Of a stretch of DNA of 64,000 nt, positions 1 through 64,000 are shown in pieces. This DNA is from Macrolepiota albuminosa (taxonomy: Eukaryota; Basidiomycota; Agaricomycetes; Agaricales; Agaricaceae). The notes under the pieces are model-generated. The model saw nothing but the letters and a program-made list of their open reading frames with translations, made no database searches and was not told where the DNA came from. The stretch is taken from positions 62,001 through 126,000 of the forward strand of contig JAMWFC010000028.1 in NCBI GenBank assembly GCA_027475525.1. Direction: 5' to 3'. The position numbers and the translations under genes are program-made. Each line of letters opens with the position of its first letter. Positions within the stretch are counted from its first letter, which is position 1.

Positions 1-373
1 ATGAATGTCACTTGACTAACAGGAGGCTCGCAATCTCTACAAATTCAGTTCAGCACAGCTGTAGCTTGTAGCGCATCATAATGGTCTACTTTAAATAAGT
101 GTTGTGATATCTCACCAGTTTGTGGAGGTAGCTTCGGTCAATCGGCCAGCAAATGATCGATAGAAGAGGTCAACAAAACCTCTTCCGAATAAGAAGTTGC
201 AGCTTGCATACAACGAAGATAATACACCAGAATAACAAGAAATATAATGTATATACTATAGTAAATAACAAGATAGTTTACAAGATCAAGACAAGTTGCA
301 AGAAATCTGATTGTATGTGAGATTAATTTATCGAGAACAATATATATGTATACACAGAGATTCGAGGAGCAGG

Positions 374-1487
374 TCAATTGGGTAAGAATGGATTAAAGAA
401 GATCCACACAACTGACAGGATGCAATCAAACCAGCGTTCAGCAAGGTTTGTGTCATTGGCACCGATAGCCTCATCTTGGTGACCCACCACCTCCATAGCT
501 GGTTCGGTGGGGGGCTGACTTGCGACAACTGAAGCTTGGTTTGATAAAGCAATGTCGTGTCCCTCTCCATGACTGGCTTGTCCATTATGACTCTCAATTA
601 GAAGGTCGTGGATCACCCCACTTAGGTTAGTAACACCATCATGCTGTGTGTAGATGAGCTGACAAGACATGGTTAGGCAAGATAATCGTAATAAAGAAAC
701 ACTTACATCGTCGTGTGGCTGATTAGGATGAAAGAGCTGTACGTGCAGCTGGACAAGCTCAATTGAACGTAATGGACCGCTGAGAATCGACCGGGCCTGT
801 GGAGAGACGTCAGGAATGTCCTGGGCAGAGTGTGTTGGCATCGGATAATCAATTGTTATTGCAACGTGGTCTGGAAATGCCGGTAGCACTCTTGAAGGAT
901 TATAAAGGGTCTGCCGGAAAACAAATAGTCAGCTTTGTCCCTGGACTGGCGCAGTGACTGAATGTTTGCGTGACATTGTGTAGGTTGCAGAGAAGACTTG
1001 ATTTCAGCCACACGGCGAACTCATCGTTGTAGGCACAGCAATCAAAATTTGTCAGAGAACAACGCTGAGAATGAAAGGATCTTCGCCAAAAACGCACTCG
1101 CGGTTGCATCGACCAGCATCAGCTGCAGAGCCAGGCCTTGGAACAAGGACTCGTTGTAGCAATATGTTGATGGTCAACACGGCATCTATATGCCTACAAA
1201 AACAGTGTTGAGAATTCTCACAAGTGTCGACTCATCTGCAGACCTACGTCATGTGTTAACCCTAGCTTTCGCACGAGTTCGATAAACGCCATCGACCGAA
1301 ATGCGGAGTTTTTGGAGCGTAAACACGTTAACCGTCGTTCAGCTGGACAAATCCGTCCGACTATCATCGGATGTTGTGTTCTCTCGCAGGAAAAGTAGCT
1401 TTGAATATGATTGCGAGGCTTGTAAGTAAAAGTATGTTCAGCAAAACTCATGTCTGCAAGATACGTCGCCGTTGTAGAAGACATCAA
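374..1487 (-). CDS. Unrecognised split coding region
   Basis: I do not recognise this protein. The clearest part is 889 to 374 on the minus strand, 171 codons. It contains a good intron (GTAAGTG donor, CTTGTCAG acceptor, 48 nt, in phase) at about 706-659. Upstream segments at 1487-1218 and 1109-900 are open in other frames and could be further exons, but their junctions are not clear. There is no domain, signal peptide or membrane segment that I can name; the C-terminal half is polar and acidic. It could be a degraded gene like its neighbours. Boundaries are approximate and the first codon is not resolved. Confidence 0.3.
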
Positions 1488-1489
1488 AT

Positions 1490-2390
1490 TGGCTGAGGAT
1501 CAAGGGTCACCGGAGATCCAAGGAAAAAACATGTAATTTGACTGCGAGGGTCACAAGAAGAAGCTGTGAGGAACCCTAAAAGAGGGCAGTGGCAAAAACA
1601 CCTCAGCTTCCCAACGGCTCCAACGACAATGGCTCTTCTGGTGAGAACCAGCAGATTGGAAAGTTGCTCAAGATTGTCCGGGGCCCTATGCTCCGTCCAA
1701 GTCGGGTCAATATACTTACTGTATTCGTTCAAATGGAAGATTGAGCCAAGATCGGATACTCATCCAGTGACCAGAGGTATAGACAGAAAACTTGTCAACC
1801 AGCACGCTAGCAAGAGATCTCGAAGCGCCACTTCTATTCGTCCTACATATGTGATGATTACATCGGTTTGTTCCCATGAATGATGTGTAATTACACACCT
1901 AGCAATCAACGCTCAGCCTTTGTCTAATTTTGGTTCCCTCTGGTATGTTTTGATGCGGTCTAATGAGTCGTGATTACCAGACGTTGTCGTATTCGATTCC
2001 CATGGAGACCCGCGGATATGCTGACATGAAGACGGCCCGTAAAGACGTTAATTAGGGTTCCCGTGCCCATCTCTTCTCATATTGCACTAGATTTGACCTT
2101 CGCGGGCTCATCAAGAAGCTCGTTGCCATCTCGTGTCATCGCTACGTCACAGTGACACGTGTGACGAACCCCTCACTTGCAATTTCCAATGCACAGACCG
2201 GCAGACTCGCGACTCCTGACGAACCTGCAAGGAAGCCTCCACAAGAGTATACTATCAGCGTCCTCGGCAGCTCGGACCGACGTGAACACACAGGCAGACG
2301 CGCCAGTATTGATGCTGGCGAGGTTGCGGCATTGGTACAGGTCCATGCACCTGCGTCCATCTTGAGCCGGCCTTCTTACCCCTATATGGA
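1490..2390. other. Stretch without a convincing gene
   Basis: Overlapping open frames occur on both strands here, but none shows clear introns, a recognisable motif or continuity with a neighbour. I assign nothing in it. Confidence 0.4.
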
Positions 2391-2395
2391 CCAGC

Positions 2396-3816
2396 TTGGA
2401 TTATATTCGCTTTTATCATCTCCGGGCATACGATAGGATCAACACCCCGTGGAGTGAGTATTCTCATGTTGTTGCCGACTTCAACGCTGACATTTGTGTC
2501 CGTCATAGATTTGTTCATCTCCAAGGTGGAGTAAAACTTGGGTGTCAAATTCCACGAGGCGCAAGTAGCGATTGCGTGCCATCGGATCGGGCAAGGCCCC
2601 GTGAGCACACACAAGGAAATGAAATACCGGAGCCTACAAGTGAAGCTATAGTTCAATCTGAGAAAACACCCGTTAGGACTGAGACGGTGCGGATCCCAGA
2701 GTCGGCTGAGGAAGCACGGGAGGTTGTGAGGAAGTTTGAGAGTGGCGCAGAGGGTCTGAGAGGGGATCAGGAGGTGTCGGATACATATGTTGTGGGATTG
2801 GACGGACTTGGTAGAAAGAGAAATGGTTTGGGACTGAGGAGGAGGAGTTGAATGCGTATGTGATGCCTTTTCTCTCTCTCTTGATATCTTGATTATCACT
2901 GATTTAGCTGCTTTATATTCATTCAAAGGTTATGATTGTTGATGACTACAAAGTTATTGTATGTGCATTTGTCTGACATTGGCTCATATGAGTTCATTTT
3001 TCGTTTCAGATGGTGTCAGCAAATATCAATGATCGTAGCCAGAAGGTAAGGTATATTATGAAACCAAAGAACCATAGTGTTTACGGCACTACAGGGTGAT
3101 GGAGATTCGGAGATTTGCTTGGTTGTCGAGGACAACGAGAAGATTGATTCGTTCATGGACGGTCAGCCTTTCGCTGCTCCATGCGTCGTAAACTCTTCCG
3201 AGGTGCGTTAAGTTACTCCCATGTTTTACGACCTCATTCAACTCACTTCCTTTTGAAGAGCACCTTGGCCTGATGCCACCACAGATGGTCACGAACGGCG
3301 ACTCACGCGTGACTTCTTTCATGCGCCCGGCCCCGTATCGCAACGATGATGAGATGTGTTTAGAGCAGGACGCTCTCGTTGACGAGAAGACGGTCGAGTT
3401 GTTCCAGAAGACGGCGATTGAGAATAGGAAGATCTTTACGGAGATTTTCAGGCCTGTTCTGACTAACCTTGTGAGGACGTGGGCTGCTTATGATGTACGT
3501 TGTTTGATCATGCGGTTTTGATGAGTGTAATATTGACGAGCTGTGATTTTTTTTTCGTTTCATTGTAGAATTATGTGCCGAAAGTGAAGACTGGGCATGT
3601 CGTTCTGGGTGTAGAGCTTCGGTGCGTTAAAAGTCGCCTTGCGGGTGTGCGTGGTGTACTTGTAGAATGTCCATTGGTGCGTTTATTTTGTTAGTGGTTT
3701 GTTGACACTTTTTCTGACAAGGCGTGCGCTGCAAGGATTTCCTTATTGACAAGAAAGATTTTGTCACTGGACCTGAGTGGAGGGGCTTGAACCCTACCTT
3801 GCCCACTTATATATAG
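2396..3816 (+). pseudogene. Phospholipase D, C-terminal relic
   Basis: Phospholipase D hydrolyses phosphatidylcholine to phosphatidate at membranes. The second HKD motif is visible just after an intron ending about 2907 (IHSKVMIVDD, then SANINDRSQK at 3010-3045 and GDGDSE from 3095). The remaining C-terminal exons follow in order, giving SFMRPAP, RPVLTNLVR, YVPKVKTGHV and a terminal GPEWRGLNPTLP with stop TAG at 3814-3816. Introns are short with GT..AG ends (for example 3046-3094). Decay is visible. The frame changes near 2810-2830 before GTEEEELNA and again near 3185 before the segment reading RRKLFRE. Everything N-terminal, including the PX/PH region and the first HKD motif, is missing. The upstream part from 2396 (PESAEEAREVV) fits the linker before the second HKD. 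This is a 5'-truncated copy, not a working enzyme. Confidence 0.8.
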
Positions 3817-4189
3817 GTAGTAATGCTCTATAGAGGTGTTGGTAAGAGGTTAATGCACGATCCGATGTTTACTTTTTGTCTAGACTTGACGAATTTTGTG
3901 GCATCCTGCTCGTATTTTGTTCCTTCGGAAAACTTTCATAAACCGCTCCGCGAGGATATGGAATAGCTCGTAAATTTGAAGCTGAACACATACCCATTGA
4001 AGCAATCAATAGAGGAACGCCGCATTGAGAAGAACACAAGAATTCAAGTCTCGCAGGTGCAGTGAGGATAATCATACAATGTTCGATGCCAAATAAATAC
4101 ACGCTCTCAATGAAATAAATAAATAAATATTCGGGCAGGAAGGTCATGGAGTCAAGGTAAAGAAGTAGGCCGGTATGGCATCACTGCGA

Positions 4190-5479
4190 TCAGACACCAG
4201 GTGCAGATATCTCGAGTGATTGTACAGTCTCATGTATGTCTGCAATTGAAAATGGGCCGCGGATGAGAGCAATGGTCAATGCTGGGTAGACAGCCTGCAG
4301 AATACGATCATGTTTAGAATCATAGACAAAGATGATACATACTGAGATGGAAAAATAAAACTGATTAACTAAAGTCGAGGCGATTAATAGAGAGAATTCA
4401 TTTGGGCTGATTGCAAGAGCTATCACAATTACTAGGAGCTGTAATCCCAGTCATAAACACTGTCATAGTCAGATTATCTTCAGAAACCAACCTGCAAAAC
4501 AGCATACAATGCTCCAGCATCTACCAAGAGACGTAGTATATGCCACAATTTGAATGACTGACGCTGTTGGCTATCAATGTTTTTTCGTAAGAATTTCACA
4601 TATTTCCTGGACATTGCATTAACACATAGTAATCAGATGAATATTGTATGAAGAAGAGCATACCATAATGTCCAACCAATAAAGTATGTTGCAACAGAGT
4701 TGATCAAGAATGACCAGATATCGACTGCAACACTTAGGATATCAGCCGTGACATTGTTAGATTCAACATCTGACATAAAAACTTTAGGGTTTGACATAAT
4801 TGATAGAACAGTGAGGGTGAAAACTGTATATATTATTAGCTTATATTAGATATAATGTAGATGCAACACACCAAGATCACACAGCCATAGCAATATACAA
4901 AGACGTAGTATCCAACGTCGTCTTTGGAAGACAACCCATGCACGCCAGATGATGAAGCCGTCATTGATGACTGGCTAAGCCAGTTCTGATCCATATTCTT
5001 TGAAATTGTTTCAATATAGACTCACAGGGATCCAGGTCAACCAGTGCATGGCTACGTTCCAATTCCCAAGAGAGGCATCGACATATTGGAGATTTTGGGA
5101 AAGAGATGGAACGTTGCCTTTGAAAATTTGAAACTCAACGATTGAAGCCCCAATGGACATCAGACAACTTATGCTAGATGCAATAATACCAAACCAGATA
5201 ACTGCTACTTGGCCTTTAGAGCGCCAGGTTTGGTTTGTATGCCTGTTTGACACAAAAGATCAGGTTGAGTAGATGTGTTTTAAATTTTATCAAAAGCCAT
5301 CGCACTGGCAGGCAGTAACAATTGCAATTGGTGTAAGAAAACCTTTAGGGAAGTCAGCATCTGGTTCTGACGTAGAGAGAGAGGATACCATATAAAAAAA
5401 CTCCAACTATGGTCTCAATCGAGTTCACAAGTAGATGCTGTCCAATGCCTTGGAGGATTTGCCGTTCACCAGGAGTCAT
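4190..5479 (-). CDS. Multi-pass membrane protein of unknown function
   Basis: The gene begins at an ATG with its A at 5479 (MTPGERQILQ) and runs leftward through several short exons, each encoding a hydrophobic segment: a first helix ending VGVFLYG, IWFGIIASSISCLMSIG near 5200-5150, MHWLTWIPV near 5050, and a last pair near 4400-4260 containing LVNQFYFSISVCIIFV and YPALTIALI. The pattern of about seven helices with a short polar tail resembles the abundant agaric family of uncharacterised seven-helix membrane proteins; that assignment rests on architecture, not on a diagnostic motif. Exons are short and several junctions are uncertain, so the exact protein is not given. The open stretch 4147-3869 downstream may be a final exon or unrelated. 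No frameshift forced me to call it broken. Confidence 0.5.
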
Positions 5480-6121
5480 AATTGGTGCAGATAGTAGACT
5501 ATGAAACTGTTTGTGACAGTGATAGAGGGCAGGAACTTGGTTTTTGCTCTCTGAATCAACATGGGCTTATAGTTAATTCAAAACATCGATATCACATAGA
5601 TGCATCTCAACGGTTGAATCAAACACTTTGAATCATGATGATGCTGTGGACGCAATGACCGATCCTAGTCCATTCGAATCAGATTCAATTTGAAGCTCTA
5701 TTATTGTGTTTCTTGCATACTGGCAATCAGTTGAGTTCAAGGGATGATGCAAGTTGTTATAAAAATCTTATCAATCAAAGAATCAATTGCTAGCAAGTTT
5801 CGGAACCCCGAGAAATGAGGGTGATCCAAAACGAAGGTCTATATGCTGAGATAAGCATCGGGGGTGGGCACTCTTTTCTCCACCCACAGATGCTATCTTA
5901 AGATCAGCGGATCGTTAGACGATCACCTTTTTGCACCCGCCCGCCACACCCCAGTGATAGACCCACTCGACATGACGACCTCGTCATAAGTGGATTGGCC
6001 CACCCGCCCATTGCAGCTCACACAAGCCAACCCACAGAATACGAGACGTTATTTCGAGTCAAGGGACCTTTGGCCCCTTTTCCCAAAACGAAGCAAGGGG
6101 GAGTCACGTGCGCAATATGTC
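5480..6121. other. Intergenic region up to the transposon end
   Basis: This contains the likely upstream region of the membrane-protein gene and the left flank of the DDE transposon. I see GC-rich stretches near 5930-6010 and two CACGTG hexamers (about 6105 and 6155, the second inside the element), but no gene. Confidence 0.4.
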
Positions 6122-6153
6122 ATAAGGTAGGGCCCATGGACAACGCGGTCATG
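6122..6153 (+). repeat. Left terminal inverted repeat
   Basis: Perfect 32-base inverted match to 8839-8870. The outermost TA is probably the target-site duplication. Confidence 0.9.
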
Positions 6154-6386
6154 TCACGTGATCAAAAGTGACAGAGCGTTACATTGGCCGAATTTTGGCG
6201 GGGAAAAGTCAGTCGCAGACGGATACCACCTTCAAATGGAAATAATATACAAATTTAGTTCCGCAGAATTGTTAAAATAGAATATATGGAGAGATCTGCG
6301 CGAACAAATTACTGAAATATGAGTACAATCTTTTGGCATCTAAGAAAATAGTGTGAAATACACAACCAAACATCCAAGTACCAGCA

Positions 6387-8675
6387 ATGCCTCTCCGCAA
6401 CTATCAGAACCTCAAAAACCTTGGACACTATGCTATATGGAACACACGAAGGACAGTGGAGAGAAAAAAGGCAAAGATGGCAGGGGGAGGTGATAGAGAG
6501 GACAAGGAAAACCTAGTAAGTTTATTTGACATTGGCTTATTGCCCCACTGCCTTACATTGTTTTCTTGTAAAGAGAACAGGTCAATTGAAAATGCCACCA
6601 GTGCCTATAGAACGCAACACATGCTATAATGACGCGTTGACATCGTGTCCTCCATCAATAGAAGCCCAACAGCCACCACCAGTGCCTATGGAACGTGACA
6701 CATGCCATAATGACGTGTTGACATCGTGTCCTCTATCAATAGAAGCCCACGTTCTCGGTCCACAGCAGAGCTCAGGAGCAGAGAGAGAGGTCGAAGAGAC
6801 AAATAATTTGAAAGAGATGCGGCCAGGAGTGTCTTGGGAAGAGAGAAAGCCACCATATCCCTCAGATGCCATGGAAGCACTAGAACACATCGAGGAAATG
6901 CTAAAGCCACATGCGGCAACCGAGAAAAATCTGAAGCGGCATGGGTACAAAAAAAGCAAGATCAAGACAGCGTGGGAGTGGGAGTGGCTTGAGGAGATAC
7001 AAGTTCTGCTGCATTTGTACACAGACAAGGCATCGGAGTGGAAGGATCAATGGACAAAGGCATCAGAGCAAACAGCCTATGTATTCAGAAAGTCAGTCGG
7101 GCACGCAGCCACGCTACGCCAATGCAGTCGCAAATTCATCAACAAGGGAAAGATTGTATCAAATCAATCCAGAAACTCACCTTCCTGTCAAACAAAGCTT
7201 GAGAGTGGTGAAGATTTTGCATCGGATCTCAAACTGTTCCTCCAGTCTCAGGGCAAATATGTCCGTTCATGCGATATTGTCAATTTCATGAGCCGCCCTG
7301 AAGTTCAGCAGAAATATGGATTGGATTCCACAATTGGAATCATGACAGCAAAGCAATGGATGAAGGAGCTAGGGTATAGATGGGTGAAGAACCCTAAGGG
7401 GCAATATGTCGATGGACATGAACGTGAGGACGTCACTTCATATCGGAAGGACACGTTCCTCCCGAAATGGTTCACATTTGAAAACAAGATGATGTCATGG
7501 GAGGGGAAAGATTCGAGGGAGGTGGAGCCAGTACTCGAGGAGGGAGAACGCCGTGTTATTACCTGGTTTCATGATGAATCAGTATTTTATGCGCATGATC
7601 GACGTACTGCGCAGTGGGTGCAGAAAGAACAATTACCAACCCCATATGCAAAAGGGGAAGGTGTCTCGTTGATGGTGGTGGATTTTGTCTCAGCGGATTT
7701 TAGTTGGCTGAAGTCAAAGGATGGAAATCGAAGTGCAAGGGTAGTCTTTCGGCCAGGAAAGAACCGAGATGGATGGTTTGATCATACGGACATCCTTGCT
7801 CAAGCTGTCCTCGCAATGGACACTCTTGATGCCAATTACCCTGAGTATCAGCACATTTTTGTGTATGATAACGCACCGTCACACCTGAAACGGGCTGATG
7901 ATGCCCTGTCTGCCCAAAAAATGCCTAAATATACCCCTCGCTATCCAAACAACTGGGGAGTAGACCGTACCCTACGCAATGGAGCTGGCAAGATTGTACA
8001 TGGAGTAGACGGAAAACCGGTCAAGATCAAAGTACCAATGGGCAGATGGCACCTTTAGGAATGGCACACCTCAGCCATTGTATTGGTATCCTCCATGGCG
8101 TGGAGCGGCAGATCCTCTGTTTAAGGGAATGTCAATCATCCTCATGGAGCGCAGATATGGCAATATGAAGAAGGTTCTTGCCCAATGCCCCAATTTTGAT
8201 TGCGATCCGGACGCCACCAGATGCTGCTGCCGACGGATTCTGTATAACGAGCCTGATTTTACTCACGTACGATCCCTTCTCGAAGAACTTCTGATCAGCT
8301 GGGGTTTTCAACTCCTGATCTTGCCAAAATTTCACTGTGAACTCAATCCAATTGAGCAATGTTGGGGCCAAGCCAAGCAGCATTACCGTCTCCTTCCAGA
8401 GTCCTCAAAAGAAGATGTTCTTGAGCATAATATGTTGGAATCATTGGATAAAATTTCAATCGAAGAAATTCGGCGGTATGATTTCACACTTTCTCAGATG
8501 AAAATTGCTAATCTCTTGCTTATTTCAGCTACGCTCGCCGTGCTCACAGGTTTATTGATGCGTACCACAAAGGTCTCGATGGAAAGCAAGCTGCGTGGGC
8601 TCAAAAAAAGTACTGTGGCCATCGTACTATTCCCAATGATATTTTGGCTCAGTTTGATGCTCCTACTGCCTAATC
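6387..8675 (+). pseudogene. DDE transposase (IS630/Tc1-mariner-like), one frameshift
   Basis: This transposase cuts and joins the element's own ends in the nucleus. Exon 1 is 6387-6515 (MPLRNYQNLK), intron 6516-6573, exon 2 from 6574, intron 8476-8528 (GTATGA..TTTCAG), and the last exon ends with TAA at 8673-8675. The catalytic triad fits DESVFYAHDRRTAQW (first Asp), VYDNAPSH (second Asp) and LNPIEQCWGQAK (Glu). The N-terminal part has basic, helix-rich sequence suited to end binding. Near 8038-8046 the frame moves by one base (after KVPMG); the following frame continues the protein as far as the cysteine cluster CCCRR and the Glu motif. So there is a single one-base lesion or sequencing error. 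Codons from 6598 include an imperfect 81-bp (27-codon) tandem repeat with several substitutions. Family membership is clear; the symbol is unknown. Confidence 0.85.
6600..6761 (+). repeat. 81-bp in-frame tandem repeat in the transposase
   Basis: Two diverged 27-codon units, each containing a short VPIER or VPMER motif followed by a Cys-Asn-Asp block and SIEA. Substitutions between copies show that this is a real duplication, unlike the 77-bp exact repeats elsewhere. Confidence 0.8.
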
Positions 8676-8838
8676 TCATTTAATTCTCTATTAGCATGCA
8701 TATATATATCCTTATATACCCTATATACTCTTATATGACCTTTTTCCTTACCTCTGGCTTCAAACGTGTAAAGCTCGTCGACTCGACTCATTTACGACGC
8801 GTTTGCGACCCTGGTCACAGGCAAGTCACTTCATGTAA

Positions 8839-8870
8839 CATGACCGCGTTGTCCATGGGCCCTACCTTAT
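8839..8870 (-). repeat. Right terminal inverted repeat
   Basis: Perfect 32-base inverted match to 6122-6153, ending in TTA/T at the outer border. Confidence 0.9.
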
Positions 8871-9017
8871 CAGGGTTGGGTAGGTAGGTCGAGGCCTTGA
8901 CCCCTTAAATTTTTTTGAAGAGGTGATGTCACCTGCCTAAAAAGGAAGTTGTTTGCCAAAAGCCCACATAACAAAGTTGATTTTCACAGTTGATTTCTCT
9001 CTCACAGCCTGGTCAGA

Positions 9018-9720
9018 AATGGCAGTAAGCTCCATTTATGCTGATATCAATGTTACTAAAGTGCTCAAATACTTTCATTTATCCCAATTAGTCTAACGTG
9101 GATGAATCCAAGTTAATTGTTGACATAGATAATCATGTACTGTGTCCATACTGTTATACACACATTAATGTTGGAAAAGTTGGTCTCTCCAACTGGAAGA
9201 AAGTGCACAAAGGCAGCAAGAAATATACCGAAAACTTGAAAAAATGGAATGCTGCTCAGATTATCAAAAAGTCTTGAACTAAGGCTGCAAGTTTTTTTGC
9301 ACCAAAAGCTCCTTGTGTCAAGGCCACTGTATCAGCACCACTACCTATACAGTCAACATCCTTACACTCCAAACAACTCAACAAAACCTTGCTACCAGTC
9401 TCTGCATCTGTGTGCCCTGATGCTATAAAGCTTCTAGACACATTTTGAAAAAAGATTGAAGCTTTACCTACAACGGTGGAGGCTGCAGATATAAATCATC
9501 TACTTGCCACATTTTCTGGTAATCCTCAAGGATGTGTGGAGGATGGCGAGGATGCCTGCCTTGCTTCCCTCAAACTCGACTGCTAAGCCTAAAGATGCCA
9601 ATGTCAGTAATAGATTTGACCAAGAAGGGCCAAGGACACATATTGGATGAAAGCAGAAGACAAAAGACTTGATATCATTGTTGGCAGAGTGCATATGCGG
9701 TTTTGCAGTCTTCGAGATGG
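9018..9720 (+). pseudogene. Decayed transposon-type ORF fragment
   Basis: One frame from about 9090 gives a readable but stop-interrupted protein: DESKLIVDIDNHVLCPYC, then THINVGKVGLSNWKKVHKG, then a basic stretch and AASFFAPKAP. A CPYC..H-type segment followed by a lysine-rich block and a SFFAP motif resembles the N-terminus of transposon-associated proteins in agarics, but I cannot name the family. Stops occur near 9275 and 9446, and the reading frame is lost near 9560. No transposase catalytic domain follows. It sits between the DDE transposon and the satellite block. Confidence 0.4.
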
Positions 9721-9725
9721 AGAGG

Positions 9726-9985
9726 AGCGAAGCAATCTAGTGCAAACATGATTCATGTGAAACTTGATGGGTATGACCTTATGTTATTTACTCCAAAGAT
9801 GGTGTCACTCACCTGCTGCTTCGAGTACCATCTACACTGCATAGGCTTAGAGTGTAGCGAAGCAATCTAGTGCAAACATGATTCATGTGAAACTTGATGG
9901 GTATGACCTTATGTTATTTACTCCAAAGATGGTGTCACTCACCTGCTGCTTCGAGTACCATCTACACTGCATAGGCTTAGAGTGT
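9726..9985. repeat. Exact 130-bp tandem duplication
   Basis: 9726-9855 is repeated without change at 9856-9985. The sequence is non-coding as far as I can tell. The period differs from the 77-bp set, so the same artefact explanation does not apply automatically. Confidence 0.9.
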
Positions 9986-10194
9986 AGAGTGAATGGGTGG
10001 ACATGTGAAGAAGCTTGTGAGGCTAACAAACGTGGTAGTGGAAAATGGCGTCGAGAATAAGGCAATCGACTAGTGATCCCCAGTGATCTGATTACTCTAT
10101 TTGGAATATTAAGTAAGCAGATAGGTAGGTAGGTCACTCAGACAGCCCTTAAAAAAAACGAGCTGCACCGTGTGCCTTCAGCACGCAGCTAGCA

Positions 10195-10690
10195 TCTCAT
10201 TGGGGGCTTCGCCTCCAAACCCTCCTCCAACTAAGCCTCCACCCTAACCTCACTTTGTTCGGTTAGGGCTCCAAGTATGTATAAGTAACTCAGCCTCCAC
10301 CCTAACCTCACTTCGTTCAGTTAGGGCTCCAAATATGTATAAGTAACTCAGCATCCACCTTAACCTCACTTCGTTCGGTTAAGGCTCCAAATATATATAA
10401 GTAACTTAGTTTCTACCTGAACCTCACTTCGTTCGGTTAAGGCTTCAAATTCAATTTTGCTGCATGCCTTTGGCATGCAGCTAGTATTTCATTAAGAGCT
10501 TTGCCTCTAAACCTCCTCCAACATAGCCTCTACTCTAACCTCACTTCGTTCGGTTAGAGCTCCAAGTATGTATAAGTCACTCAACCTCCACCCTAACCTC
10601 ACTTCGTTCGGTTAGAGCTTCAAATATGTATAGAAAACTCAGTGCTGAATCTCAGCCTCAACCTCACTTTGTTTGGTTAAAACTTCAAAT
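10195..10690. repeat. 58-bp satellite with a hairpin in each unit
   Basis: About seven units. The CACTT core recurs at 10251, 10309, 10367 and 10425 (spacing 58), then at 10542 and 10600 after an interruption, and a looser copy near 10665. Each unit contains CCCTAACC and, 11 bases later, GGTTAGGG, which are reverse complements and can fold into a stem. The spacer reads TATGTATAAGTAACTCAG or close to it. The last units are more degenerate and grade into AT-rich sequence next to the Helitron relic. Confidence 0.85.
10455..10490 (+). repeat. Perfect hairpin followed by CTAG
   Basis: GCTGCATGCC, a three-base loop, then GGCATGCAGC, followed at once by TAG. A related, less perfect copy with CTAG lies at about 10163-10194. 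A hairpin followed by CTAG is the form of a Helitron 3' end, but here it reads on the plus strand while the nearby Helitron gene is on the minus strand. Confidence 0.7.
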
Positions 10691-12437
10691 ATATATAAAT
10701 AACTCAATTTTAAAATCAATTTCAATATTATATATTGTCATAATATATTTTCAACAACAGCTATTACTTGTATTTATTCTATTAAGTGCTATAATTTTGA
10801 TATATTAGTTTATATTGTTTATTTTATTAAAAGTAACTTACATTTGTAAACCATTTAAAATTTCTTGATATACAATATTAGTTGTTCTTCGTGATGTATT
10901 TTCTGGTAATAAAATAACTTTGATACGATTACCTGATGTACATCGAGAAAGTGCGACATAAAGCTGTCCATGTGAAAAAACTGGTGATTGAAGATTCAAT
11001 CCAACATGTTTGACTGATTGGCCTTGTGATTTGTTTATAGTCATAGCAAATGCTAAATGAATAGGAAATTGTCTTCTATGCAATGAAATAGGAAAATCTT
11101 CTTCAGATGCATCAAGACTGATTCTTGGAATAAAAACAGAAAATCCTGCAAATTTAGCATCACTACTGATAATTCAACATTGCAAAACACGGCGGCCAAT
11201 ATTTGTAACTATCATTCTTGTTCCATTGCAAAGACCTTTAAATGGGTCAAGATTTTAAAGAAGCATGACTGGAACACCAATTTTTAAAACTAATTTTGCT
11301 AAAGGTAATTCACTTGCAGCTAAAGAATTAAGATATTCCATAGGATATGGTGGAAATGCATTGTTATTATGAGATTCAATGTATACAGAATCTGCACTCC
11401 ACAATATTTTTTCTTCACCTGAAAATTGATTAAGAACTTTTAAGTTGATATTATCTACATCAGAATTTGTACATGAAAGAATTGTTCGATCTAGATAATA
11501 TTGATCATTATGAGCATGTGCAATGTCAGGATATGTAGATGCAATTAGGCCTTTAATTGAGTTATCATTGCACATCATTGTTTCTGGAATTTGAATTGTT
11601 TCTCCAGGCCCTAAATTTTTTCCTGCACCAATATCCAATAACCAAGCTGCATGAGCAACATTTTCTGGAGTTTGTTCTAAGCGCATATTTTGAACTAAAT
11701 AAAATACTTCAATTTCTTTCCACAATCTTCCTTTACTTAAAGAAGCAGCAATAATCTGTTGCCTCAATCCTCTTGGAATAACTGGTAATGTTTGTCGAAA
11801 ATCTCCTCCAAAAACTATAGTAATTCCACCAAATGGTTTGTCATTATTTAAAACATCTCTTAAAGCACGATCTACAGAATCAATAGCATTTTTATGTTGC
11901 ATTGGAACTTCATTTCAAATTACTATAACTTGATGTAAATTTGTTCCTTGTTTAATATTTGCAACAGAAGTATCTATAGCAGGAATTCGTATTTTAAAGC
12001 GTGAATGTGCAGTGCGACCACCTTCTAATAGCAAAGCAGCAATTTCAGATGATGCTACACATAATGCAACATTTCCATTAGAATGAATAGCAGCAGCTAG
12101 AGTATTGCAAACAAAAGTCTTTCCACATCCACCTGCACTGTGAAGAAAAATCATTTTTCCAGAATTGTTATTTACAGAATTTATAACAGCATTGAAAACA
12201 TCTAACTGTTCAATATTAAACTTGGCTTTGTTTTCATTAACAGTTCTTTTCAATGCTTCAACATCATAACTTAACTCATCTTGTAATAGCCAATTATCAG
12301 GAATATCATTCCACATTTCATTTTCAGAAGGTCCTGTAGGTAATGGCATATTTGGAAAATCTTTTAAAGTTTTTCCTGACTGCATTAATTTTTCATTAAT
12401 AAGATAAAGACCATAATCATATATTTTTTCTTTTTCA

Positions 12438-12591
12438 AAATGCCAACCTCTATATTGTCTCATTCTTTCTAATCTGCATTGAAGATCATCACAAATATAT
12501 TGTTTAAAGTGATTAAATGCCAACCTCTATATTGTCTCATTCTTTCTAATCTGCATTGAAGATCATCACAAATATATTGTTTAAAGCGATT
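12438..12591. repeat. 77-bp tandem duplication (one mismatch)
   Basis: 12438-12514 recurs at 12515-12591 with a single T/C difference near the end. It lies inside the Helitron helicase region and disturbs the frame. Confidence 0.9.
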
Positions 12592-12750
12592 CCAAAGATC
12601 TTCAGGAGTAGTAGGAGCACAGTGAAGTAAAATAGTACAAAAAAGTAATTGAAGAGTTGTTCCTGTTTGCATTGGAGCAGCTTCACTTAGACATTGAATC
12701 CATTCTGCATCATCTTCTAAAAGACCACGGGCATTACATGCTTCTTTATA

Positions 12751-12904
12751 TGTTCTATATTCAATACCATTAACTGTTTTTAATTCAATCCATGATGTAG
12801 CATTCATTACAACAGTTAGAAGCATTCGGTTCTATATTCAATACCATTAACTGTTTTTAATTCAATCCATGATGTAGCATTCATTACAACAGTTAGAAGC
12901 ATTC
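12751..12904. repeat. 77-bp tandem duplication (one mismatch)
   Basis: 12751-12827 recurs at 12828-12904; only the first base differs. It lies inside the Helitron relic. Confidence 0.9.
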
Positions 12905-13989
12905 AAAGATAAAATATCTTTCCTTGAGAAGGTGAAGCAAAATATATTCTTCCAATTGCATATCCTCTTTGCCAATTTTTCCAACTTCGTGTTTTTGCTT
13001 CATAAACAAATTTTGTAGGAAAATTTTGATAAGTAGTATTATTATTGGAAATTTTTGATTAGCTTCAAACCAAGCAGTCAAAGCAGTTTTTTTCTAAATT
13101 TTCTCTAGCAGCAACAGCTTCCAAAGATTCATTATCTTGATAAAAAACTTCATGTTGACCTTTTAAATGTACAGGAAGATGATAAACAGAAGGCTCTTTA
13201 GCATGTATATTAAATTCAAAAATATGCTAGCATGCCTCAGGAGCTGAGATATATCGAGCATCTAAATGTTCTTTAATTTCATCTCTTTGATTTGGCTCTC
13301 TGGAAATTTCTAATGTAGTACGATCATGTCCTTTATAAATATATTTATGAATATATTTAATTGCTTCAACTGAAGCACATATTTCAACATTAATATGGCA
13401 TTGATATTTTGCTGAAAGATAAGGATTATATGGTACAACATCACGATTATCATAATGATGACCATTTTTTATAAAATGACGATTATTATTAGGTCGAGCA
13501 TATTGAGGATATCCATTATCACCAAAATGAGTTGTTTCTTGAAATTCTTTTGGATATCTTTTTGAATATTTTCCATCTACCATACATTTAGCATCTGGTT
13601 TTATATTTCCACATGGACCATGAACCATATTTGTAGTAATAACTTTATAAAGTTCAGGCTGAGTAACTGGATCAGGAATTTGAGCTGAAACTATAGAATC
13701 AACTTGTGTTGCATCTCTAATTCTATGCTGTTCATGAAGAAATATTAAAATATGCATATGCGGTAAACCTTTTTTCTGAAATTCAATAGTGTGCACATGT
13801 GCTACTACATTTCCAAAAATACCATCTTTAAGTTCTTTAGAATAGCATTTTTCTTTAATTCAAAAACATGTGCAACAATATCAGGTCGATCAGCAGCTAT
13901 TTGTTTTTTTCCATTAATAGTAGGTTCTTTTAAAAGAGCTTCTTCAATTTCAGTCCACTTTGGATTCACTTTGGGGCATGGCGGAGATT

Positions 13990-14550
13990 TCTGGAGAAAT
14001 ATCCGTTAGAAACAGGTCATGTGACTTCCAACAAGTGTTTCTCTGAAAAAACTAAAAGTATAAATTGAGAAATAGTAAAAAAAACACTTATTGTGTTTTT
14101 TGTGTGTTTCTTGAGCTATTTTTAAAAATTTTCTTTCTCTATTTCTCAAGAAATACGTGGGGAACACAAATTGTGTTTCTAGACTGTTTCTTGAAAAATA
14201 TGGCACATGTATCTTTTGGTTTTTCTAAAGTTATCTTTGTAATTTTTTTATCAAATGTTTTTCAATAAACTTTCTTTGTGTTGTTTTAGAAAAATAAATT
14301 GTAAAAACATGATGTATTTCTAAAAAAAGACCGATGAGAAATTCTTTAAATGTTTCTCAAGAAAGATCAATTAGAAACACTGTTGCGTCGATGAGCGTGG
14401 CACTGATCTTCTTCCTCATCGGTCTGGTACACTCGCATGCAGCTAATGTAGCAATAGGCAACAATATATTGTACATTAAATGCAATAGTAATGACAAAAG
14501 AAGGTGCTTGTCTCCCAATACCAGAACCTTCATCATGCCCATTACGATTC
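13990..14550. other. AT-rich spacer without a gene
   Basis: Very AT-rich, with repeated TTTCTC/GAGAAA and AAACAC motifs. The fragment near 14000-14040 and the segment near 14340-14380 both contain TTAGAAACA. This may be a decayed small element, but I could not define ends. Confidence 0.35.
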
Positions 14551-14551
14551 A

Positions 14552-15290
14552 CCCACTATTTTCTGTATCTTCCCTGTTCACAAAGCCTCCTACCCCGCCG
14601 GAAACAATGAATCCTCCAGTAATCTGTTGACGATCCTTGCTCAATTGTTCAAGCCTGTGAGACGCCAAAACGATCTTGCTTGAAGTGGTATTGATCTGGA
14701 AGCCATATGATTTCTTGAAAAGTTCCGTGACTGCATCATACAAGATTTTCCCGCTGTGGTCTCGTGCGTGCCTCTGGACAACTTCAAAGAAGGATGATCA
14801 GAAACGTCTAGATAGCAGCAGACCTGAGAAATTGACAATGGCAGTTGAAACGTCCACCTGTCCAGAACATGTGTTGAAACCAATACTGAGCTTCAACTCA
14901 GGAAGAACACGGTTGCCGATCGCCCTGTTGACTGTACTGAGAACGGCACGAAGACCAGAACCCGCGATGTCAGAATCAACACCTGAAAGTCAAAATCTTG
15001 AAATGTTTGCCTGAAAGCCATGGTAATGTCGTCTACAGTCACTTCTCATGCCTGGCGATCTGAAATTTCCTGGATGACTTGATAAAACGCAATCTGGAAT
15101 TCACACGGCAGGCTGAGGTGTAGGTGTTGTTTGATAAGATACGTGATGCCACCCTTGCCAGACTGTGAGTTGACGCGGATGACGGCCTCGTAGTTCTGTC
15201 CAAGATCAGCTGGATCAAGAAGAAGCGTAGAGATGAAGGGGGGGGGGTGTGAGATGTATGAACTATAAAAACAGCAAAAGAGAAAAAACT
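14552..15290 (-). pseudogene. 2-isopropylmalate synthase relic
   Basis: The enzyme condenses acetyl-CoA with 2-oxoisovalerate as the first committed step of leucine synthesis. From about 15225 leftward the minus strand reads [20 protein letters not shown] and [12 protein letters not shown], a hallmark segment near the end of the catalytic part, then [10 protein letters not shown] and VTVDDITMAFRQTF. It then jumps to GVDSDIAGSGLRAVLSTVNR at about 15000, so most of the regulatory domain is deleted. Sequence resembling another copy of the same subdomain follows (NTCSGQVDVSTAIVN, SFFEVVQRHARD). Two in-frame TGA codons (at about 15046 and 14810) sit where Arg would fit, consistent with CGA to TGA. 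The N-terminal TIM barrel is not seen. This is a gene remnant; the family call rests on the NSQSGKGG block. Confidence 0.7.
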
Positions 15291-15299
15291 TCAATACCA

Positions 15300-16150
15300 G
15301 AAGAATGGGGATACAAGGACTTAATTGATAGGTTGTGAACGTAGACAGTCTCGCTAATACATGGGTCAGCCACCGAAACGCCAATAACGAGGAACAGGGG
15401 CAAGGGGGATTATCCAAAGAGGGTATTGATAAGGATGGCAAAGAAAAAAGCACCATAGGCTACATAAGTCAAAATCGTCGGAATAAATATAGTCACTCCG
15501 AATGGGCTTCCATAGTATTCCTTGATTTTCAGAACTAACATTAATGATCAAAATAGCAGGCGGAAAACTCACGGAAAATTGCGGATAGTTCATCCCAGAC
15601 AGGTGGAGGGTCGAGATAAGTACACAAACCGCACAGGAAAAGGAGAAGAGTAGCAAAAACTGTGCAATGGTCCCTTGAGGAATTGCCATTGCCCCAAGAT
15701 AAAATCTGTGGATAATTGAAACTTGTGAAAGGGTGGTAGCAATAGTACCAACCCTATTGTGGCTACAGACTGGTGGAAGTTCAAAAAGAGAGATAGGTTA
15801 TGAGGTAGATTGCTCACCAAACCCAGCAGTTGGCTGAATCTTTCCTTCCAATGCAAGTAGATAGCATGCCTCACTTCCTCTGTCTCTCCTTGCTCTAAAT
15901 CTGGCCAAGTCTTCCTCAAAAAGGGCCTAAGCAAGGTGGTAATTGGTAAGAACATGTACATGGTGCAAGAATGAAAGATGTGCAAGTGCCAGCAAACAGG
16001 TGTCATGTGTGTTCTCATGCGCTGCCACACCTGCTACACCCAACTATCAGCAATCACATACTCATTCTAGATCCATATTTCGTCCATGTCGACGCAACGA
16101 GCATGGACCTACGCCTACCAAAGTCTCTGAGCTGGTTTACATTCCGAGAT
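15300..16150. other. Region without an assignable gene
   Basis: The minus strand at 16030-15590 has hydrophobic open frames that could be membrane segments. I recognise no family and see no consistent exon chain, and part of it overlaps the start of the SHPRH relic on the plus strand. Confidence 0.3.
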
Positions 16151-19000
16151 AGGAAAGGTCTGGAAGGACCTGCGGAGTTGAGGGTTCTCTAGTCATACTT
16201 CCCTCGGGTGCGGTTGAGGATGGTGAGATGCCATTCAGGCTGGAAGTTGAAGTTGATGTTTCTCTCAAAGTTCCGACAATTTTTGAGGCTTTGCCTAGCA
16301 AGGGGAAACTCGTTGAGATTGAAGAGGCTCAACGGCGCCTACTCACCTATCTATACCCTTCAGATGTCCAACCACCAGAGTCATATGAAGGAGTGACTAG
16401 TATACCTTTCTTTTACTCTATTCTCCGTCCTGCACCTCAATTAGTGCCTCCGCGTATACAAAAAGCAATGCAACCAGTGAAACTCCAACTGATTCTTCTT
16501 CCCTTCCAACATCGCAGTATCAGATGGTTGCTAAGTCGCAAAGGCAAGACAGTTACCCATGATGGTGAAGTAGTTCCCGAGACCCTTTCAAACAATTTTT
16601 TGTTCTGGGAGAAGGTCCAGGAGGGTAACTCAGCATTGCGTTTGCTGCACCTGCACGGCCGCGTCGTGAGGATGTTGTGTATTCAAATGTGGAGCGTGCT
16701 TGAAGTCCGCTCATTAAGGTTGAGTGGTATAGGGTAATTATGGATGAGGTGCAGATGGTCGGTGGTGGCAGGATCGAGTGAGTGACGTCGTTCTACAAGG
16801 GCCCCTCATCCAAATATGCCATATAGAGATATGGTTTCTTTCATTCCTTGGCTCTCATCTTTCGCAGTTTCAGGAATGCCCGCCCATCAGCAGGTCGCGG
16901 ATCTCATGCATGTACTCAAGTCAGTTGACGACCAGTCCTTGCAATTTCAATCTCATGGGTCCTTCTAGGTTCCTCCAAGTTGACCATGTAATTGGCCCAG
17001 CACGACTCTGGCAGCGCTTGACTTCAACAGGGTTTGGTGTGCCTTACTTTGCAGCTCTATTCCAGGAATACGGCATTCGGTACAGGACACCTGTGCCCAC
17101 TTTTGACCATGACTGACCTTATCTCAGGACCCTCAAAGCGAACGTCAAGAAAGAATTGACCATCCCACAGCAGACACGATATCTTGTCAGCATTAACCTC
17201 GGCCCTGTAGAAAAACATGTACATTTCTTTCTCTGTATCCAAGGGCACCTCACTTAGTCACTTCAGGTATATGACCAAGCTCTAGAGGGTGCGCTCCTAG
17301 AACTTGGTCTGGATGCAAGAGGTGTCGCCGTAGTTGAAGGCTGGGAAGTTGACAGCACTATCCTCCGTTCCGCGATCCGTAGGCTACGTGGTATATGCAC
17401 CCATCCCCAAGTCGGCCAGATTCAGAGGCCTGGAGATAAGATTTTGAAGCCGGGTGCGGTGAAAACGATGGATGATGTGCTCCAGGTAGACATGGTGTGC
17501 ATATAATGATCTTGTACTGATGTAACATCATGCAGAACATGAGGGACAGCAATTGTAGGACGATGATGGACAATCGTAAAGCCAAGGTGACGTTTTCAAA
17601 ATGTGTACACATATCATATCTGATCTTCATACTCATGATAGGTTCAAGCTTCGATTCGCATTCCTCAGCTCCAAAAACACAACGAGAACAACCCAGAAAG
17701 AATACACCATGCCCTTAACATGCTATTGGAGGCCAAAAAAGATGCTCGAGCCCTTGTAAACAAAGCTCAAGCCGCATTAGACAAATACATAGCCAAGAAA
17801 CAACACACAAAGCACAAAGCTGAAGAGAATGATACAGGAGAAAGCTCAGGCAAAGCAAGGGAGAAATTGTGCCAGCTCTCAAAGGATGACAAGTCTGACG
17901 AGCTTTTGGACAGCGATGATGAATCTGAAGGTGAAGGGGACCTGCTAGGAAAAGGGACGGGCAAACGGGCAAAGAAGCGTGGTGTGCTCCAGCATCGTCT
18001 TTGTAAGTGCCATATTACTCTGCATCGCGCGAAGTTCCTTCAAGGAGATATGTACCATGCTCTTGGTCCCAACAGGTCGGTTGATGAAGATGCTGCCTAC
18101 AGTGCTGCTGAAACCATTCGACGGGAGTTGTTGCAAGGTTCGAACCTATCTTCATGATAAGCTTACCAATGGTCTTATATATCTCTGTATATAGGTACAG
18201 AAGACAATACAATGCGTGCTGCGGCTCTCCTCACCCGTGAAGCAGACAAGAAGAATATAACTCGAGATACATTGATGATCAATACGTCTTTCCTGGATTA
18301 CTCTGAACTTTACAAAATATCCAAGAGCAATCGGCTGACCAAGTGGGAGCTCGCACAGGCTCCCACCAAAGCTACCCTGTACAACTGCGTTACAAAGTCA
18401 ATCACCCTGGTATGTATGCTGTGGACTTGTTGGAGAGAAGGAGTATCAAAAGCGTATTTGAACCATTTGCTGACTCAAAGCTAAACTAACGTCATACAGG
18501 TCCTGGTTGACCTCAACACTGCGGCTACACGCATCACTAAGGATAAGGATCCAGAGAAGATTGCGCTCAAGGATCTCGTTGCTCAACTGCGACAACTCAT
18601 CAAGGATGAAAGTATGTTGACCGCATTGCGGATTGATTTCCTGGATGATAACATTGCTTGTTCAGTGGCCCTCATGGACAAGCTTGATGCCGATTTGTTA
18701 CTAATTCAAAAAGCTTTCAACCAGAGGATTATCTACTTCTGTCAGCTACAAGAGATCTCGGACACAGTCGCCGAGGTAGAATGGGAAGGCACTGTTCTGG
18801 ATGCCCTTCTCCAAGCTACCGCCGAGAGGGATGAAGTAGACACAGAAATCAATGGCGGAAGCTAGTACGTCTCCCTACCGCACTTTCTTCATCATGTATG
18901 TTGACTCGTTGTACCAGTCACTACACACAGGAGCGCAAAAGGTTTTTTGACATTGCAAACGGCAAGCAGTAGCCAAGATGTCTGTCACACAGACTGAGCG
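16150..19000 (+). pseudogene. SHPRH-type SNF2/RING protein relic, Walker A region deleted
   Basis: SHPRH-type proteins are SNF2 ATPases with a RING ubiquitin-ligase domain that act in DNA damage tolerance. In order I see the N-terminal segment ILLPFQHRSIRWLL (about 16480-16530), then the DExx-box exon VEWYRVIMDEVQMVGGG (about 16710-16775), SFIPWLSSFAVSGMPA (about 16840), ELTIPQQTRYLVSINLG (about 17150), ELGLDARGVAV then RLRGICTHPQVGQ (about 17310-17420), and the central helical region (HRAKFLQGDMYHALGPN, about 18030-18075) to about 18990. The interval between 16530 and 16710, which should hold the Walker A motif, is much too short. A TGA at about 16699 fits CGA to TGA. The RING domain and C-terminal helicase lobe are absent. 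Several short introns remain recognisable. It cannot be an active ATPase. Confidence 0.8.
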
Positions 19001-20140
19001 CATGCCAGATTCCAAGGAGATAATGGTTGGGAAGACGAAATGATGGAGCACACGACGATCTTCAAGCAGGCGAGTATACTCCTTGTCAAGTCTGGACTGC
19101 AACTCTAGTGGTTGTGGTTGTGGTTGTGGTCATGGTCGTGGTTGTGCCGGCGCTGGCAAAAAATCGCTGTTGTGCTCATTGTAGATGGCTTGGCCCCAAT
19201 GGACAAGAGGGTGCTGGAAATTCTGGCTAAGGTCGTCGTGTACCAGGATGGTGTCATGAAGAAGCAGATATTATGAACAAAACCACAAGACAAGACATGC
19301 GATGGATATGATATCCCTTTGAGAAATAGCTTGCAGGGCGACAATAATGATTTTTGGAAGGCCAGTTGATGTACATGTCAATGAGGTTGTTTGCTAGATG
19401 CTGCCTTGAGGTATGCCTCGGCCAAAGCATGCCACCTCTCCCATCGAAGCCATTTCAACACCTAGAACTAGGTCCGTGCCTGAGAGTTGACTGAAGCTGG
19501 ACTGACACCAACGTAGTCTGGAGAAAGACCAGTATCTGGGTATGCTTCAGTCGGAAGGTCGAGCATGACTGATTCAGGAGAGCAACAAAACGCCCTCTAA
19601 CTGCAGAGCTGAACATCGCAACCTTGAAGTATGTACATTCTTCCGTCGTGGACCAAAAATACAAATTCAAAAGACTATGTACAAAAAGATCAAAACGGTA
19701 TCATCTGTGGACTTTCAGTAAACAAAGTGGACACTTTCTTATGCCAATCTTACCGCGAACATTGGACGTTGACCCCTGACGGTCTTTATCGCTTCATTTT
19801 GAGTAAAGTCTTCAGTACTTGCACAGCTGATACCTATAAACGAAATGTCTAGTTTTATGCACTAAGAGAGACACCAGTACTTACGTTTGAAGAAATGAAA
19901 TCGACTTTTTGGATATTTTCCGTAGTCTGTATGTATCGGTTTAGTGAAGTAATTATAATTAGTACGCATGTTACTTGACTCACCAGATATAATGACGGAG
20001 CCACGTGCAGTAATTGAGGCTGAAGATTGATTCTTCAGAAAAGAAAGACATGTTGAGTTCACTTGAGTGTTGTTGTTTTTAGCACAAAGAAACAAAGAAA
20101 AGAGATCACGGTAACATAACATACAGGACTATGAGGCTGC
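19000..20140. other. No gene recognised; short GGTTGT-rich run
   Basis: 19109-19148 is a run of GTGGTT-type repeats. The rest has scattered short frames on both strands with no motif or exon chain that I can support. Confidence 0.4.
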
Positions 20141-20142
20141 AG

Positions 20143-20390
20143 CTGAAACTTTGCAATATGGGAGATGGTCAAGTTGAATTACCAGCCTACAATAGAGTAT
20201 GCTGAAGTTGAGGTGACAACTTTGCAAGACATGTGCATATGCGATCATGATTGTGGCTGTGCACGAGTTGACTTGTCGAGCGCCCGCACCGCCACACAGC
20301 ACCGCCACACACTACAAGGCTACAAACTGAAACTTTGCAATATGATAGATAGTCAAGTTGAATTACAAGCGTACAAATAGACTATGCCAA
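20143..20390. repeat. Diverged direct repeats flanking a GC-rich core
   Basis: A segment of about 58 bases starting TGAAACTTTGCAATATG at about 20143 recurs near 20328 with about seven changes. The spacer contains GCACCGCCACACA repeats. This may be a small decayed element. Confidence 0.6.
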
Positions 20391-21636
20391 ACGAATATGA
20401 GGCAGCTGAATCTCAGGTTGAGGGTTGAGGGTGACTTGCAATTGTGCGGCAAGGCTTTGAAACCAGGTATCACTGTAGAAGTTGAGAGGAAGGCAAGCCA
20501 CAATGTCGCTCAACAACCGCGATGTATGATCATTGTTGCTGATATGTCGGACTCGTGGTCTGGTGCCAGCACGCGGGTTTCCATATGAGTTTGTTGTAGT
20601 CCTGTGGCTATCGATGAAGCGGAGGAGGCTTGTGACACGAGAACTGCGCCACGTTTGTATTTTTGCCCTGTACTCGTAGGGCTCACCATCAGACTTGTCT
20701 GAGCTTTGACCATCCACACCAAGCAGCTCCATCATATGGAACAAGATGTCCCAGCCCAAAACATCTATCATTTCTTTGCAAATGGCTTTCCGAGAGTGAT
20801 ACAGCTGCCAGATGATCAGCAACTTGAATCTGTACTCATGTGAGATACATACCTCTGTCTGTCTCCTCCTCCTACGCTTAACCTTGCAGCTTCTCTGAAA
20901 TTCTTCGCTGAACCGAACTTCAGCACTGTCCGCATCCTCATTCTCTCGAGGTCGCCGTTTATCGTAGGCCTTTCTCAGGGTGTCCAGATGGGTGATGAAG
21001 TGTTGAGTGACCCATGTAGGATCCAGATTCCTATGGGGATACTTTTCTATGACATGTGCTGCAAACTGGTCAGCAAGTTTGAAATTCCATATATTCTGAG
21101 GGGAATGGATCCAGATTTGGGGTTTGTCGATGTTTGGTCCCAGAGCAGTGTCATTTGCGGCGAAATTTGCTATGTCGACAACAGACATGAGAAGCTCTGG
21201 ACACTCATTGACAACCTTGAAGAAGTCGACATCTTTCTCGGCACCTAAAACAAATTTCATCTCCTCTCTAACGATGTGCATATGGGTATTGTGATAGTCG
21301 GTGCGACACGTGTCTGAGGGACCTTGAAGGGGGATGTCCTGGGAGCTAGTACCTTCCTCTGAGCGGGAGTACAGAGTCCATTCATCTGGTCCCGTAGCTC
21401 TTCCACTTCTTCTTCAAGTCTCCTGACCGTATTCAACAGGTAGTTGTCATCGTCTTCGTCATGTTGGTTATCATTGGGAGCACCGCCTCTGATGTTGTCT
21501 CCATGGGCAGGCTGAGCAAAATTGGAACTATGCGGGGCAGTGACCTAGAAGAGATGGAACGTTAGAGCATGCATCAAGACGTTAGAATGAAAGGGCATAC
21601 AGTGTTGATAGAAGAGGGAAGCTGCAAGTCGCTCAT
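20382..21636 (-). CDS. Agaric-type protein of unknown function
   Basis: I cannot assign a function. Exon 1 is 21636-21601 (MSDLQLPSSINT), with an intron from GTATGC at 21600 to CTAG before 21544. Exon 2 encodes an acidic linker and a predicted coiled coil (TVRRLEEEVEELRDQMNG). The main exon from about 21340 to 20382 encodes HMHIVREEMKFVLG, a helical middle with a very basic patch (KVKRRRRRQTEV), and a C-terminal part with WRSSRVTSLLRFID. The order coiled coil, conserved helical block, short (S)DKSDGE acidic loop, then WRS resembles a family expanded in agarics, which I recall only as hypothetical proteins. The exon 2 to 3 junction is unresolved. The stop is at 20382, with no internal stop in the main exon. 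Confidence 0.6.
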
Positions 21637-21639
21637 AGT

Positions 21640-22610
21640 GTGCGTTCCGTGCATTGACGATGATTCGGAGCAAGATGAAGCGAGCTCAAAGGATGAATCG
21701 TCTCAAGATTCCGAACTCCAATTCTTTGTTTGAGGGCATCATATGATTGTCTTTTGACTACAAACTTGCGAACAGCACGCTCATTGCCTTCAAACCACGC
21801 TCACCCCCTTTGGAACATCGCCTGTTCTGCTAAGTGATTGACAATGTGAAAATCAATGTCTCATGTGCAGGCTTTCCCAAATGAAAGAACTGGCTGGATC
21901 AATCGGCAATTAAAGAGTTGGCGGCTTGCAATTTGGGGAACAGGAGACGCAGAAATATTGACAGTGCCCTGGAAGTGGTGTCCAAGCTGTCAAAGTTGGA
22001 TTTATCATGTGAATGAACTTGTACAAGAGCGACAGGACTTGCTCCCACGTGGCGATGAGGCTGCTGTATACTACGACCAAAAGTTGCTTTGCCAAATATT
22101 GGGCTAATGGACAGAAAAAATTTTTGGCGAGAAGTCTGTGAGAAAGGCAGAGTAGCAGAGAGAAAGATAAGTAGAGAACCAGAGAGCTTGGGGAGAAAAC
22201 AGGCGAGCTTGGTGAACCCAAACCTCGAGGGAAAAAAGCGAGTTTGGGTGAACCCAGAACTCGAGGAAAAGGAACGAGCTTGGGTGAACCCAGAACTCGA
22301 GGTAGCTCATGTGGTGGTGTGGTTGCAAGGAGTCAGACACACTGGATTTACATAATGCCTGTGGAATTCCTCCCATCCACATTACTAAGCAACTTCTCTT
22401 GATTGCCTTTATCTCTTATGTAACGTAGTTGGGAATAAAATATTCATTCTCATTCTCATGCCATTAAATTCAGCAACATAGATATCCCATTACTCTACCT
22501 TTGGCTTTTGGTTTTCTTTACGTGTAGTGATAGCAAACTGCTGAAAGCCATAATGATCAAAGACATTTTATTTGTGGAAGTATGTAAATGTACTAAGTAA
22601 CCATTTCATG
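21640..22610. other. Intergenic region with palindromic repeats
   Basis: An open frame at 21856-22107 (+) encodes a C-x2-C-containing segment (WCPSCQSW), but I see no supporting exons or family. The notable content is the repeat at 22206-22306, listed separately. Confidence 0.35.
22203..22306. repeat. Three tandem near-palindromes
   Basis: Three units, each close to CGAGCTTGGGTGAACCCAG followed by AACTCG, separated by short purine-rich spacers. Each unit is nearly self-complementary (CGAG..TTGGGT against ACCCAG..CTCG). A fourth copy lies alone at about 45227-45252. Confidence 0.75.
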
Positions 22611-22614
22611 AAAC

Positions 22615-23079
22615 TTATTCTCGTCGGTAACTCCTGAAACCCTGGTAAGCCCATAACTTGGCCTTACAATTTTCCCTACCATCCACTTCACTCGACCCCC
22701 ATCTGAAGCGTAGAACCGTTGTTGCCTTTTGCATTGTTACCAACCCTACCACTGTCATCCTTGAGGATGAGAATTCCCACACGTTCATGGGTTGAGACCA
22801 TACCTCCGCATGAATATCTAGAAGAAGCGGCAAAGGACAGCAATGGAACAGAAAGTGACGGGCCAGGACGATCAGATGCTGAGGGAGTGCTAGATACCAC
22901 AGGGAACTTTGATAGCCGCTGAGAACGGCGCGGTTTGTCAATTGCCACATAATTGTCTCAGGATCGGCAATTCGAATTCCTTGTTTGTCTGCCCATGATC
23001 GCAGAAGTTGAACTGTGAATGCCATGCTCATACGGTGTCTCTTTAGACTGCACTTGTTTACTGATGGATGAACGGCCAC
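22615..23079 (-). CDS. Uncertain open frame
   Basis: Two overlapping minus-strand frames (23079-22615 and 22948-22688) are open. One reads RRSQRLSKFPVVSS, which looks like a basic nuclear-type segment; the other reads LLRSWADKQGIRIADPE. I cannot decide between them or find splice sites joining them. The region lies just downstream of the coiled-coil gene and could be its continuation, a separate short gene, or non-coding. Confidence 0.2.
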   Translation of the reverse strand: MAVHPSVNKCSLKRHRMSMAFTVQLLRSWADKQGIRIADPETIMWQLTNRAVLSGYQSSLWYLALPQHLIVLARHFLFHCCPLPLLLDIHAEVWSQPMNVWEFSSSRMTVVGLVTMQKATTVLRFRWGSSEVDGRENCKAKLWAYQGFRSYRRE

Positions 23080-23097
23080 TAATATACATGTACTGTA

Positions 23098-25710
23098 TCA
23101 ATAGAAGAAGTTTAGTCCAAAGCGGAAAAGGATAAGAGCTTGACTTCCCTTTTCACCGAACAATCTATCCATCGAGTCTAAGTCTACGTGTGACAGTCTA
23201 GTTTGCTGTCTTCCTGCACAAATGTGTTGCGGTTGTTGGAGCTGGGCAAAAGCCATGGCTGGATTTCCATCAATGACCATGTCTTCACCACCTTGAGGTG
23301 GACTTGCGGTTGTTGGAGCTGGGCAAAAGCCATGGCTGGATTTCCATCAATGACCATGTCTTCACCACCTTGAGGTGGACTCCAGCTTGGCGCAGATTCT
23401 AGGTCATCTTGGGCGGGCTCTTGTGTAGGAACCTATTTATAGACATGGAGACAGAAATCAACATAATATGATCACAATCTCACAGATTCTTGTCTATGCA
23501 TAACTACATCTTCAAGTGTCGCCAGCATATCCTGGAACATCTCCAACTCCGGTATTTTGGCCTTCTTGGCTTCAATGGCTTGCAACCGGGATTGCACGTC
23601 CTCTAATCTGGCATCCAGTGAGTCCACCTTTGCCTTGTACGTCGTTAAGGACTGGCGGGCCATAATTAATAACTGTTCAAGTGTTGCCTTGTCCTGTTGT
23701 TCGAGAAGTTGAGCTGCTATAATGGAACTAGATAGAAGTACCGACAGCTGACAATTTCTTGACAGAGGCATCTGATGTTCGTATTTCTTGCTGCTGGCAA
23801 AGAGACTTGGAAAAAATTGATAGACATGAGCTTACGACTAACTTACATTGGCATGTGCTGATGCCAATTCATCTTGCATGGCCGAAAGCCTGAGGAGTAG
23901 AACCTCAATAGTCTTGTCCCTGGCAGAGACCTCGTTGTGAGCAATAGTCAATTTGTTCTCAAATTCTGTGCTCAGAGATGCGGAGGACGCCTTCTCGGTT
24001 CGCAATTGGTCCAGAAGAGATATTTTTTCCACCTTGACAGCAGCAACTTTGGCATCTTGTGTTTGAAGCATCGTCTGCATTGCTAGCGCCTCATCTTTCA
24101 CCTCCTGAGATGAGACAGTGAGCATAAAGACAACAACTCGGATGTAAAATAGCATACCTTGAGTAAAGCATCGAAAGCCTTGTCTTTCTCATCCAACGCA
24201 GATTGTACGCGGTCCTTGTCGCACTGCAGGGCATCCAGAGCACCTGTCACTCTCTGTAGCTCGATGACTTTGTCACCAATTGCCTTCGTCGCCGCCTCCT
24301 TTGTTTCCTGCAGAGGTGGTGAGATACAAAAGAAGGGTAATGGAAAAGCAGACCTTGACAGCTTCTTCCTTTTCCTGCCGCAGGGCGTCAAAGGTGGTTG
24401 TCATCCTCCGCAATTCATCGTCCCGTTCCTTAATTGCTTTGATCGCCCCATCATTTTCTTCCTGCAGATAATCCCTCTGCTGTCGCAGGGCATCTAAAGC
24501 TCTTGTTAGGCCCTGAAGCTCAACGGTTTTCTCCTGGATAGCCCTGGCCTTGGCGTCATTGACTTCCTGCAGAATGATGGTGGTGAGAGAAGAAAAGATG
24601 TATACGGGGTTAAACCTACCTTCAGTGCGGCATGGAAGGCCATGGCTTTCTGTTCCAAAGTAGCTCGCACTCCGTCATTTTCTTGTTGTAGGGCTATCAA
24701 CGCAGTTTCTGCTTTCTTTTGTTCTTTCAATGCTTCGGTCACCTCGTCTTTTGCTTCCTGCAAAGCAATAGAAAGCTCAGTATCTTTCTCCTTTCCCTAT
24801 GACGGAATAAGAAACCATAATTGATAAGCTAAGGAGTAGACAATAGATTTACCTTCATAGCGGTCTCATATCTGTCAAAGGACGATTTCCTTGCTTCCAA
24901 CATGGCCTGATAACTCTCGCTAGCATGGATTATTTTGTGTCTCGTCCTTTCTAGCTGAACGCCCTTCTTCTCTATCGTCTTTTGCGCCCTCCATAGATCC
25001 TCTTGTAGACGAGAGAGCTGGCCAGGGAGCGCACTTTCTGGGGCAGCGGCTGAGGTACCATTTCCAAGGTTGTTCTTGTTTTCACAGGATCCAAACTATT
25101 TGAGTTCAGTTAGCGTCTTCCTTAAAACTCAATCTTGACGAACAGACACCTCCTTCTGCCTTGTGGAGGCCTGATCTGGAAGCGGGCAATCAGTTTGTAT
25201 TTCGCGGGTGATCTGCTAGTTGAAGTCTCAATTAGTAAATTTTGAGAACTCGTCCACATAAAACCCACTGTAATCGGTCCCAGACTTGCAGATTCATAGA
25301 GTTGAAGACGTCTTAGTAGTTCGGATTTCTCACATTCCAACTTCGCCACCTGCTCAAGGTTTTGTCAAATACCGGATAGAAATCCGGACAACCCACCTGT
25401 AACCACATTGTCTTATTTTCAAGACTGTGAGATAGCTATGAAAGCAAGGTCAATGGATGATAAACATTAATAGAAAGAAGTTGTAATCACAGTTAGAGAG
25501 ACCGTATCTTCATCGTCTTTTTCGATTCTAAGACGCTTCTGGGGCCGCGGAGTTACATGGAAGATATTAAGCCCCATACTCTCAGGCTGGACAGGAGGGG
25601 GATTATCCAGCCTAGCAGGGGCAGTAATCTGGAAGGGATACAATATGTCAGAGCATGCATCCGAAAGAAATGACAGCAGAACATACAATGTCATCAGAAT
25701 CTCTGTTCAT
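23098..25710 (-). CDS. Coiled-coil protein made of similar exons
   Basis: The start ATG has its A at 25710 (MNRDSDDI). Exon 1 is 25710-25687 and exon 2 is 25628-25503 (TPRPQKRLRIEKDDED, a possible nuclear-localisation patch). After a further exon with ECEKSELLRRLQLYES, at least five exons between about 24770 and 23840 each open with a QE-(A/V/T)-K-(D/E) block and carry heptad-like helix (for example ALDALRQQRD, ALDALQCDKD, ALIALQQEND). The last such exon contains LLEQQDKATLEQLL and DSLDARLEDVQSRLQ near 23690-23570. The final exon (DMVIDGNPAMAFAQ) ends at 23098. The shared exon start and length indicate growth by exon duplication. The 77-bp repeat at 23227-23380 falls in the last exons; reading one copy keeps the frame open to the stop. 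Function is unknown; a structural or scaffold role is only inferred from the coiled coil. Confidence 0.6.
23227..23380. repeat. Exact 77-bp tandem duplication
   Basis: 23227-23303 recurs unchanged at 23304-23380, inside the 3' part of the coiled-coil gene. Confidence 0.95.
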
Positions 25711-25771
25711 GGGATTGGAAGGCTGCAAGTCACTATGGTTCCAATAAGATAGCAGCCGTTTAAAGGGGAAA

Positions 25772-26040
25772 GTCGCGTGTCATGTTAAAAGCGGACAAAG
25801 AGCTTAAAGGGCACGTGGAGATCCCAAATTCTGGTTCTTTGTCGAATGCATGCGTTATCAGCAATCTGAAAATACAAAGACAAAGGAGATCCCTGTTTAA
25901 TTGTGTGTCATGTTAAAAGCGGACAAAGAGATCAAAGAGAGCTCAAAAATAGCTCAAAGAAAAAAAAAGACGGCACGTGGAGATCCCAGCATGCGTTATC
26001 AGCGATCTGAAAAGACAAAGACAAAGGAGATCCCTGTTTT
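25772..26040. repeat. Imperfect tandem repeat upstream of the coiled-coil gene
   Basis: The block GTGTCATGTTAAAAGCGGAC begins at about 25777 and again at about 25905. Both copies continue through AAAGAG, GCACGTGGAGATCCCA, GCATGCGTTATCAGC and GACAAAGGAGATCCCTGTTT, with small insertions. It sits directly 5' of the gene starting at 25710, so it may be duplicated promoter sequence. Confidence 0.75.
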
Positions 26041-26840
26041 AAGCTGCTAGAGGCTATGGATGACCTTACTGTTGACTTCAAGTCTACTCCCTCATTGCCT
26101 TGAAACGCGTTACCGACTCTTTACCTAGTTGTCAGCACGACATGGTCACCTCGCTCAAATCCTTTACACCTTCTAGTAAAGTGAGCTACCTTGCAGCCGC
26201 AAATCCTTCTGCAAATCTGACTCAAACGCAGGACTGGTCTAGTAACATCGATGGGCGATATTATTCTGCAACATACAGCTGACCCATCACCAGAAGGGTC
26301 CAGTGTCAGACAAATTGCTGCGGAAAACGACCCTACCTTGAATTTATATTACAGAACCATAAGCTTCAGCCACATATACACCACACCATTGTAACCATCA
26401 TCAGGAGGCATCAGACAGTCCACTATCACCTATTCTTCAAAAACCATGTCAATCTCCCACTGAATCACCATGTCCTTGCCTTGTCAGACAGAAACTGGCG
26501 CAGAGATATCTTTGTCATCTGTAAGGGTACTCATTCCAAATTCGTCAATGTTAGGCATGAGGACAACACCCTAATCAATTTTGCAGTACGCAGGTAAGGC
26601 GTCATTTACCCTCCGATCCTTACTGTGCTCAGGACTGTGTAGTTCTGTCAGCCGAACTCATCAGGGGTGACTCCGTATCCCCAAAGACTTGACCTTCCAA
26701 ATGTGTTAGATACTCATAGGCATGTCAGCCGAACTCATCAGGGGTGACTCCGTATCCCCAAAGACTTGACCTTCCAAATGTGTTAGATACTCATAGGCAC
26801 TATCAATGTCTCTTAATGTATTTACATGGAAATGTTTGAC
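26040..26840. other. No gene recognised
   Basis: Contains short open frames only and the 77-bp duplication at 26646-26799. Confidence 0.4.
26646..26799. repeat. Exact 77-bp tandem duplication
   Basis: 26646-26722 recurs unchanged at 26723-26799, in sequence with no assigned gene. Confidence 0.95.
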
Positions 26841-26843
26841 AAA

Positions 26844-27080
26844 TTATTCTGTCATATGTTGTTTGATGAAAGCCTGAGAGAAGGACTCCATAGCAGCTTT
26901 TAAAAGTTGAACATCCTTCGAACCACGCATGAGATCGCGCCATTTCTTACCCAGCAAGGGCCCTCGAAAACTTGCTCCGTGATTGATATCATTAATCTCA
27001 CCTAATCGTCGCGAGAATGCGTCTTCGCGTTGTTCATTCCAGCGACCGTAATCCTCACCACTACCGTTGAAGGCCATCAC
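26844..27080 (-). pseudogene. Fragment of an unknown fungal protein
   Basis: A 78-codon open frame rich in charged residues (RWNEQREDAFSRRLGEIND, then FRGPLLGKKWRDLMRGSKD) ending at 26844. The sequence looks coding by its even charge pattern and resembles fragments of hypothetical agaric proteins, but I cannot name a family. It has no recognisable upstream exons and is probably a remnant. A stop lies immediately before the first Met in the same region. Confidence 0.35.
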
Positions 27081-27083
27081 TGT

Positions 27084-27574
27084 AGGAAACCAGGAATGGA
27101 GAGCAGTTTGGTTGAGAGTCCCTGGGCAAAGGTGAGAAGCAGATAGAAAATAGGAAAGGTCTTACCAGTCGAGCAAAGATAGGACCCGGAAATGAGGTTG
27201 AGTTCTACTTCAGTAAGGGCGTTGTCTATGAACATGATTCAGGCAATGTGAAAGGGGGGATTGCCCGGGGTTAATTCGGGCGTCACTTAGATAACCGCAC
27301 CTTTCACCCCGTCACCTTATCACATCCCCACTGTCCGTTCTCTTTGTCTCCTCCCTTCCTTTATGCCCATTGTTACGATTACTATATACCTGCGGACGCG
27401 GTGTCGACAACCCCATCGTCTCACACTGCGCTCGCAGATAAGTCAACTCACCTACTAGTTCCTGCCATCGTCTCACACTGTGCTCGCAGTATTGTTTAGA
27501 TTAGACACCCACATTATGTCATGCATCGTCGTCGATTAGATTCGGTCTAATCTACTTGCTACACTGACCAGTGC
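27084..27574. other. Probable 5' end region of the DIRS-like element
   Basis: No gene. CATCGTCTCACACTG(C/T)GCTCG occurs twice (about 27413 and 27467), directly upstream of the gag-like ORF, and could be part of a repeated terminal structure. I could not match it to the 3' side. Confidence 0.4.
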
Positions 27575-28510
27575 ATGAGAAACGCGTCCTTGCCACCTAG
27601 AGCTCCAGACGGTCGTTTTATCAGTAACTCGCAACGCCTCATGACCCCTCCACCGGCTCCACCGGCTCCACCGGCTCCAGCAGATGCCGCCTTGACGGCC
27701 AAAGAGGTGGCAGAAATCCGGAGTTCCCACACCCAGCTCCAGGCTCTGCTAACGCAGCTCATCGCCAGAGTCGACGCCCAGGCCCCGGCCCCTCACGCGC
27801 TGGCCCCCACGACACAGGTGGCCAGCTCCTTCGTTCCCCCAGTAATTGCTCCAGGAGTAATCGGTACGTCATTTACTGCACCTCCCTCCTTGCGCTCTCG
27901 TTTCCCTGACATCGACGCCACAGTGCTGGCAGCGATCGTTTCACATGAGTTTAAAGCCGCCGACCTCCACAAACTTGATCCCACAAACCGCGACAAGGAA
28001 ACTGCATACACCTTCAATGGGTCCACGAACCAATTTGAGGTTAGCAACCGCATGGCCAGGGAGTACAAAACCCCCTTCTCGGTCCTTATCCCTCTCCAAA
28101 CATACTTCCGGATTCTGGCATTCCACGTAAACGACGCACCTGCCACTGACCCCCTGTGGAGCTACACGTAGCAGCTCTTGGAACTTATTGCGGAATATGA
28201 GTGGTCCGCCGTATACGCATACCACTCAGTGTTCTTCAACCGGCGCAGAGCCGAGATGGCAGCCGGGGACTACGCCCAGTGGGGACGGCGTGACAGCGAC
28301 CTTCTTTCGAAACACGTATATGTGCACCGCAAGACAGCGCCAGCCAAGTCCAAGTCGTCCCCAGCCAATCGCGCCCCAGCCAACCCCAATGATCCCTGCC
28401 GCAAGTACAACAAAGGGAAGTGCCCATCCACTCTCTGCCCCTGGGGTAGGCCACACGCATGCTCTTCGTGTGGTAAGAATGATCACCCAAAAACCCAGCA
28501 CAAAGACTAG
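27575..28510 (+). pseudogene. Gag-like protein of the DIRS-like element
   Basis: Starts at ATG 27575 (MRNASLPPRA). A proline/alanine-rich segment (APPAPPAPADAAL) and a short helix (SSHTQLQALLTQLI) precede a folded-looking domain with LHKLDPTNRDKETAYTF and AEYEWSAVYAYHSVFFNRR. The C-terminus is basic and carries a Cys/His cluster (CRKYNKGKCPSTLCPWG, then HACSSCGKNDHPKTQH), likely nucleic-acid binding. An in-frame TAG at 28169-28171 splits it (CAG to TAG would restore Gln); the frame continues to the natural stop at 28510. It packages element RNA by analogy with other Gag proteins. Confidence 0.75.
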
Positions 28511-28639
28511 GCATTTGGCGAGGCGAGCCTTTGCTCCCCCGCTGTCACAGCTTGCCTAGGCCTCCTTCTCGGTTCTCACACCCCGTCTCTTGGTTTTCAC
28601 ATTCAGGACCCCATCGACCCTACACTTCCAACCCCTCCC

Positions 28640-30350
28640 CCCTGCCCCAACACAGAACCTCGCGCCAACGCCCCTCTACCCGACGCATCAGGCCTGCCTT
28701 ATGTGCGGTCAACACTGGATGGGGCTGCGTGGTCCTCTTACTTACGCGAGTACCCAGACCGTTGCTTTGTAGATACTATTTCTCAAATCATACAGTTTGG
28801 CGCCAACATTGGCTTTGCGGGTGATCGAACTATAAGTCAGCGTTGTAGCAACTTAAAAACGGCATTTGCGAGCCCTTCAATCACTGAATCCCTCTCTGCT
28901 GATATTGCCATGCAGATCGCCATCAGGCGCACGCACAGCCCATTCACTTCACCGCCGTTCAGCAACTTCCGCGCATCGCCCATTGGGGCGGTCGCACGCA
29001 AACATTCCACCAAAGTCCGCCGCATCCACCACTTCTCATGGCCACAGGAAAAGTCAGTCAACGATGGCATCCCCAACGCAGAAGCCACCATTAATTACGA
29101 CATGGCTGAACATGCCATCCGCGACCTCATAGCGTCAGAGCTGGGCTCTCTCATGCTAAAACTTGATCTCGAGGCGGCGTTCCGCCACATTCCCGTCCAG
29201 CCCGCGGACTGGCCGCTCTTGGGCTTCGAATGGCGTGGGAACCTGTACCACGACGTCGTCCTCGCTTTCGGTGCCCGCTCAGCACCCTACGTCTTCAATC
29301 TATTTGCTGAAGCCGTGCACTGGATTCTTCAATGGAACATCCCAGCCCGTGTACACCACTACCTCGACGACTTTCTGGAGATCTTCCCACGCTCCACTTC
29401 CCGCCCAATAATCGACTAGTCCCTCACATGGTTCCTCAGACTCGGCGCAGACCTCGGCCTCACGTTCCAGCCATCAAAAATAGTGGGCCCCGCCACAACG
29501 ATCGAATTTCTGAGACTAGAGCTCGATTCAATCGCGATGGAGGTGCGCCTGCCACCTGACAAGCTAACTTACCTCTGCGAGCTCACCTCCGTCTGGGTCA
29601 CCCGCCGCCGGGCCACTCGATGGGATCTCGAGGAGCTTACAGGTTTTTTGCAGTTTGCCTCTCAGGTCATCCCCCTGGCTCGAGCATTTATCTGCACGCT
29701 GTACGACTTTGCAGCTACCTTTCCCCCCTCTCCTTTCTCCTGCCGCCACATCTCCAGGGCTGCCCGGCTCGACATTGAATGGTGGCACACCGTCGCACCA
29801 TTGTGGAATGGAGTCCGCTTCCTCTCAGATTTGCGGCCAACAATAGACGTGTACACAGACGCCAGTGGCTCTAAAGGTCTCAGTGGCCATCTGGGTAAGG
29901 AGTGGTTCTCAGCGCGCTGCCCCCGTTGCCTGCATCGCCGACACATCCAAGTGAAGGAGATCTTTGCGGTGCTTTTTGCAATCCTCTGCTGGGGCGAGCA
30001 GTTCAGAGGTACGCACGTCGTCTTCCATGTGGACAATGACGCCGTTTTCAATGCCATCCGGAGCAAGACAATCAAATCCGCCGACACGATGAAACTCGTC
30101 CAACACCTGGTTGCCTTAGCCTGCCAGCTTGATTTTTCTTTCTCTTCTGAGTGGCTTCCGTCTTCTGAGAATTCAATTGCTGACACTGCTTCCCATTTTG
30201 CTTACTCCCGCATGTTCTCCATTGGCCCCTGGCTTAATCAGAAACCGAGCTCGAAGCACCTCCAACTTGGTGGTACCAGCAAAACCGCCACCACCCTCAA
30301 ACCGTCGCATTTTACTTATGGCACAGTCTGGCGGCCAGCACACGCCGCAC
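28640..30350 (+). pseudogene. Reverse transcriptase-RNase H of the DIRS-like element
   Basis: The frame open from about 28640 contains VRRIHHFSWPQEKSVNDGIP, LMLKLDLEAAFRHIPV, VLAFGARSAPYVFN and the active site HHYLDDFLE (about 29350-29376). After a single TAG at 29417-29419 the same frame continues with QPSKIVGPATTIEFLRLELD, ELTGFLQFASQVIP and the RNase H-like segment VYTDASGSKGLSGHLG, IQVKEIFAVLFAI, FHVDNDAVFNAI and SENSIADTASHF, which supplies the acidic residues. The frame shifts between about 30270 and 30450 before the recombinase. Replacing TAG by CAG would be enough to open the RT frame. This domain order matches DIRS-type Pol. Confidence 0.85.
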
Positions 30351-30439
30351 GTACTACACCGGACAACGGCAATTTATTCTCTATGCTCAACTCAACAACC
30401 TATACAACTCCGACGGGTCCATTCTGCCCGCATCAGAAC

Positions 30440-30906
30440 CAGCAATCTTGTCCTGGATCGCAAGCATTGGCGGCCGCGTCTAGCCCAAGACCATCAAAGC
30501 TTACCTGTTGGCCGTGCGCTCCCTCCACATTGATGCCAACCTCCCGTTCACAGCAACTGAGTCCCCTCTCGTCCAACGCCTCATCCGGGGCATTAAAAGG
30601 TACCACGGGGAACGCGACCACCACCCGGTCCAACCAGTCACCCTCCCCGTGCTCACGGCCCTCCTCTCCCAGCTCAAGCCCGGCGCCGCCCCCAGCCACA
30701 CCATGATATACGCTGTGTGCTGCCTGGCATACTCAGGCCTCCTCCGCAGCGGCAAATTCACGGTGGGAAAAGGGTCTAAGTTCAACTCCAGCATAGAAAA
30801 CGACCCACGCAGGATCCTTCACCTCTCGTACCTCCTTCATATGGCCCAAAATCACCTCACTCCTTTTGAGCCTCCGGCTCTTTGGAATTACACAGCCCTG
30901 GCTTGA
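30440..30906 (+). pseudogene. Tyrosine recombinase of the DIRS-like element, truncated
   Basis: The N-terminal SAM-like part reads SWIASIGGRV, a TAG at 30481-30483, then PKTIKAYLLAVRSLHIDANL and LIRGIKRYHGERDHHPVQPV. The start of the catalytic domain follows with AVCCLAYSGLLRSGKFTVG, containing the first conserved Arg. The segments expected later (the H-x-x-R box and the nucleophilic Tyr) are not present; the frame runs into unrelated sequence and stops at 30906. Recombinase activity, which integrates the circular cDNA in this group, is therefore lost. Confidence 0.75.
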
Positions 30907-31078
30907 GTTTCCAGCCTCCCCCCTCTCTCGGGAGGGGGATCCAGCACTCGAGAACTTTCTCGGACTCAAAGAAATAGATTTCTTTCTCGCAAACACTCAA
31001 AAAGCCTCATCAAAGCTCTCTTAAGTTCCATCTTCAATTCCTCTTCCTGGATTGTCTCACCTCGCCTCACTTGTCCAT

Positions 31079-31383
31079 CTACCAGCAAGAATTAAACTCA
31101 TTTGTTTTTGGGTCGCAAACAACAATCATTGTGTTGGGAATCGCTGACCAACCCGTAGGTCCCTGAAGTACAGATGAAAAGCTGACAACTGAAGTACTCA
31201 ACCTCCAGATGATCCCACCTTGCATTAGTGCAGCACGACCCCGAGGCTGAGTTAACAGAATTTCCCGATGCCGAATATAAGATGCATAATCCTTGACCCC
31301 ATACTGTGAATCAGACAGTTGCATTGGGAGTACACCAGGGGGGAAGGATTTGCGGGGTGCTTTAGAAGCAATTTCTGAGGGAA
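31079..31383 (-). pseudogene. 3' part of a host-type gene cut by the gypsy element
   Basis: The minus strand reads VLPMQLSDSQYGVKDYASYI, then LLTQPRGRAALMQGGIIWRL and VVCDPKTNEFNSCW before a stop at 31079. The PRGRAAL..GGI(I/V)WRL block is one I associate with a multicopy agaric family of unknown function whose N-terminal part is present at 42885-45180. The segment next to the LTR (31383-31340) is open in the neighbouring frame, so a small lesion near the insertion point is likely. The expected extreme C-terminus is missing and the DIRS-like element begins just beyond. Confidence 0.65.
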
Positions 31384-31388
31384 GAAAG
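31384..31388. other. Target-site duplication GAAAG, left copy
   Basis: GAAAG directly abuts the 3' LTR; the identical five bases follow the 5' LTR at 42880-42884. Confidence 0.9.
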
Positions 31389-31564
31389 TGTAACCGGAGT
31401 TACGGGTTAGAACTATCTTGTGTGTATCACACAAGTGCTAAATCAGACCGCAGTATCGGATTGACTAGTACTTAGAGTGAAAACAAGATGTTGTCTTACG
31501 TAATACTCTACTAATTGATTATAGCGTCGTTGACGCTGATGGTAATATGGATGACTCCGTTACA
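31389..31564 (-). repeat. 3' LTR of the gypsy element
   Basis: 176 bp, matching 42704-42879 except at two positions. Both differences are CpG transitions (CG here against CA there near 31457; TG here against CG there near 31548). Confidence 0.95.
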
Positions 31565-31952
31565 TACCCCCCAATGAGACCGAATACTCGGTCTTGAGAA
31601 AGGGAGGTAGAGCGAGATGAAAGATGCACGGTAGTGCAGCAGAGATGAAAGATGCACGGGAGTGCAACAACGGATGAATGCACGCGTATGGCATGGCTGC
31701 AAGGCGTTAGCACTCATGCGCCATGGAGATGTGCTGGCCGGACACAATAGAAAGCAGTCCTTATCAGACATGGGCACAGGAGGCGCCAGCAGTAGATAGC
31801 CAATGGTATGTATATAAAAAAATATAGAACACAAAAAAGGATGACCCCTCCTCTGGGTCCGCTGTATCTACACGCGACTCTATAGTGCATATCAGCTGAA
31901 ATGGCTCGAGTTAAATACTCAGAGGTACATACACAATAATGTATACAAGGGT
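31565..31952. other. Gypsy 3' untranslated segment
   Basis: Between the extra ORF and the 3' LTR. It contains a short repeated motif, GATGAAAGATGCACGG, at about 31616 and 31646, and the poly-purine run at 31567-31572. No gene. Confidence 0.5.
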
Positions 31953-34904
31953 CTAGGACCCGGATGATGATGCTCCCACGACAGCGCCCGTCTCAGTCAC
32001 CATTGCCTCCTCCTCCAGTGCGACGTTAATCGCGGGAGGGGGAGGCGCCGATTCCGTCCTCGGTGGGGTTATAGGCCCCTCGACTGCAGGCGTGTCTACC
32101 ACCATAGGCTCTGTTAGTGCGATGTTAATCGCTGAAGCGGTGGTGGTAAGCGTACCCTGCTCTGCCGTGCGTGACAGGAGATTGACCCAGCCTGGGTCCA
32201 TGTCCGCTGCTGGCAGATCATGCACTGCCAAGCGTTTTAGGAGGTTGACCCGATTTGGGTCCATGCCAATCAAGTAATAGAGGCCGTTGGCCTCAGGGTT
32301 TTCCGGGAGCTTGCTCTCCTCGTGGTGCTTGAACATCAGACAATAGTGATCGTCTTCAGTCATCTCCCGCCATCCATCCCATTGCGGGATTGCGGCGGGG
32401 GTGCCATACTTGGAGAGGCGCTCCATGCGCTCATCATCGACCTGCTTAAAGATGTCCATAGACATCGTGGGGGAATGGAACTGCTGTTCCAGGAAGACTA
32501 TGCTGTACGTGTACGTGTGGTCCACCCATTCCAGCAGAATCTGGTTGTGTAAAAGGACGCGTAACGTGTCGTCGTCGGAGAAGTTCCGTGCATGGTCGTC
32601 GGGCACGTGAACTTGGTGGATTTCGAGCTGCAGCCCACGTTGGGGCTCAAATGGCTGCTCGGGGAACATGGCATCATACGAGGCAATCGCCTCTCGATAA
32701 AGCCCTGGACAGGCCACGACGAGGGTCATGCGCTGTACGATCACCGGCTTGGCTGCGCTGTTAGTGCACAATGCTCGACATAGGGCGAACCCAAAGAGGG
32801 TCCGCCAGTGCATGCGATAGGCATGATCCACGGCGATACCTTGATAGGTATTTTCCAACCCAGGTCGGCCAAAGACCAGCGTGTACTGCGCCAGTTGGTC
32901 AAGGTCGAACGGGGTGGCTGGATCCTGAGCGCGCATTACATGCAACGCCATGGTGCCATCGTCTTTCGTGCGCAAAAAGCGCCCCGGAATGTGTCGTCAC
33001 TCGACAAGAGCGAGGTCGTCAGGGCCCTGCATCGGGTTGACAAGTTCTTGATACCTAGGCTCCTTCATCAGGAGCTGCATGGTTCGATCATGCAGAGCCT
33101 CCACTGTTTGCTGCACGAACATCTGGAGCTCTGTGATCAACATATACGCGACGATTCTGTTGCGACGCGGGACGTGTACATTGGCGTAATACTTATAGAG
33201 CCAGTCCAGCTCTAGAGGAGTGCGGGGAAGACCGCGTGGGGCGTGCTTATACACAATTGTGCCCGGGATGTGGGCAGGATGGCCAGAGGAATATTCATAT
33301 GACGCCGCTCTATTGGCGTCAGCTCCCATCAACACCGTATTTGTGGCATACGAATAATAGGTGCAATGGCTGAGTGCTCCTCTAAAGCACGAGTTCATTC
33401 GCTCGATATCGAGCGGACCCCACACCTTCACCCCCAAGCCATCGGGGATCCTCCCCGAACATTCATCCTCGGCCCTCGACTTCTGGGCCTTTAGCTCCTT
33501 GGCGTGAATCGCCTTCTTCTTTGCAATGCGCTTATTGCGTGCTACTCGTTGGAATCGGTCTGTGGCCGATTCCTCCTCCTCCCCGTCCTCCTCCTGCTCT
33601 GAGCTCGACTCTCCATAGTCGCTCTCGTCGGACAGGGATGGTACTGGTTTTTTGCCTTTATCAGGCCTAGTCTTCCCCCTCGAGGTCGCCACCAGACCAT
33701 CATACTGCTCCGGCGTACGGGGGTCTGGGGTCAAGACGACCACGGGATACTTTGCTGGAGGGGCCGGTACAAACACCGGCAACATGAACAACATCTGGAC
33801 TTCTCCCGCTCATGCGGGAATGCCAGCAGGAAAGAGTATAACCTCCAATTTGGAGGCATTGAGAGGCGGCTTGCAGCCGCGGCGCTGATGAGACGGCCCC
33901 GACTTGGTCAGGGCGGACGATTCTGGTTGTGGCTGAGCCACCGGAGGGGCAGGCACATTTCGCGCCAGAGTATTCCCTCCAGGCCCAGCGCGAGGAGTGA
34001 CAGTAACAGGCGCTCTTGGCGCCACAGCGACGGGTTTGGACCCCCTAGGTGGGGCCCAAGATGATGCAGCTTCCCGCTGACCCAAGGACAGACCTGCCAA
34101 GGGTTCACTGACGGCAGCCAGCGACTCTGAAGAGGCCTGCGGGCCCGACTCGGGTAGCCGCGATGACGAAGCCACGGGCTGAGGAGGCTGCTCATGGCAC
34201 GCGAATTGCGCTTCCGACGGCATCCTTGCCTGTGGAGGAGCGACCGGTCGACTGGGCTGATATCTAGCCCTCTTGACCTCAGCGGTCGATTCCTCACTCG
34301 TGGCGATTTTGCGCTTAGAAGCGCGTTTGATCTGCTCCAGCGCTGCGACGCGCTGCCTCTTCATCAGCTCGATCTGGTCGAGCAGCCCCTCCATTACCAT
34401 TACGGCCAAGCTGTCCTGCAGAAAGGACGCAGTTGCAGGGACTGGCTGTCCCGCTGCTTCCAGTCTGCCCAACAGCACGTCTGACCCAGCTACACTCTGC
34501 GCTTGTGGCACAGGCTCCCCATATGACTCTTCCACAGGCCGGTGCGCCCATGGTACTGACGGCGGCCCCATCACCACACCCGCATACATCAGATACGACG
34601 CAGTTGGACGTGACGACGGTTCCTGATAATAGCACTTGCGGCGCGTGCTGTCCTCCGGGCGCCCATAACGCCCTTCATCATCGACCTCCATCTCTTGCGA
34701 GTGGAGGGGTGTCTGATATGGAAGCGGCTCATCACGGCCTGGATAGGCCACCACTGACTGAAACTGGCTTGCTGCCGGATATGGTGGCTGCCTCGGATAC
34801 TGAGTTGACACTTGTATATTCGGGGGTCTCCCCCCTCCACTAGAGCCTTGCCGGCTCTGATCAGTATTTTGCGGCCCCCAATAGGCCATTTTCGCTAAAC
34901 ACAT
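31953..34904 (-). pseudogene. Extra 3' ORF of the gypsy element, function unknown
   Basis: From ATG 34904 (MCLAKMAYWGPQ; an alternative Met lies five codons on) one frame runs about 983 codons to a stop at 31953. It is interrupted only by TGA at 33810-33812 and 32997-32999, each of which would be Arg if CGA had been the ancestor. The first third is Pro/Gln/Ser-rich and disordered-looking, with a helix (LLDQIELMKRQRVAALEQI) and a basic patch. The middle has an acidic run (EQEEDGEEEESATD) followed by KRIAKKKAIHAKELKAQK. The later parts look folded: LMGADANRAASYEYSSGHPA, IPGTIVYKHAPRG, LYKYYANVHVPRRNRIVAYM. The tail is Pro/Ala/Glu-rich. There is no signal peptide or clear membrane helix, so an envelope-type role is not supported. 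It starts 211 bp after the integrase stop in another frame. I do not recognise a named family. Confidence 0.8.
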
Positions 34905-35115
34905 AGACTATGTGTATTAGGACTTGAGAAGAAAGAAAAAAACAATCTCCCAACTCCGCTAGTGGTGTAAACAACCACAAATACACGCCACCCGGCCTCC
35001 CACCGGCGATCATAGTCGCATAAACAGTCACAAACAGCAGCCACACTTAGTAGCCACCCGGTTATTCACCGGCTATCAAAGTGGACTTCGTCCACATTCC
35101 ACCACCCCACGTGCA

Positions 35116-36750
35116 TTATGCGCGTTTTGCTAGCTGTTGAGGGCGTTTCACGCCCTGCAACTCTAGGTACCTGTCCATCGCTGCAAGGTCTCTGCAGTTC
35201 ACGAGTGGTTCCCAGGTAGTATCACCTAAGCTCCACCTCACCTCGAATTCGAGGTTTCCTTTTGCCCACCGGTGACCGATGAGGTCATCTACAAACCACT
35301 CCTGGTCATTGCCAGTTCCAAAGTCATACGGCTCCGGTGTTGCGCGATTAGCAAATAGCGCATCACTACTGGCCATATACGGTTGCAATAGCGACACGTG
35401 AAACTTGGGCACTATCCTGCGCGCTTGCAGCGCCTGGGGTAGTTCCAGCACGTAGTTAGACGTGCTCGGTTCCGCCTCAAGGACCTTATATGGTCCAATC
35501 CATTTCGGACACAGCTTGTTCGCCCTGCCTTTTGGCAAGTTCAAGTTCTTCGTTGACAGGTACACTAGGCTCCCTTTCTCGATATCCGGCTCATCATGTC
35601 TGCGATTATGCGCATGTTTGGTTTGCCACACACACGATTCTATAATCGCGTCATGGGCATCTGCCAGATTCCTTAGCGCGTTGCGCGCATACTGCTTGAC
35701 TCCCACATGAATAACTTCGTCCGTACGAAGTTCACGAATCATGGATGGCATGTAGCCATTGTTGAGTTCAAAGGGTGAGTACCCTGTGGTTTCCGATATA
35801 CTCGCGTTTATCGCAAATTCCACGAGTGGACATCTATCCACCCAGTCCTTCTGATCAGGACGTACGAACGCTCGCAAGATTTGCGCAATATTTCTATTTG
35901 CACGTTCCGTTTGACCATCCGTTTGCGGATGAAACAATGTCGACATGAGCAACTTTGCTCTTAGCAGCTTGTGCAACTCCTTCCACCATTTGGAAGTGAA
36001 CTTAGCGTCTCGATCACTTACGATTGAACTTGGCAGTCCATGGAGACGTACTATCTTCTTGAGATAGATCCACAACAAGTCTGACGCGGTCATGGTGGTT
36101 CTCACTGGAATGAGATGGACCATACTGGTCATTCTGCAGATCACTACCCACAGGTAGTTAAAGCCTTTCGACTCGGGGAACGGACCTATAAAGTCCATCC
36201 CAATCGAATCCCAAGGTTTGACCGGTATGGGTAGCGAATGGAGCTTTCCCGGTGGCTTCAAAGTCGATACTTTTGACTGTTGACATAGCTCGCATGTCAA
36301 GCAGAATTGGCTCGTCTCTTTGGCCATTTGCGGCCACCAGTACCAGCGTCGCACATAGTCCAGTGTTTTCTGAGTTCCGAAGTGGCCCACTACTCTATGG
36401 GCCTGGTCCAGGATAGTCGTAATCAACGACCTCTCCCGGGGAATGCAGATGACTTTGGACCCCGTGGGTCTGGTAAGGTAGACGAGCTGCTGCTCCATCC
36501 TGAAGCGCGGATGCGCTTGGATATTGTTCAGAATCTCTACAAAGAGATTATCATCCTTGTATCCTTGCTGGATACGTGTGCGGAATTGCGCATTGCCTAA
36601 GTCAGCCGGTGCAGGCGTATGGTCCTGTGACTCCAGCGCTTGCTGGAGCGTCATATCAGTACCTCTCATAGGCACCTCTTGCCTTGTCTCTTCACGTGGC
36701 TGAGGGACCTCATGATCCACTAGCACCTGGGCTTCGATATCTCGAGTCTC
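35116..36750 (-). pseudogene. Integrase with C-terminal chromodomain
   Basis: It inserts element cDNA into chromosomes. The N-terminal HHCC zinc motif is visible (VVGHFGTQKTLDYVRRWYWW, then CLTCELCQQSK). The catalytic core has DFIGPFPESKG (first Asp), IVSDRDAKFTSKWW (second Asp) and PQTDGQTERANRNI (Glu). GPYKVLEAEPSTSNYVLELP is the usual post-core segment. The C-terminus, FVDDLIGHRWAKGNLEFEVR followed by WSLGDTTWEP and MDRYLELQG, is a chromodomain, which places the element among chromoviruses that can target modified chromatin. The frame is continuous with RT-RNase H except for the TGA at 36751-36753; the natural stop is at 35116. Confidence 0.9.
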
Positions 36751-36753
36751 TCA

Positions 36754-39018
36754 CTGTTCGTGCAGTTGCTTACTGCGACGTGTTTCCTGCGCTCGCATGG
36801 CGTGTAACTCGACCCTATGTTCCCTGATTTCATGGAATCGATGCAGAGGCAAATCCTCGCCCTCTGGGTCAATACGTTTGTCTGCCTGGACATAGTCATG
36901 CGCGTCATGGACGTCATCTCGAGTATCACTCTTGAAATATTGAGATAGACAATCCGCCACTTTGTTCAATTCACCTTTTACATAGGTGATGTCAAACTGG
37001 TACCGCGACATGTAGTCGATCCAGCGACGTTGTCGCGGAGACAGGTGCACCTGAGTCTTGAAGAACTCTAGTGCTTTGTGATCCGTGATAATATGGATCT
37101 TATATCCCATCAGTTTATCCTCCCACTTTAGGAGGGCTTCCAGTATTGCGAGTGTTTCTAACTCGTGCACAGCATAATTCTGCTGAGCAGCAGTGAATTT
37201 ACGGGACATAAATCCCGCTGGTCGGCAAGTCTGCCATGTTTTACCCTGGCCAAACATGGCCCCAACCCCAGTCTTCGACGCATCGCAGATGAGCCAGATG
37301 GGCTTGTCAATGCATGGGTCAATTGGCCGGATGACCGGCATTTTCACGCATATGCACTTAATCATCTCGAAACACCGCTGATGCAGCGGTCTCCAATGAA
37401 ACGGTGACCCATTCTGGGTCATGGCCATAAGTGGCCCAGTGTATGCAGTGATGTCTGGCAAGAAATTGCCAATATAGTTCACCAGTCCGACAAATCGTTG
37501 GATATCATTATATGTGCGTGGAGTACGCCACTCTTGGATTCGGTCGAGCTTATCCGTATCAGGATGAATGCCCTTCTCGTCAATGACGTGACCGAGACAA
37601 TCTATACTCGTTGCGTACAACTCGCACTTCTTCCATTTGAAATAGAGGCTGGCCTTTCGTAGTCGTTCAAATACGACTCGTAGGTGCTGCTCATGCTCCT
37701 CAATGGAGTCAGAAAATATGAATATATCATCTAAATAGACGTGCATAAACTTCCCGATTACATCTCGGAAGATTGAGGTCATTAGCCTCTGAAATGTCGC
37801 CGGTGCATTACAATCACCAATCTGCATGATGTTACTCACGAACGTCCCCATCAGGGACGAGAACAGTGTCTTTGGTATATCCTCTTCGCGGATGCGAACC
37901 TGTTCGTACGCGTCTGTGAGGTCGATTTTCGACCGATACTTCGCTGTTGCAACATCTTCTCGTATCACTTCCTGATCTGGAAGGGGTGTTACATCCTTGA
38001 CGGTATTATCATTGCGCTGTCGTGCATCCAATGCCATCCGTAACGTTCCATCCTTCTTGGGGATGCAAAGCAATGGTGCAGCTTGCACTGCTGGTCATGG
38101 TTCCCACCACTTCGCGTTTATGTATCTATTCGTCTTTTCACGAAGTTGATCCTGAAGTGCTCGCGGGCAGCGAGGCAAATGATACTTGTACTGCTTGTTA
38201 TCGTCAATGAGGTTGATCTCATGATTAACCTCCCGCCACGGAGGAAGCTCCTCCTTTGTTCCATTGACGATATCAGCCAACTCCCGTTGCCATTGCTGGC
38301 GCAGTTGAGGAATATCCTCCTCTGTAAGGCTCAAAGCCTTGCCTTTTCCTTTGGCTACGCGTGCTATACGCGGTTGAACCGTTGGTTCAAATTGCTCCCG
38401 TAAGGCACATACGTGCTCCTCTGTGAGGTCTCCCGGATTCAACCTTACAACCGGTTGTTTCCTCGTCGTACTCGCCAACGACTGCACACTTCTCGCCTTC
38501 AGCGAGAATCCGTCAAATATGATATCCGATGTTTCGGAGATCTCGTCCTCTCGTGCGTGACGGTACACTTCTCCCGTCTGGGTCGCTTGCCCACTTCCCA
38601 TAGCCTGCGTCACCATTGACGCTACCAACTCATTCCACTCCCGTGGCATTCGTGGGTCATACGCCCATTGCACTCCTGGCCAAGGCACTGGTCGATCCAT
38701 TAGCGACCTAGTGCTACCCACAGTTCCCATCGTACTGTATACCTTGTCCTTGACGAGATCCTCAACCTTCACTCGAGAGCTAGTCGGCTGGCATTCCAGC
38801 GACTCCACCACGTGTTTACTACGCTCATTCTTGCACTGCACAGCCTGTTTAGGCTTTCCATTGGTACACCCAGTCACATCCGGGTGCTTCCCCTTCTTCA
38901 GAGTTCCTTGAAACTCTTCCTCAGTCATCAGTATAGCTGGCGAATCAGCCGGCAGGCTTTTCGGTGGGGCCTGTTCATCCTCCACCTCCTGTACAGTCGC
39001 TCTCCTGCAACCATCTAG
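36754..39018 (-). pseudogene. Reverse transcriptase-RNase H with linker
   Basis: This is one frame split by TGA at 38095-38097. The linker part (38985-38098) has LIDDNKQYKYHLPRCPRALQ. The polymerase follows with LLCIPKKDGTLRMALDARQ, KIDLTDAYEQVRI, and the active site YLDD in FMHVYLDDIFIFSD near 37740. RNase H carries ICDASKTGVGAMFGQGK, HELETLAILEAL and IITDHKALEFF, then a connection ending AQETRRSKQLHEQ before the TGA at 36751. All core catalytic residues are present. The TGA at 38095 is just before the fingers domain, so RT cannot be made from this copy without readthrough. Confidence 0.9.
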
Positions 39019-39623
39019 TCAGTTGCGCTCATCATGCCGCTTTTCAGTTGCGCGATAGCGCCTCAAACGACCATCTGTATCGTTCAACACCACTTTCTCC
39101 GCCTTCAAAGGCGTACCGTTCACAACAACCATGTCGTTCACGAAATCCAGCGACACCTTGTTCTTACGCATGAACGGCGTACCGATAATCATGTCATAGC
39201 GATCAAAATTCGCTATATCCACGTATTCTTTCGTCGACGTTCCTGACGTCTTTATTCTCACCTCCGCGCCAAACTGCACCATAGCGCGACTCCCCACAGT
39301 CCCCAGCTGGAGCATCAAGGGCTCCTCCAGTTCATGAACGCGAATCGCGTTGACGTGAGCAAACTGGGGCGTAATGCCCGTAGTGGTACTCCCAGAGTCC
39401 CACAACGTCCATGCCGGATGTCCATTGACATCAACATACGTGACCAGGCACTCCTTCTCTTTGGGAGTATAGCGTGGCCGCTGCAACTTACCGGATGTCC
39501 ATTGACATCAACATACGTGACCAGGCACTCCTTCTCTTTGGGAGTATAGCGTGGCCGCTGCAACTTACTAGTTGCCTTCTGCAGGGTACGCGTCTCATTC
39601 GGACGCGCTGATCTCCCCGGCAC
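39019..39623 (-). pseudogene. Retroviral-type aspartic protease
   Basis: It processes the Gag-Pol polyprotein. The active-site segment is WTLWDSGSTTTGITPQFAHV, with the flap region further on and IIGTPFMRKNKVSLDFVND near the end. The upstream lead (LQKATSKLQRPRYTPKEKE) is duplicated by the exact 77-bp repeat at 39414-39567, which shifts the frame; counting one copy only, protease is continuous from about 39623. Gag, read in its own frame, overlaps this start by a -1 offset, so a Gag to Pol frameshift is plausible, although no clear slippery heptamer was found. A TGA at 39019-39021 separates it from the RT linker. Confidence 0.85.
39414..39567. repeat. Exact 77-bp tandem duplication in gypsy pol
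   Basis: 39414-39490 recurs unchanged at 39491-39567. Removing one copy joins the protease frame to its upstream start. Confidence 0.95.
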
Positions 39624-42592
39624 TCCGTCAGTGCAAACAGGTGTTCCTCCTCGTCATCACGAGCATAGTAGTCGCTGTCGTACACATCCACTGCGACGTA
39701 TTCGTTGCCATCAATCTGGACGCTCTTGGCGTCATCCACTTCTGACCCGTCAGCCTCTACCTGCAGTTCTTCCTCCGCTTCCTCAACGATCTCGTCGTCC
39801 TTGTTGTCACTAATGACATCGCTAGGTGCTGCAGCCGTATGGGCCGCTTGGATGTGTGCCTTAGGAGGGGCGGGACACTCCTTAGCAAAATGCCTGCTCC
39901 TGCCACAGTTATAGCACGCTGAGAGATCCCCGGCAGGCCTTCTCTGGGCTGCTCCTGGAGACCCAGCGGTTTTGCCTGCTATACGCGGTACAGGCGCCAC
40001 CACTCCTCTTGGTGCTACTTGATTCTGACCCAAAAAGGGTCGACTATCCTTTGCTGGCAACTGTCCAGCAGGCTTCGATCGAGGCCGTTGGCCTCCAGGA
40101 ATTGTCTTACGAACAACAAATCGCGGATTGCGATTATTCTCCATATCTGTCCGTTTGGCCAGGAAGGTTCCCACCTTCACTGCCTGACGGTTCACTGGTC
40201 CTCGGCGTGAACTACGCTGCTTATAATGGTTTGCAGTCCGTGTCGACTGCTCATAACGGATGGCATACACCAAGAATTCGGTCACAGTATTGACCTCCGG
40301 AGACAAATTATCGTCGCGTATCAACGCTCTCCTCATGTCTGCAGGTATTCCGTCCAGGAATGTCTTGCGGATAGTGTATTCGTCTGGATAGATGGCCATA
40401 TTCTGTGCATGACCCACCAGGTCATCATAAAAGGTCTGGATGCCAGTCTTAGCGTCATACACTGCCTTTCTAAAGGCATCACGAGCTTCCTGCATTGTAG
40501 CAGCATTGACAAACCGATTATACAGTCCTATCAGGACCTCTTTAAATGTCCAGTGCGATTTGTCGCGATTAATGTGGAGAACATGGCGACAGAACCAATT
40601 CCGAGCCTCTCCCTCCATAAATTCGTGTAGCACAAATATCCTTTCCTGGTCCATGTCGTCTCCACCATAGCAGCAGGCTGCAAGGTGGTAGCACACGTCC
40701 ATGGCCCAGTCCTCCAGTTGAGAGAACCTATGTCCTCCAGCATACACACGTATGTGCTTACCATTGGATTTACGGGGGCTTACCCCAGCAGGGAACTTAA
40801 ATCTGACTCCAAGGGAGTCATCCACCAGACGCGTGAGGCGGTCATGCATATGATCCATATGGATCCTGACCGCTTCATTCATTCCCGGCATAGTTTCACG
40901 CAAATCATGAGGTGCGGGCATTGAAAATGCCCGAGGACTGCGAAACAGGTGCTCATTGGCCACTCTTTCCGGCCGTGTGGTGGGCTGTTGCCTCACTTGT
41001 TGCTCTGCTGGTAATCCACCAGCCTGCCTGCCACTATCACGACGATTATTATCGTCCTGATCGTTATTTCTACAATCACGATCTCCACTGTCGTGATTGC
41101 GATGACTTGGCTCCCTCCGTTCGTAGTGACCACTACTGTCGTCACTACCACCTGGATCTCTGTCCGGTTCAGCAGTCCGAGCCGCGAATTGTTGCCGCAT
41201 GTCATTGACAGGCATTACGCCCTCACGCCCTTCGAAGACTACCCCCTGGTCATCAATGAACGACTCACCATGATTGCGCAAGTCCTGGTTGCGTATCCTT
41301 TGGTAATTGACGCGTTCATTCCAGTTGTCCACTAGGTGGACACGTCGCACTACGCGTCGTGGTCGCGTTCGCTCCTCAAGAATGTGGACTTCGTCCACCT
41401 CTTCCTTGATTGTAACTTGCTTACGAGGTGTCTTAACCTCCTGCACTGCAAGTGCCTCTGGCTCTGCCAGAGTCGTCGTTACAGTCTCCACCTCAGACAA
41501 TGCCTGCTGAGGCACTCCGCTAACAATGTGTTGACGGTTTGCGGCGTTCTGACGCCGAACATAGTCTTGCTGAGACTCATTAGCCTGACGAGGCGCATTG
41601 AGCAATTCCATCGCGTCCGCAATTAATGGCGCTCGTCTGCGCACACTCATCTCACATTCTACTGAGTCAGCTGGAGTAGCCGTTGAGACTGCTGACCCTC
41701 ACGCCTCTTTGCGCTTAAGGTATTCCACTACTTCGAGTTCGAAGATGCACACAAACAATTCGATATATTCACTCGAATCTGCATGGGGTACATCGTGGCT
41801 CCTAGCCGCCAGCAACTGTAAGTGCTTCACTACATAAAGCTGAAGACGCTTTTGCGTCGATTCCTTCACAACCGCCGGATATCGGTCCAATACTAGCTGC
41901 AACTGGATAGATAAGGTCGAATGCGACCTTTTGCTTTCCTCATCATCTGAGGACTCCAACTCGGACTCTAAGTCCATAACTCTCCTGAGGCCATCATGCC
42001 TCACTTGCGGCTGTTTGCCGGCTCGTCGGTGCAACTCTGGACTTCCAGGCGCTGTTAACGCCTTGTCCAACCTTACGACATTGTCGTCCTCCCTACTGAC
42101 CACTATTGCTGGTCCTTGCTTCTGTCCTTGTGTCGTCAACAACGACGGTCCCGGTTCAGTGGCAGCATTGGCCACATATTCCAAATGCCGTTCCGTAGGT
42201 GCAGTCCGGAATGGGGTGCTATGCGCAAACGCGCTGCCTTGTACCATTTCCAAATACTGGGTAACGTCTGGTTGACCCTCAGAGGGAGCTGAAGAGCTCT
42301 TGGGCAATACCGGATACATCAGTGAAGGCATTTGGCTCGCTGGCAGCGACACTCCTGAGACTGCGGATCTATCTCCTGGTTTTCCACCAGGTCGTACAAT
42401 GGACATCATCCGTGATACGGATAGCCCACCAGGCATTCCATAGCTCGCGCTGACATCGCGAGGGGTCTTTTTGTCCCGCTTTGGCAGAGGTTGGTATGCT
42501 GACGCAGATTGCGTCTTCCCAGCCTGAAGCACAGGTAAGTCACCTGCGTCTGCAGCTGGGAACGGAGGATCCGGATCAAGAGAGCCAGTCAT
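39570..42592 (-). pseudogene. Gag polyprotein with CCHC zinc knuckle
   Basis: It forms the particle and packages RNA. It starts at ATG 42592 (MTGSLDPDPPFPAADAG). One frame runs to about 39570 with a single TGA at 41699-41701 (Arg if CGA). The N-terminal part is disordered and Ser/Pro-rich. The middle is very charged (HNSGDRDCRNNDQDDNNRRD style). The capsid-like region includes HMHDRLTRLVDDSLGVRFKF, ARNWFCRHVLHINRDKSHWT and YDAKTGIQTFYDDLVGHAQN. The nucleocapsid knuckle is CYNCGRSRHFAKEC near 39920-39880. An acidic tail follows. At about 1,000 codons it is long for a gypsy Gag. Expression from this copy would stop at the TGA. Confidence 0.9.
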
Positions 42593-42703
42593 GGAAGCAC
42601 GTTTTCAGCGTGATGCCAACAGAGAATCGAGAGGTTTTGATGAGAGTTGCCTAGTCGGTAACAAGCCTAGAGTCTAAAGCCGATAGCAGAAGATTTAAAA
42701 AAA

Positions 42704-42879
42704 TGTAACCGGAGTTACGGGTTAGAACTATCTTGTGTGTATCACACAAGTGCTAAATCAGACCGCAGTATCAGATTGACTAGTACTTAGAGTGAAAACA
42801 AGATGTTGTCTTACGTAATACTCTACTAATTGATTATAGCGTCGTTGACGCTGATGGTAATACGGATGACTCCGTTACA
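42704..42879 (-). repeat. 5' LTR of the gypsy element
   Basis: 176 bp, TG..CA bounded. On the coding (minus) strand the internal region starts at 42703. I could not identify a tRNA primer-binding match there with confidence. Confidence 0.95.
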
Positions 42880-42884
42880 GAAAG
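42880..42884. other. Target-site duplication GAAAG, right copy
   Basis: Matches 31384-31388 exactly, showing that the two LTRs belong to one insertion that has not recombined with another copy. Confidence 0.9.
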
Positions 42885-45180
42885 GTTCGAAATGCAATGC
42901 CGTGTTGGAGGAGATACTCTGCAATGTCCGATTCGCGAAAGCAAGAATGAAGTCTTTCGTGAAGCCGTAGTGTAAGGCAAGGATCTCAAAAATTTCCTGC
43001 TGCAGCGCAGCGATTTTCCGAGACTCATTCAATGTGGGCTTTGGATATATGAGCAACATGGGCTCTGATGATGCCGACAATGAGAGTTCAGGCAATGCTG
43101 GCGGCATGGATTCCAGTGAACTAACAGAGTGCTGGAGGGGGTGGATACGAGGTACATGAAGGCGTTCAGAGTCCAAAGATTGCTCCGCTTGTGGTGGGGG
43201 AGTAAGAGTTCTGGATAGTAGATTGTTCTTTTATGGGGGCTTGAGGCAAGTGATAGAGCCAGTTAGCTTGTCCGAAAAGCTGTAAAATTCCCTGTTGCTG
43301 TCTTCATCGCCAGGACCAAATTCTTCGCAGCAATCCCATTCATTTGAGAATGAATCGTAGCATGTCTGCGCTTGACTATACTCTCCAAGCATTTCTTCTC
43401 TATCAGCCCTGCACACTTGAACGTGACACCAGACAGTTTTGTCATCATCACTGGGAACCCATTTGAAAACTTTAGCGCTGACCATGGGCAGATGGCGCTC
43501 TCTGTTTAAGTGGGTCTGTCACTCAATAGCACTTTCATACAAGAGACACCTTGCATTGCGGGCGTCGCGAGCAGTGAAAAAGACTCCATATTCAGGCCGC
43601 TTTTCCATAGTACAGACTTCCTGTACAGGGTTGCTCAAAGCTAGTACTGCACACTGGAATTGGTCCGAAAGAGGGGCAAAATAAGCAAGGGAAGGAATCG
43701 ACATTTCTTGCATCCCCCATCGATACCATAGGGGGACGTTGTACTTCAAAAACCATTCAACAGTCAGTTGATTTGTGTTTTTACTGGTAATATCGACGAA
43801 GACGCCAGCATGTTCGGTAGTTGCAGAGAAATCACAAATCACTGACAATTGGAGCGCTTCTAATAGTTCAGGCTGAAATCCGTGGGCCAAAAGCGCTCGG
43901 TACCAGTACATATCTGTGCTGGTTTTGTTGGCTGACCTAGCTTTGGCAATAAGATGCGACAACAATCCCATCCAAACTTTGAACAATCCTTGGGATCTGT
44001 AAATTAATGTCAGCATATGTCCATGACTGTCCTCTTTCCCATGTAACCAATGGCCCAAGGAGAGAAGGGGCGCCCAACCAAGATCTTGTCAGGGGACCCC
44101 TCATTCCTTTCTTCTTTCACTCCTTATTTCTTCACTCTCCTTTCATTCACTTCCTTATTTCTTCTACCATTCTCTCATTTTGCTGTTACTACTTCTTCAA
44201 CACTATCTGTTGGTACTATTCTCAACCTTTGAGGTGCTCTGGTTCTTTAGCTATCACTCAGACAAGTGTGGGCCCTTCAGCACCGCTCCAGGCTGCTTAG
44301 ATAAGCCGGAGTTTGCCTTTCTGACTTCTAAAGTCCGGAGTTTTCCTCCCTTGTTTGCACACTTGTTTGGTTAGTCAATTTTCGAGTTTTTAAGGTTTTG
44401 TTGTACTGTACAGTTGTTTCCCACGCTTCAGAGGCCCCAGAAGCGTCCAACCTGGCATAGGGAATCCCCAGACTTGTTCTCTTTGGATCTCCCTCTGCCA
44501 GGTGAGTAGCTACCTTGATATTGTCAGTATATATTCTAATACACTTTGGATCTCCCTCTGCCAGCTGTGTGACTGAGCCACAGCCTCTAGAGGTCGCCCT
44601 TACAATCTTAAGTTCTTTGCTTATGACAGATATCGCCAGCAACAACCACCAATCCAATTTTATCCACGAGTCTTGAACTTCAGCAGGTAGGTGATACTTC
44701 TCTCGCCCTTTTTCAATGCAACGGTGTAGGTGTTTGGGCACTTTCAAAAGTTGTTCCAATAGAGGGCCGACATAACAAGGGTTATGTGGAACAAATGCAA
44801 GCCATCCAAAGGTTTCCATCCACCAATGAGGCTGAGTAAAATCTTCTTTGCTGGCGGTTTGGATGTGAAAAATAGCGCTTTCTACGCCGATTTTTGCATC
44901 AAATGGTGGGATAGGAACATGGCGGCTGGAGTTTGGGAAATAGTAGACATCTCCTTGATGGAAAGTAACAGCGCCAGAAATTTTGTCTACTCTGAAGAGC
45001 TGCATCAAGGATATAAAAAAAGTTTGTATATAGCGGCAGGACTCACTTCTGGTCCATTCTGGATTGCAATGGGACCATGCTCTATATGTTTAGGAGATAC
45101 AATTCTGCAGACAGCAACTCTAAGGATGTGATACTGAATAGGCTGGGGCAAGCCCCAAGTATGCCGAATGGTCGAAGAAA
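42885..45180 (-). pseudogene. 5' part of a host-type gene cut by the gypsy element
   Basis: Function unknown. Exons read leftward: a start region near 45130-45060 (HIEHGPIAIQNGPE, then a GTGAGT intron), FRVDKISGAVTFHQGDVYYF and THWWMETFGWLAFVP-like sequence (PHWWMETFGWLAFVPHNPCY) near 44990-44770, WVGLLSHLIAKARSANKTS-type sequence near 43960, VDITSKNTNQLTVEWFLKYN near 43780, KVFKWVPSDDDKTVWCHVQV near 43465, and finally a helix that enters the LTR at 42884. I associate this arrangement, with the PRGRAAL block of the 3' part, with a multicopy agaric family that has no described role. The gypsy element separates it from 31079-31383. Confidence 0.6.
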
Positions 45181-45507
45181 GTTACAGATTGAAGCAGGTG
45201 AAAGGGAGCAGCATGATTAACAGTGAGCTTGGGTGAACCCAGAACTCGCTATCGGCGAGCGGATGATGTCACGTGTCATTGGTCCATGGAAAGATTATAT
45301 TAATATTTGTTCTCGTTCACTTCTTCCACGCAAAACATATATACAATTATGAGCGTTATTAAACATCTTCGATACGTATATCAATTGATGTAGTTGAGAA
45401 AACATGACATTAAAAACAAAATCGGCTTCTAAAACCTCGAAGTTCCAGCCCTGGACAAACGTGCTTGATTCAGACCTTCTGGTGGCCGAACTCGATTGCT
45501 GAGATGG
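45181..45507. other. Intergenic spacer with one palindromic motif
   Basis: At about 45227-45252 there is a single copy of the near-palindrome GAGCTTGGGTGAACCCAG also found three times at 22.2 kb. Otherwise AT-rich and without a gene. Confidence 0.5.
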
Positions 45508-48500
45508 TTAAACAGGACCATCGCCTGCAGCCATTTTCTTGAGAATCCTCTTAGCAGTTCCCTCTTCTTCCTGTTCTGCATGGCGCTTTGTTGACCCTGA
45601 TACAGATGTGAAGGCATCTGCCGGCAATACTTCGCCTTGCTGTTTACCAAGGGATACAATTGCCCTCTCAAAGATCTTGATAAATGAATCACAGGCGTCG
45701 GCCAGGAGAAAACGGGTTTTCTTGTCTCCTTGAATCAAGTCATGTGGAAAAGCGGGGTATAATGCACGCCACAAGTCTTTTATAACGGTTCGAAGAACTT
45801 GAAAACGGGGAGAGATATAATCGAGAACAAGATGTTCCAATCCGAAGTGTAGCTGGCCAGCTTTTAGACAACCTAGATCTTGAAAGCTGCCGTCGCCAAA
45901 GAACCAAGCAGCAATGGGAGCGTATCGTTTAGCCTTCTTAAACAAGCCATCTTTGTAAATTTCGACTGGGTTTATGTCCTGATACTGGGTGCAAAGGTAG
46001 AGAAGGACATAGACAAGACTTTCAAGATCAAACCCAACTGTGTGCGTTGATCCCCACAACAACAGGGGTATGGCCATGAAAGGCGCCGTGCCCTAAATCA
46101 GAGATATATGTTAAATTATACAAGGATGATGTCAACACGACTTACGGTACGAATTGTGTTTTTGCCGGTATTTGGGGATGAAACTGTAATAGGCAACTGT
46201 TGTTCATGAAAGCGCGTCTGAGGAATGTCATGTAAATCCTGGAGTAGACTCCTTTCGGATGAGACACCAGCCGAGAAGGATGAGTGACCATCAATCCCAC
46301 GCGGATGTAGTTGGGGAACGGGAGAGCCAGAATTGACAGGAGTTTGATCAGTGTCCTCCTCGTCAGTATCATGGCAATGCGCTTCTTCAGTTATCGACTG
46401 TGTATGGATAGTTTGAGTAGAACGGCGCTCATAGTTGCTGCGAGGAAGATGACCGTGAGCAGAGGAATCAGTGTCCATCTCCAGGCTGCTTTCCCTTTCT
46501 TGAGGATGAAGGTCACTTGCATCCTGATAGGCATAGGACGCCTGTAAAGGACCCTATTGATGAGAGCCGCAGGCACTGTTTCTATTACTTTCAATAAATG
46601 CGGCATAGTCGAAGTCGATGAGGATTCTGGGTCGACATTGATGTTCAAGTCGTATTATCCCTGCAGCATTTCCCTCAGAATAAAATTCTTTTATTTCTTG
46701 TTCGGTAAGTGGTGCGTTTCGAATCATTATGTTTGCAAAGGAAATATCACGATGAACACGGTTATGATCTTTTAAGAATTTAATTGCTAGAGTGGACAAG
46801 TTTCAGTAAATGAAATCAAAAAATGATTCAGCCTACCAAAACAGATGTCGAGAAAAACACCCATCAGTTCAATCAGGAATTGGACGTTTGAGAGCTTCAC
46901 ACAAACAGGTGATATGACCAATCACCGCCGTGCTCTGGTCTCTGGTGAATCGTAGCTGAAAAGCACCGTACAAATAACAGAAGTCTTTGTGACTACTGCA
47001 TAACATATGGGTTTGGGAATGAATGGGCAAAAGCCATCTTTGTGAAGTTCTTGGAGGTAGTGACTTTCATTATGCCTTCGGCCAGAGAGGATCCACAAAT
47101 CCTTCATAATCGCCTGCTTTTGGTCTGGGGTTTCAACAGCCCAGACTCACGTAGCGCACCCAAAGAGGGCCTGGGACTTGAATATTTCCGATTTCACAAT
47201 GAATGTATGATCACACAAAATGGTGGAGAGGTTCGAAGAAATATTCTGTTTAAGATCCTGCTTGTCGCTGGCTATAATATATTGTTGCTTGATTTTTTTG
47301 GTCAAGTCCATAAAATAGATATCATCGGGCGGTGTGATCGTACTCTTTTCAACGCCATTCTTCCACCGTGGTACAAATTTTTTTTTTGAATACCGCACCC
47401 AAAAATTAGGCCCGCCGCCTTCTTTCAGAAATCTCTATACAACATATAGCGGACGCAGACATTCAAAACAATCTAAGACACTTACCCTGCCACTTGGAAC
47501 CTCTCGCGTCATTGTAGAATCCAATCCCAGTATAGTCAACGGACCGAACGTAAGACAAAGAAGAACCCTAACCAGTTCTTCAGTGTTTCCTTCATATGTG
47601 AGCGGTCCGATGTTTATCTTCCCCTGCCTATCAATAATATGCAGATACCACTGATCCCTATATAAACTCAGGGAGGTAGAGTACACGCGATCCCCTTGGA
47701 TGTAATGCATCAAAACATTGGGTGATTGAATTATAAAGACTCATATACATACCTTGGGAGTAGAGCATGAGATATGACTTACAGTCTATCCCTTCTGTCA
47801 TGGTTTTGGTCGGACCTGTCGAGATGGACGTCTCCGCCAATGCGAGAACATCCGGCCAGAAGATACTACTATCATCATAGGCACCGGATATCGGATGAGA
47901 TTTGACAAGGACAATGTCGGGTTTTGCACGCCATGGGCCTGCGATGGTGATTTCGTTACTCTTTCCTCCAGTCCAATAGCGGTCAGGAGGAGAGAGGTGA
48001 GAAGAAAATCCCGGACATTCATACGCAGCAATAGCGATGGTATTGAAATAGTCGGCAATGTGCCTTTCGCTCTCCAGACAACCTATGGCGTGAATACGGC
48101 CCTCATGAAAGATATGACTGTTGTTCTTGATAAAATCTTGGACGTTGAAGGATTGATCCAAAACGAAGACGCTTGACAAGAAGGAGATAGGAGCCTCAAT
48201 CTGTTTCATGTCTGGTTTGAGTCGCATATGAAGATCTGGAAGTACTATCCATGTTTGGTTGTCGTCCGAATGATAGCTATGAAACTTGGAGGTGAATATG
48301 TCGGAGCTACCAAGAAATTGGAGGCCACTATAGCAAGTAATGTTAATTAATACTCAGTGGGTGTTATATGTCCAATCACTTACTGGTTATTTGGCGGCGG
48401 AGAGAGCACTGGTGGCAGAGTAGCCTCTTCATCAACGTACAAATTTTGATTCGCGGCCAAATGATTCTGGATGGAGAGCATGGCATCCTCCCAAAACTCG

Positions 48501-48544
48501 TCATATGGGTATGGGTATGGGACTAATGGAAAGTCCAGAGCCAT
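45508..48544 (-). CDS. FunK1-type fungal protein kinase
   Basis: FunK1 kinases are a basidiomycete-expanded family of putative Ser/Thr kinases of unknown substrate. The gene runs leftward from ATG 48544 (MALDFPLVPYPYP). The N-terminal domain shows ESERHIADYFNTIAIAAYEC, AKPDIVLVKSHP and YIQGDRVYSTSLSLYRDQWY. The catalytic loop is VHRDISFANIMIRN near 46750, followed by ILIDFDYAAFIE, a DFG-like segment with a Tyr after Asp, and then PLLLWGSTHTVGFDLESLVY near 46050. A C-terminal helical part and the polar tail KRHAEQEEEGTAKRI end at 45508. Numerous short introns separate these blocks. The glycine-loop/Lys exon (about 47400-47150) is the least certain. I see no unambiguous lesion, but a frame change in one of the poorly resolved exons cannot be excluded. 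Confidence 0.75.
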
Positions 48545-49187
48545 AATATGTATAAGCAAAAGACAGGTGAGCATGTTGTATTGTTGTATGTAGTCTGTTA
48601 TGAACAGAACTCTGGTCCGAAGGCGAACCCCAATTGATATCGATCGTCGCTCCTTGAGCGCGCTATTGCCAAAATGTCATAAGGCCCCGGCCATGCATGC
48701 CTCCCTTTTTTGACGTTAAGAAGACATTATCTGCACCTACGCCCACTAAATCAGCCGTTATCATCACTATCTACTATCTGATTGTCAGCTGAGCTGGTCT
48801 TTAGCATGTAGTGGCTGAATAACCAACGTTATCTGGAAAAACAACATGTAAGAAGAGTCGTATGCCAAAAGGAAATGTGTCACTTCTCTGTCACCTTTTC
48901 CTTTCAAAAATGGCATTTTGCGTTGTCATACGTCCTTTTGTTGAGAGACGTGTGCACTGAAAATGGCGTGACACATCTCGTCTAAGGAAAAAGTTTTGGA
49001 GGGTCGATTGGTCCAAGTTTTGGCTGCCAAAAGTGTGGCTGTGCATGAATCAACAAGTCGACACTTTTGCACTGCCACATAAGGTGATTGGCGACGTCGA
49101 AAATCTCAGCCATCACCGACGTGTCATAGAAGTTACATGTTACCACACTCAATGTATTGTGGATTGTTTAGTCTACTAATACTCTAT
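48545..49187. other. Intergenic region
   Basis: No gene. The segment 48840-49110 contains GTGTCAC and AAAAGT motifs in both orientations and a stretch (GTGGCTGTGCATGAATCAAC) similar to the GC-rich core near 20250. It may be a decayed small element. Confidence 0.4.
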
Positions 49188-50030
49188 TTAATCAGTCAGC
49201 ATATTTTGTGAGATAAGTCCTGGGTTCATGATGATCGAGCCTTCTTTTCTGTAAAACTGGTGAGCTATGGTTAGAAGTGTTCTGATGCAGAACTTGCCTC
49301 TGGACGAAGAATTGTCAGATCGGCATCTCTTCAAACCTGGATTAATTGCACCATCATGAGATTGACTTCCCTCCGTTTGAAAGTCCAAATTGTCCATATT
49401 GAGGCTTGACTCGTTTGAGATGGGTTCGTCCTTTGCGTGTTGTAGGAAGGTGTTCGAACAACTTTCGAGCAAGGAGATGCCCATAGCTTTCGCACACCGC
49501 CAGTCCCCAAAAACACAACCATCTGCATGTTCTCCGAGATTTAAAACACAATTAGCAAAGACAATTGGAGGAGAGCAAAACATTTGCCATATGCAGTGTT
49601 AGATGAACCTTCACCTTCCCAGGAAAATTTACGATGTGTAATAGGCATAGCCTTCAACTGGTTATAAGCTTCCCAAGCAGGTCCTCCTCTCAAACACCAA
49701 TCAATGTCCCTCGCAACGTCTTGAGGCCTCACTTCATTGCGGTGCTCGTTTAACCCTACGTCATAGGCTAAATTCTTATATATCATGAGAAGACGAACGT
49801 GGTGGACGAGGAATGGGGCGAATAGCTTTTCATATGCACCGACTCCCGTGTAGGTCACACCATCGCGAGTAAATAGATGCCTCCCTAAGAACCACTCCAA
49901 TAGTTTTCTAGCACGAGAGCGATTCTTGATAGCTGCTTTCATGGCTTCAGGGAGCTTGAGGCAAACGTAATACCAATGGACCAGGCCACTGTACAACTCG
50001 AAATACAAGCAGAGATAAAAGATGGACAGA
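49188..50030 (-). CDS. Unrecognised gene, possibly 5'-truncated
   Basis: I do not recognise the family. From about 50030 leftward one frame reads LYFELYSGLVHWYYVCLKLP, EAMKAAIKNRSRARKLLEWF, LFAPFLVHHVRLLMIYKNLA and HRKFSWEGEGSSNTAYGK. It then appears to splice (near 49590-49550) into a second frame with GVFGDWRCAKAMGISLLES-type sequence and a polar Ser/Asp-rich stretch, ending at 49188. The first part is helix-rich with aromatic residues and no membrane-length segment. No good start is visible upstream, and the sequence changes character near 50050-50150, so the gene may be broken by whatever lies to the right. Confidence in exact exons is low. Confidence 0.4.
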
Positions 50031-50049
50031 GCCCCACTCCATGTTAAAG

Positions 50050-51420
50050 GATCTGGCAGATGAGTCGCGATAGGAACTGAAACCTCCTTATTGGCATTGC
50101 TTTATAATCAATATCTATCAGACACTTACAGTCAGAAGGACAGGGTAGGGCATCACAACGGTACGTGTCATACGTTGTACGGGAGCCCGCTTTGTGCTGT
50201 ACCATACGTGTCCAGCGGAGTCCGCTACACTGGAGCGGAGCAGTCCCCACAGTGCCATAGAATACAGAGCTGTGGACATGTCACAATGTGCTGTATGACA
50301 CGGTCCAGTGGATCAATAAAAGGCGGGCACACACATGCGCACGCAGGCCTGGCGGATGCCAGCGGACACTAGCGGACGTCAATGTGCATCAGCGGCCGCC
50401 GGCGGGCATCAGCACATGAGTGAAAACCTCCTCCATTGGCGGACTTCATGGCATGAATAAACCCTCCTCGAGGTTCCCCACTTCCCTCCCCTCTCCATTC
50501 CTCCCCGCAATAACTCAAGGCTGCGCATCTCCCCTTCCATCCTTTTCCCACCCCTGATGCCAGCGTACGTCCACAAAAGGGCCCTGCAAATCTACGCAGG
50601 CCTATGCAAGCCACTAGCGGACATCTACGCAAACATACGTCGACGGACTCAAACCTACGTGGGCCCTCCCAGGCCTGCGCAGGGCACCAGTGGACATCCA
50701 CAGAGGCCTACACAGGTCCATGGAGTCTGGTTGGACCAAGGGAAAAAGGAAACTTCATCTTGCCTGCTGTATGCCTGTGGGGGGGAATCGAACCCCCAGC
50801 CTTGAGAAAGCCTCCAGCAACGGAACACACATTTAACCGTTGCACCACAGGTCCGTTACTAACGGATAGATTCAAAGGTCGGATAACACAATGAACAGAC
50901 GCCCACCTACGTTTCTGCAGGTTCCCGTATGGATTTTTTGAGGTGGAAGGGGGGTGGCATACCTCCCAAAAGAGTTTTTGTGGCCTGAAAGGGGCGTTGG
51001 CATCAGCAGCCATCAGCTGGCCATCAGCTGGCATCTGTCGGAGTTCGTTGGCAGCCATTGTGACCTGCTGGCATCCGTCATGCATCCGTCGGCATCCACC
51101 GGATATCCGCTGGTATCCGTTGGCAACCCCCAGCATTGTCTGGCATCAGGGTGGGAGAGAAAGAAACGGGGTGCGTGGGTGTCCACCGCATGGGGTGGCA
51201 TCTCGGAGAGCATGGGGGGTGACAGAAGAGGGATGGGGATGGGGAGAAAGAGGGGGAAGGGGGAAGGGGAGGAGCGTGGGTGTCTGCTGGTACACCAGTG
51301 GACGTAGCAGACATCGGACATCAGGTCAGGGGGAAGGAGGGAAGCGGGGTGCATGTGGTGGACGGGGGTGGCATGTGAGGTAGTGTGGGAAGTGGAGAGG
51401 ATGGCACTGGGGAGAAAGAG
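50050..51420. other. GC-rich, low-complexity spacer left of the KDZ element
   Basis: No gene. Many short direct repeats of AGCGGAC, GGCATC and GCTGGCATC types (50370-50420 and 51000-51150), and GGGGA-rich purine runs (51230-51440). Near 50157-50306 two GTGTCATAC-like motifs face each other. The right inverted repeat of the KDZ element runs to the window end, so this spacer may itself be part of the left inverted repeat. Confidence 0.5.
50773..50853 (-). tRNA. tRNA-like sequence with intact A and B boxes
   Basis: On the minus strand: acceptor CCTGTG pairing with CACAGG at the other end, A box TGGTGCAACGG, and a perfect T-arm GGGGGTTCGATTCCCCC. The anticodon stem is not clear; the interior is long (81 nt overall), which could mean an intron or a long variable arm. 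It is the best preserved of the tRNA-like sequences here. I do not assign an amino acid. Confidence 0.45.
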
Positions 51421-51533
51421 GGGAAAGGGCGGAAGAGGGTGCGTGAGTGTCCGCTGTCTGCTGGCATGCCAGCGGACGGTAGTGGATGGTAGCTGATGTC
51501 GGCATGTGAGCCAGCTGATGTCAGTAGTGCAAC

Positions 51534-51612
51534 CAGTCCTAGTGGTTCAGTGGAATATTCATTTATTGATATTCAATATTGTGTACAGTGGTGGATTCTA
51601 CTCCTACTTCAC
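51534..51612 (+). ncRNA. tRNA-like unit 1
   Basis: A box TAGTGGTTCAGTGG is intact; the B box is decayed (GGATTCTACTCC). About 79 nt. Its inverted partner is 63807-63884. Confidence 0.5.
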
Positions 51613-51993
51613 CTTAACAGGGACTAATGCTGTGTTTTTATATGGGTGCATTTTTGCTCTACATATACATCGTACTGACCTGTAGTATGCGCCTGTGGTA
51701 GTAGATCTAACCAAAACTCTAGCAATTACTGAAGCGGAATAGGATGGAGGAGTTGACACATGAGATCATTCTAGTTCACATGACAAGTGACAATACACTA
51801 GGGCTGACTACCTTTTTTTACAAAGACCAGCACAAAGGTAGCCCGCCACAGTGTATTATCAACTGGTCATGAGCACTGGAATGACCACATGCGCGAACTC
51901 GTCCATCTTATGCCACTGCAGAAATCTCTGGAGTTTTCAACAGATCAAATTCATGACGCTAGCGGACGTCAGCGGCCTGCTGCTATTATATAA

Positions 51994-52076
51994 TGTGAAC
52001 TAGTGGGAGTCGAACCCACTTCTTGTGCACAATATGAAATATCAATTGATGAATATTCCATTGTACCACAGACGCT
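51994..52076 (-). ncRNA. tRNA-like unit 2
   Basis: On the minus strand: A box TGGTACAATGG and B box GGTTCGACTCC, both intact. Partner of 63411-63490 in the opposite inverted repeat. Confidence 0.55.
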
Positions 52077-52292
52077 TGCTACAAGTCAGGACGGTGTTCA
52101 TGTAGTGCACAAACGGACCCATATAGAATTTGAACGGATAGAGATTTTACTGCAACTGGTGCATCTGTATTGAATTGACAATATTAGACTGATATTTATT
52201 TACACCATAGAAGTATACAGGAAAGAGGAAAACCATGGTTTGTAGCAGAATATTAGACTGATATTGATTTACACCATAGCATTATACATGAA

Positions 52293-52371
52293 GCGTCTGT
52301 GGTGTAGTGGAATATTTCCAATTGGTATCCCTTGTATCTTGCAATAGGTGGGTTCGACTCCTCCTAGTGCA
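52293..52371 (+). ncRNA. tRNA-like unit 3
   Basis: GCGTCTGTGGTGTAGTGG start, as in glycine-type tRNAs; A box TGGTGTAGTGG; B box GGTTCGACTCC; ends TAGTGCA. 79 nt. Confidence 0.55.
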
Positions 52372-52451
52372 TTGACATCGAACTCAAAAATTTTTGACCA
52401 CACACAGAATATTAGACTGATGTTTATTTACATCATAGCAATGTATAGCAA

Positions 52452-52530
52452 GCATCGGTGGTCTAGTGGAATATTATCTATTGGTCTTTATTATATCTTG
52501 CAGTAGACGGGTTTGATTCCTACTAGTGCA
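52452..52530 (+). ncRNA. tRNA-like unit 4
   Basis: A box TGGTCTAGTGG; B box GGTTTGATTCC; ends TAGTGCA. Acceptor pairing is only partial, so it is likely a pseudo-tRNA. Confidence 0.5.
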
Positions 52531-52664
52531 TTTATATCAAACTGTTTAGAATTTTTGACCTGCTTAGCTAATTGTTATTTACTACACAGTATGATAAACA
52601 AAGTAAGGTCCTAATTTAAACATAGTGACATGATATCTATTTAGACTATAGCAGTGTACAGTAA

Positions 52665-52744
52665 GCATCGATAATCTAGTGGAATATTATCCATTGGTCT
52701 CCATTGTGTGTTGCAGTAGGTGGGTTCAACTCCTGCTTGGTGCA
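52665..52744 (+). ncRNA. tRNA-like unit 5
   Basis: A box degraded (ATAATCTAGTGG); B box GGTTCAACTCC; lies in the first 215-bp tandem unit. Confidence 0.45.
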
Positions 52745-52879
52745 ATAAACATTAAAACGTTTGCAATTTTTGACCTGCTTAGCTAATTGTTATTTACTAC
52801 ACAGTATAATAAACAAAGTAAGGTCCTAATTTAAACAGAGTGACATGATATCTATTTAGACTATAGCAGTGTACAGTAA

Positions 52880-52959
52880 GCATTGATGGTCTAGTGGAAT
52901 ATTATCCATTGGTGTTCATTGTGTGTTGCAGTAGGTGGGTTCGACTCCTGCTTAGTGCA
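52880..52959 (+). ncRNA. tRNA-like unit 6
   Basis: A box TGGTCTAGTGG and B box GGTTCGACTCC intact; lies in the second 215-bp tandem unit. Confidence 0.5.
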
Positions 52960-53154
52960 ATAAACATTAAGACGTTTGCAATTTTTGACCTGCTTAGCTA
53001 ATTGTTATTTACTAAACTGTAAGATAAACAAAGTAAGGTTTTGTCAAGCAATAAATCAAACTTCTTTTGTAATTTAAACAGGGTCACATGATATCTATTT
53101 TCAGAACTTGCTTCGTGTAAAGTTCTCGTCCGTTTCTTTAATCCTCCATCCGCC

Positions 53155-55026
53155 ATGTCTAACGAAGAACTCCACCAACGGGTCATTGACGCGGATGTTC
53201 GAGTATTATACCTTGCTCTCAGAGGAGACCTGCGACAACTCAAAGCACAGCAGAAGGACCTGGTAAGATACAAGCACTCCTGCCTAATAGACATGCACTA
53301 ATAGTCGTCCTGTAGATTGACATGTGGTTCAAGGTTAGGGACGTCAAGGATGACAAGAAACTCCTCCTTGATGCCAGGAGAAGTTTCATCAACGAAGTTA
53401 TCCCGCTACTCCAGAGCAAGCTTTCTGACGAGGATATGACCAGGCGGTTGAAGGACGCTGCGAAGAAATGGACCCAGAGGAGCGGAAGGGGGGAAGAACC
53501 AAGTGGGGGCGAAGAACGACCTGATCCGTTGACGGCACCGGCACGAGAAGACCAGATAGGTTATAGGCCAGCAGCAGGAGATTTGTCTGGTCCGTCACCG
53601 ATTCCAAAGAAGAGAAAACGACCGAGTCCTCCAGCGGCAGGAGATTTGTCTGGTCCGTCGCCAAGTCCCAAGAAGCCAAAATGGGTGACCTATATTGGTC
53701 AACCTCCTCCTGGTACCTATCGTCGACAGAAGGAGCAGGAGGACGAGGATGAAGAGGAAGAGGAAGAGGAAGAACAAGAGGGCAGAATACCGAAGGGGGA
53801 AATTACTGGAGGGATGCTGTTGGGCAGGTATCTGAGGACAGCACCTCGTCGCGAGGGTCAGCACATCAACCCCCTTTGCCAATATTGCGCAAGTAAGCGG
53901 CTACAGTGTGTCAGGACAAAGGGCGGCACCACATGCAATCCCTGCCGGCTCATTCGCAAGCGAACATGCAGTCTGACGATTGTCAAGAAAACCGTCAAGC
54001 CCAGCAACAAGGGAAAGGGGAAAAAACCACTGAGAAAGAAGTCAGTGATGATTATTGAGAGTGATGACGGTATGAAACTCTTTTCCTGCTCAAATAGCTA
54101 ACCAATAGTTAGCAGATGAACCAACCAGTCCAATCATGGGACCATCAAAACCGTCCGTCCGTCCATCCCAACCGTCGACCTCCAACCGCCTAGCGGACCC
54201 TCTTCCGGTCAAGGGAAAGGGCAAGGAGCGGGCAATGGAGTCTAGTCACAGTGAGGACATTGTGGCTGGTGTAATGGCAGGGGTGGAGAGCCGTTTGGAC
54301 AGGATGGAGAATGGGTTCCAGGAAGCATTGCGGAATGTTGGGGAGCAGGTGCAGGATGGGTTTGTCACAGCTGAGGCGAGCTGGTTACCGTGTATTGAGG
54401 ACTTCTTCCGTTGCTACCAGACTCAGGTCAACACACTCGGTGGCTGCATAGAAACCCTGCAAACAAATGTTTCTCTTGCGGGTGAGACACTTGAAGACCA
54501 CGCCGGACAGATCCGTCAGACGGAAGAGCAGATCCGCAATATTTGGGGTGTGGTTGACACTTTGCAGAATCAACTTCACATCTCTACCCATCCCTCCAGT
54601 CCGTCAGCTCAGGATGATGTGGCAGTGCATCCAACAGGGCATAGTGGACTTGGACCCATCATTGAAGAGGAAGAAACCACTCCTGACCCCATCGCTGACC
54701 AATTCCCTGCCACTGCTAACATATCCGTTCCCACTGGTAACATCTCTGCCCTCGCCACTGACCAATCCCATCATGCCGCTGACTTATCCGCTCTCACCGT
54801 TGCTCCATCCCCGCTTCAACAAACATCCTCAGGGACGTCTCCCACACAAACATCTCTGTCACCCCCTCAACCATCTTCTGTCCCTCCGCCAGTCCCTGCC
54901 AAGGACCCTCTCCCTGGCCCAAGGGGACGGGCTCGCAGCAACTCCCGAAGTAGTTGGCTGCCAATGCAATGGACCCGATCATCCAGTCGGCTTACTGAGA
55001 GACAGAAGGCAACAGAAGACAAGTGA
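53155..55026 (+). CDS. Zn2Cys6-like/coiled-coil protein in the KDZ element
   Basis: Exon 1 is 53155-53262 (MSNEELHQRVIDADVRVLYL), intron 53263-53315, exon 2 53316-54069, intron 54070-54115 (or 54112), exon 3 to TGA 55024-55026; about 590 residues with no internal stop. Exon 2 has two copies of AAGDLSGPSPxPKK, an acidic run (EDEDEEEEEEEEQEG), then a cysteine array CQYCASKRLQC..CNPCRLIRKRTC with spacing C-x2-C-x6-C-x8-C-x2-C-x7-C. That matches the Zn2Cys6 binuclear-cluster layout of fungal DNA-binding proteins. Exon 3 encodes a coiled coil (VAGVMAGVESRLDRMENGFQ, and a second helix with QIRQTEEQIRNIWGVVDTLQ) and a Ser/Thr/Pro-rich tail. It lies inside the inverted ends on the same strand as the KDZ gene, so a role in transposition or in regulating the element is an inference from position only. 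Confidence 0.75.
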
Positions 55027-55161
55027 AGATGGATGGTTTAAGATGGACGGCTTATTATTGCTGATCATTGGTCCTCACTGCCTTGTAAGGAGCAGATTCA
55101 TACCGGTAACCAGACACAATTTCTGATGGAGTGATCAGATGATGAGCAAAGGTGGAGAAAA
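55027..55161. other. Short spacer between convergent genes
   Basis: 3' ends of the plus-strand gene (55026) and the minus-strand gene (55162) face each other. Nothing else seen. Confidence 0.5.
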
Positions 55162-56404
55162 CTAGGATTCACTGTAATGAGTATTTAGATAGTCCCAGAC
55201 AAGCATTTCCAATTCTGCCCGAGTTTGAAATATATTTGGTCCTGGATCTGCTGGTAATATTGGGAATCCATCCCTATCCAGATCAAGGATGAGGTCATGG
55301 CGTGTAAGGATAGGAGGAGTCAAATCATGGGGTGATTGCATGTTGGACGGCATGTCTCTACCAAGAAGAGCAGACATGTAATCCATCATCTTCTTGTTGA
55401 GGTCACTAACAAGGTCAGGAAAGGAGTCTTGAAAGGTAGGTCAGTTAGCATGGGTCAAGTATGACATATTGTCATGACTATAATTGGTGTCAAAATTGTT
55501 TAAAGAATGATGGCACCACATACATTCTAATAGTCATGCCTTCATCTGCATACCAACCAACAACAGTCCAACTCAACATGCCCATCTCTCTAAATCAAAG
55601 CACATCTGCATCGTCCACACGCTTCAAACCGTGCTTTCAGGCCTTCCTGGAGAGACAACGATTAGAAAGCGGAATCAAGTGGATGGATGTACAACGAATA
55701 GAGAACGGATGGGGGACGGAAGGAGTACCAACTTGTGCTGAATTTCTGGCGGATTTCCTTTTTCGCTCCATTCTGCCACCATCTTCCGTAAACGACGTTC
55801 CTCCTGCAGTGTGAGTTGATGCATAACATTTTTGACAGCCACATTATATTGTGCAAATGCATCAAATCCCGAGGCATTGTGATTCTTACCCCTCAACAAG
55901 TTCTGGATCTCCTTGTTTATCTCCTTTGCCATTGTCTGCCGGACAACATCTCGCAGTGAAGTTTTCAGGAGCACCTTTGGATCTTTATGCTGGTAATAAG
56001 GGTGCCAGCAATTCTTGATATACTGGACAACCTTCTATTCAAGCAAATGATGTCTAGTTCTTTGCAATGAGTTGCTGGGTGCCAGCAATTCTTGATATAC
56101 TGGACAACCTTCTATTCAAGCAAATGATGTCTAGTTCTTTGCAATGAGTTGCTGTATCTACTTTCATTCTCTCCGCCCACTCTTCCCCTGTCTTTGGCTC
56201 CGTCCCCTTAGTGGCCCAGTAGTTGAAGATATCCGTTAGGATTTTATCCTTTAAGATAGCAGTCCGAGCTTGAGGAGTAGTTGAGGAGTGGTAGAGTTCC
56301 TTGTATGGTTCAAAGATAGATCTTTCTTCCGCTGTAAATATCGGTTCCACTCGTCTTTTCTTTGGTGAAAATATTGGTTCAGGTGGTTGCAGGAGGGCAG
56401 ACAT
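55162..56404 (-). CDS. Unknown gene in the KDZ element
   Basis: Starts at ATG 56404 (MSALLQPPEPIFSPKKRR). The first exon has FTAEERSIFEPYKELYHSST and NYWATKGTEPKTGEEWAERM. A GTAGAT..GAATAG intron follows, then KVVQYIKNCWHPYYQHKDPK, TMAKEINKEIQNLLRG and a helical segment ending NPPEIQHK. A larger intron (about 55680-55440) leads to the last exon, DSFPDLVSDLNKKMMDYMSA and TRAELEMLVWDYLNTHYSES, stop at 55162. It is mostly helical and charged with no motif I can name. The first intron lies in the exact 77-bp duplication 56000-56153, so an extra copy of that intron/exon edge is probably artificial. Genes of this sort sit near KDZ transposases in agarics as far as I recall, but no function is known to me. 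Confidence 0.55.
56000..56153. repeat. Exact 77-bp tandem duplication
   Basis: 56000-56076 recurs unchanged at 56077-56153, across an intron-exon edge of the minus-strand gene. Confidence 0.95.
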
Positions 56405-57798
56405 GTTTGTAGACAATATAATTTTCTGCAACCACACAGTTCTCAACCGAAGGATCACATGATAAAATATAGATTTTCCGTTCAGTGTCTGTTGATGACA
56501 AATGGATTCCGTTTGTCTTTGATGGATAGGGTCTGCTGTCCGCTGGTATCCGGCCCGTCCAAATTGGGGCATATTCCCAATATCGATGAGCGGTCTCATT
56601 AGATATCCCGTACAATGGCTAGGTCCTGGCCATAGATATTTTGATCATGAATCTGAATTCTCTAAAGAAACGCAAGCGACCAAAAACAACAGTCATCAGA
56701 CAAAGGGACCTCATCCCGTTTGCTGAGGAAAGGACATGACTCACTCAGAACACACGAGGGTTGCCAGTCCTCATAACACAACGGCTACCACTGGGTCCCG
56801 CTCCCATTGTAACTGGTGCACCACCTGTGGCATTTGCAGATGATGATAACTTTGCACACTTGGACAATAATCCAACGGTAGATGATGTAGATGATACAAT
56901 GCCCATATCCATAAGGCATGTAAAGGTGATTTGAATGTATGCTATTATTGAGAGCAAATTATTCAAGTTCATACATAGACACAGGCAGATTATCTTAACG
57001 ACTTCATCAACCATGTTCCACAGTTGCTCAATGGATTGCTTGGTCGTGAATCAATGGATGACGTTACTGATTGCCTTGCTTGTCCTGACCATTACCTCGC
57101 ACGATGGCGATGCCGTGATTGCGTTGGGTCAAGAATATTCTGTCGCGGATGTTTCCGCCGCACGCACGACTCCAACCCGTTTCACCGACCTGAAGTATGG
57201 AATGGTAGGTATTTCCAACCAATGAATATGTTGGATACTGGAGGGTATTTCTATATCCAACACAATTCATTGCATGCAAACTGTCATCAAGGGAAGGTCA
57301 GGGTCAGGGCTCTTGAGGACCACGAGCAGAAAAAGGACATTCAGGAGCAAGAGTTTCTACGACTCAAATATCAACTGGATGTTGAACTTCCATCAGCGGA
57401 TAGCAATCCGGGACATCCGGCAGCGCATTCATCCATGACTTCAGATTTTCTGAGCAGACTTCAGGATGCCAGCCTTGATCAAATCATGGAAGAGGAAGAG
57501 CAACAGGACCCAGAGAATAATGTGCCAATAGAAGATATTCCAGAAGATTGGCCAGCCATGAACAGGTTCTGTATGGACAGATATGATTGCTTTGGGAATC
57601 CAATACAATGGATTGTTCACACAACTGGAGTACACTACATCACTGTCATTTCATGTGAGTGTTCTGGGATGGATGTCTTGGTAGAGGATATCATCCGCTC
57701 GCAGCTGGTCCCCAGTACATTTGATCAGACACAAACATATTTTACAACGGCTGTGCTGGACGACTTCCGTCTGACAAATCTAGAGTGCAAAGCATCCG

Positions 57799-57952
57799 CC
57801 TACCAGTACTGGCAGAAAATTGCAAGAATAACTTCCCCGATTGCATCTTCTGGTGAGGTGGATAATCTTTACCGCCCTACCAGTACTGGCAGAAAATTGC
57901 AAGAATAACTTCCCCGATTGCATCTTCTGGTGAGGTGGATAATCTTTACCGC
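57799..57952. repeat. Exact 77-bp tandem duplication in the KDZ gene
   Basis: 57799-57875 recurs unchanged at 57876-57952. With one copy the frame runs from DNLYR straight into KLRRLSRSWRWL. Confidence 0.95.
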
Positions 57953-58531
57953 AAGCTACGACGACTTTCTCGTTCATGGCGGTGGCTGAAGAAGTTGAAG
58001 TGGGCAGGCTTTGGCCATGATGAATCGAGGCATCCCATGGCGCCGGACCGTGGTGAACTTGCAATATTCTGTCCAACTTGTCCCCAACCAGGAGTCAATC
58101 TTCCATCCAACTGGGAAGAAGATCCCGTCTGGTGGAAGTTCAATCGTTCTTTAATGATGGACGGCAACTTCAAGGCGGATCACGTCCGACATTCTAATCC
58201 TGCTCATGATGTATGGCATTCAGAAGGTGGTGGTATGATGGCCAGGAGGGATGAGCTCACCCACTATCTCAAGCGCGCAAAGGAACAGCCAACGGTGAGT
58301 GACATTCTTTAACTCTACCTGTCCACCATCCGCTCATCAATTCAATCCTGTCCGTCGGCTGTCCAGGGAGCCGCCTGTGAAAACACATTCAAAGCTATTG
58401 AAAAGGCCCTGATGATGAACAAGTCATGCGACATTACTGGTATTGTTGCAATGGCATGTACACAGCATGGCTGCTTTGCTCCTAATAGCATAACAAACTT
58501 GACCCGTGATGAAGGCCAGGTTTACACAGAC

Positions 58532-59049
58532 TTTTCCATCACATGGGCAGTTAAGACAACCAGCATGAATGGGATTCAGCATCTCCTACTAGTATATGAC
58601 ATAGCATGCCAGTGGTGTGTCAAATTTTCTGAATGGCTTGCCAAGGCCAGAGAAGTCCTGCTGGATAATCTACTCATCGACTTTGCAATAGGACTTCTTC
58701 ATGTCCATAGGCATAAGGAGGATTGTTTTTTCTGCTTTGCCCCATCCTTTATTCCTGGGGCCGGTCATTTGGCTGGGGAGATAATTGAACTTTTCCATCA
58801 CACGGGCAGTTAAGACAACCAACATGGATGAGATTCAGCGTCTCCTACTGGTATATGACATAGCATGCCAGTGGTGTGTCAAATTTTCTGAACAGCTTGC
58901 CGAGGCCGGAGAAGTCCTGCCAGATAATCTAGTCGTGGACTTTGCAACAGGACTTCTTCATGTCCATGGGCATAAGGAGGATTGTTTTTTCCGCTTTGCC
59001 CTGTCCTTCATTCCTGGGGCTGGTTATTTGGCTGGGGAGATAAGTGAAA
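58532..59049 (+). repeat. Diverged 259-bp duplication inside the KDZ core
   Basis: 58532-58790 and 58791-59049 encode the same segment (FSITxAVKTTxM to AGEI) with roughly 20 differences, mostly transitions. 259 is not a multiple of three, so the second copy is out of frame with the first. The downstream copy continues the protein. Confidence 0.85.
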
Positions 59050-60505
59050 GTCTCTGGTCTACACTAAATGAAGTCTCACAGATGGCCTGTACAGCTCCCT
59101 TGGCACATCGGGCAGAAATCCTTGATGATCACATGTGTGACTCAAACTGGAAGAAGCTGCTTGACATGGTTCCATTCCTATGTCGAAAGTACAGGACTGC
59201 TGTTGAGATGAGAGATGCAGCCGTTCAATATTTCACCGAGCGATCCGTCGGAATATCAACAGATTTACTAACAAGCTGGGAAGCCGGAATAGCTAAGGCA
59301 GAAAGGCTCAGAGAGGAGGGAAACCGTAAAGCAATGGATATTCTGAAAGCTCGTACAATGACCTTCAATAGTGCAAGTGAAGACCGAATGGCAGCAGACA
59401 GTGGAAACCACTCAACGGATGTTGCAGCGACGGATATTCATTCCTTCTGGATTCAACTTGCCCTTGACATTGAGGAGCAGCAGTAAGGTGTATTGCTGAT
59501 GGCCCAAACTATTTCACTAATTGGAAGCTCAGAATTGCAATTCAGGACCAGGTTCGCCATTTGAATCGGCATGCAAGCAATGATGATCGGCAAAAGGTCG
59601 AGGCGGAAAGAGAAATATTAAGGGTTCGACTCAATGTCCTTGCTGCTTCTCAGGACAGGAGTGGGTTCATTGCTGGTGGTACCGCCGGCGGATAACTTTG
59701 AACCAACAGATGTAGTTGTTCCAGAAGATTTTGAAATCCTTCCTATCTATGATCATGGGTAATGTCTCACCATTAACAATGATAGAGCGCAATCTGCGCT
59801 TGATTCAAATTGAAAGGCTCCTGCAAGCCCTTCAGGAATTCATTGCAGAGAAATCATTTCTATATTCTCACATTGTCTGGGTCGCCCCAAGCAAGAATGT
59901 GAAAACTCGAGCTTGCGCATCTCTTCAAAGAATCCAGGCCTCAATCCTGGTGAAGGCTCATGCCTATACACAATGCCGCAGTGCTCTGCTGCGACTGGGA
60001 TCAGACCCCAGCATTCAGAGAAAGTATCCAGTTCTACAGAAAGTGGATTTGAATGCAAGCACAGCTATACGAGATCCCAACATTCCTGGTTCATCAAGGA
60101 TCAAGGTATCTTGGATATGGCACTCTAATTCTGATGCAGAAAATGAATCTGCAACTATTTCTGAATGTGAGTCCTCTTGTTAACATTTCCATTATCATTA
60201 CATCCGTTTGTGAACATATCTCTTCAGTTAATCGTGTTCATTATCTACGTGCTAGAGCACAACGCAACAGATGGACAGAGGAATGTCAGCTTGTCATGAG
60301 TGAAATGGAGTGGACAGTTTGGTATTTCTTCAACCAGGCAGATATTTGGTCGAAGCATGGTATGTCAGTGAAGAAAAGAGGTCTCCAGTCATATGCCTAC
60401 AAAAAGGTGGCCATGTGGCAAGAATTGGCCTCAATGGCAATTGATAAATTTAGGCGGGTGCTTCCTGATTTTATTCCCCCCCAAACTGCAAGAGATCCGC
60501 TGTGA

Positions 60506-60728
60506 AAATGGTAGATGCAGAGACCGATTGATGTGACGGATGCAGAGACTGATTGATGTGACGGATTCAGAGACAGATTGAACTGATGGATGCAGCTTGC
60601 TGCCATTAGCAGATGATTGGAACGGATTTGTGACAGTCATGTGCAATGGAATTGTTGAAAATCACTTTTGTTTACAAGGCACAAAAATCTGATACATAGC
60701 AGTATCTGCTTCTACAAGCAAGAGTGCA
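60506..60728. other. Spacer with short tandem repeat
   Basis: 60515-60600 contains four imperfect copies of GATGCAGAGAC(T/C)GATTGA(T/A) (about 26-bp period) just after the KDZ stop. Confidence 0.7.
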
Positions 60729-62768
60729 ATGGCGTCTACCTCTGTACCACACAATGTCATGTCCCAAGCTACTGTACTAGAAAATTTGCAAGAGGTTGTT
60801 GACTACATCGAGTCACGCCTCATTGCAGCACTTTCCATATTTGGCAATCTTGCACCAAGTCTTGAAGCGGAAGAGGCATGGATTATCCAGCATCTAGACA
60901 AGGAGTTGGTAAGATAACTTCAAAATGTGTAAATATATTAGGATCTGACTGTGTGCCATAGAACTTTGTATTGTCATATCTGGGGGCTGCATCACTGAAT
61001 AATGTGGTCTGCAATGTCCCAGACATTATCAAAAGCATGAGCCGATTTTTCCCTCTCCAAAATCAGCAAACTTTGCCCACAGAGATCCTGAAGTTTGTTG
61101 ATGGCTGTCAAGGTCTTATCAGGAATCTGTATGGCTGTGATTGGTGGAACCACATTGGCCGAGAGGATGTTCAGGTCTTAAGCAATGAAACGCTGGAGCA
61201 TTGCCTTCTTGTACATCAGCAAGGCTTCCACTCTCTTGAAAGCTTCTTGGCATGCAACCGCCGGCTGCCCATGACATTGCCATCCGATGGATTGGTGTCC
61301 GTCCCAGCACCAGACGATTTGCTCTGTGTGTTTGCAGGTAGCGGATCCACCAGGGGCCACCAGCGGACGCTTCTAGCCCTAGACAAGTGGCAGTTGCTGG
61401 ATAGGACGGAACATGTGCCAACAGCCAACGATATGATCCGCTTAAGTCCATTGCTGCTTCCATTGTCAGTTCCGTTGCCAGGTCCGTGGATCCTGCTCGG
61501 ATGGGCCAATTGACAGGCATCGAGTCCCATACCAACAGTATTGATGGTGAGCAGCCTGATCCTCAAGACTGCCTCTCCATGGCCCATCCTACCACTCTCC
61601 CTGATGTCAACTCTCCCCAATGGCCATCCTTGACACATATCGAACCCTCGAACGCACAACATCCATTCCACCACCTCTACAGTCAGAGTAAACCTGGACT
61701 GGTGTATGGCCCTACAATGGAAAACTCTCACGTTGTCGTTCAACTAGCATCCCAACTTCCTTCCGCCCCAGCAGCTCATGTCCGTGGGACATTCAGGAAG
61801 CTGGGGGAAACTGACGACGACCAGGTGGATATCCCTAATCCATTCATTAGTGACCCTGATTTAGAGGGTATCCCTCCTTTGTTCATTCCTGCGAAAGAGG
61901 AGACGGAAGACGAATCTTTGCCACCTTTGTTCATTCCTGTGCAAGAGGAGATGGAAGAGGATTCTTTGCCTCCTTTGTTTATTCCTGCGGAAGAGGAGAC
62001 CAAAGACAATGAATTTCCCCCTTTGTTCATTCCTGTGGAAGAGGAGATGGACGACAATTCTTTGCCACCTCTATTCATTGTTGGTGAAGAAGCAGAAGGA
62101 CTAACAGCGATGGAGACCGTGGCGGCTGGTGACGGCAGACAAACGGAAGTCCGGAGCGGCAGACGTATGGCGACCGAGGACGAAGAAAACCTTCCGCCGC
62201 TATTTCTTGTGACGGCAGAAGAGACAGATGGAGGCATGGCAGCCGATGATGAAGAAAATCTTCCACCGCTTTTTGATGTAACAGCTCTTCAAATCCCGTC
62301 TTCCCCCTTCCAACAATCTCCTTCTCCAACCCTACCTACTGGTAACAATGTCCAGGAGTGGGAGGAATATGAGTCACGTATGACTCGACATGAGGATCAG
62401 AGAAGAATTAACAAATTGTATCAACAATGTGAGTATAATTTGGCACTGGTAATCATAGTTAATTTATTTCAACAGAACAAGAATTTTGCGCTAAAGCAAA
62501 ACATGGTCGATGTAGGCCCATTGGCCCTTTCAATCAAGCTGGTCGTACTGATGATGTGTCTGTTGATATGTCAGAGTCACCCTCACCATCTTCATCGTCA
62601 GGCCTGATAGCAAACTATGAAGACATCACACTTCCCAGACCTCAAGGGCCATATACACCGGACGACTTTGCATTTTTGACAGCAGACTACCTGCTTGATG
62701 AGGATTTGTTCTATTCAGACACATTACATGAATCTAATGAAGAGGAGGAATACACATCGGACGAGTAA
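60729..62768 (+). pseudogene. PPLF-repeat protein gene in the KDZ element
   Basis: Function unknown. Exon 1 is 60729-60908 (MASTSVPHNVMSQATVLENL), intron 60909-60961, exon 2 from 60962 (NFVLSYLGAASLNNVVCNVP). The N-terminal part is folded-looking (LSNETLEHCLLVHQQGFHSL). The reading frame changes by one base between about 61380 and 61440, after which SIAASIVSSVARSVDPARMG opens the second part. This part has seven repeats of a (L/F/I)PPLF(I/L/D)(P/V) core separated by Glu-rich spacers (about 61870-62275; PPLFIPAEEE style). A last intron (GTGAGT..CAACAG near 62429-62474) leads to an acidic C-terminus (DEDLFYSDTLHESNEEEEYT), stop at 62768. A stop forms across that last junction and would be removed by one CpG transition. 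Regular acidic-hydrophobic repeats suggest a protein-binding or activation-type region; that is inference. Confidence 0.55.
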
Positions 62769-63082
62769 TTTAATCCTTAGTTACTATAATTCTTGGCTTT
62801 TCCGTTGGTTATTTTTTGTCAAGATTAACCGTCCCGTTGTGCCGCTGATGAATCCATTATAAATCTGTTTGATCCGTTACCTCCAGTTGTGCACTAAAAG
62901 AAACATAAACTGACAATATTCTGCTAGACCACAGGACATTCTGTGGATTATACATAAATATCACTCTAGTATTGTGTACTAGGCTACAGCACTTTACTAC
63001 AGACATTTCAATTAGTTTGGACAGGACTCAGGTCCACTAAGATTAACTGTCCCATTGTTTTGTTCTGTTATGCCACTCTCAG
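62769..63082. other. Non-coding segment before the right tRNA-like block
   Basis: No gene seen; ACTGTCCCATTG-type and CCGTTGTG-type motifs occur twice each near 62830 and 63050. Confidence 0.4.
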
Positions 63083-63163
63083 TGCACTAGTGGGATTCGA
63101 ACCCGGCTCTTGTGCACAATATGAAATATCAATGTATCAATATTCCATTCGACCACAGATCCT
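63083..63163 (-). ncRNA. tRNA-like unit 7
   Basis: On the minus strand: A box TGGTCGAATGG and B box GGTTCGAATCC. Same internal sequence (ATATTTCATATTGTGCACAA) as units 2 and 9. Confidence 0.55.
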
Positions 63164-63237
63164 TACCAAAAATTAGTACAGTTTACATCTAGTGCAAAAA
63201 TGCAGCAGTATAAAAAGACACCATTATACGTCATTAT

Positions 63238-63314
63238 GGTGGACTAGGGGAGTCGAACCTGCCACTCCACACAATACTGAAAATTGAGTGGGTCAGATCA
63301 ACTACCATAGGCCA
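63238..63314 (-). ncRNA. tRNA-like unit 8
   Basis: On the minus strand: A box TGGTAGTTGAT (weak) and B box GGTTCGACTCC. Decayed. Confidence 0.4.
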
Positions 63315-63410
63315 CTGACAGGCAGGTTTGATCCCCGCTAGTGCACATTATATAATAGCAGCAGGCCACTGACATCTGCTAGCGTGAACACTGTCCTGAC
63401 TTCTAAGTAA

Positions 63411-63490
63411 GCGCCTGTGGTACAATGGAATATTGATAAATTGATATTTCATATTGTGCACAAGAGGTGGGTTCGACTCCTGCTAGTGCA
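63411..63490 (+). ncRNA. tRNA-like unit 9
   Basis: GCGCCTGTGG start, A box TGGTACAATGG, B box GGTTCGACTCC, ends TAGTGCA. Five of seven acceptor pairs are possible. Confidence 0.55.
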
Positions 63491-63745
63491 TATTAGAGCA
63501 GCAGGCCGCTGATGTCCGCTAGCATCATTAATGTGATCCGTTTAAAACTCCAGAGATTTCTGCAGTGGCATGGCTTGGTCGTCTTTGCGCATGTGGTCAT
63601 TCCAGATCTCATGACTATGCGCAACTTCGTCCAACCCATACCCGCTTCAGTAATTTCTAGCGTTTTTAACGGATCAACTTGATGATGCTAGCAAGTGATG
63701 AACGGATATTTTATTAGGGCTTACAGGCCCTATTAAAATATTTGT

Positions 63746-63800
63746 CACTAGCAGGAGTCCAACCCTGCCTCTCAATATTCCATTGTCACCATTAGACCCC
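63746..63800 (-). ncRNA. tRNA-like unit 10, partial
   Basis: On the minus strand: TGGTGACAATGG start and GGTTGGACTCC B-like box; internally shortened. Confidence 0.35.
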
Positions 63801-63806
63801 ATTAAG

Positions 63807-63884
63807 GTGGAGTAGGGGAAGTAGAACCCACCACTGTACACAATATTGAATATCAATAAACGAATATTCCACTGAACCACTATG
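63807..63884 (-). ncRNA. tRNA-like unit 11
   Basis: Inverted partner of unit 1: A box TAGTGGTTCAGTGG on the minus strand; B box GGTTCTACTTCC decayed. Confidence 0.5.
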
Positions 63885-64000
63885 ACTGGTTGCACTGCTG
63901 ACATCAGCTGGCTCACATGCCAACATCAGCTACCATTCACTACCGTCCGCTGGCATGCCAGCAGACAGCGGACACTCACGCACCCTCTTCCGCCCTTCCC

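Follow-up and report, generated by a model that had tools for sequence, protein, structure and literature searches.

tRNA-like promoter modules in the arms of a multicopy KDZ DNA transposon of Macrolepiota albuminosa

Results

A 15-kb KDZ element at the right end of the window

The window analysed here is a stretch of 64,000 nucleotides of the Macrolepiota albuminosa genome (G000:C74:62001-126000 of a 100.1-Mb assembly in 129 contigs). Alignment of element arms, together with the flanks on contig C74, delimits a KDZ element of 15,128 bp at window positions 50141-65268, so that its right tip (65268, equal to C74:127268) lies beyond the end of the window. This copy is flanked on both sides by the 7-bp target site duplication (TSD) AGAAGGA. 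Its features are as follows, in window coordinates.

50141..52130, plus strand: left arm, with tip CAGGGTAGGG followed by an inverted repeat of ~2.0 kb; its partner extends from ~63380 to 65268, past the window; TSD AGAAGGA
50769..50854, minus strand: unit O; A and B boxes perfect; cloverleaf-like four-stem fold
51536..51619, plus strand: unit T, in the inverted repeat; A box perfect, B box degenerate (GATTCTACTCC)
51991..52075, minus strand: unit S, in the inverted repeat; both boxes perfect
52293..52376, plus strand: array unit a1; both boxes perfect
52452..52535, plus strand: array unit a2; B box with one mismatch (GGTTTGATTCC)
52665..52748, plus strand: array unit a3; one mismatch in the A box and one in the B box; acceptor pairs 7/7
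52880..52963, plus strand: array unit a4, 215 bp from a3; both boxes perfect; acceptor pairs 7/7
56979..57908, plus strand: CxC2 cysteine cluster frame (PF18803), running into an exact 77-bp duplication at 57799-57952
58313..59486, plus strand: KDZ transposase domain (PF18758) in two frames, with a 259-bp direct duplication at 58530-59047 (91% identical)
63078..63162, minus strand: right inner unit R1; both boxes perfect
63234..63321, minus strand: decayed unit; B box perfect, A box with two mismatches (L042 735-822)
63380..64000, minus strand: right arm, inner part; the arm ends beyond the window, at 65268, with tip CACATAGAGA
63411..63495, plus strand: unit Sr, mirror of S; both boxes perfect
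63803..63886, minus strand: unit Tr, mirror of T; A box perfect, B box with two mismatches
64556..64641, plus strand: mirror of O, outside the window

Ten reading frames of the element were scanned for protein families. Three gave a match, in every case to the transposase, and the other seven gave none. PF18758 (KDZ) was found in the frames at 58313-58813 and 58785-59486 (94.2 and 78.9 bits, cut-off 26.6), and PF18803 (CxC2) in the frame at 56979-57908 (59.4 bits, cut-off 27). These matches bear out the KDZ transposase of the original prediction, whereas the four genes that it placed inside the element were not confirmed. The start of the first gene was put by eye at 53155, ~190 bp inside a4. 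Across the genome there are at least 162 exon-level KDZ matches (150 scored of 351 candidates); a search for TET/JBP, run without a working positive control, returned no PF12851 match in the genome.

Exact tandem duplications of 30-300 bp are frequent in the window and in loci L001-L060, and the period is exactly 77 bp in 47 of the 53 distinct ones, whose sites differ between copies. One of the k-mer lengths commonly used by a widespread short-read assembler is 77. The exact 77-bp duplications look like assembly joins, and because we take them for such, the frame breaks that they cause say nothing about the state of the element. The 215-bp and 259-bp repeats (91-93% identical) are not artefacts of the 77-bp kind.

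Tips, target duplications and inverted repeats

A 200-bp probe starting at 51421 hit at least 40 long, near-identical places (94-100% identity; best 40 of 431 candidates). When 20 arms were aligned, similarity continued outward for ~1.27 kb past each of the edges initially assigned. Position 51421 had been taken as the left edge of the element, wrongly: it is only the partner of the point at which the window cuts the right arm at 64000, and the 20 arms place the tips at 50141 and 65268. Following the assembly past 64000 in search of both tips and a target duplication, as had been advised, thus recovered all three.

Every one of the 20 arms terminates in either CAGGGTAGGG or CACATAGAGA, with CATCACAAC following the tip in both cases, and the termini are 5'-CA..TG-3' in 20 of 20 tips. 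A 7-bp TSD was exact in six of seven tip pairs and carried one mismatch in the seventh; in four further pairs, each with 100 N inside, it was exact in three and did not match in one. Genome-wide, 153 left and 173 right tips were found with at most one mismatch (controls 0). Among the 192 exact tips listed, convergent neighbours within 40 kb form 46 left/right pairs, compared with two like/like pairs. The tip-to-tip length of these 46 pairs, among the tips listed, is 15-20 kb in 25, shorter in 17 and longer in four. One copy, C45:1400058, measures 8,214 bp between its tips and has an exact 7-bp TSD while lacking the array a1-a4.

Tip-to-tip pairs of 249, 251 and 278 bp were considered as unit-less MITEs and rejected, their sequence being scaffold gaps of 100 N each; a 1,578-bp pair likewise has 100 N inside. 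Because 100 N are present in four of four, a test of unit dispensability by means of short tip pairs falls away.

The long inverted repeats that had been described are present, at ~1.9-2.0 kb instead of the ~600 bp first estimated. They start 10 bp in from the tips; in the window copy, left and right arm show 91.6% identity over 1830 aligned positions. The outermost ~630 bp of each side contain no unit, so the units are subterminal and do not themselves form the ends, contrary to the original prediction. The locus holds a KDZ DNA transposon that is present in many copies and has termini of the Kyakuja type; its arms contain tRNA-like type-2 Pol III promoter modules that are passed on and copied along with the element.

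A- and B-box units in both arms

A unit was defined as an A box (TRGYNNARNGG) and a B box (GGTTCGANTCC) lying 38-44 nt apart in either orientation. By this definition the element contains seven perfect box pairs, and 12 at up to two mismatches; at that threshold there were none in any of 30 dinucleotide shuffles and none in window positions 1-50000. With three mismatches allowed the element still has 12, against a shuffle mean of 0.3 (maximum 2) and two in window 1-50000. The tRNA-like units reported in both orientations are therefore real as box pairs, with 12 in the arms and none in the shuffles. Two of them, at 50769-50854 (O) and 64556-64641 (the latter outside the window), lie further out than the units first noted and differ from those in sequence.

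Between their boxes, units T, S, a1-a4 and R1 show 56-95% similarity to one another; O reaches 38-50% identity with the other units there and has little in common with them besides the boxes. Because sequence is shared throughout T, S, a1-a4 and R1, this family probably expanded through local duplications within the element. The 215-bp period noted for a3 and a4 holds, with the repeat at 52536-52750 and 52751-52965 being 93% identical between its copies. The repeats reach past the limits of the units. In none of the 20 arms did unit T have a perfect B box.

The units resemble tRNAs in their boxes more than in their folds

ARAGORN (bacterial setting) found no tRNA gene in the window. Full-length matches to the Rfam tRNA model were obtained for a3 (19.3 bits, E 0.33) and a4 (18.5 bits, E 0.54), below the cut-off of 29, and unit O matched only in its T arm (tmRNA model, 13.9-16.7 bits, cut-off 47) and weakly to mascRNA. 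The units thus fail as matches to a tRNA finder or tRNA model. Acceptor pairing is canonical, 7/7, in two of ten units (a3 and a4) and reaches only 1-4 of 7 pairs in the other eight, so the decay of the acceptor stem that had been described applies to eight of the ten. Unit O instead has a perfect 7-bp stem, shifted by three bases, and a fold z of -2.1. Folding z ranges from -0.09 to -5.2 over the ten units, O being the only one that is cloverleaf-like. Because ARAGORN called none and the Rfam tRNA scores lie below the cut-off, the units are tRNA-like promoter modules and not tRNA genes.

A search of the genome for tRNAs scored 63 places of 4905 first-look candidates; by length, none seemed to be tRNA-Gly. 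Twenty of the 63 were fetched, and ARAGORN made calls in 17, two of them without a clear isotype and none Gly or Glu. A tRNA-Gly probe had no candidates in the genome, an empty answer that carries no weight.

The units belong to one KDZ lineage

Perfect A/B pairs with a spacing of 39-43 occur 579 times in the genome (control 0). At a spacing of 26-38 there are only eight (control 1), five of which resemble shortened element units in sequence. Among ~100 listed of the 579 pairs, all resemble element units by eye except C6:1095203, C6:1096848 and C13:69564. A 30-base unit pattern matched 607 genomic places (control 0). Twelve loci that looked solitary or oddly placed, taken from ~100 matches listed, all align to element ends well past the unit; identity in the longest match of a locus was 70-92%.

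Reading from the tip inward, the order O-T was found in 20 of 20 arms and O-T-S in 19 (exception L060). Units a1-a4 come next in nine of ten left-tip arms (exception L051). In right-tip arms Sr and R1 follow in seven of ten; L058 and L060 have array units instead, and L054 has none further in.

Thirteen KDZ matches listed on contigs C6-C25 were compared with the units listed. Eight of them, all in the 50/51-217 profile class, lie within 10 kb of units. For C6:2932723 (49-217) the units are 18.7 and 20.6 kb away, and C24:94114 has one at 5.0 kb but is itself located outside the left tip next to it. Three matches, C6:816674, C11:807411 and C14:1012592, had no unit within 25 kb among the units listed. 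KDZ copies lacking these ends, named beforehand as an observation that would count against the association, thus exist in other lineages, whereas the unit-bearing lineage keeps the feature. As far as the lists show, the feature thus follows one KDZ lineage, and the order of units in the arms and the twelve fetched loci make the units integral to it.

T-runs behind the units

In O, T and a1-a4 of the window copy (six of the seven left-arm units) the first TTTT follows the B box at a distance of 29-36 nt, whereas in S, R1, Sr and Tr it comes only at 79-289 nt (R1 193, Tr 79). The same positions recur across the 20 arms: 35-36 nt for O (19 of 20), 30 for T (19/19), 29 for a1 (10/10), 33 for a3 (11/11) and 32-33 for a4 (11/11), with a2 at either 10 (nine units) or 31 (two units). 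Units classed nearest to R1 have TTTT at 35 in six of seven cases. S-type units have no TTTT within 120 nt (25 of 25).

A T5 run within 41 nt is present in three of five unit lineages, which gives a binomial p of 0.002 because the T5 background is only 0.061, and T4 within 40 nt gives a p of 0.02, the count of five lineages being our own choice in both. TTTT occurs inside one of 115 units; this rarity says little because the background probability of finding no TTTT in 62 nt is 0.80. T-runs 29-36 nt behind the B boxes are consistent with Pol III termination.

Conservation of the boxes

Diversity in the A and B boxes together was compared with that under shifted masks. Over the 20 arms pi was 0.031 versus 0.049, and 2.1% of shifts were as low (1.3% outside CpG). 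Three arms (L054, L058 and L060) align poorly in their inner part (identity 0.89-0.90), and the test was repeated without them: in the remaining 17 arms the values were 0.019 versus 0.036, with 0.8% of shifts as low (2.6% outside CpG). The A box alone gave 20.5% of shifted masks with 20 arms and 3.3% with 17, and the B box alone 4.2% and 15.5%. Omitting the three poor arms therefore leaves the joint result standing while the single-box results change places.

In old diverged copies the B box decays like its surroundings (0.818 versus 0.807 in the flanks), and the A box of the nine units not caught by the pattern scores 0.879 versus 0.807 in the flanks (p 0.04). An apparently strong A-box conservation in old copies (0.936) was rejected as ascertainment, because the loci had been picked by the A-box pattern. 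The diverged relative L093, whose arm matches are 75-80% identical and which was itself picked by a pattern of both boxes, has one unit with both boxes intact.

The original prediction held that the promoter, and not the tRNA, is what is kept. These data do not show this, the A+B conservation being modest and the B boxes of old copies decaying like the flanks. The results suggest that the element used the boxes while it was active, though they do not prove it, and they argue against a later upkeep of the boxes by the host.

Discussion

The best reading of these arms, which we hold tentatively and at somewhat less than an even chance, is that TFIIIC/Pol III-type modules are carried in the ends of a KDZ transposon. 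Each has the layout A box, 40-42 nt, B box. The modules would bind TFIIIC, and those with a T-run just behind them (O, T and a1-a4) would recruit Pol III to produce transcripts of ~100-115 nt; S, which has no such stop, would be a TFIIIC-only site, if active at all. The likely gain for the element would be an open-chromatin or boundary environment at both ends, keeping its own promoters and its tips accessible.

The units could instead be passive passengers. A tRNA-like stretch may have been captured once or twice and then have multiplied, without function, as the ends underwent tandem and inverted duplications. Damaged boxes in several units (the T B box, a3 and 63234-63321), the background rate at which B boxes of old copies decay and repeats that run beyond the units, as in plain duplication, are all expected of such a history, but the lower joint A+B diversity among recent copies, the perfect boxes in two unlike units and the narrow distance of the T-runs in three unit lineages are not, and we consider it somewhat unlikely. 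Alternatively, the units may be subterminal transposase-binding repeats derived from captured tRNA-like sequence, with boxes that serve the transposase and not Pol III. Other DNA transposons have subterminal binding repeats arranged likewise, and here both arms hold several units, which face either way and keep a fixed order. However, they begin ~630 bp from the tips; the 38-50% identity of O to the others between the boxes is odd for the site of one protein; and C45:1400058 lacks a1-a4 yet has an exact 7-bp TSD, although that deletion may postdate insertion. This explanation is in our judgement unlikely, if worth keeping in mind.

Two further explanations are far less likely. An independent tRNA-derived SINE family inserted into the element would account for the tRNA-like boxes and for the weak full-length Rfam tRNA match in a3 and a4 (19.3 and 18.5 bits, cut-off 29). 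Such SINEs have internal A and B boxes and many copies; the units here differ in having moved within a DNA transposon. Free dispersal of this kind, foreseen as a possible refutation, was not what we observed: because O-T is kept in 20 of 20 arms and O-T-S in 19 of 20, and because all 12 of the solitary-looking units fetched, from ~100 listed of the 607 pattern places, proved to be part of element ends, this explanation is close to refuted and a SINE moving on its own is practically excluded. Insertion beside ordinary tRNA genes, as had also been proposed, or inversion around such genes is extremely improbable as the origin of the repeats: no point was found in its support, ARAGORN (bacterial setting) called no tRNA in the window, and the units lie inside tips set by plain 7-bp TSDs at unrelated sites.

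Returning to TFIIIC/Pol III-type modules, a more specific version would make the inverted repeats mobile TFIIIC-based boundary elements, in which two B-box clusters around a domain of typically 15-20 kb insulate the transposon from silencing. We regard this as doubtful. Clustered B boxes in repeats that flank a domain are a trait of TFIIIC boundary repeats and are found here. In fission yeast, the IR-L/IR-R boundary repeats of the mating locus have clustered B boxes bound by TFIIIC; in both systems inverted repeats with B-box clusters flank a domain, but the yeast repeats are chromosomal with TFIIIC binding shown, whereas those described here are mobile and their TFIIIC binding would be a prediction from the boxes. 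If true, the element would have added several hundred TFIIIC sites to the genome, far more than the non-element pairs of the same A-box class among the matches listed. A lineage whose arms regularly include tRNA-type promoter modules, in high copy number, would offer a natural test of how planted TFIIIC sites act on chromatin, and also of whether a DNA transposon uses TFIIIC sites to evade silencing.

No KDZ element with tRNA-like units was found in the literature on KDZ, Kyakuja, Zisupton and DNA transposons with Pol III promoters, as represented mostly by titles and the beginnings of abstracts. KDZ transposons occur in many fungi, but descriptions of their ends are few; according to PMC12730594, Zisupton alone was well characterised. 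The words 'tRNA' and 'subterminal' are absent from the main text of that paper. The Agaricomycotina elements Kyakuja-1_LB and -2_LB, two Laccaria families, are reported with a KDZ transposase, a 7-bp TSD, 5'-CA..TG-3' termini and TET/JBP, and without TIRs (PMC12730594). The present element shares the KDZ transposase, the 7-bp TSD and the CA..TG termini. It differs from the two families in its ~2-kb inverted repeats; TET/JBP gave no match here, in a search that had no positive control. Because it does not share the reported absence of TIRs, we speak of Kyakuja-type termini and do not file the element as Kyakuja. Nor does it have the 8-bp TSD of Zisupton, its own being 7 bp. The Cryptococcus elements KDZ1-KDZ3 are described in PMC12810828 as ~9-11 kb long, with a KDZ transposase and a CxC cluster (CxC1), TIRs of 139-241 bp and TSDs of 8 bp (KDZ1) or 4-8 bp (KDZ2 and KDZ3), and the main text of that paper does not contain the word 'tRNA'. 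Compared with these, the M. albuminosa element has CxC2 instead of CxC1, inverted repeats of ~2 kb instead of 139-241 bp, and a TSD of 7 bp instead of 8 or 4-8 bp.

Structure and possible rearrangement of the element ends

Comparison of 20 tips showed that the outermost 10 bp of the KDZ element are unlike at its two ends, CAGGGTAGGG versus CACATAGAGA, and that the inverted repeat starts only after these differing first 10 bp of each tip. Among the tips listed, one tip of each type was present in 46 of the 48 convergent neighbouring pairs.

At two loci elsewhere in the assembly, L058 (contig C24:590227-596426) and L060 (contig C107:412942-419137), a right-type tip was attached to a left-type inner arm carrying the array units; here, either the interior was inverted between the long repeats or the mixed arms are a product of mis-assembly. 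The right arm of the window copy (63380-64000 and beyond) contained one S-type tRNA-like unit, whereas six other right-tip arms contained two, located ~585 bp apart. Thus, it appears that the right arm of the window copy has lost a stretch. Loci L094, L095, L096 and L097, considered as elements of 249-1578 bp, were rejected because each is a longer element collapsed across a run of 100 Ns.

Coding sequences and tandem duplications

The KDZ domain of the window copy holds a 259-bp direct duplication (91%) at 58530-59047, and judging from this sequence its transposase is probably non-functional. The first gene of the element (53316-54101) encodes a cysteine-rich stretch that resembles a zinc cluster by eye and had no match in Pfam. 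Also within the element, a reading frame at 61825-62112 contains PPLFIPxEEE-type repeats arranged in tandem, each 48 bp (16 residues) long, and gave no match in a family search.

Exact tandem duplications of 77 bp were observed at many other loci and at the following window positions:

12752, 23227, 26646, 39414, 56000 and 57799, exact 77-bp tandem duplication

This period accounted for 47 of the 53 exact tandem duplications found in the window and fetched loci, and the sites were unrelated. The 77-bp duplications are most likely an assembly artefact that disrupts genes in this genome.
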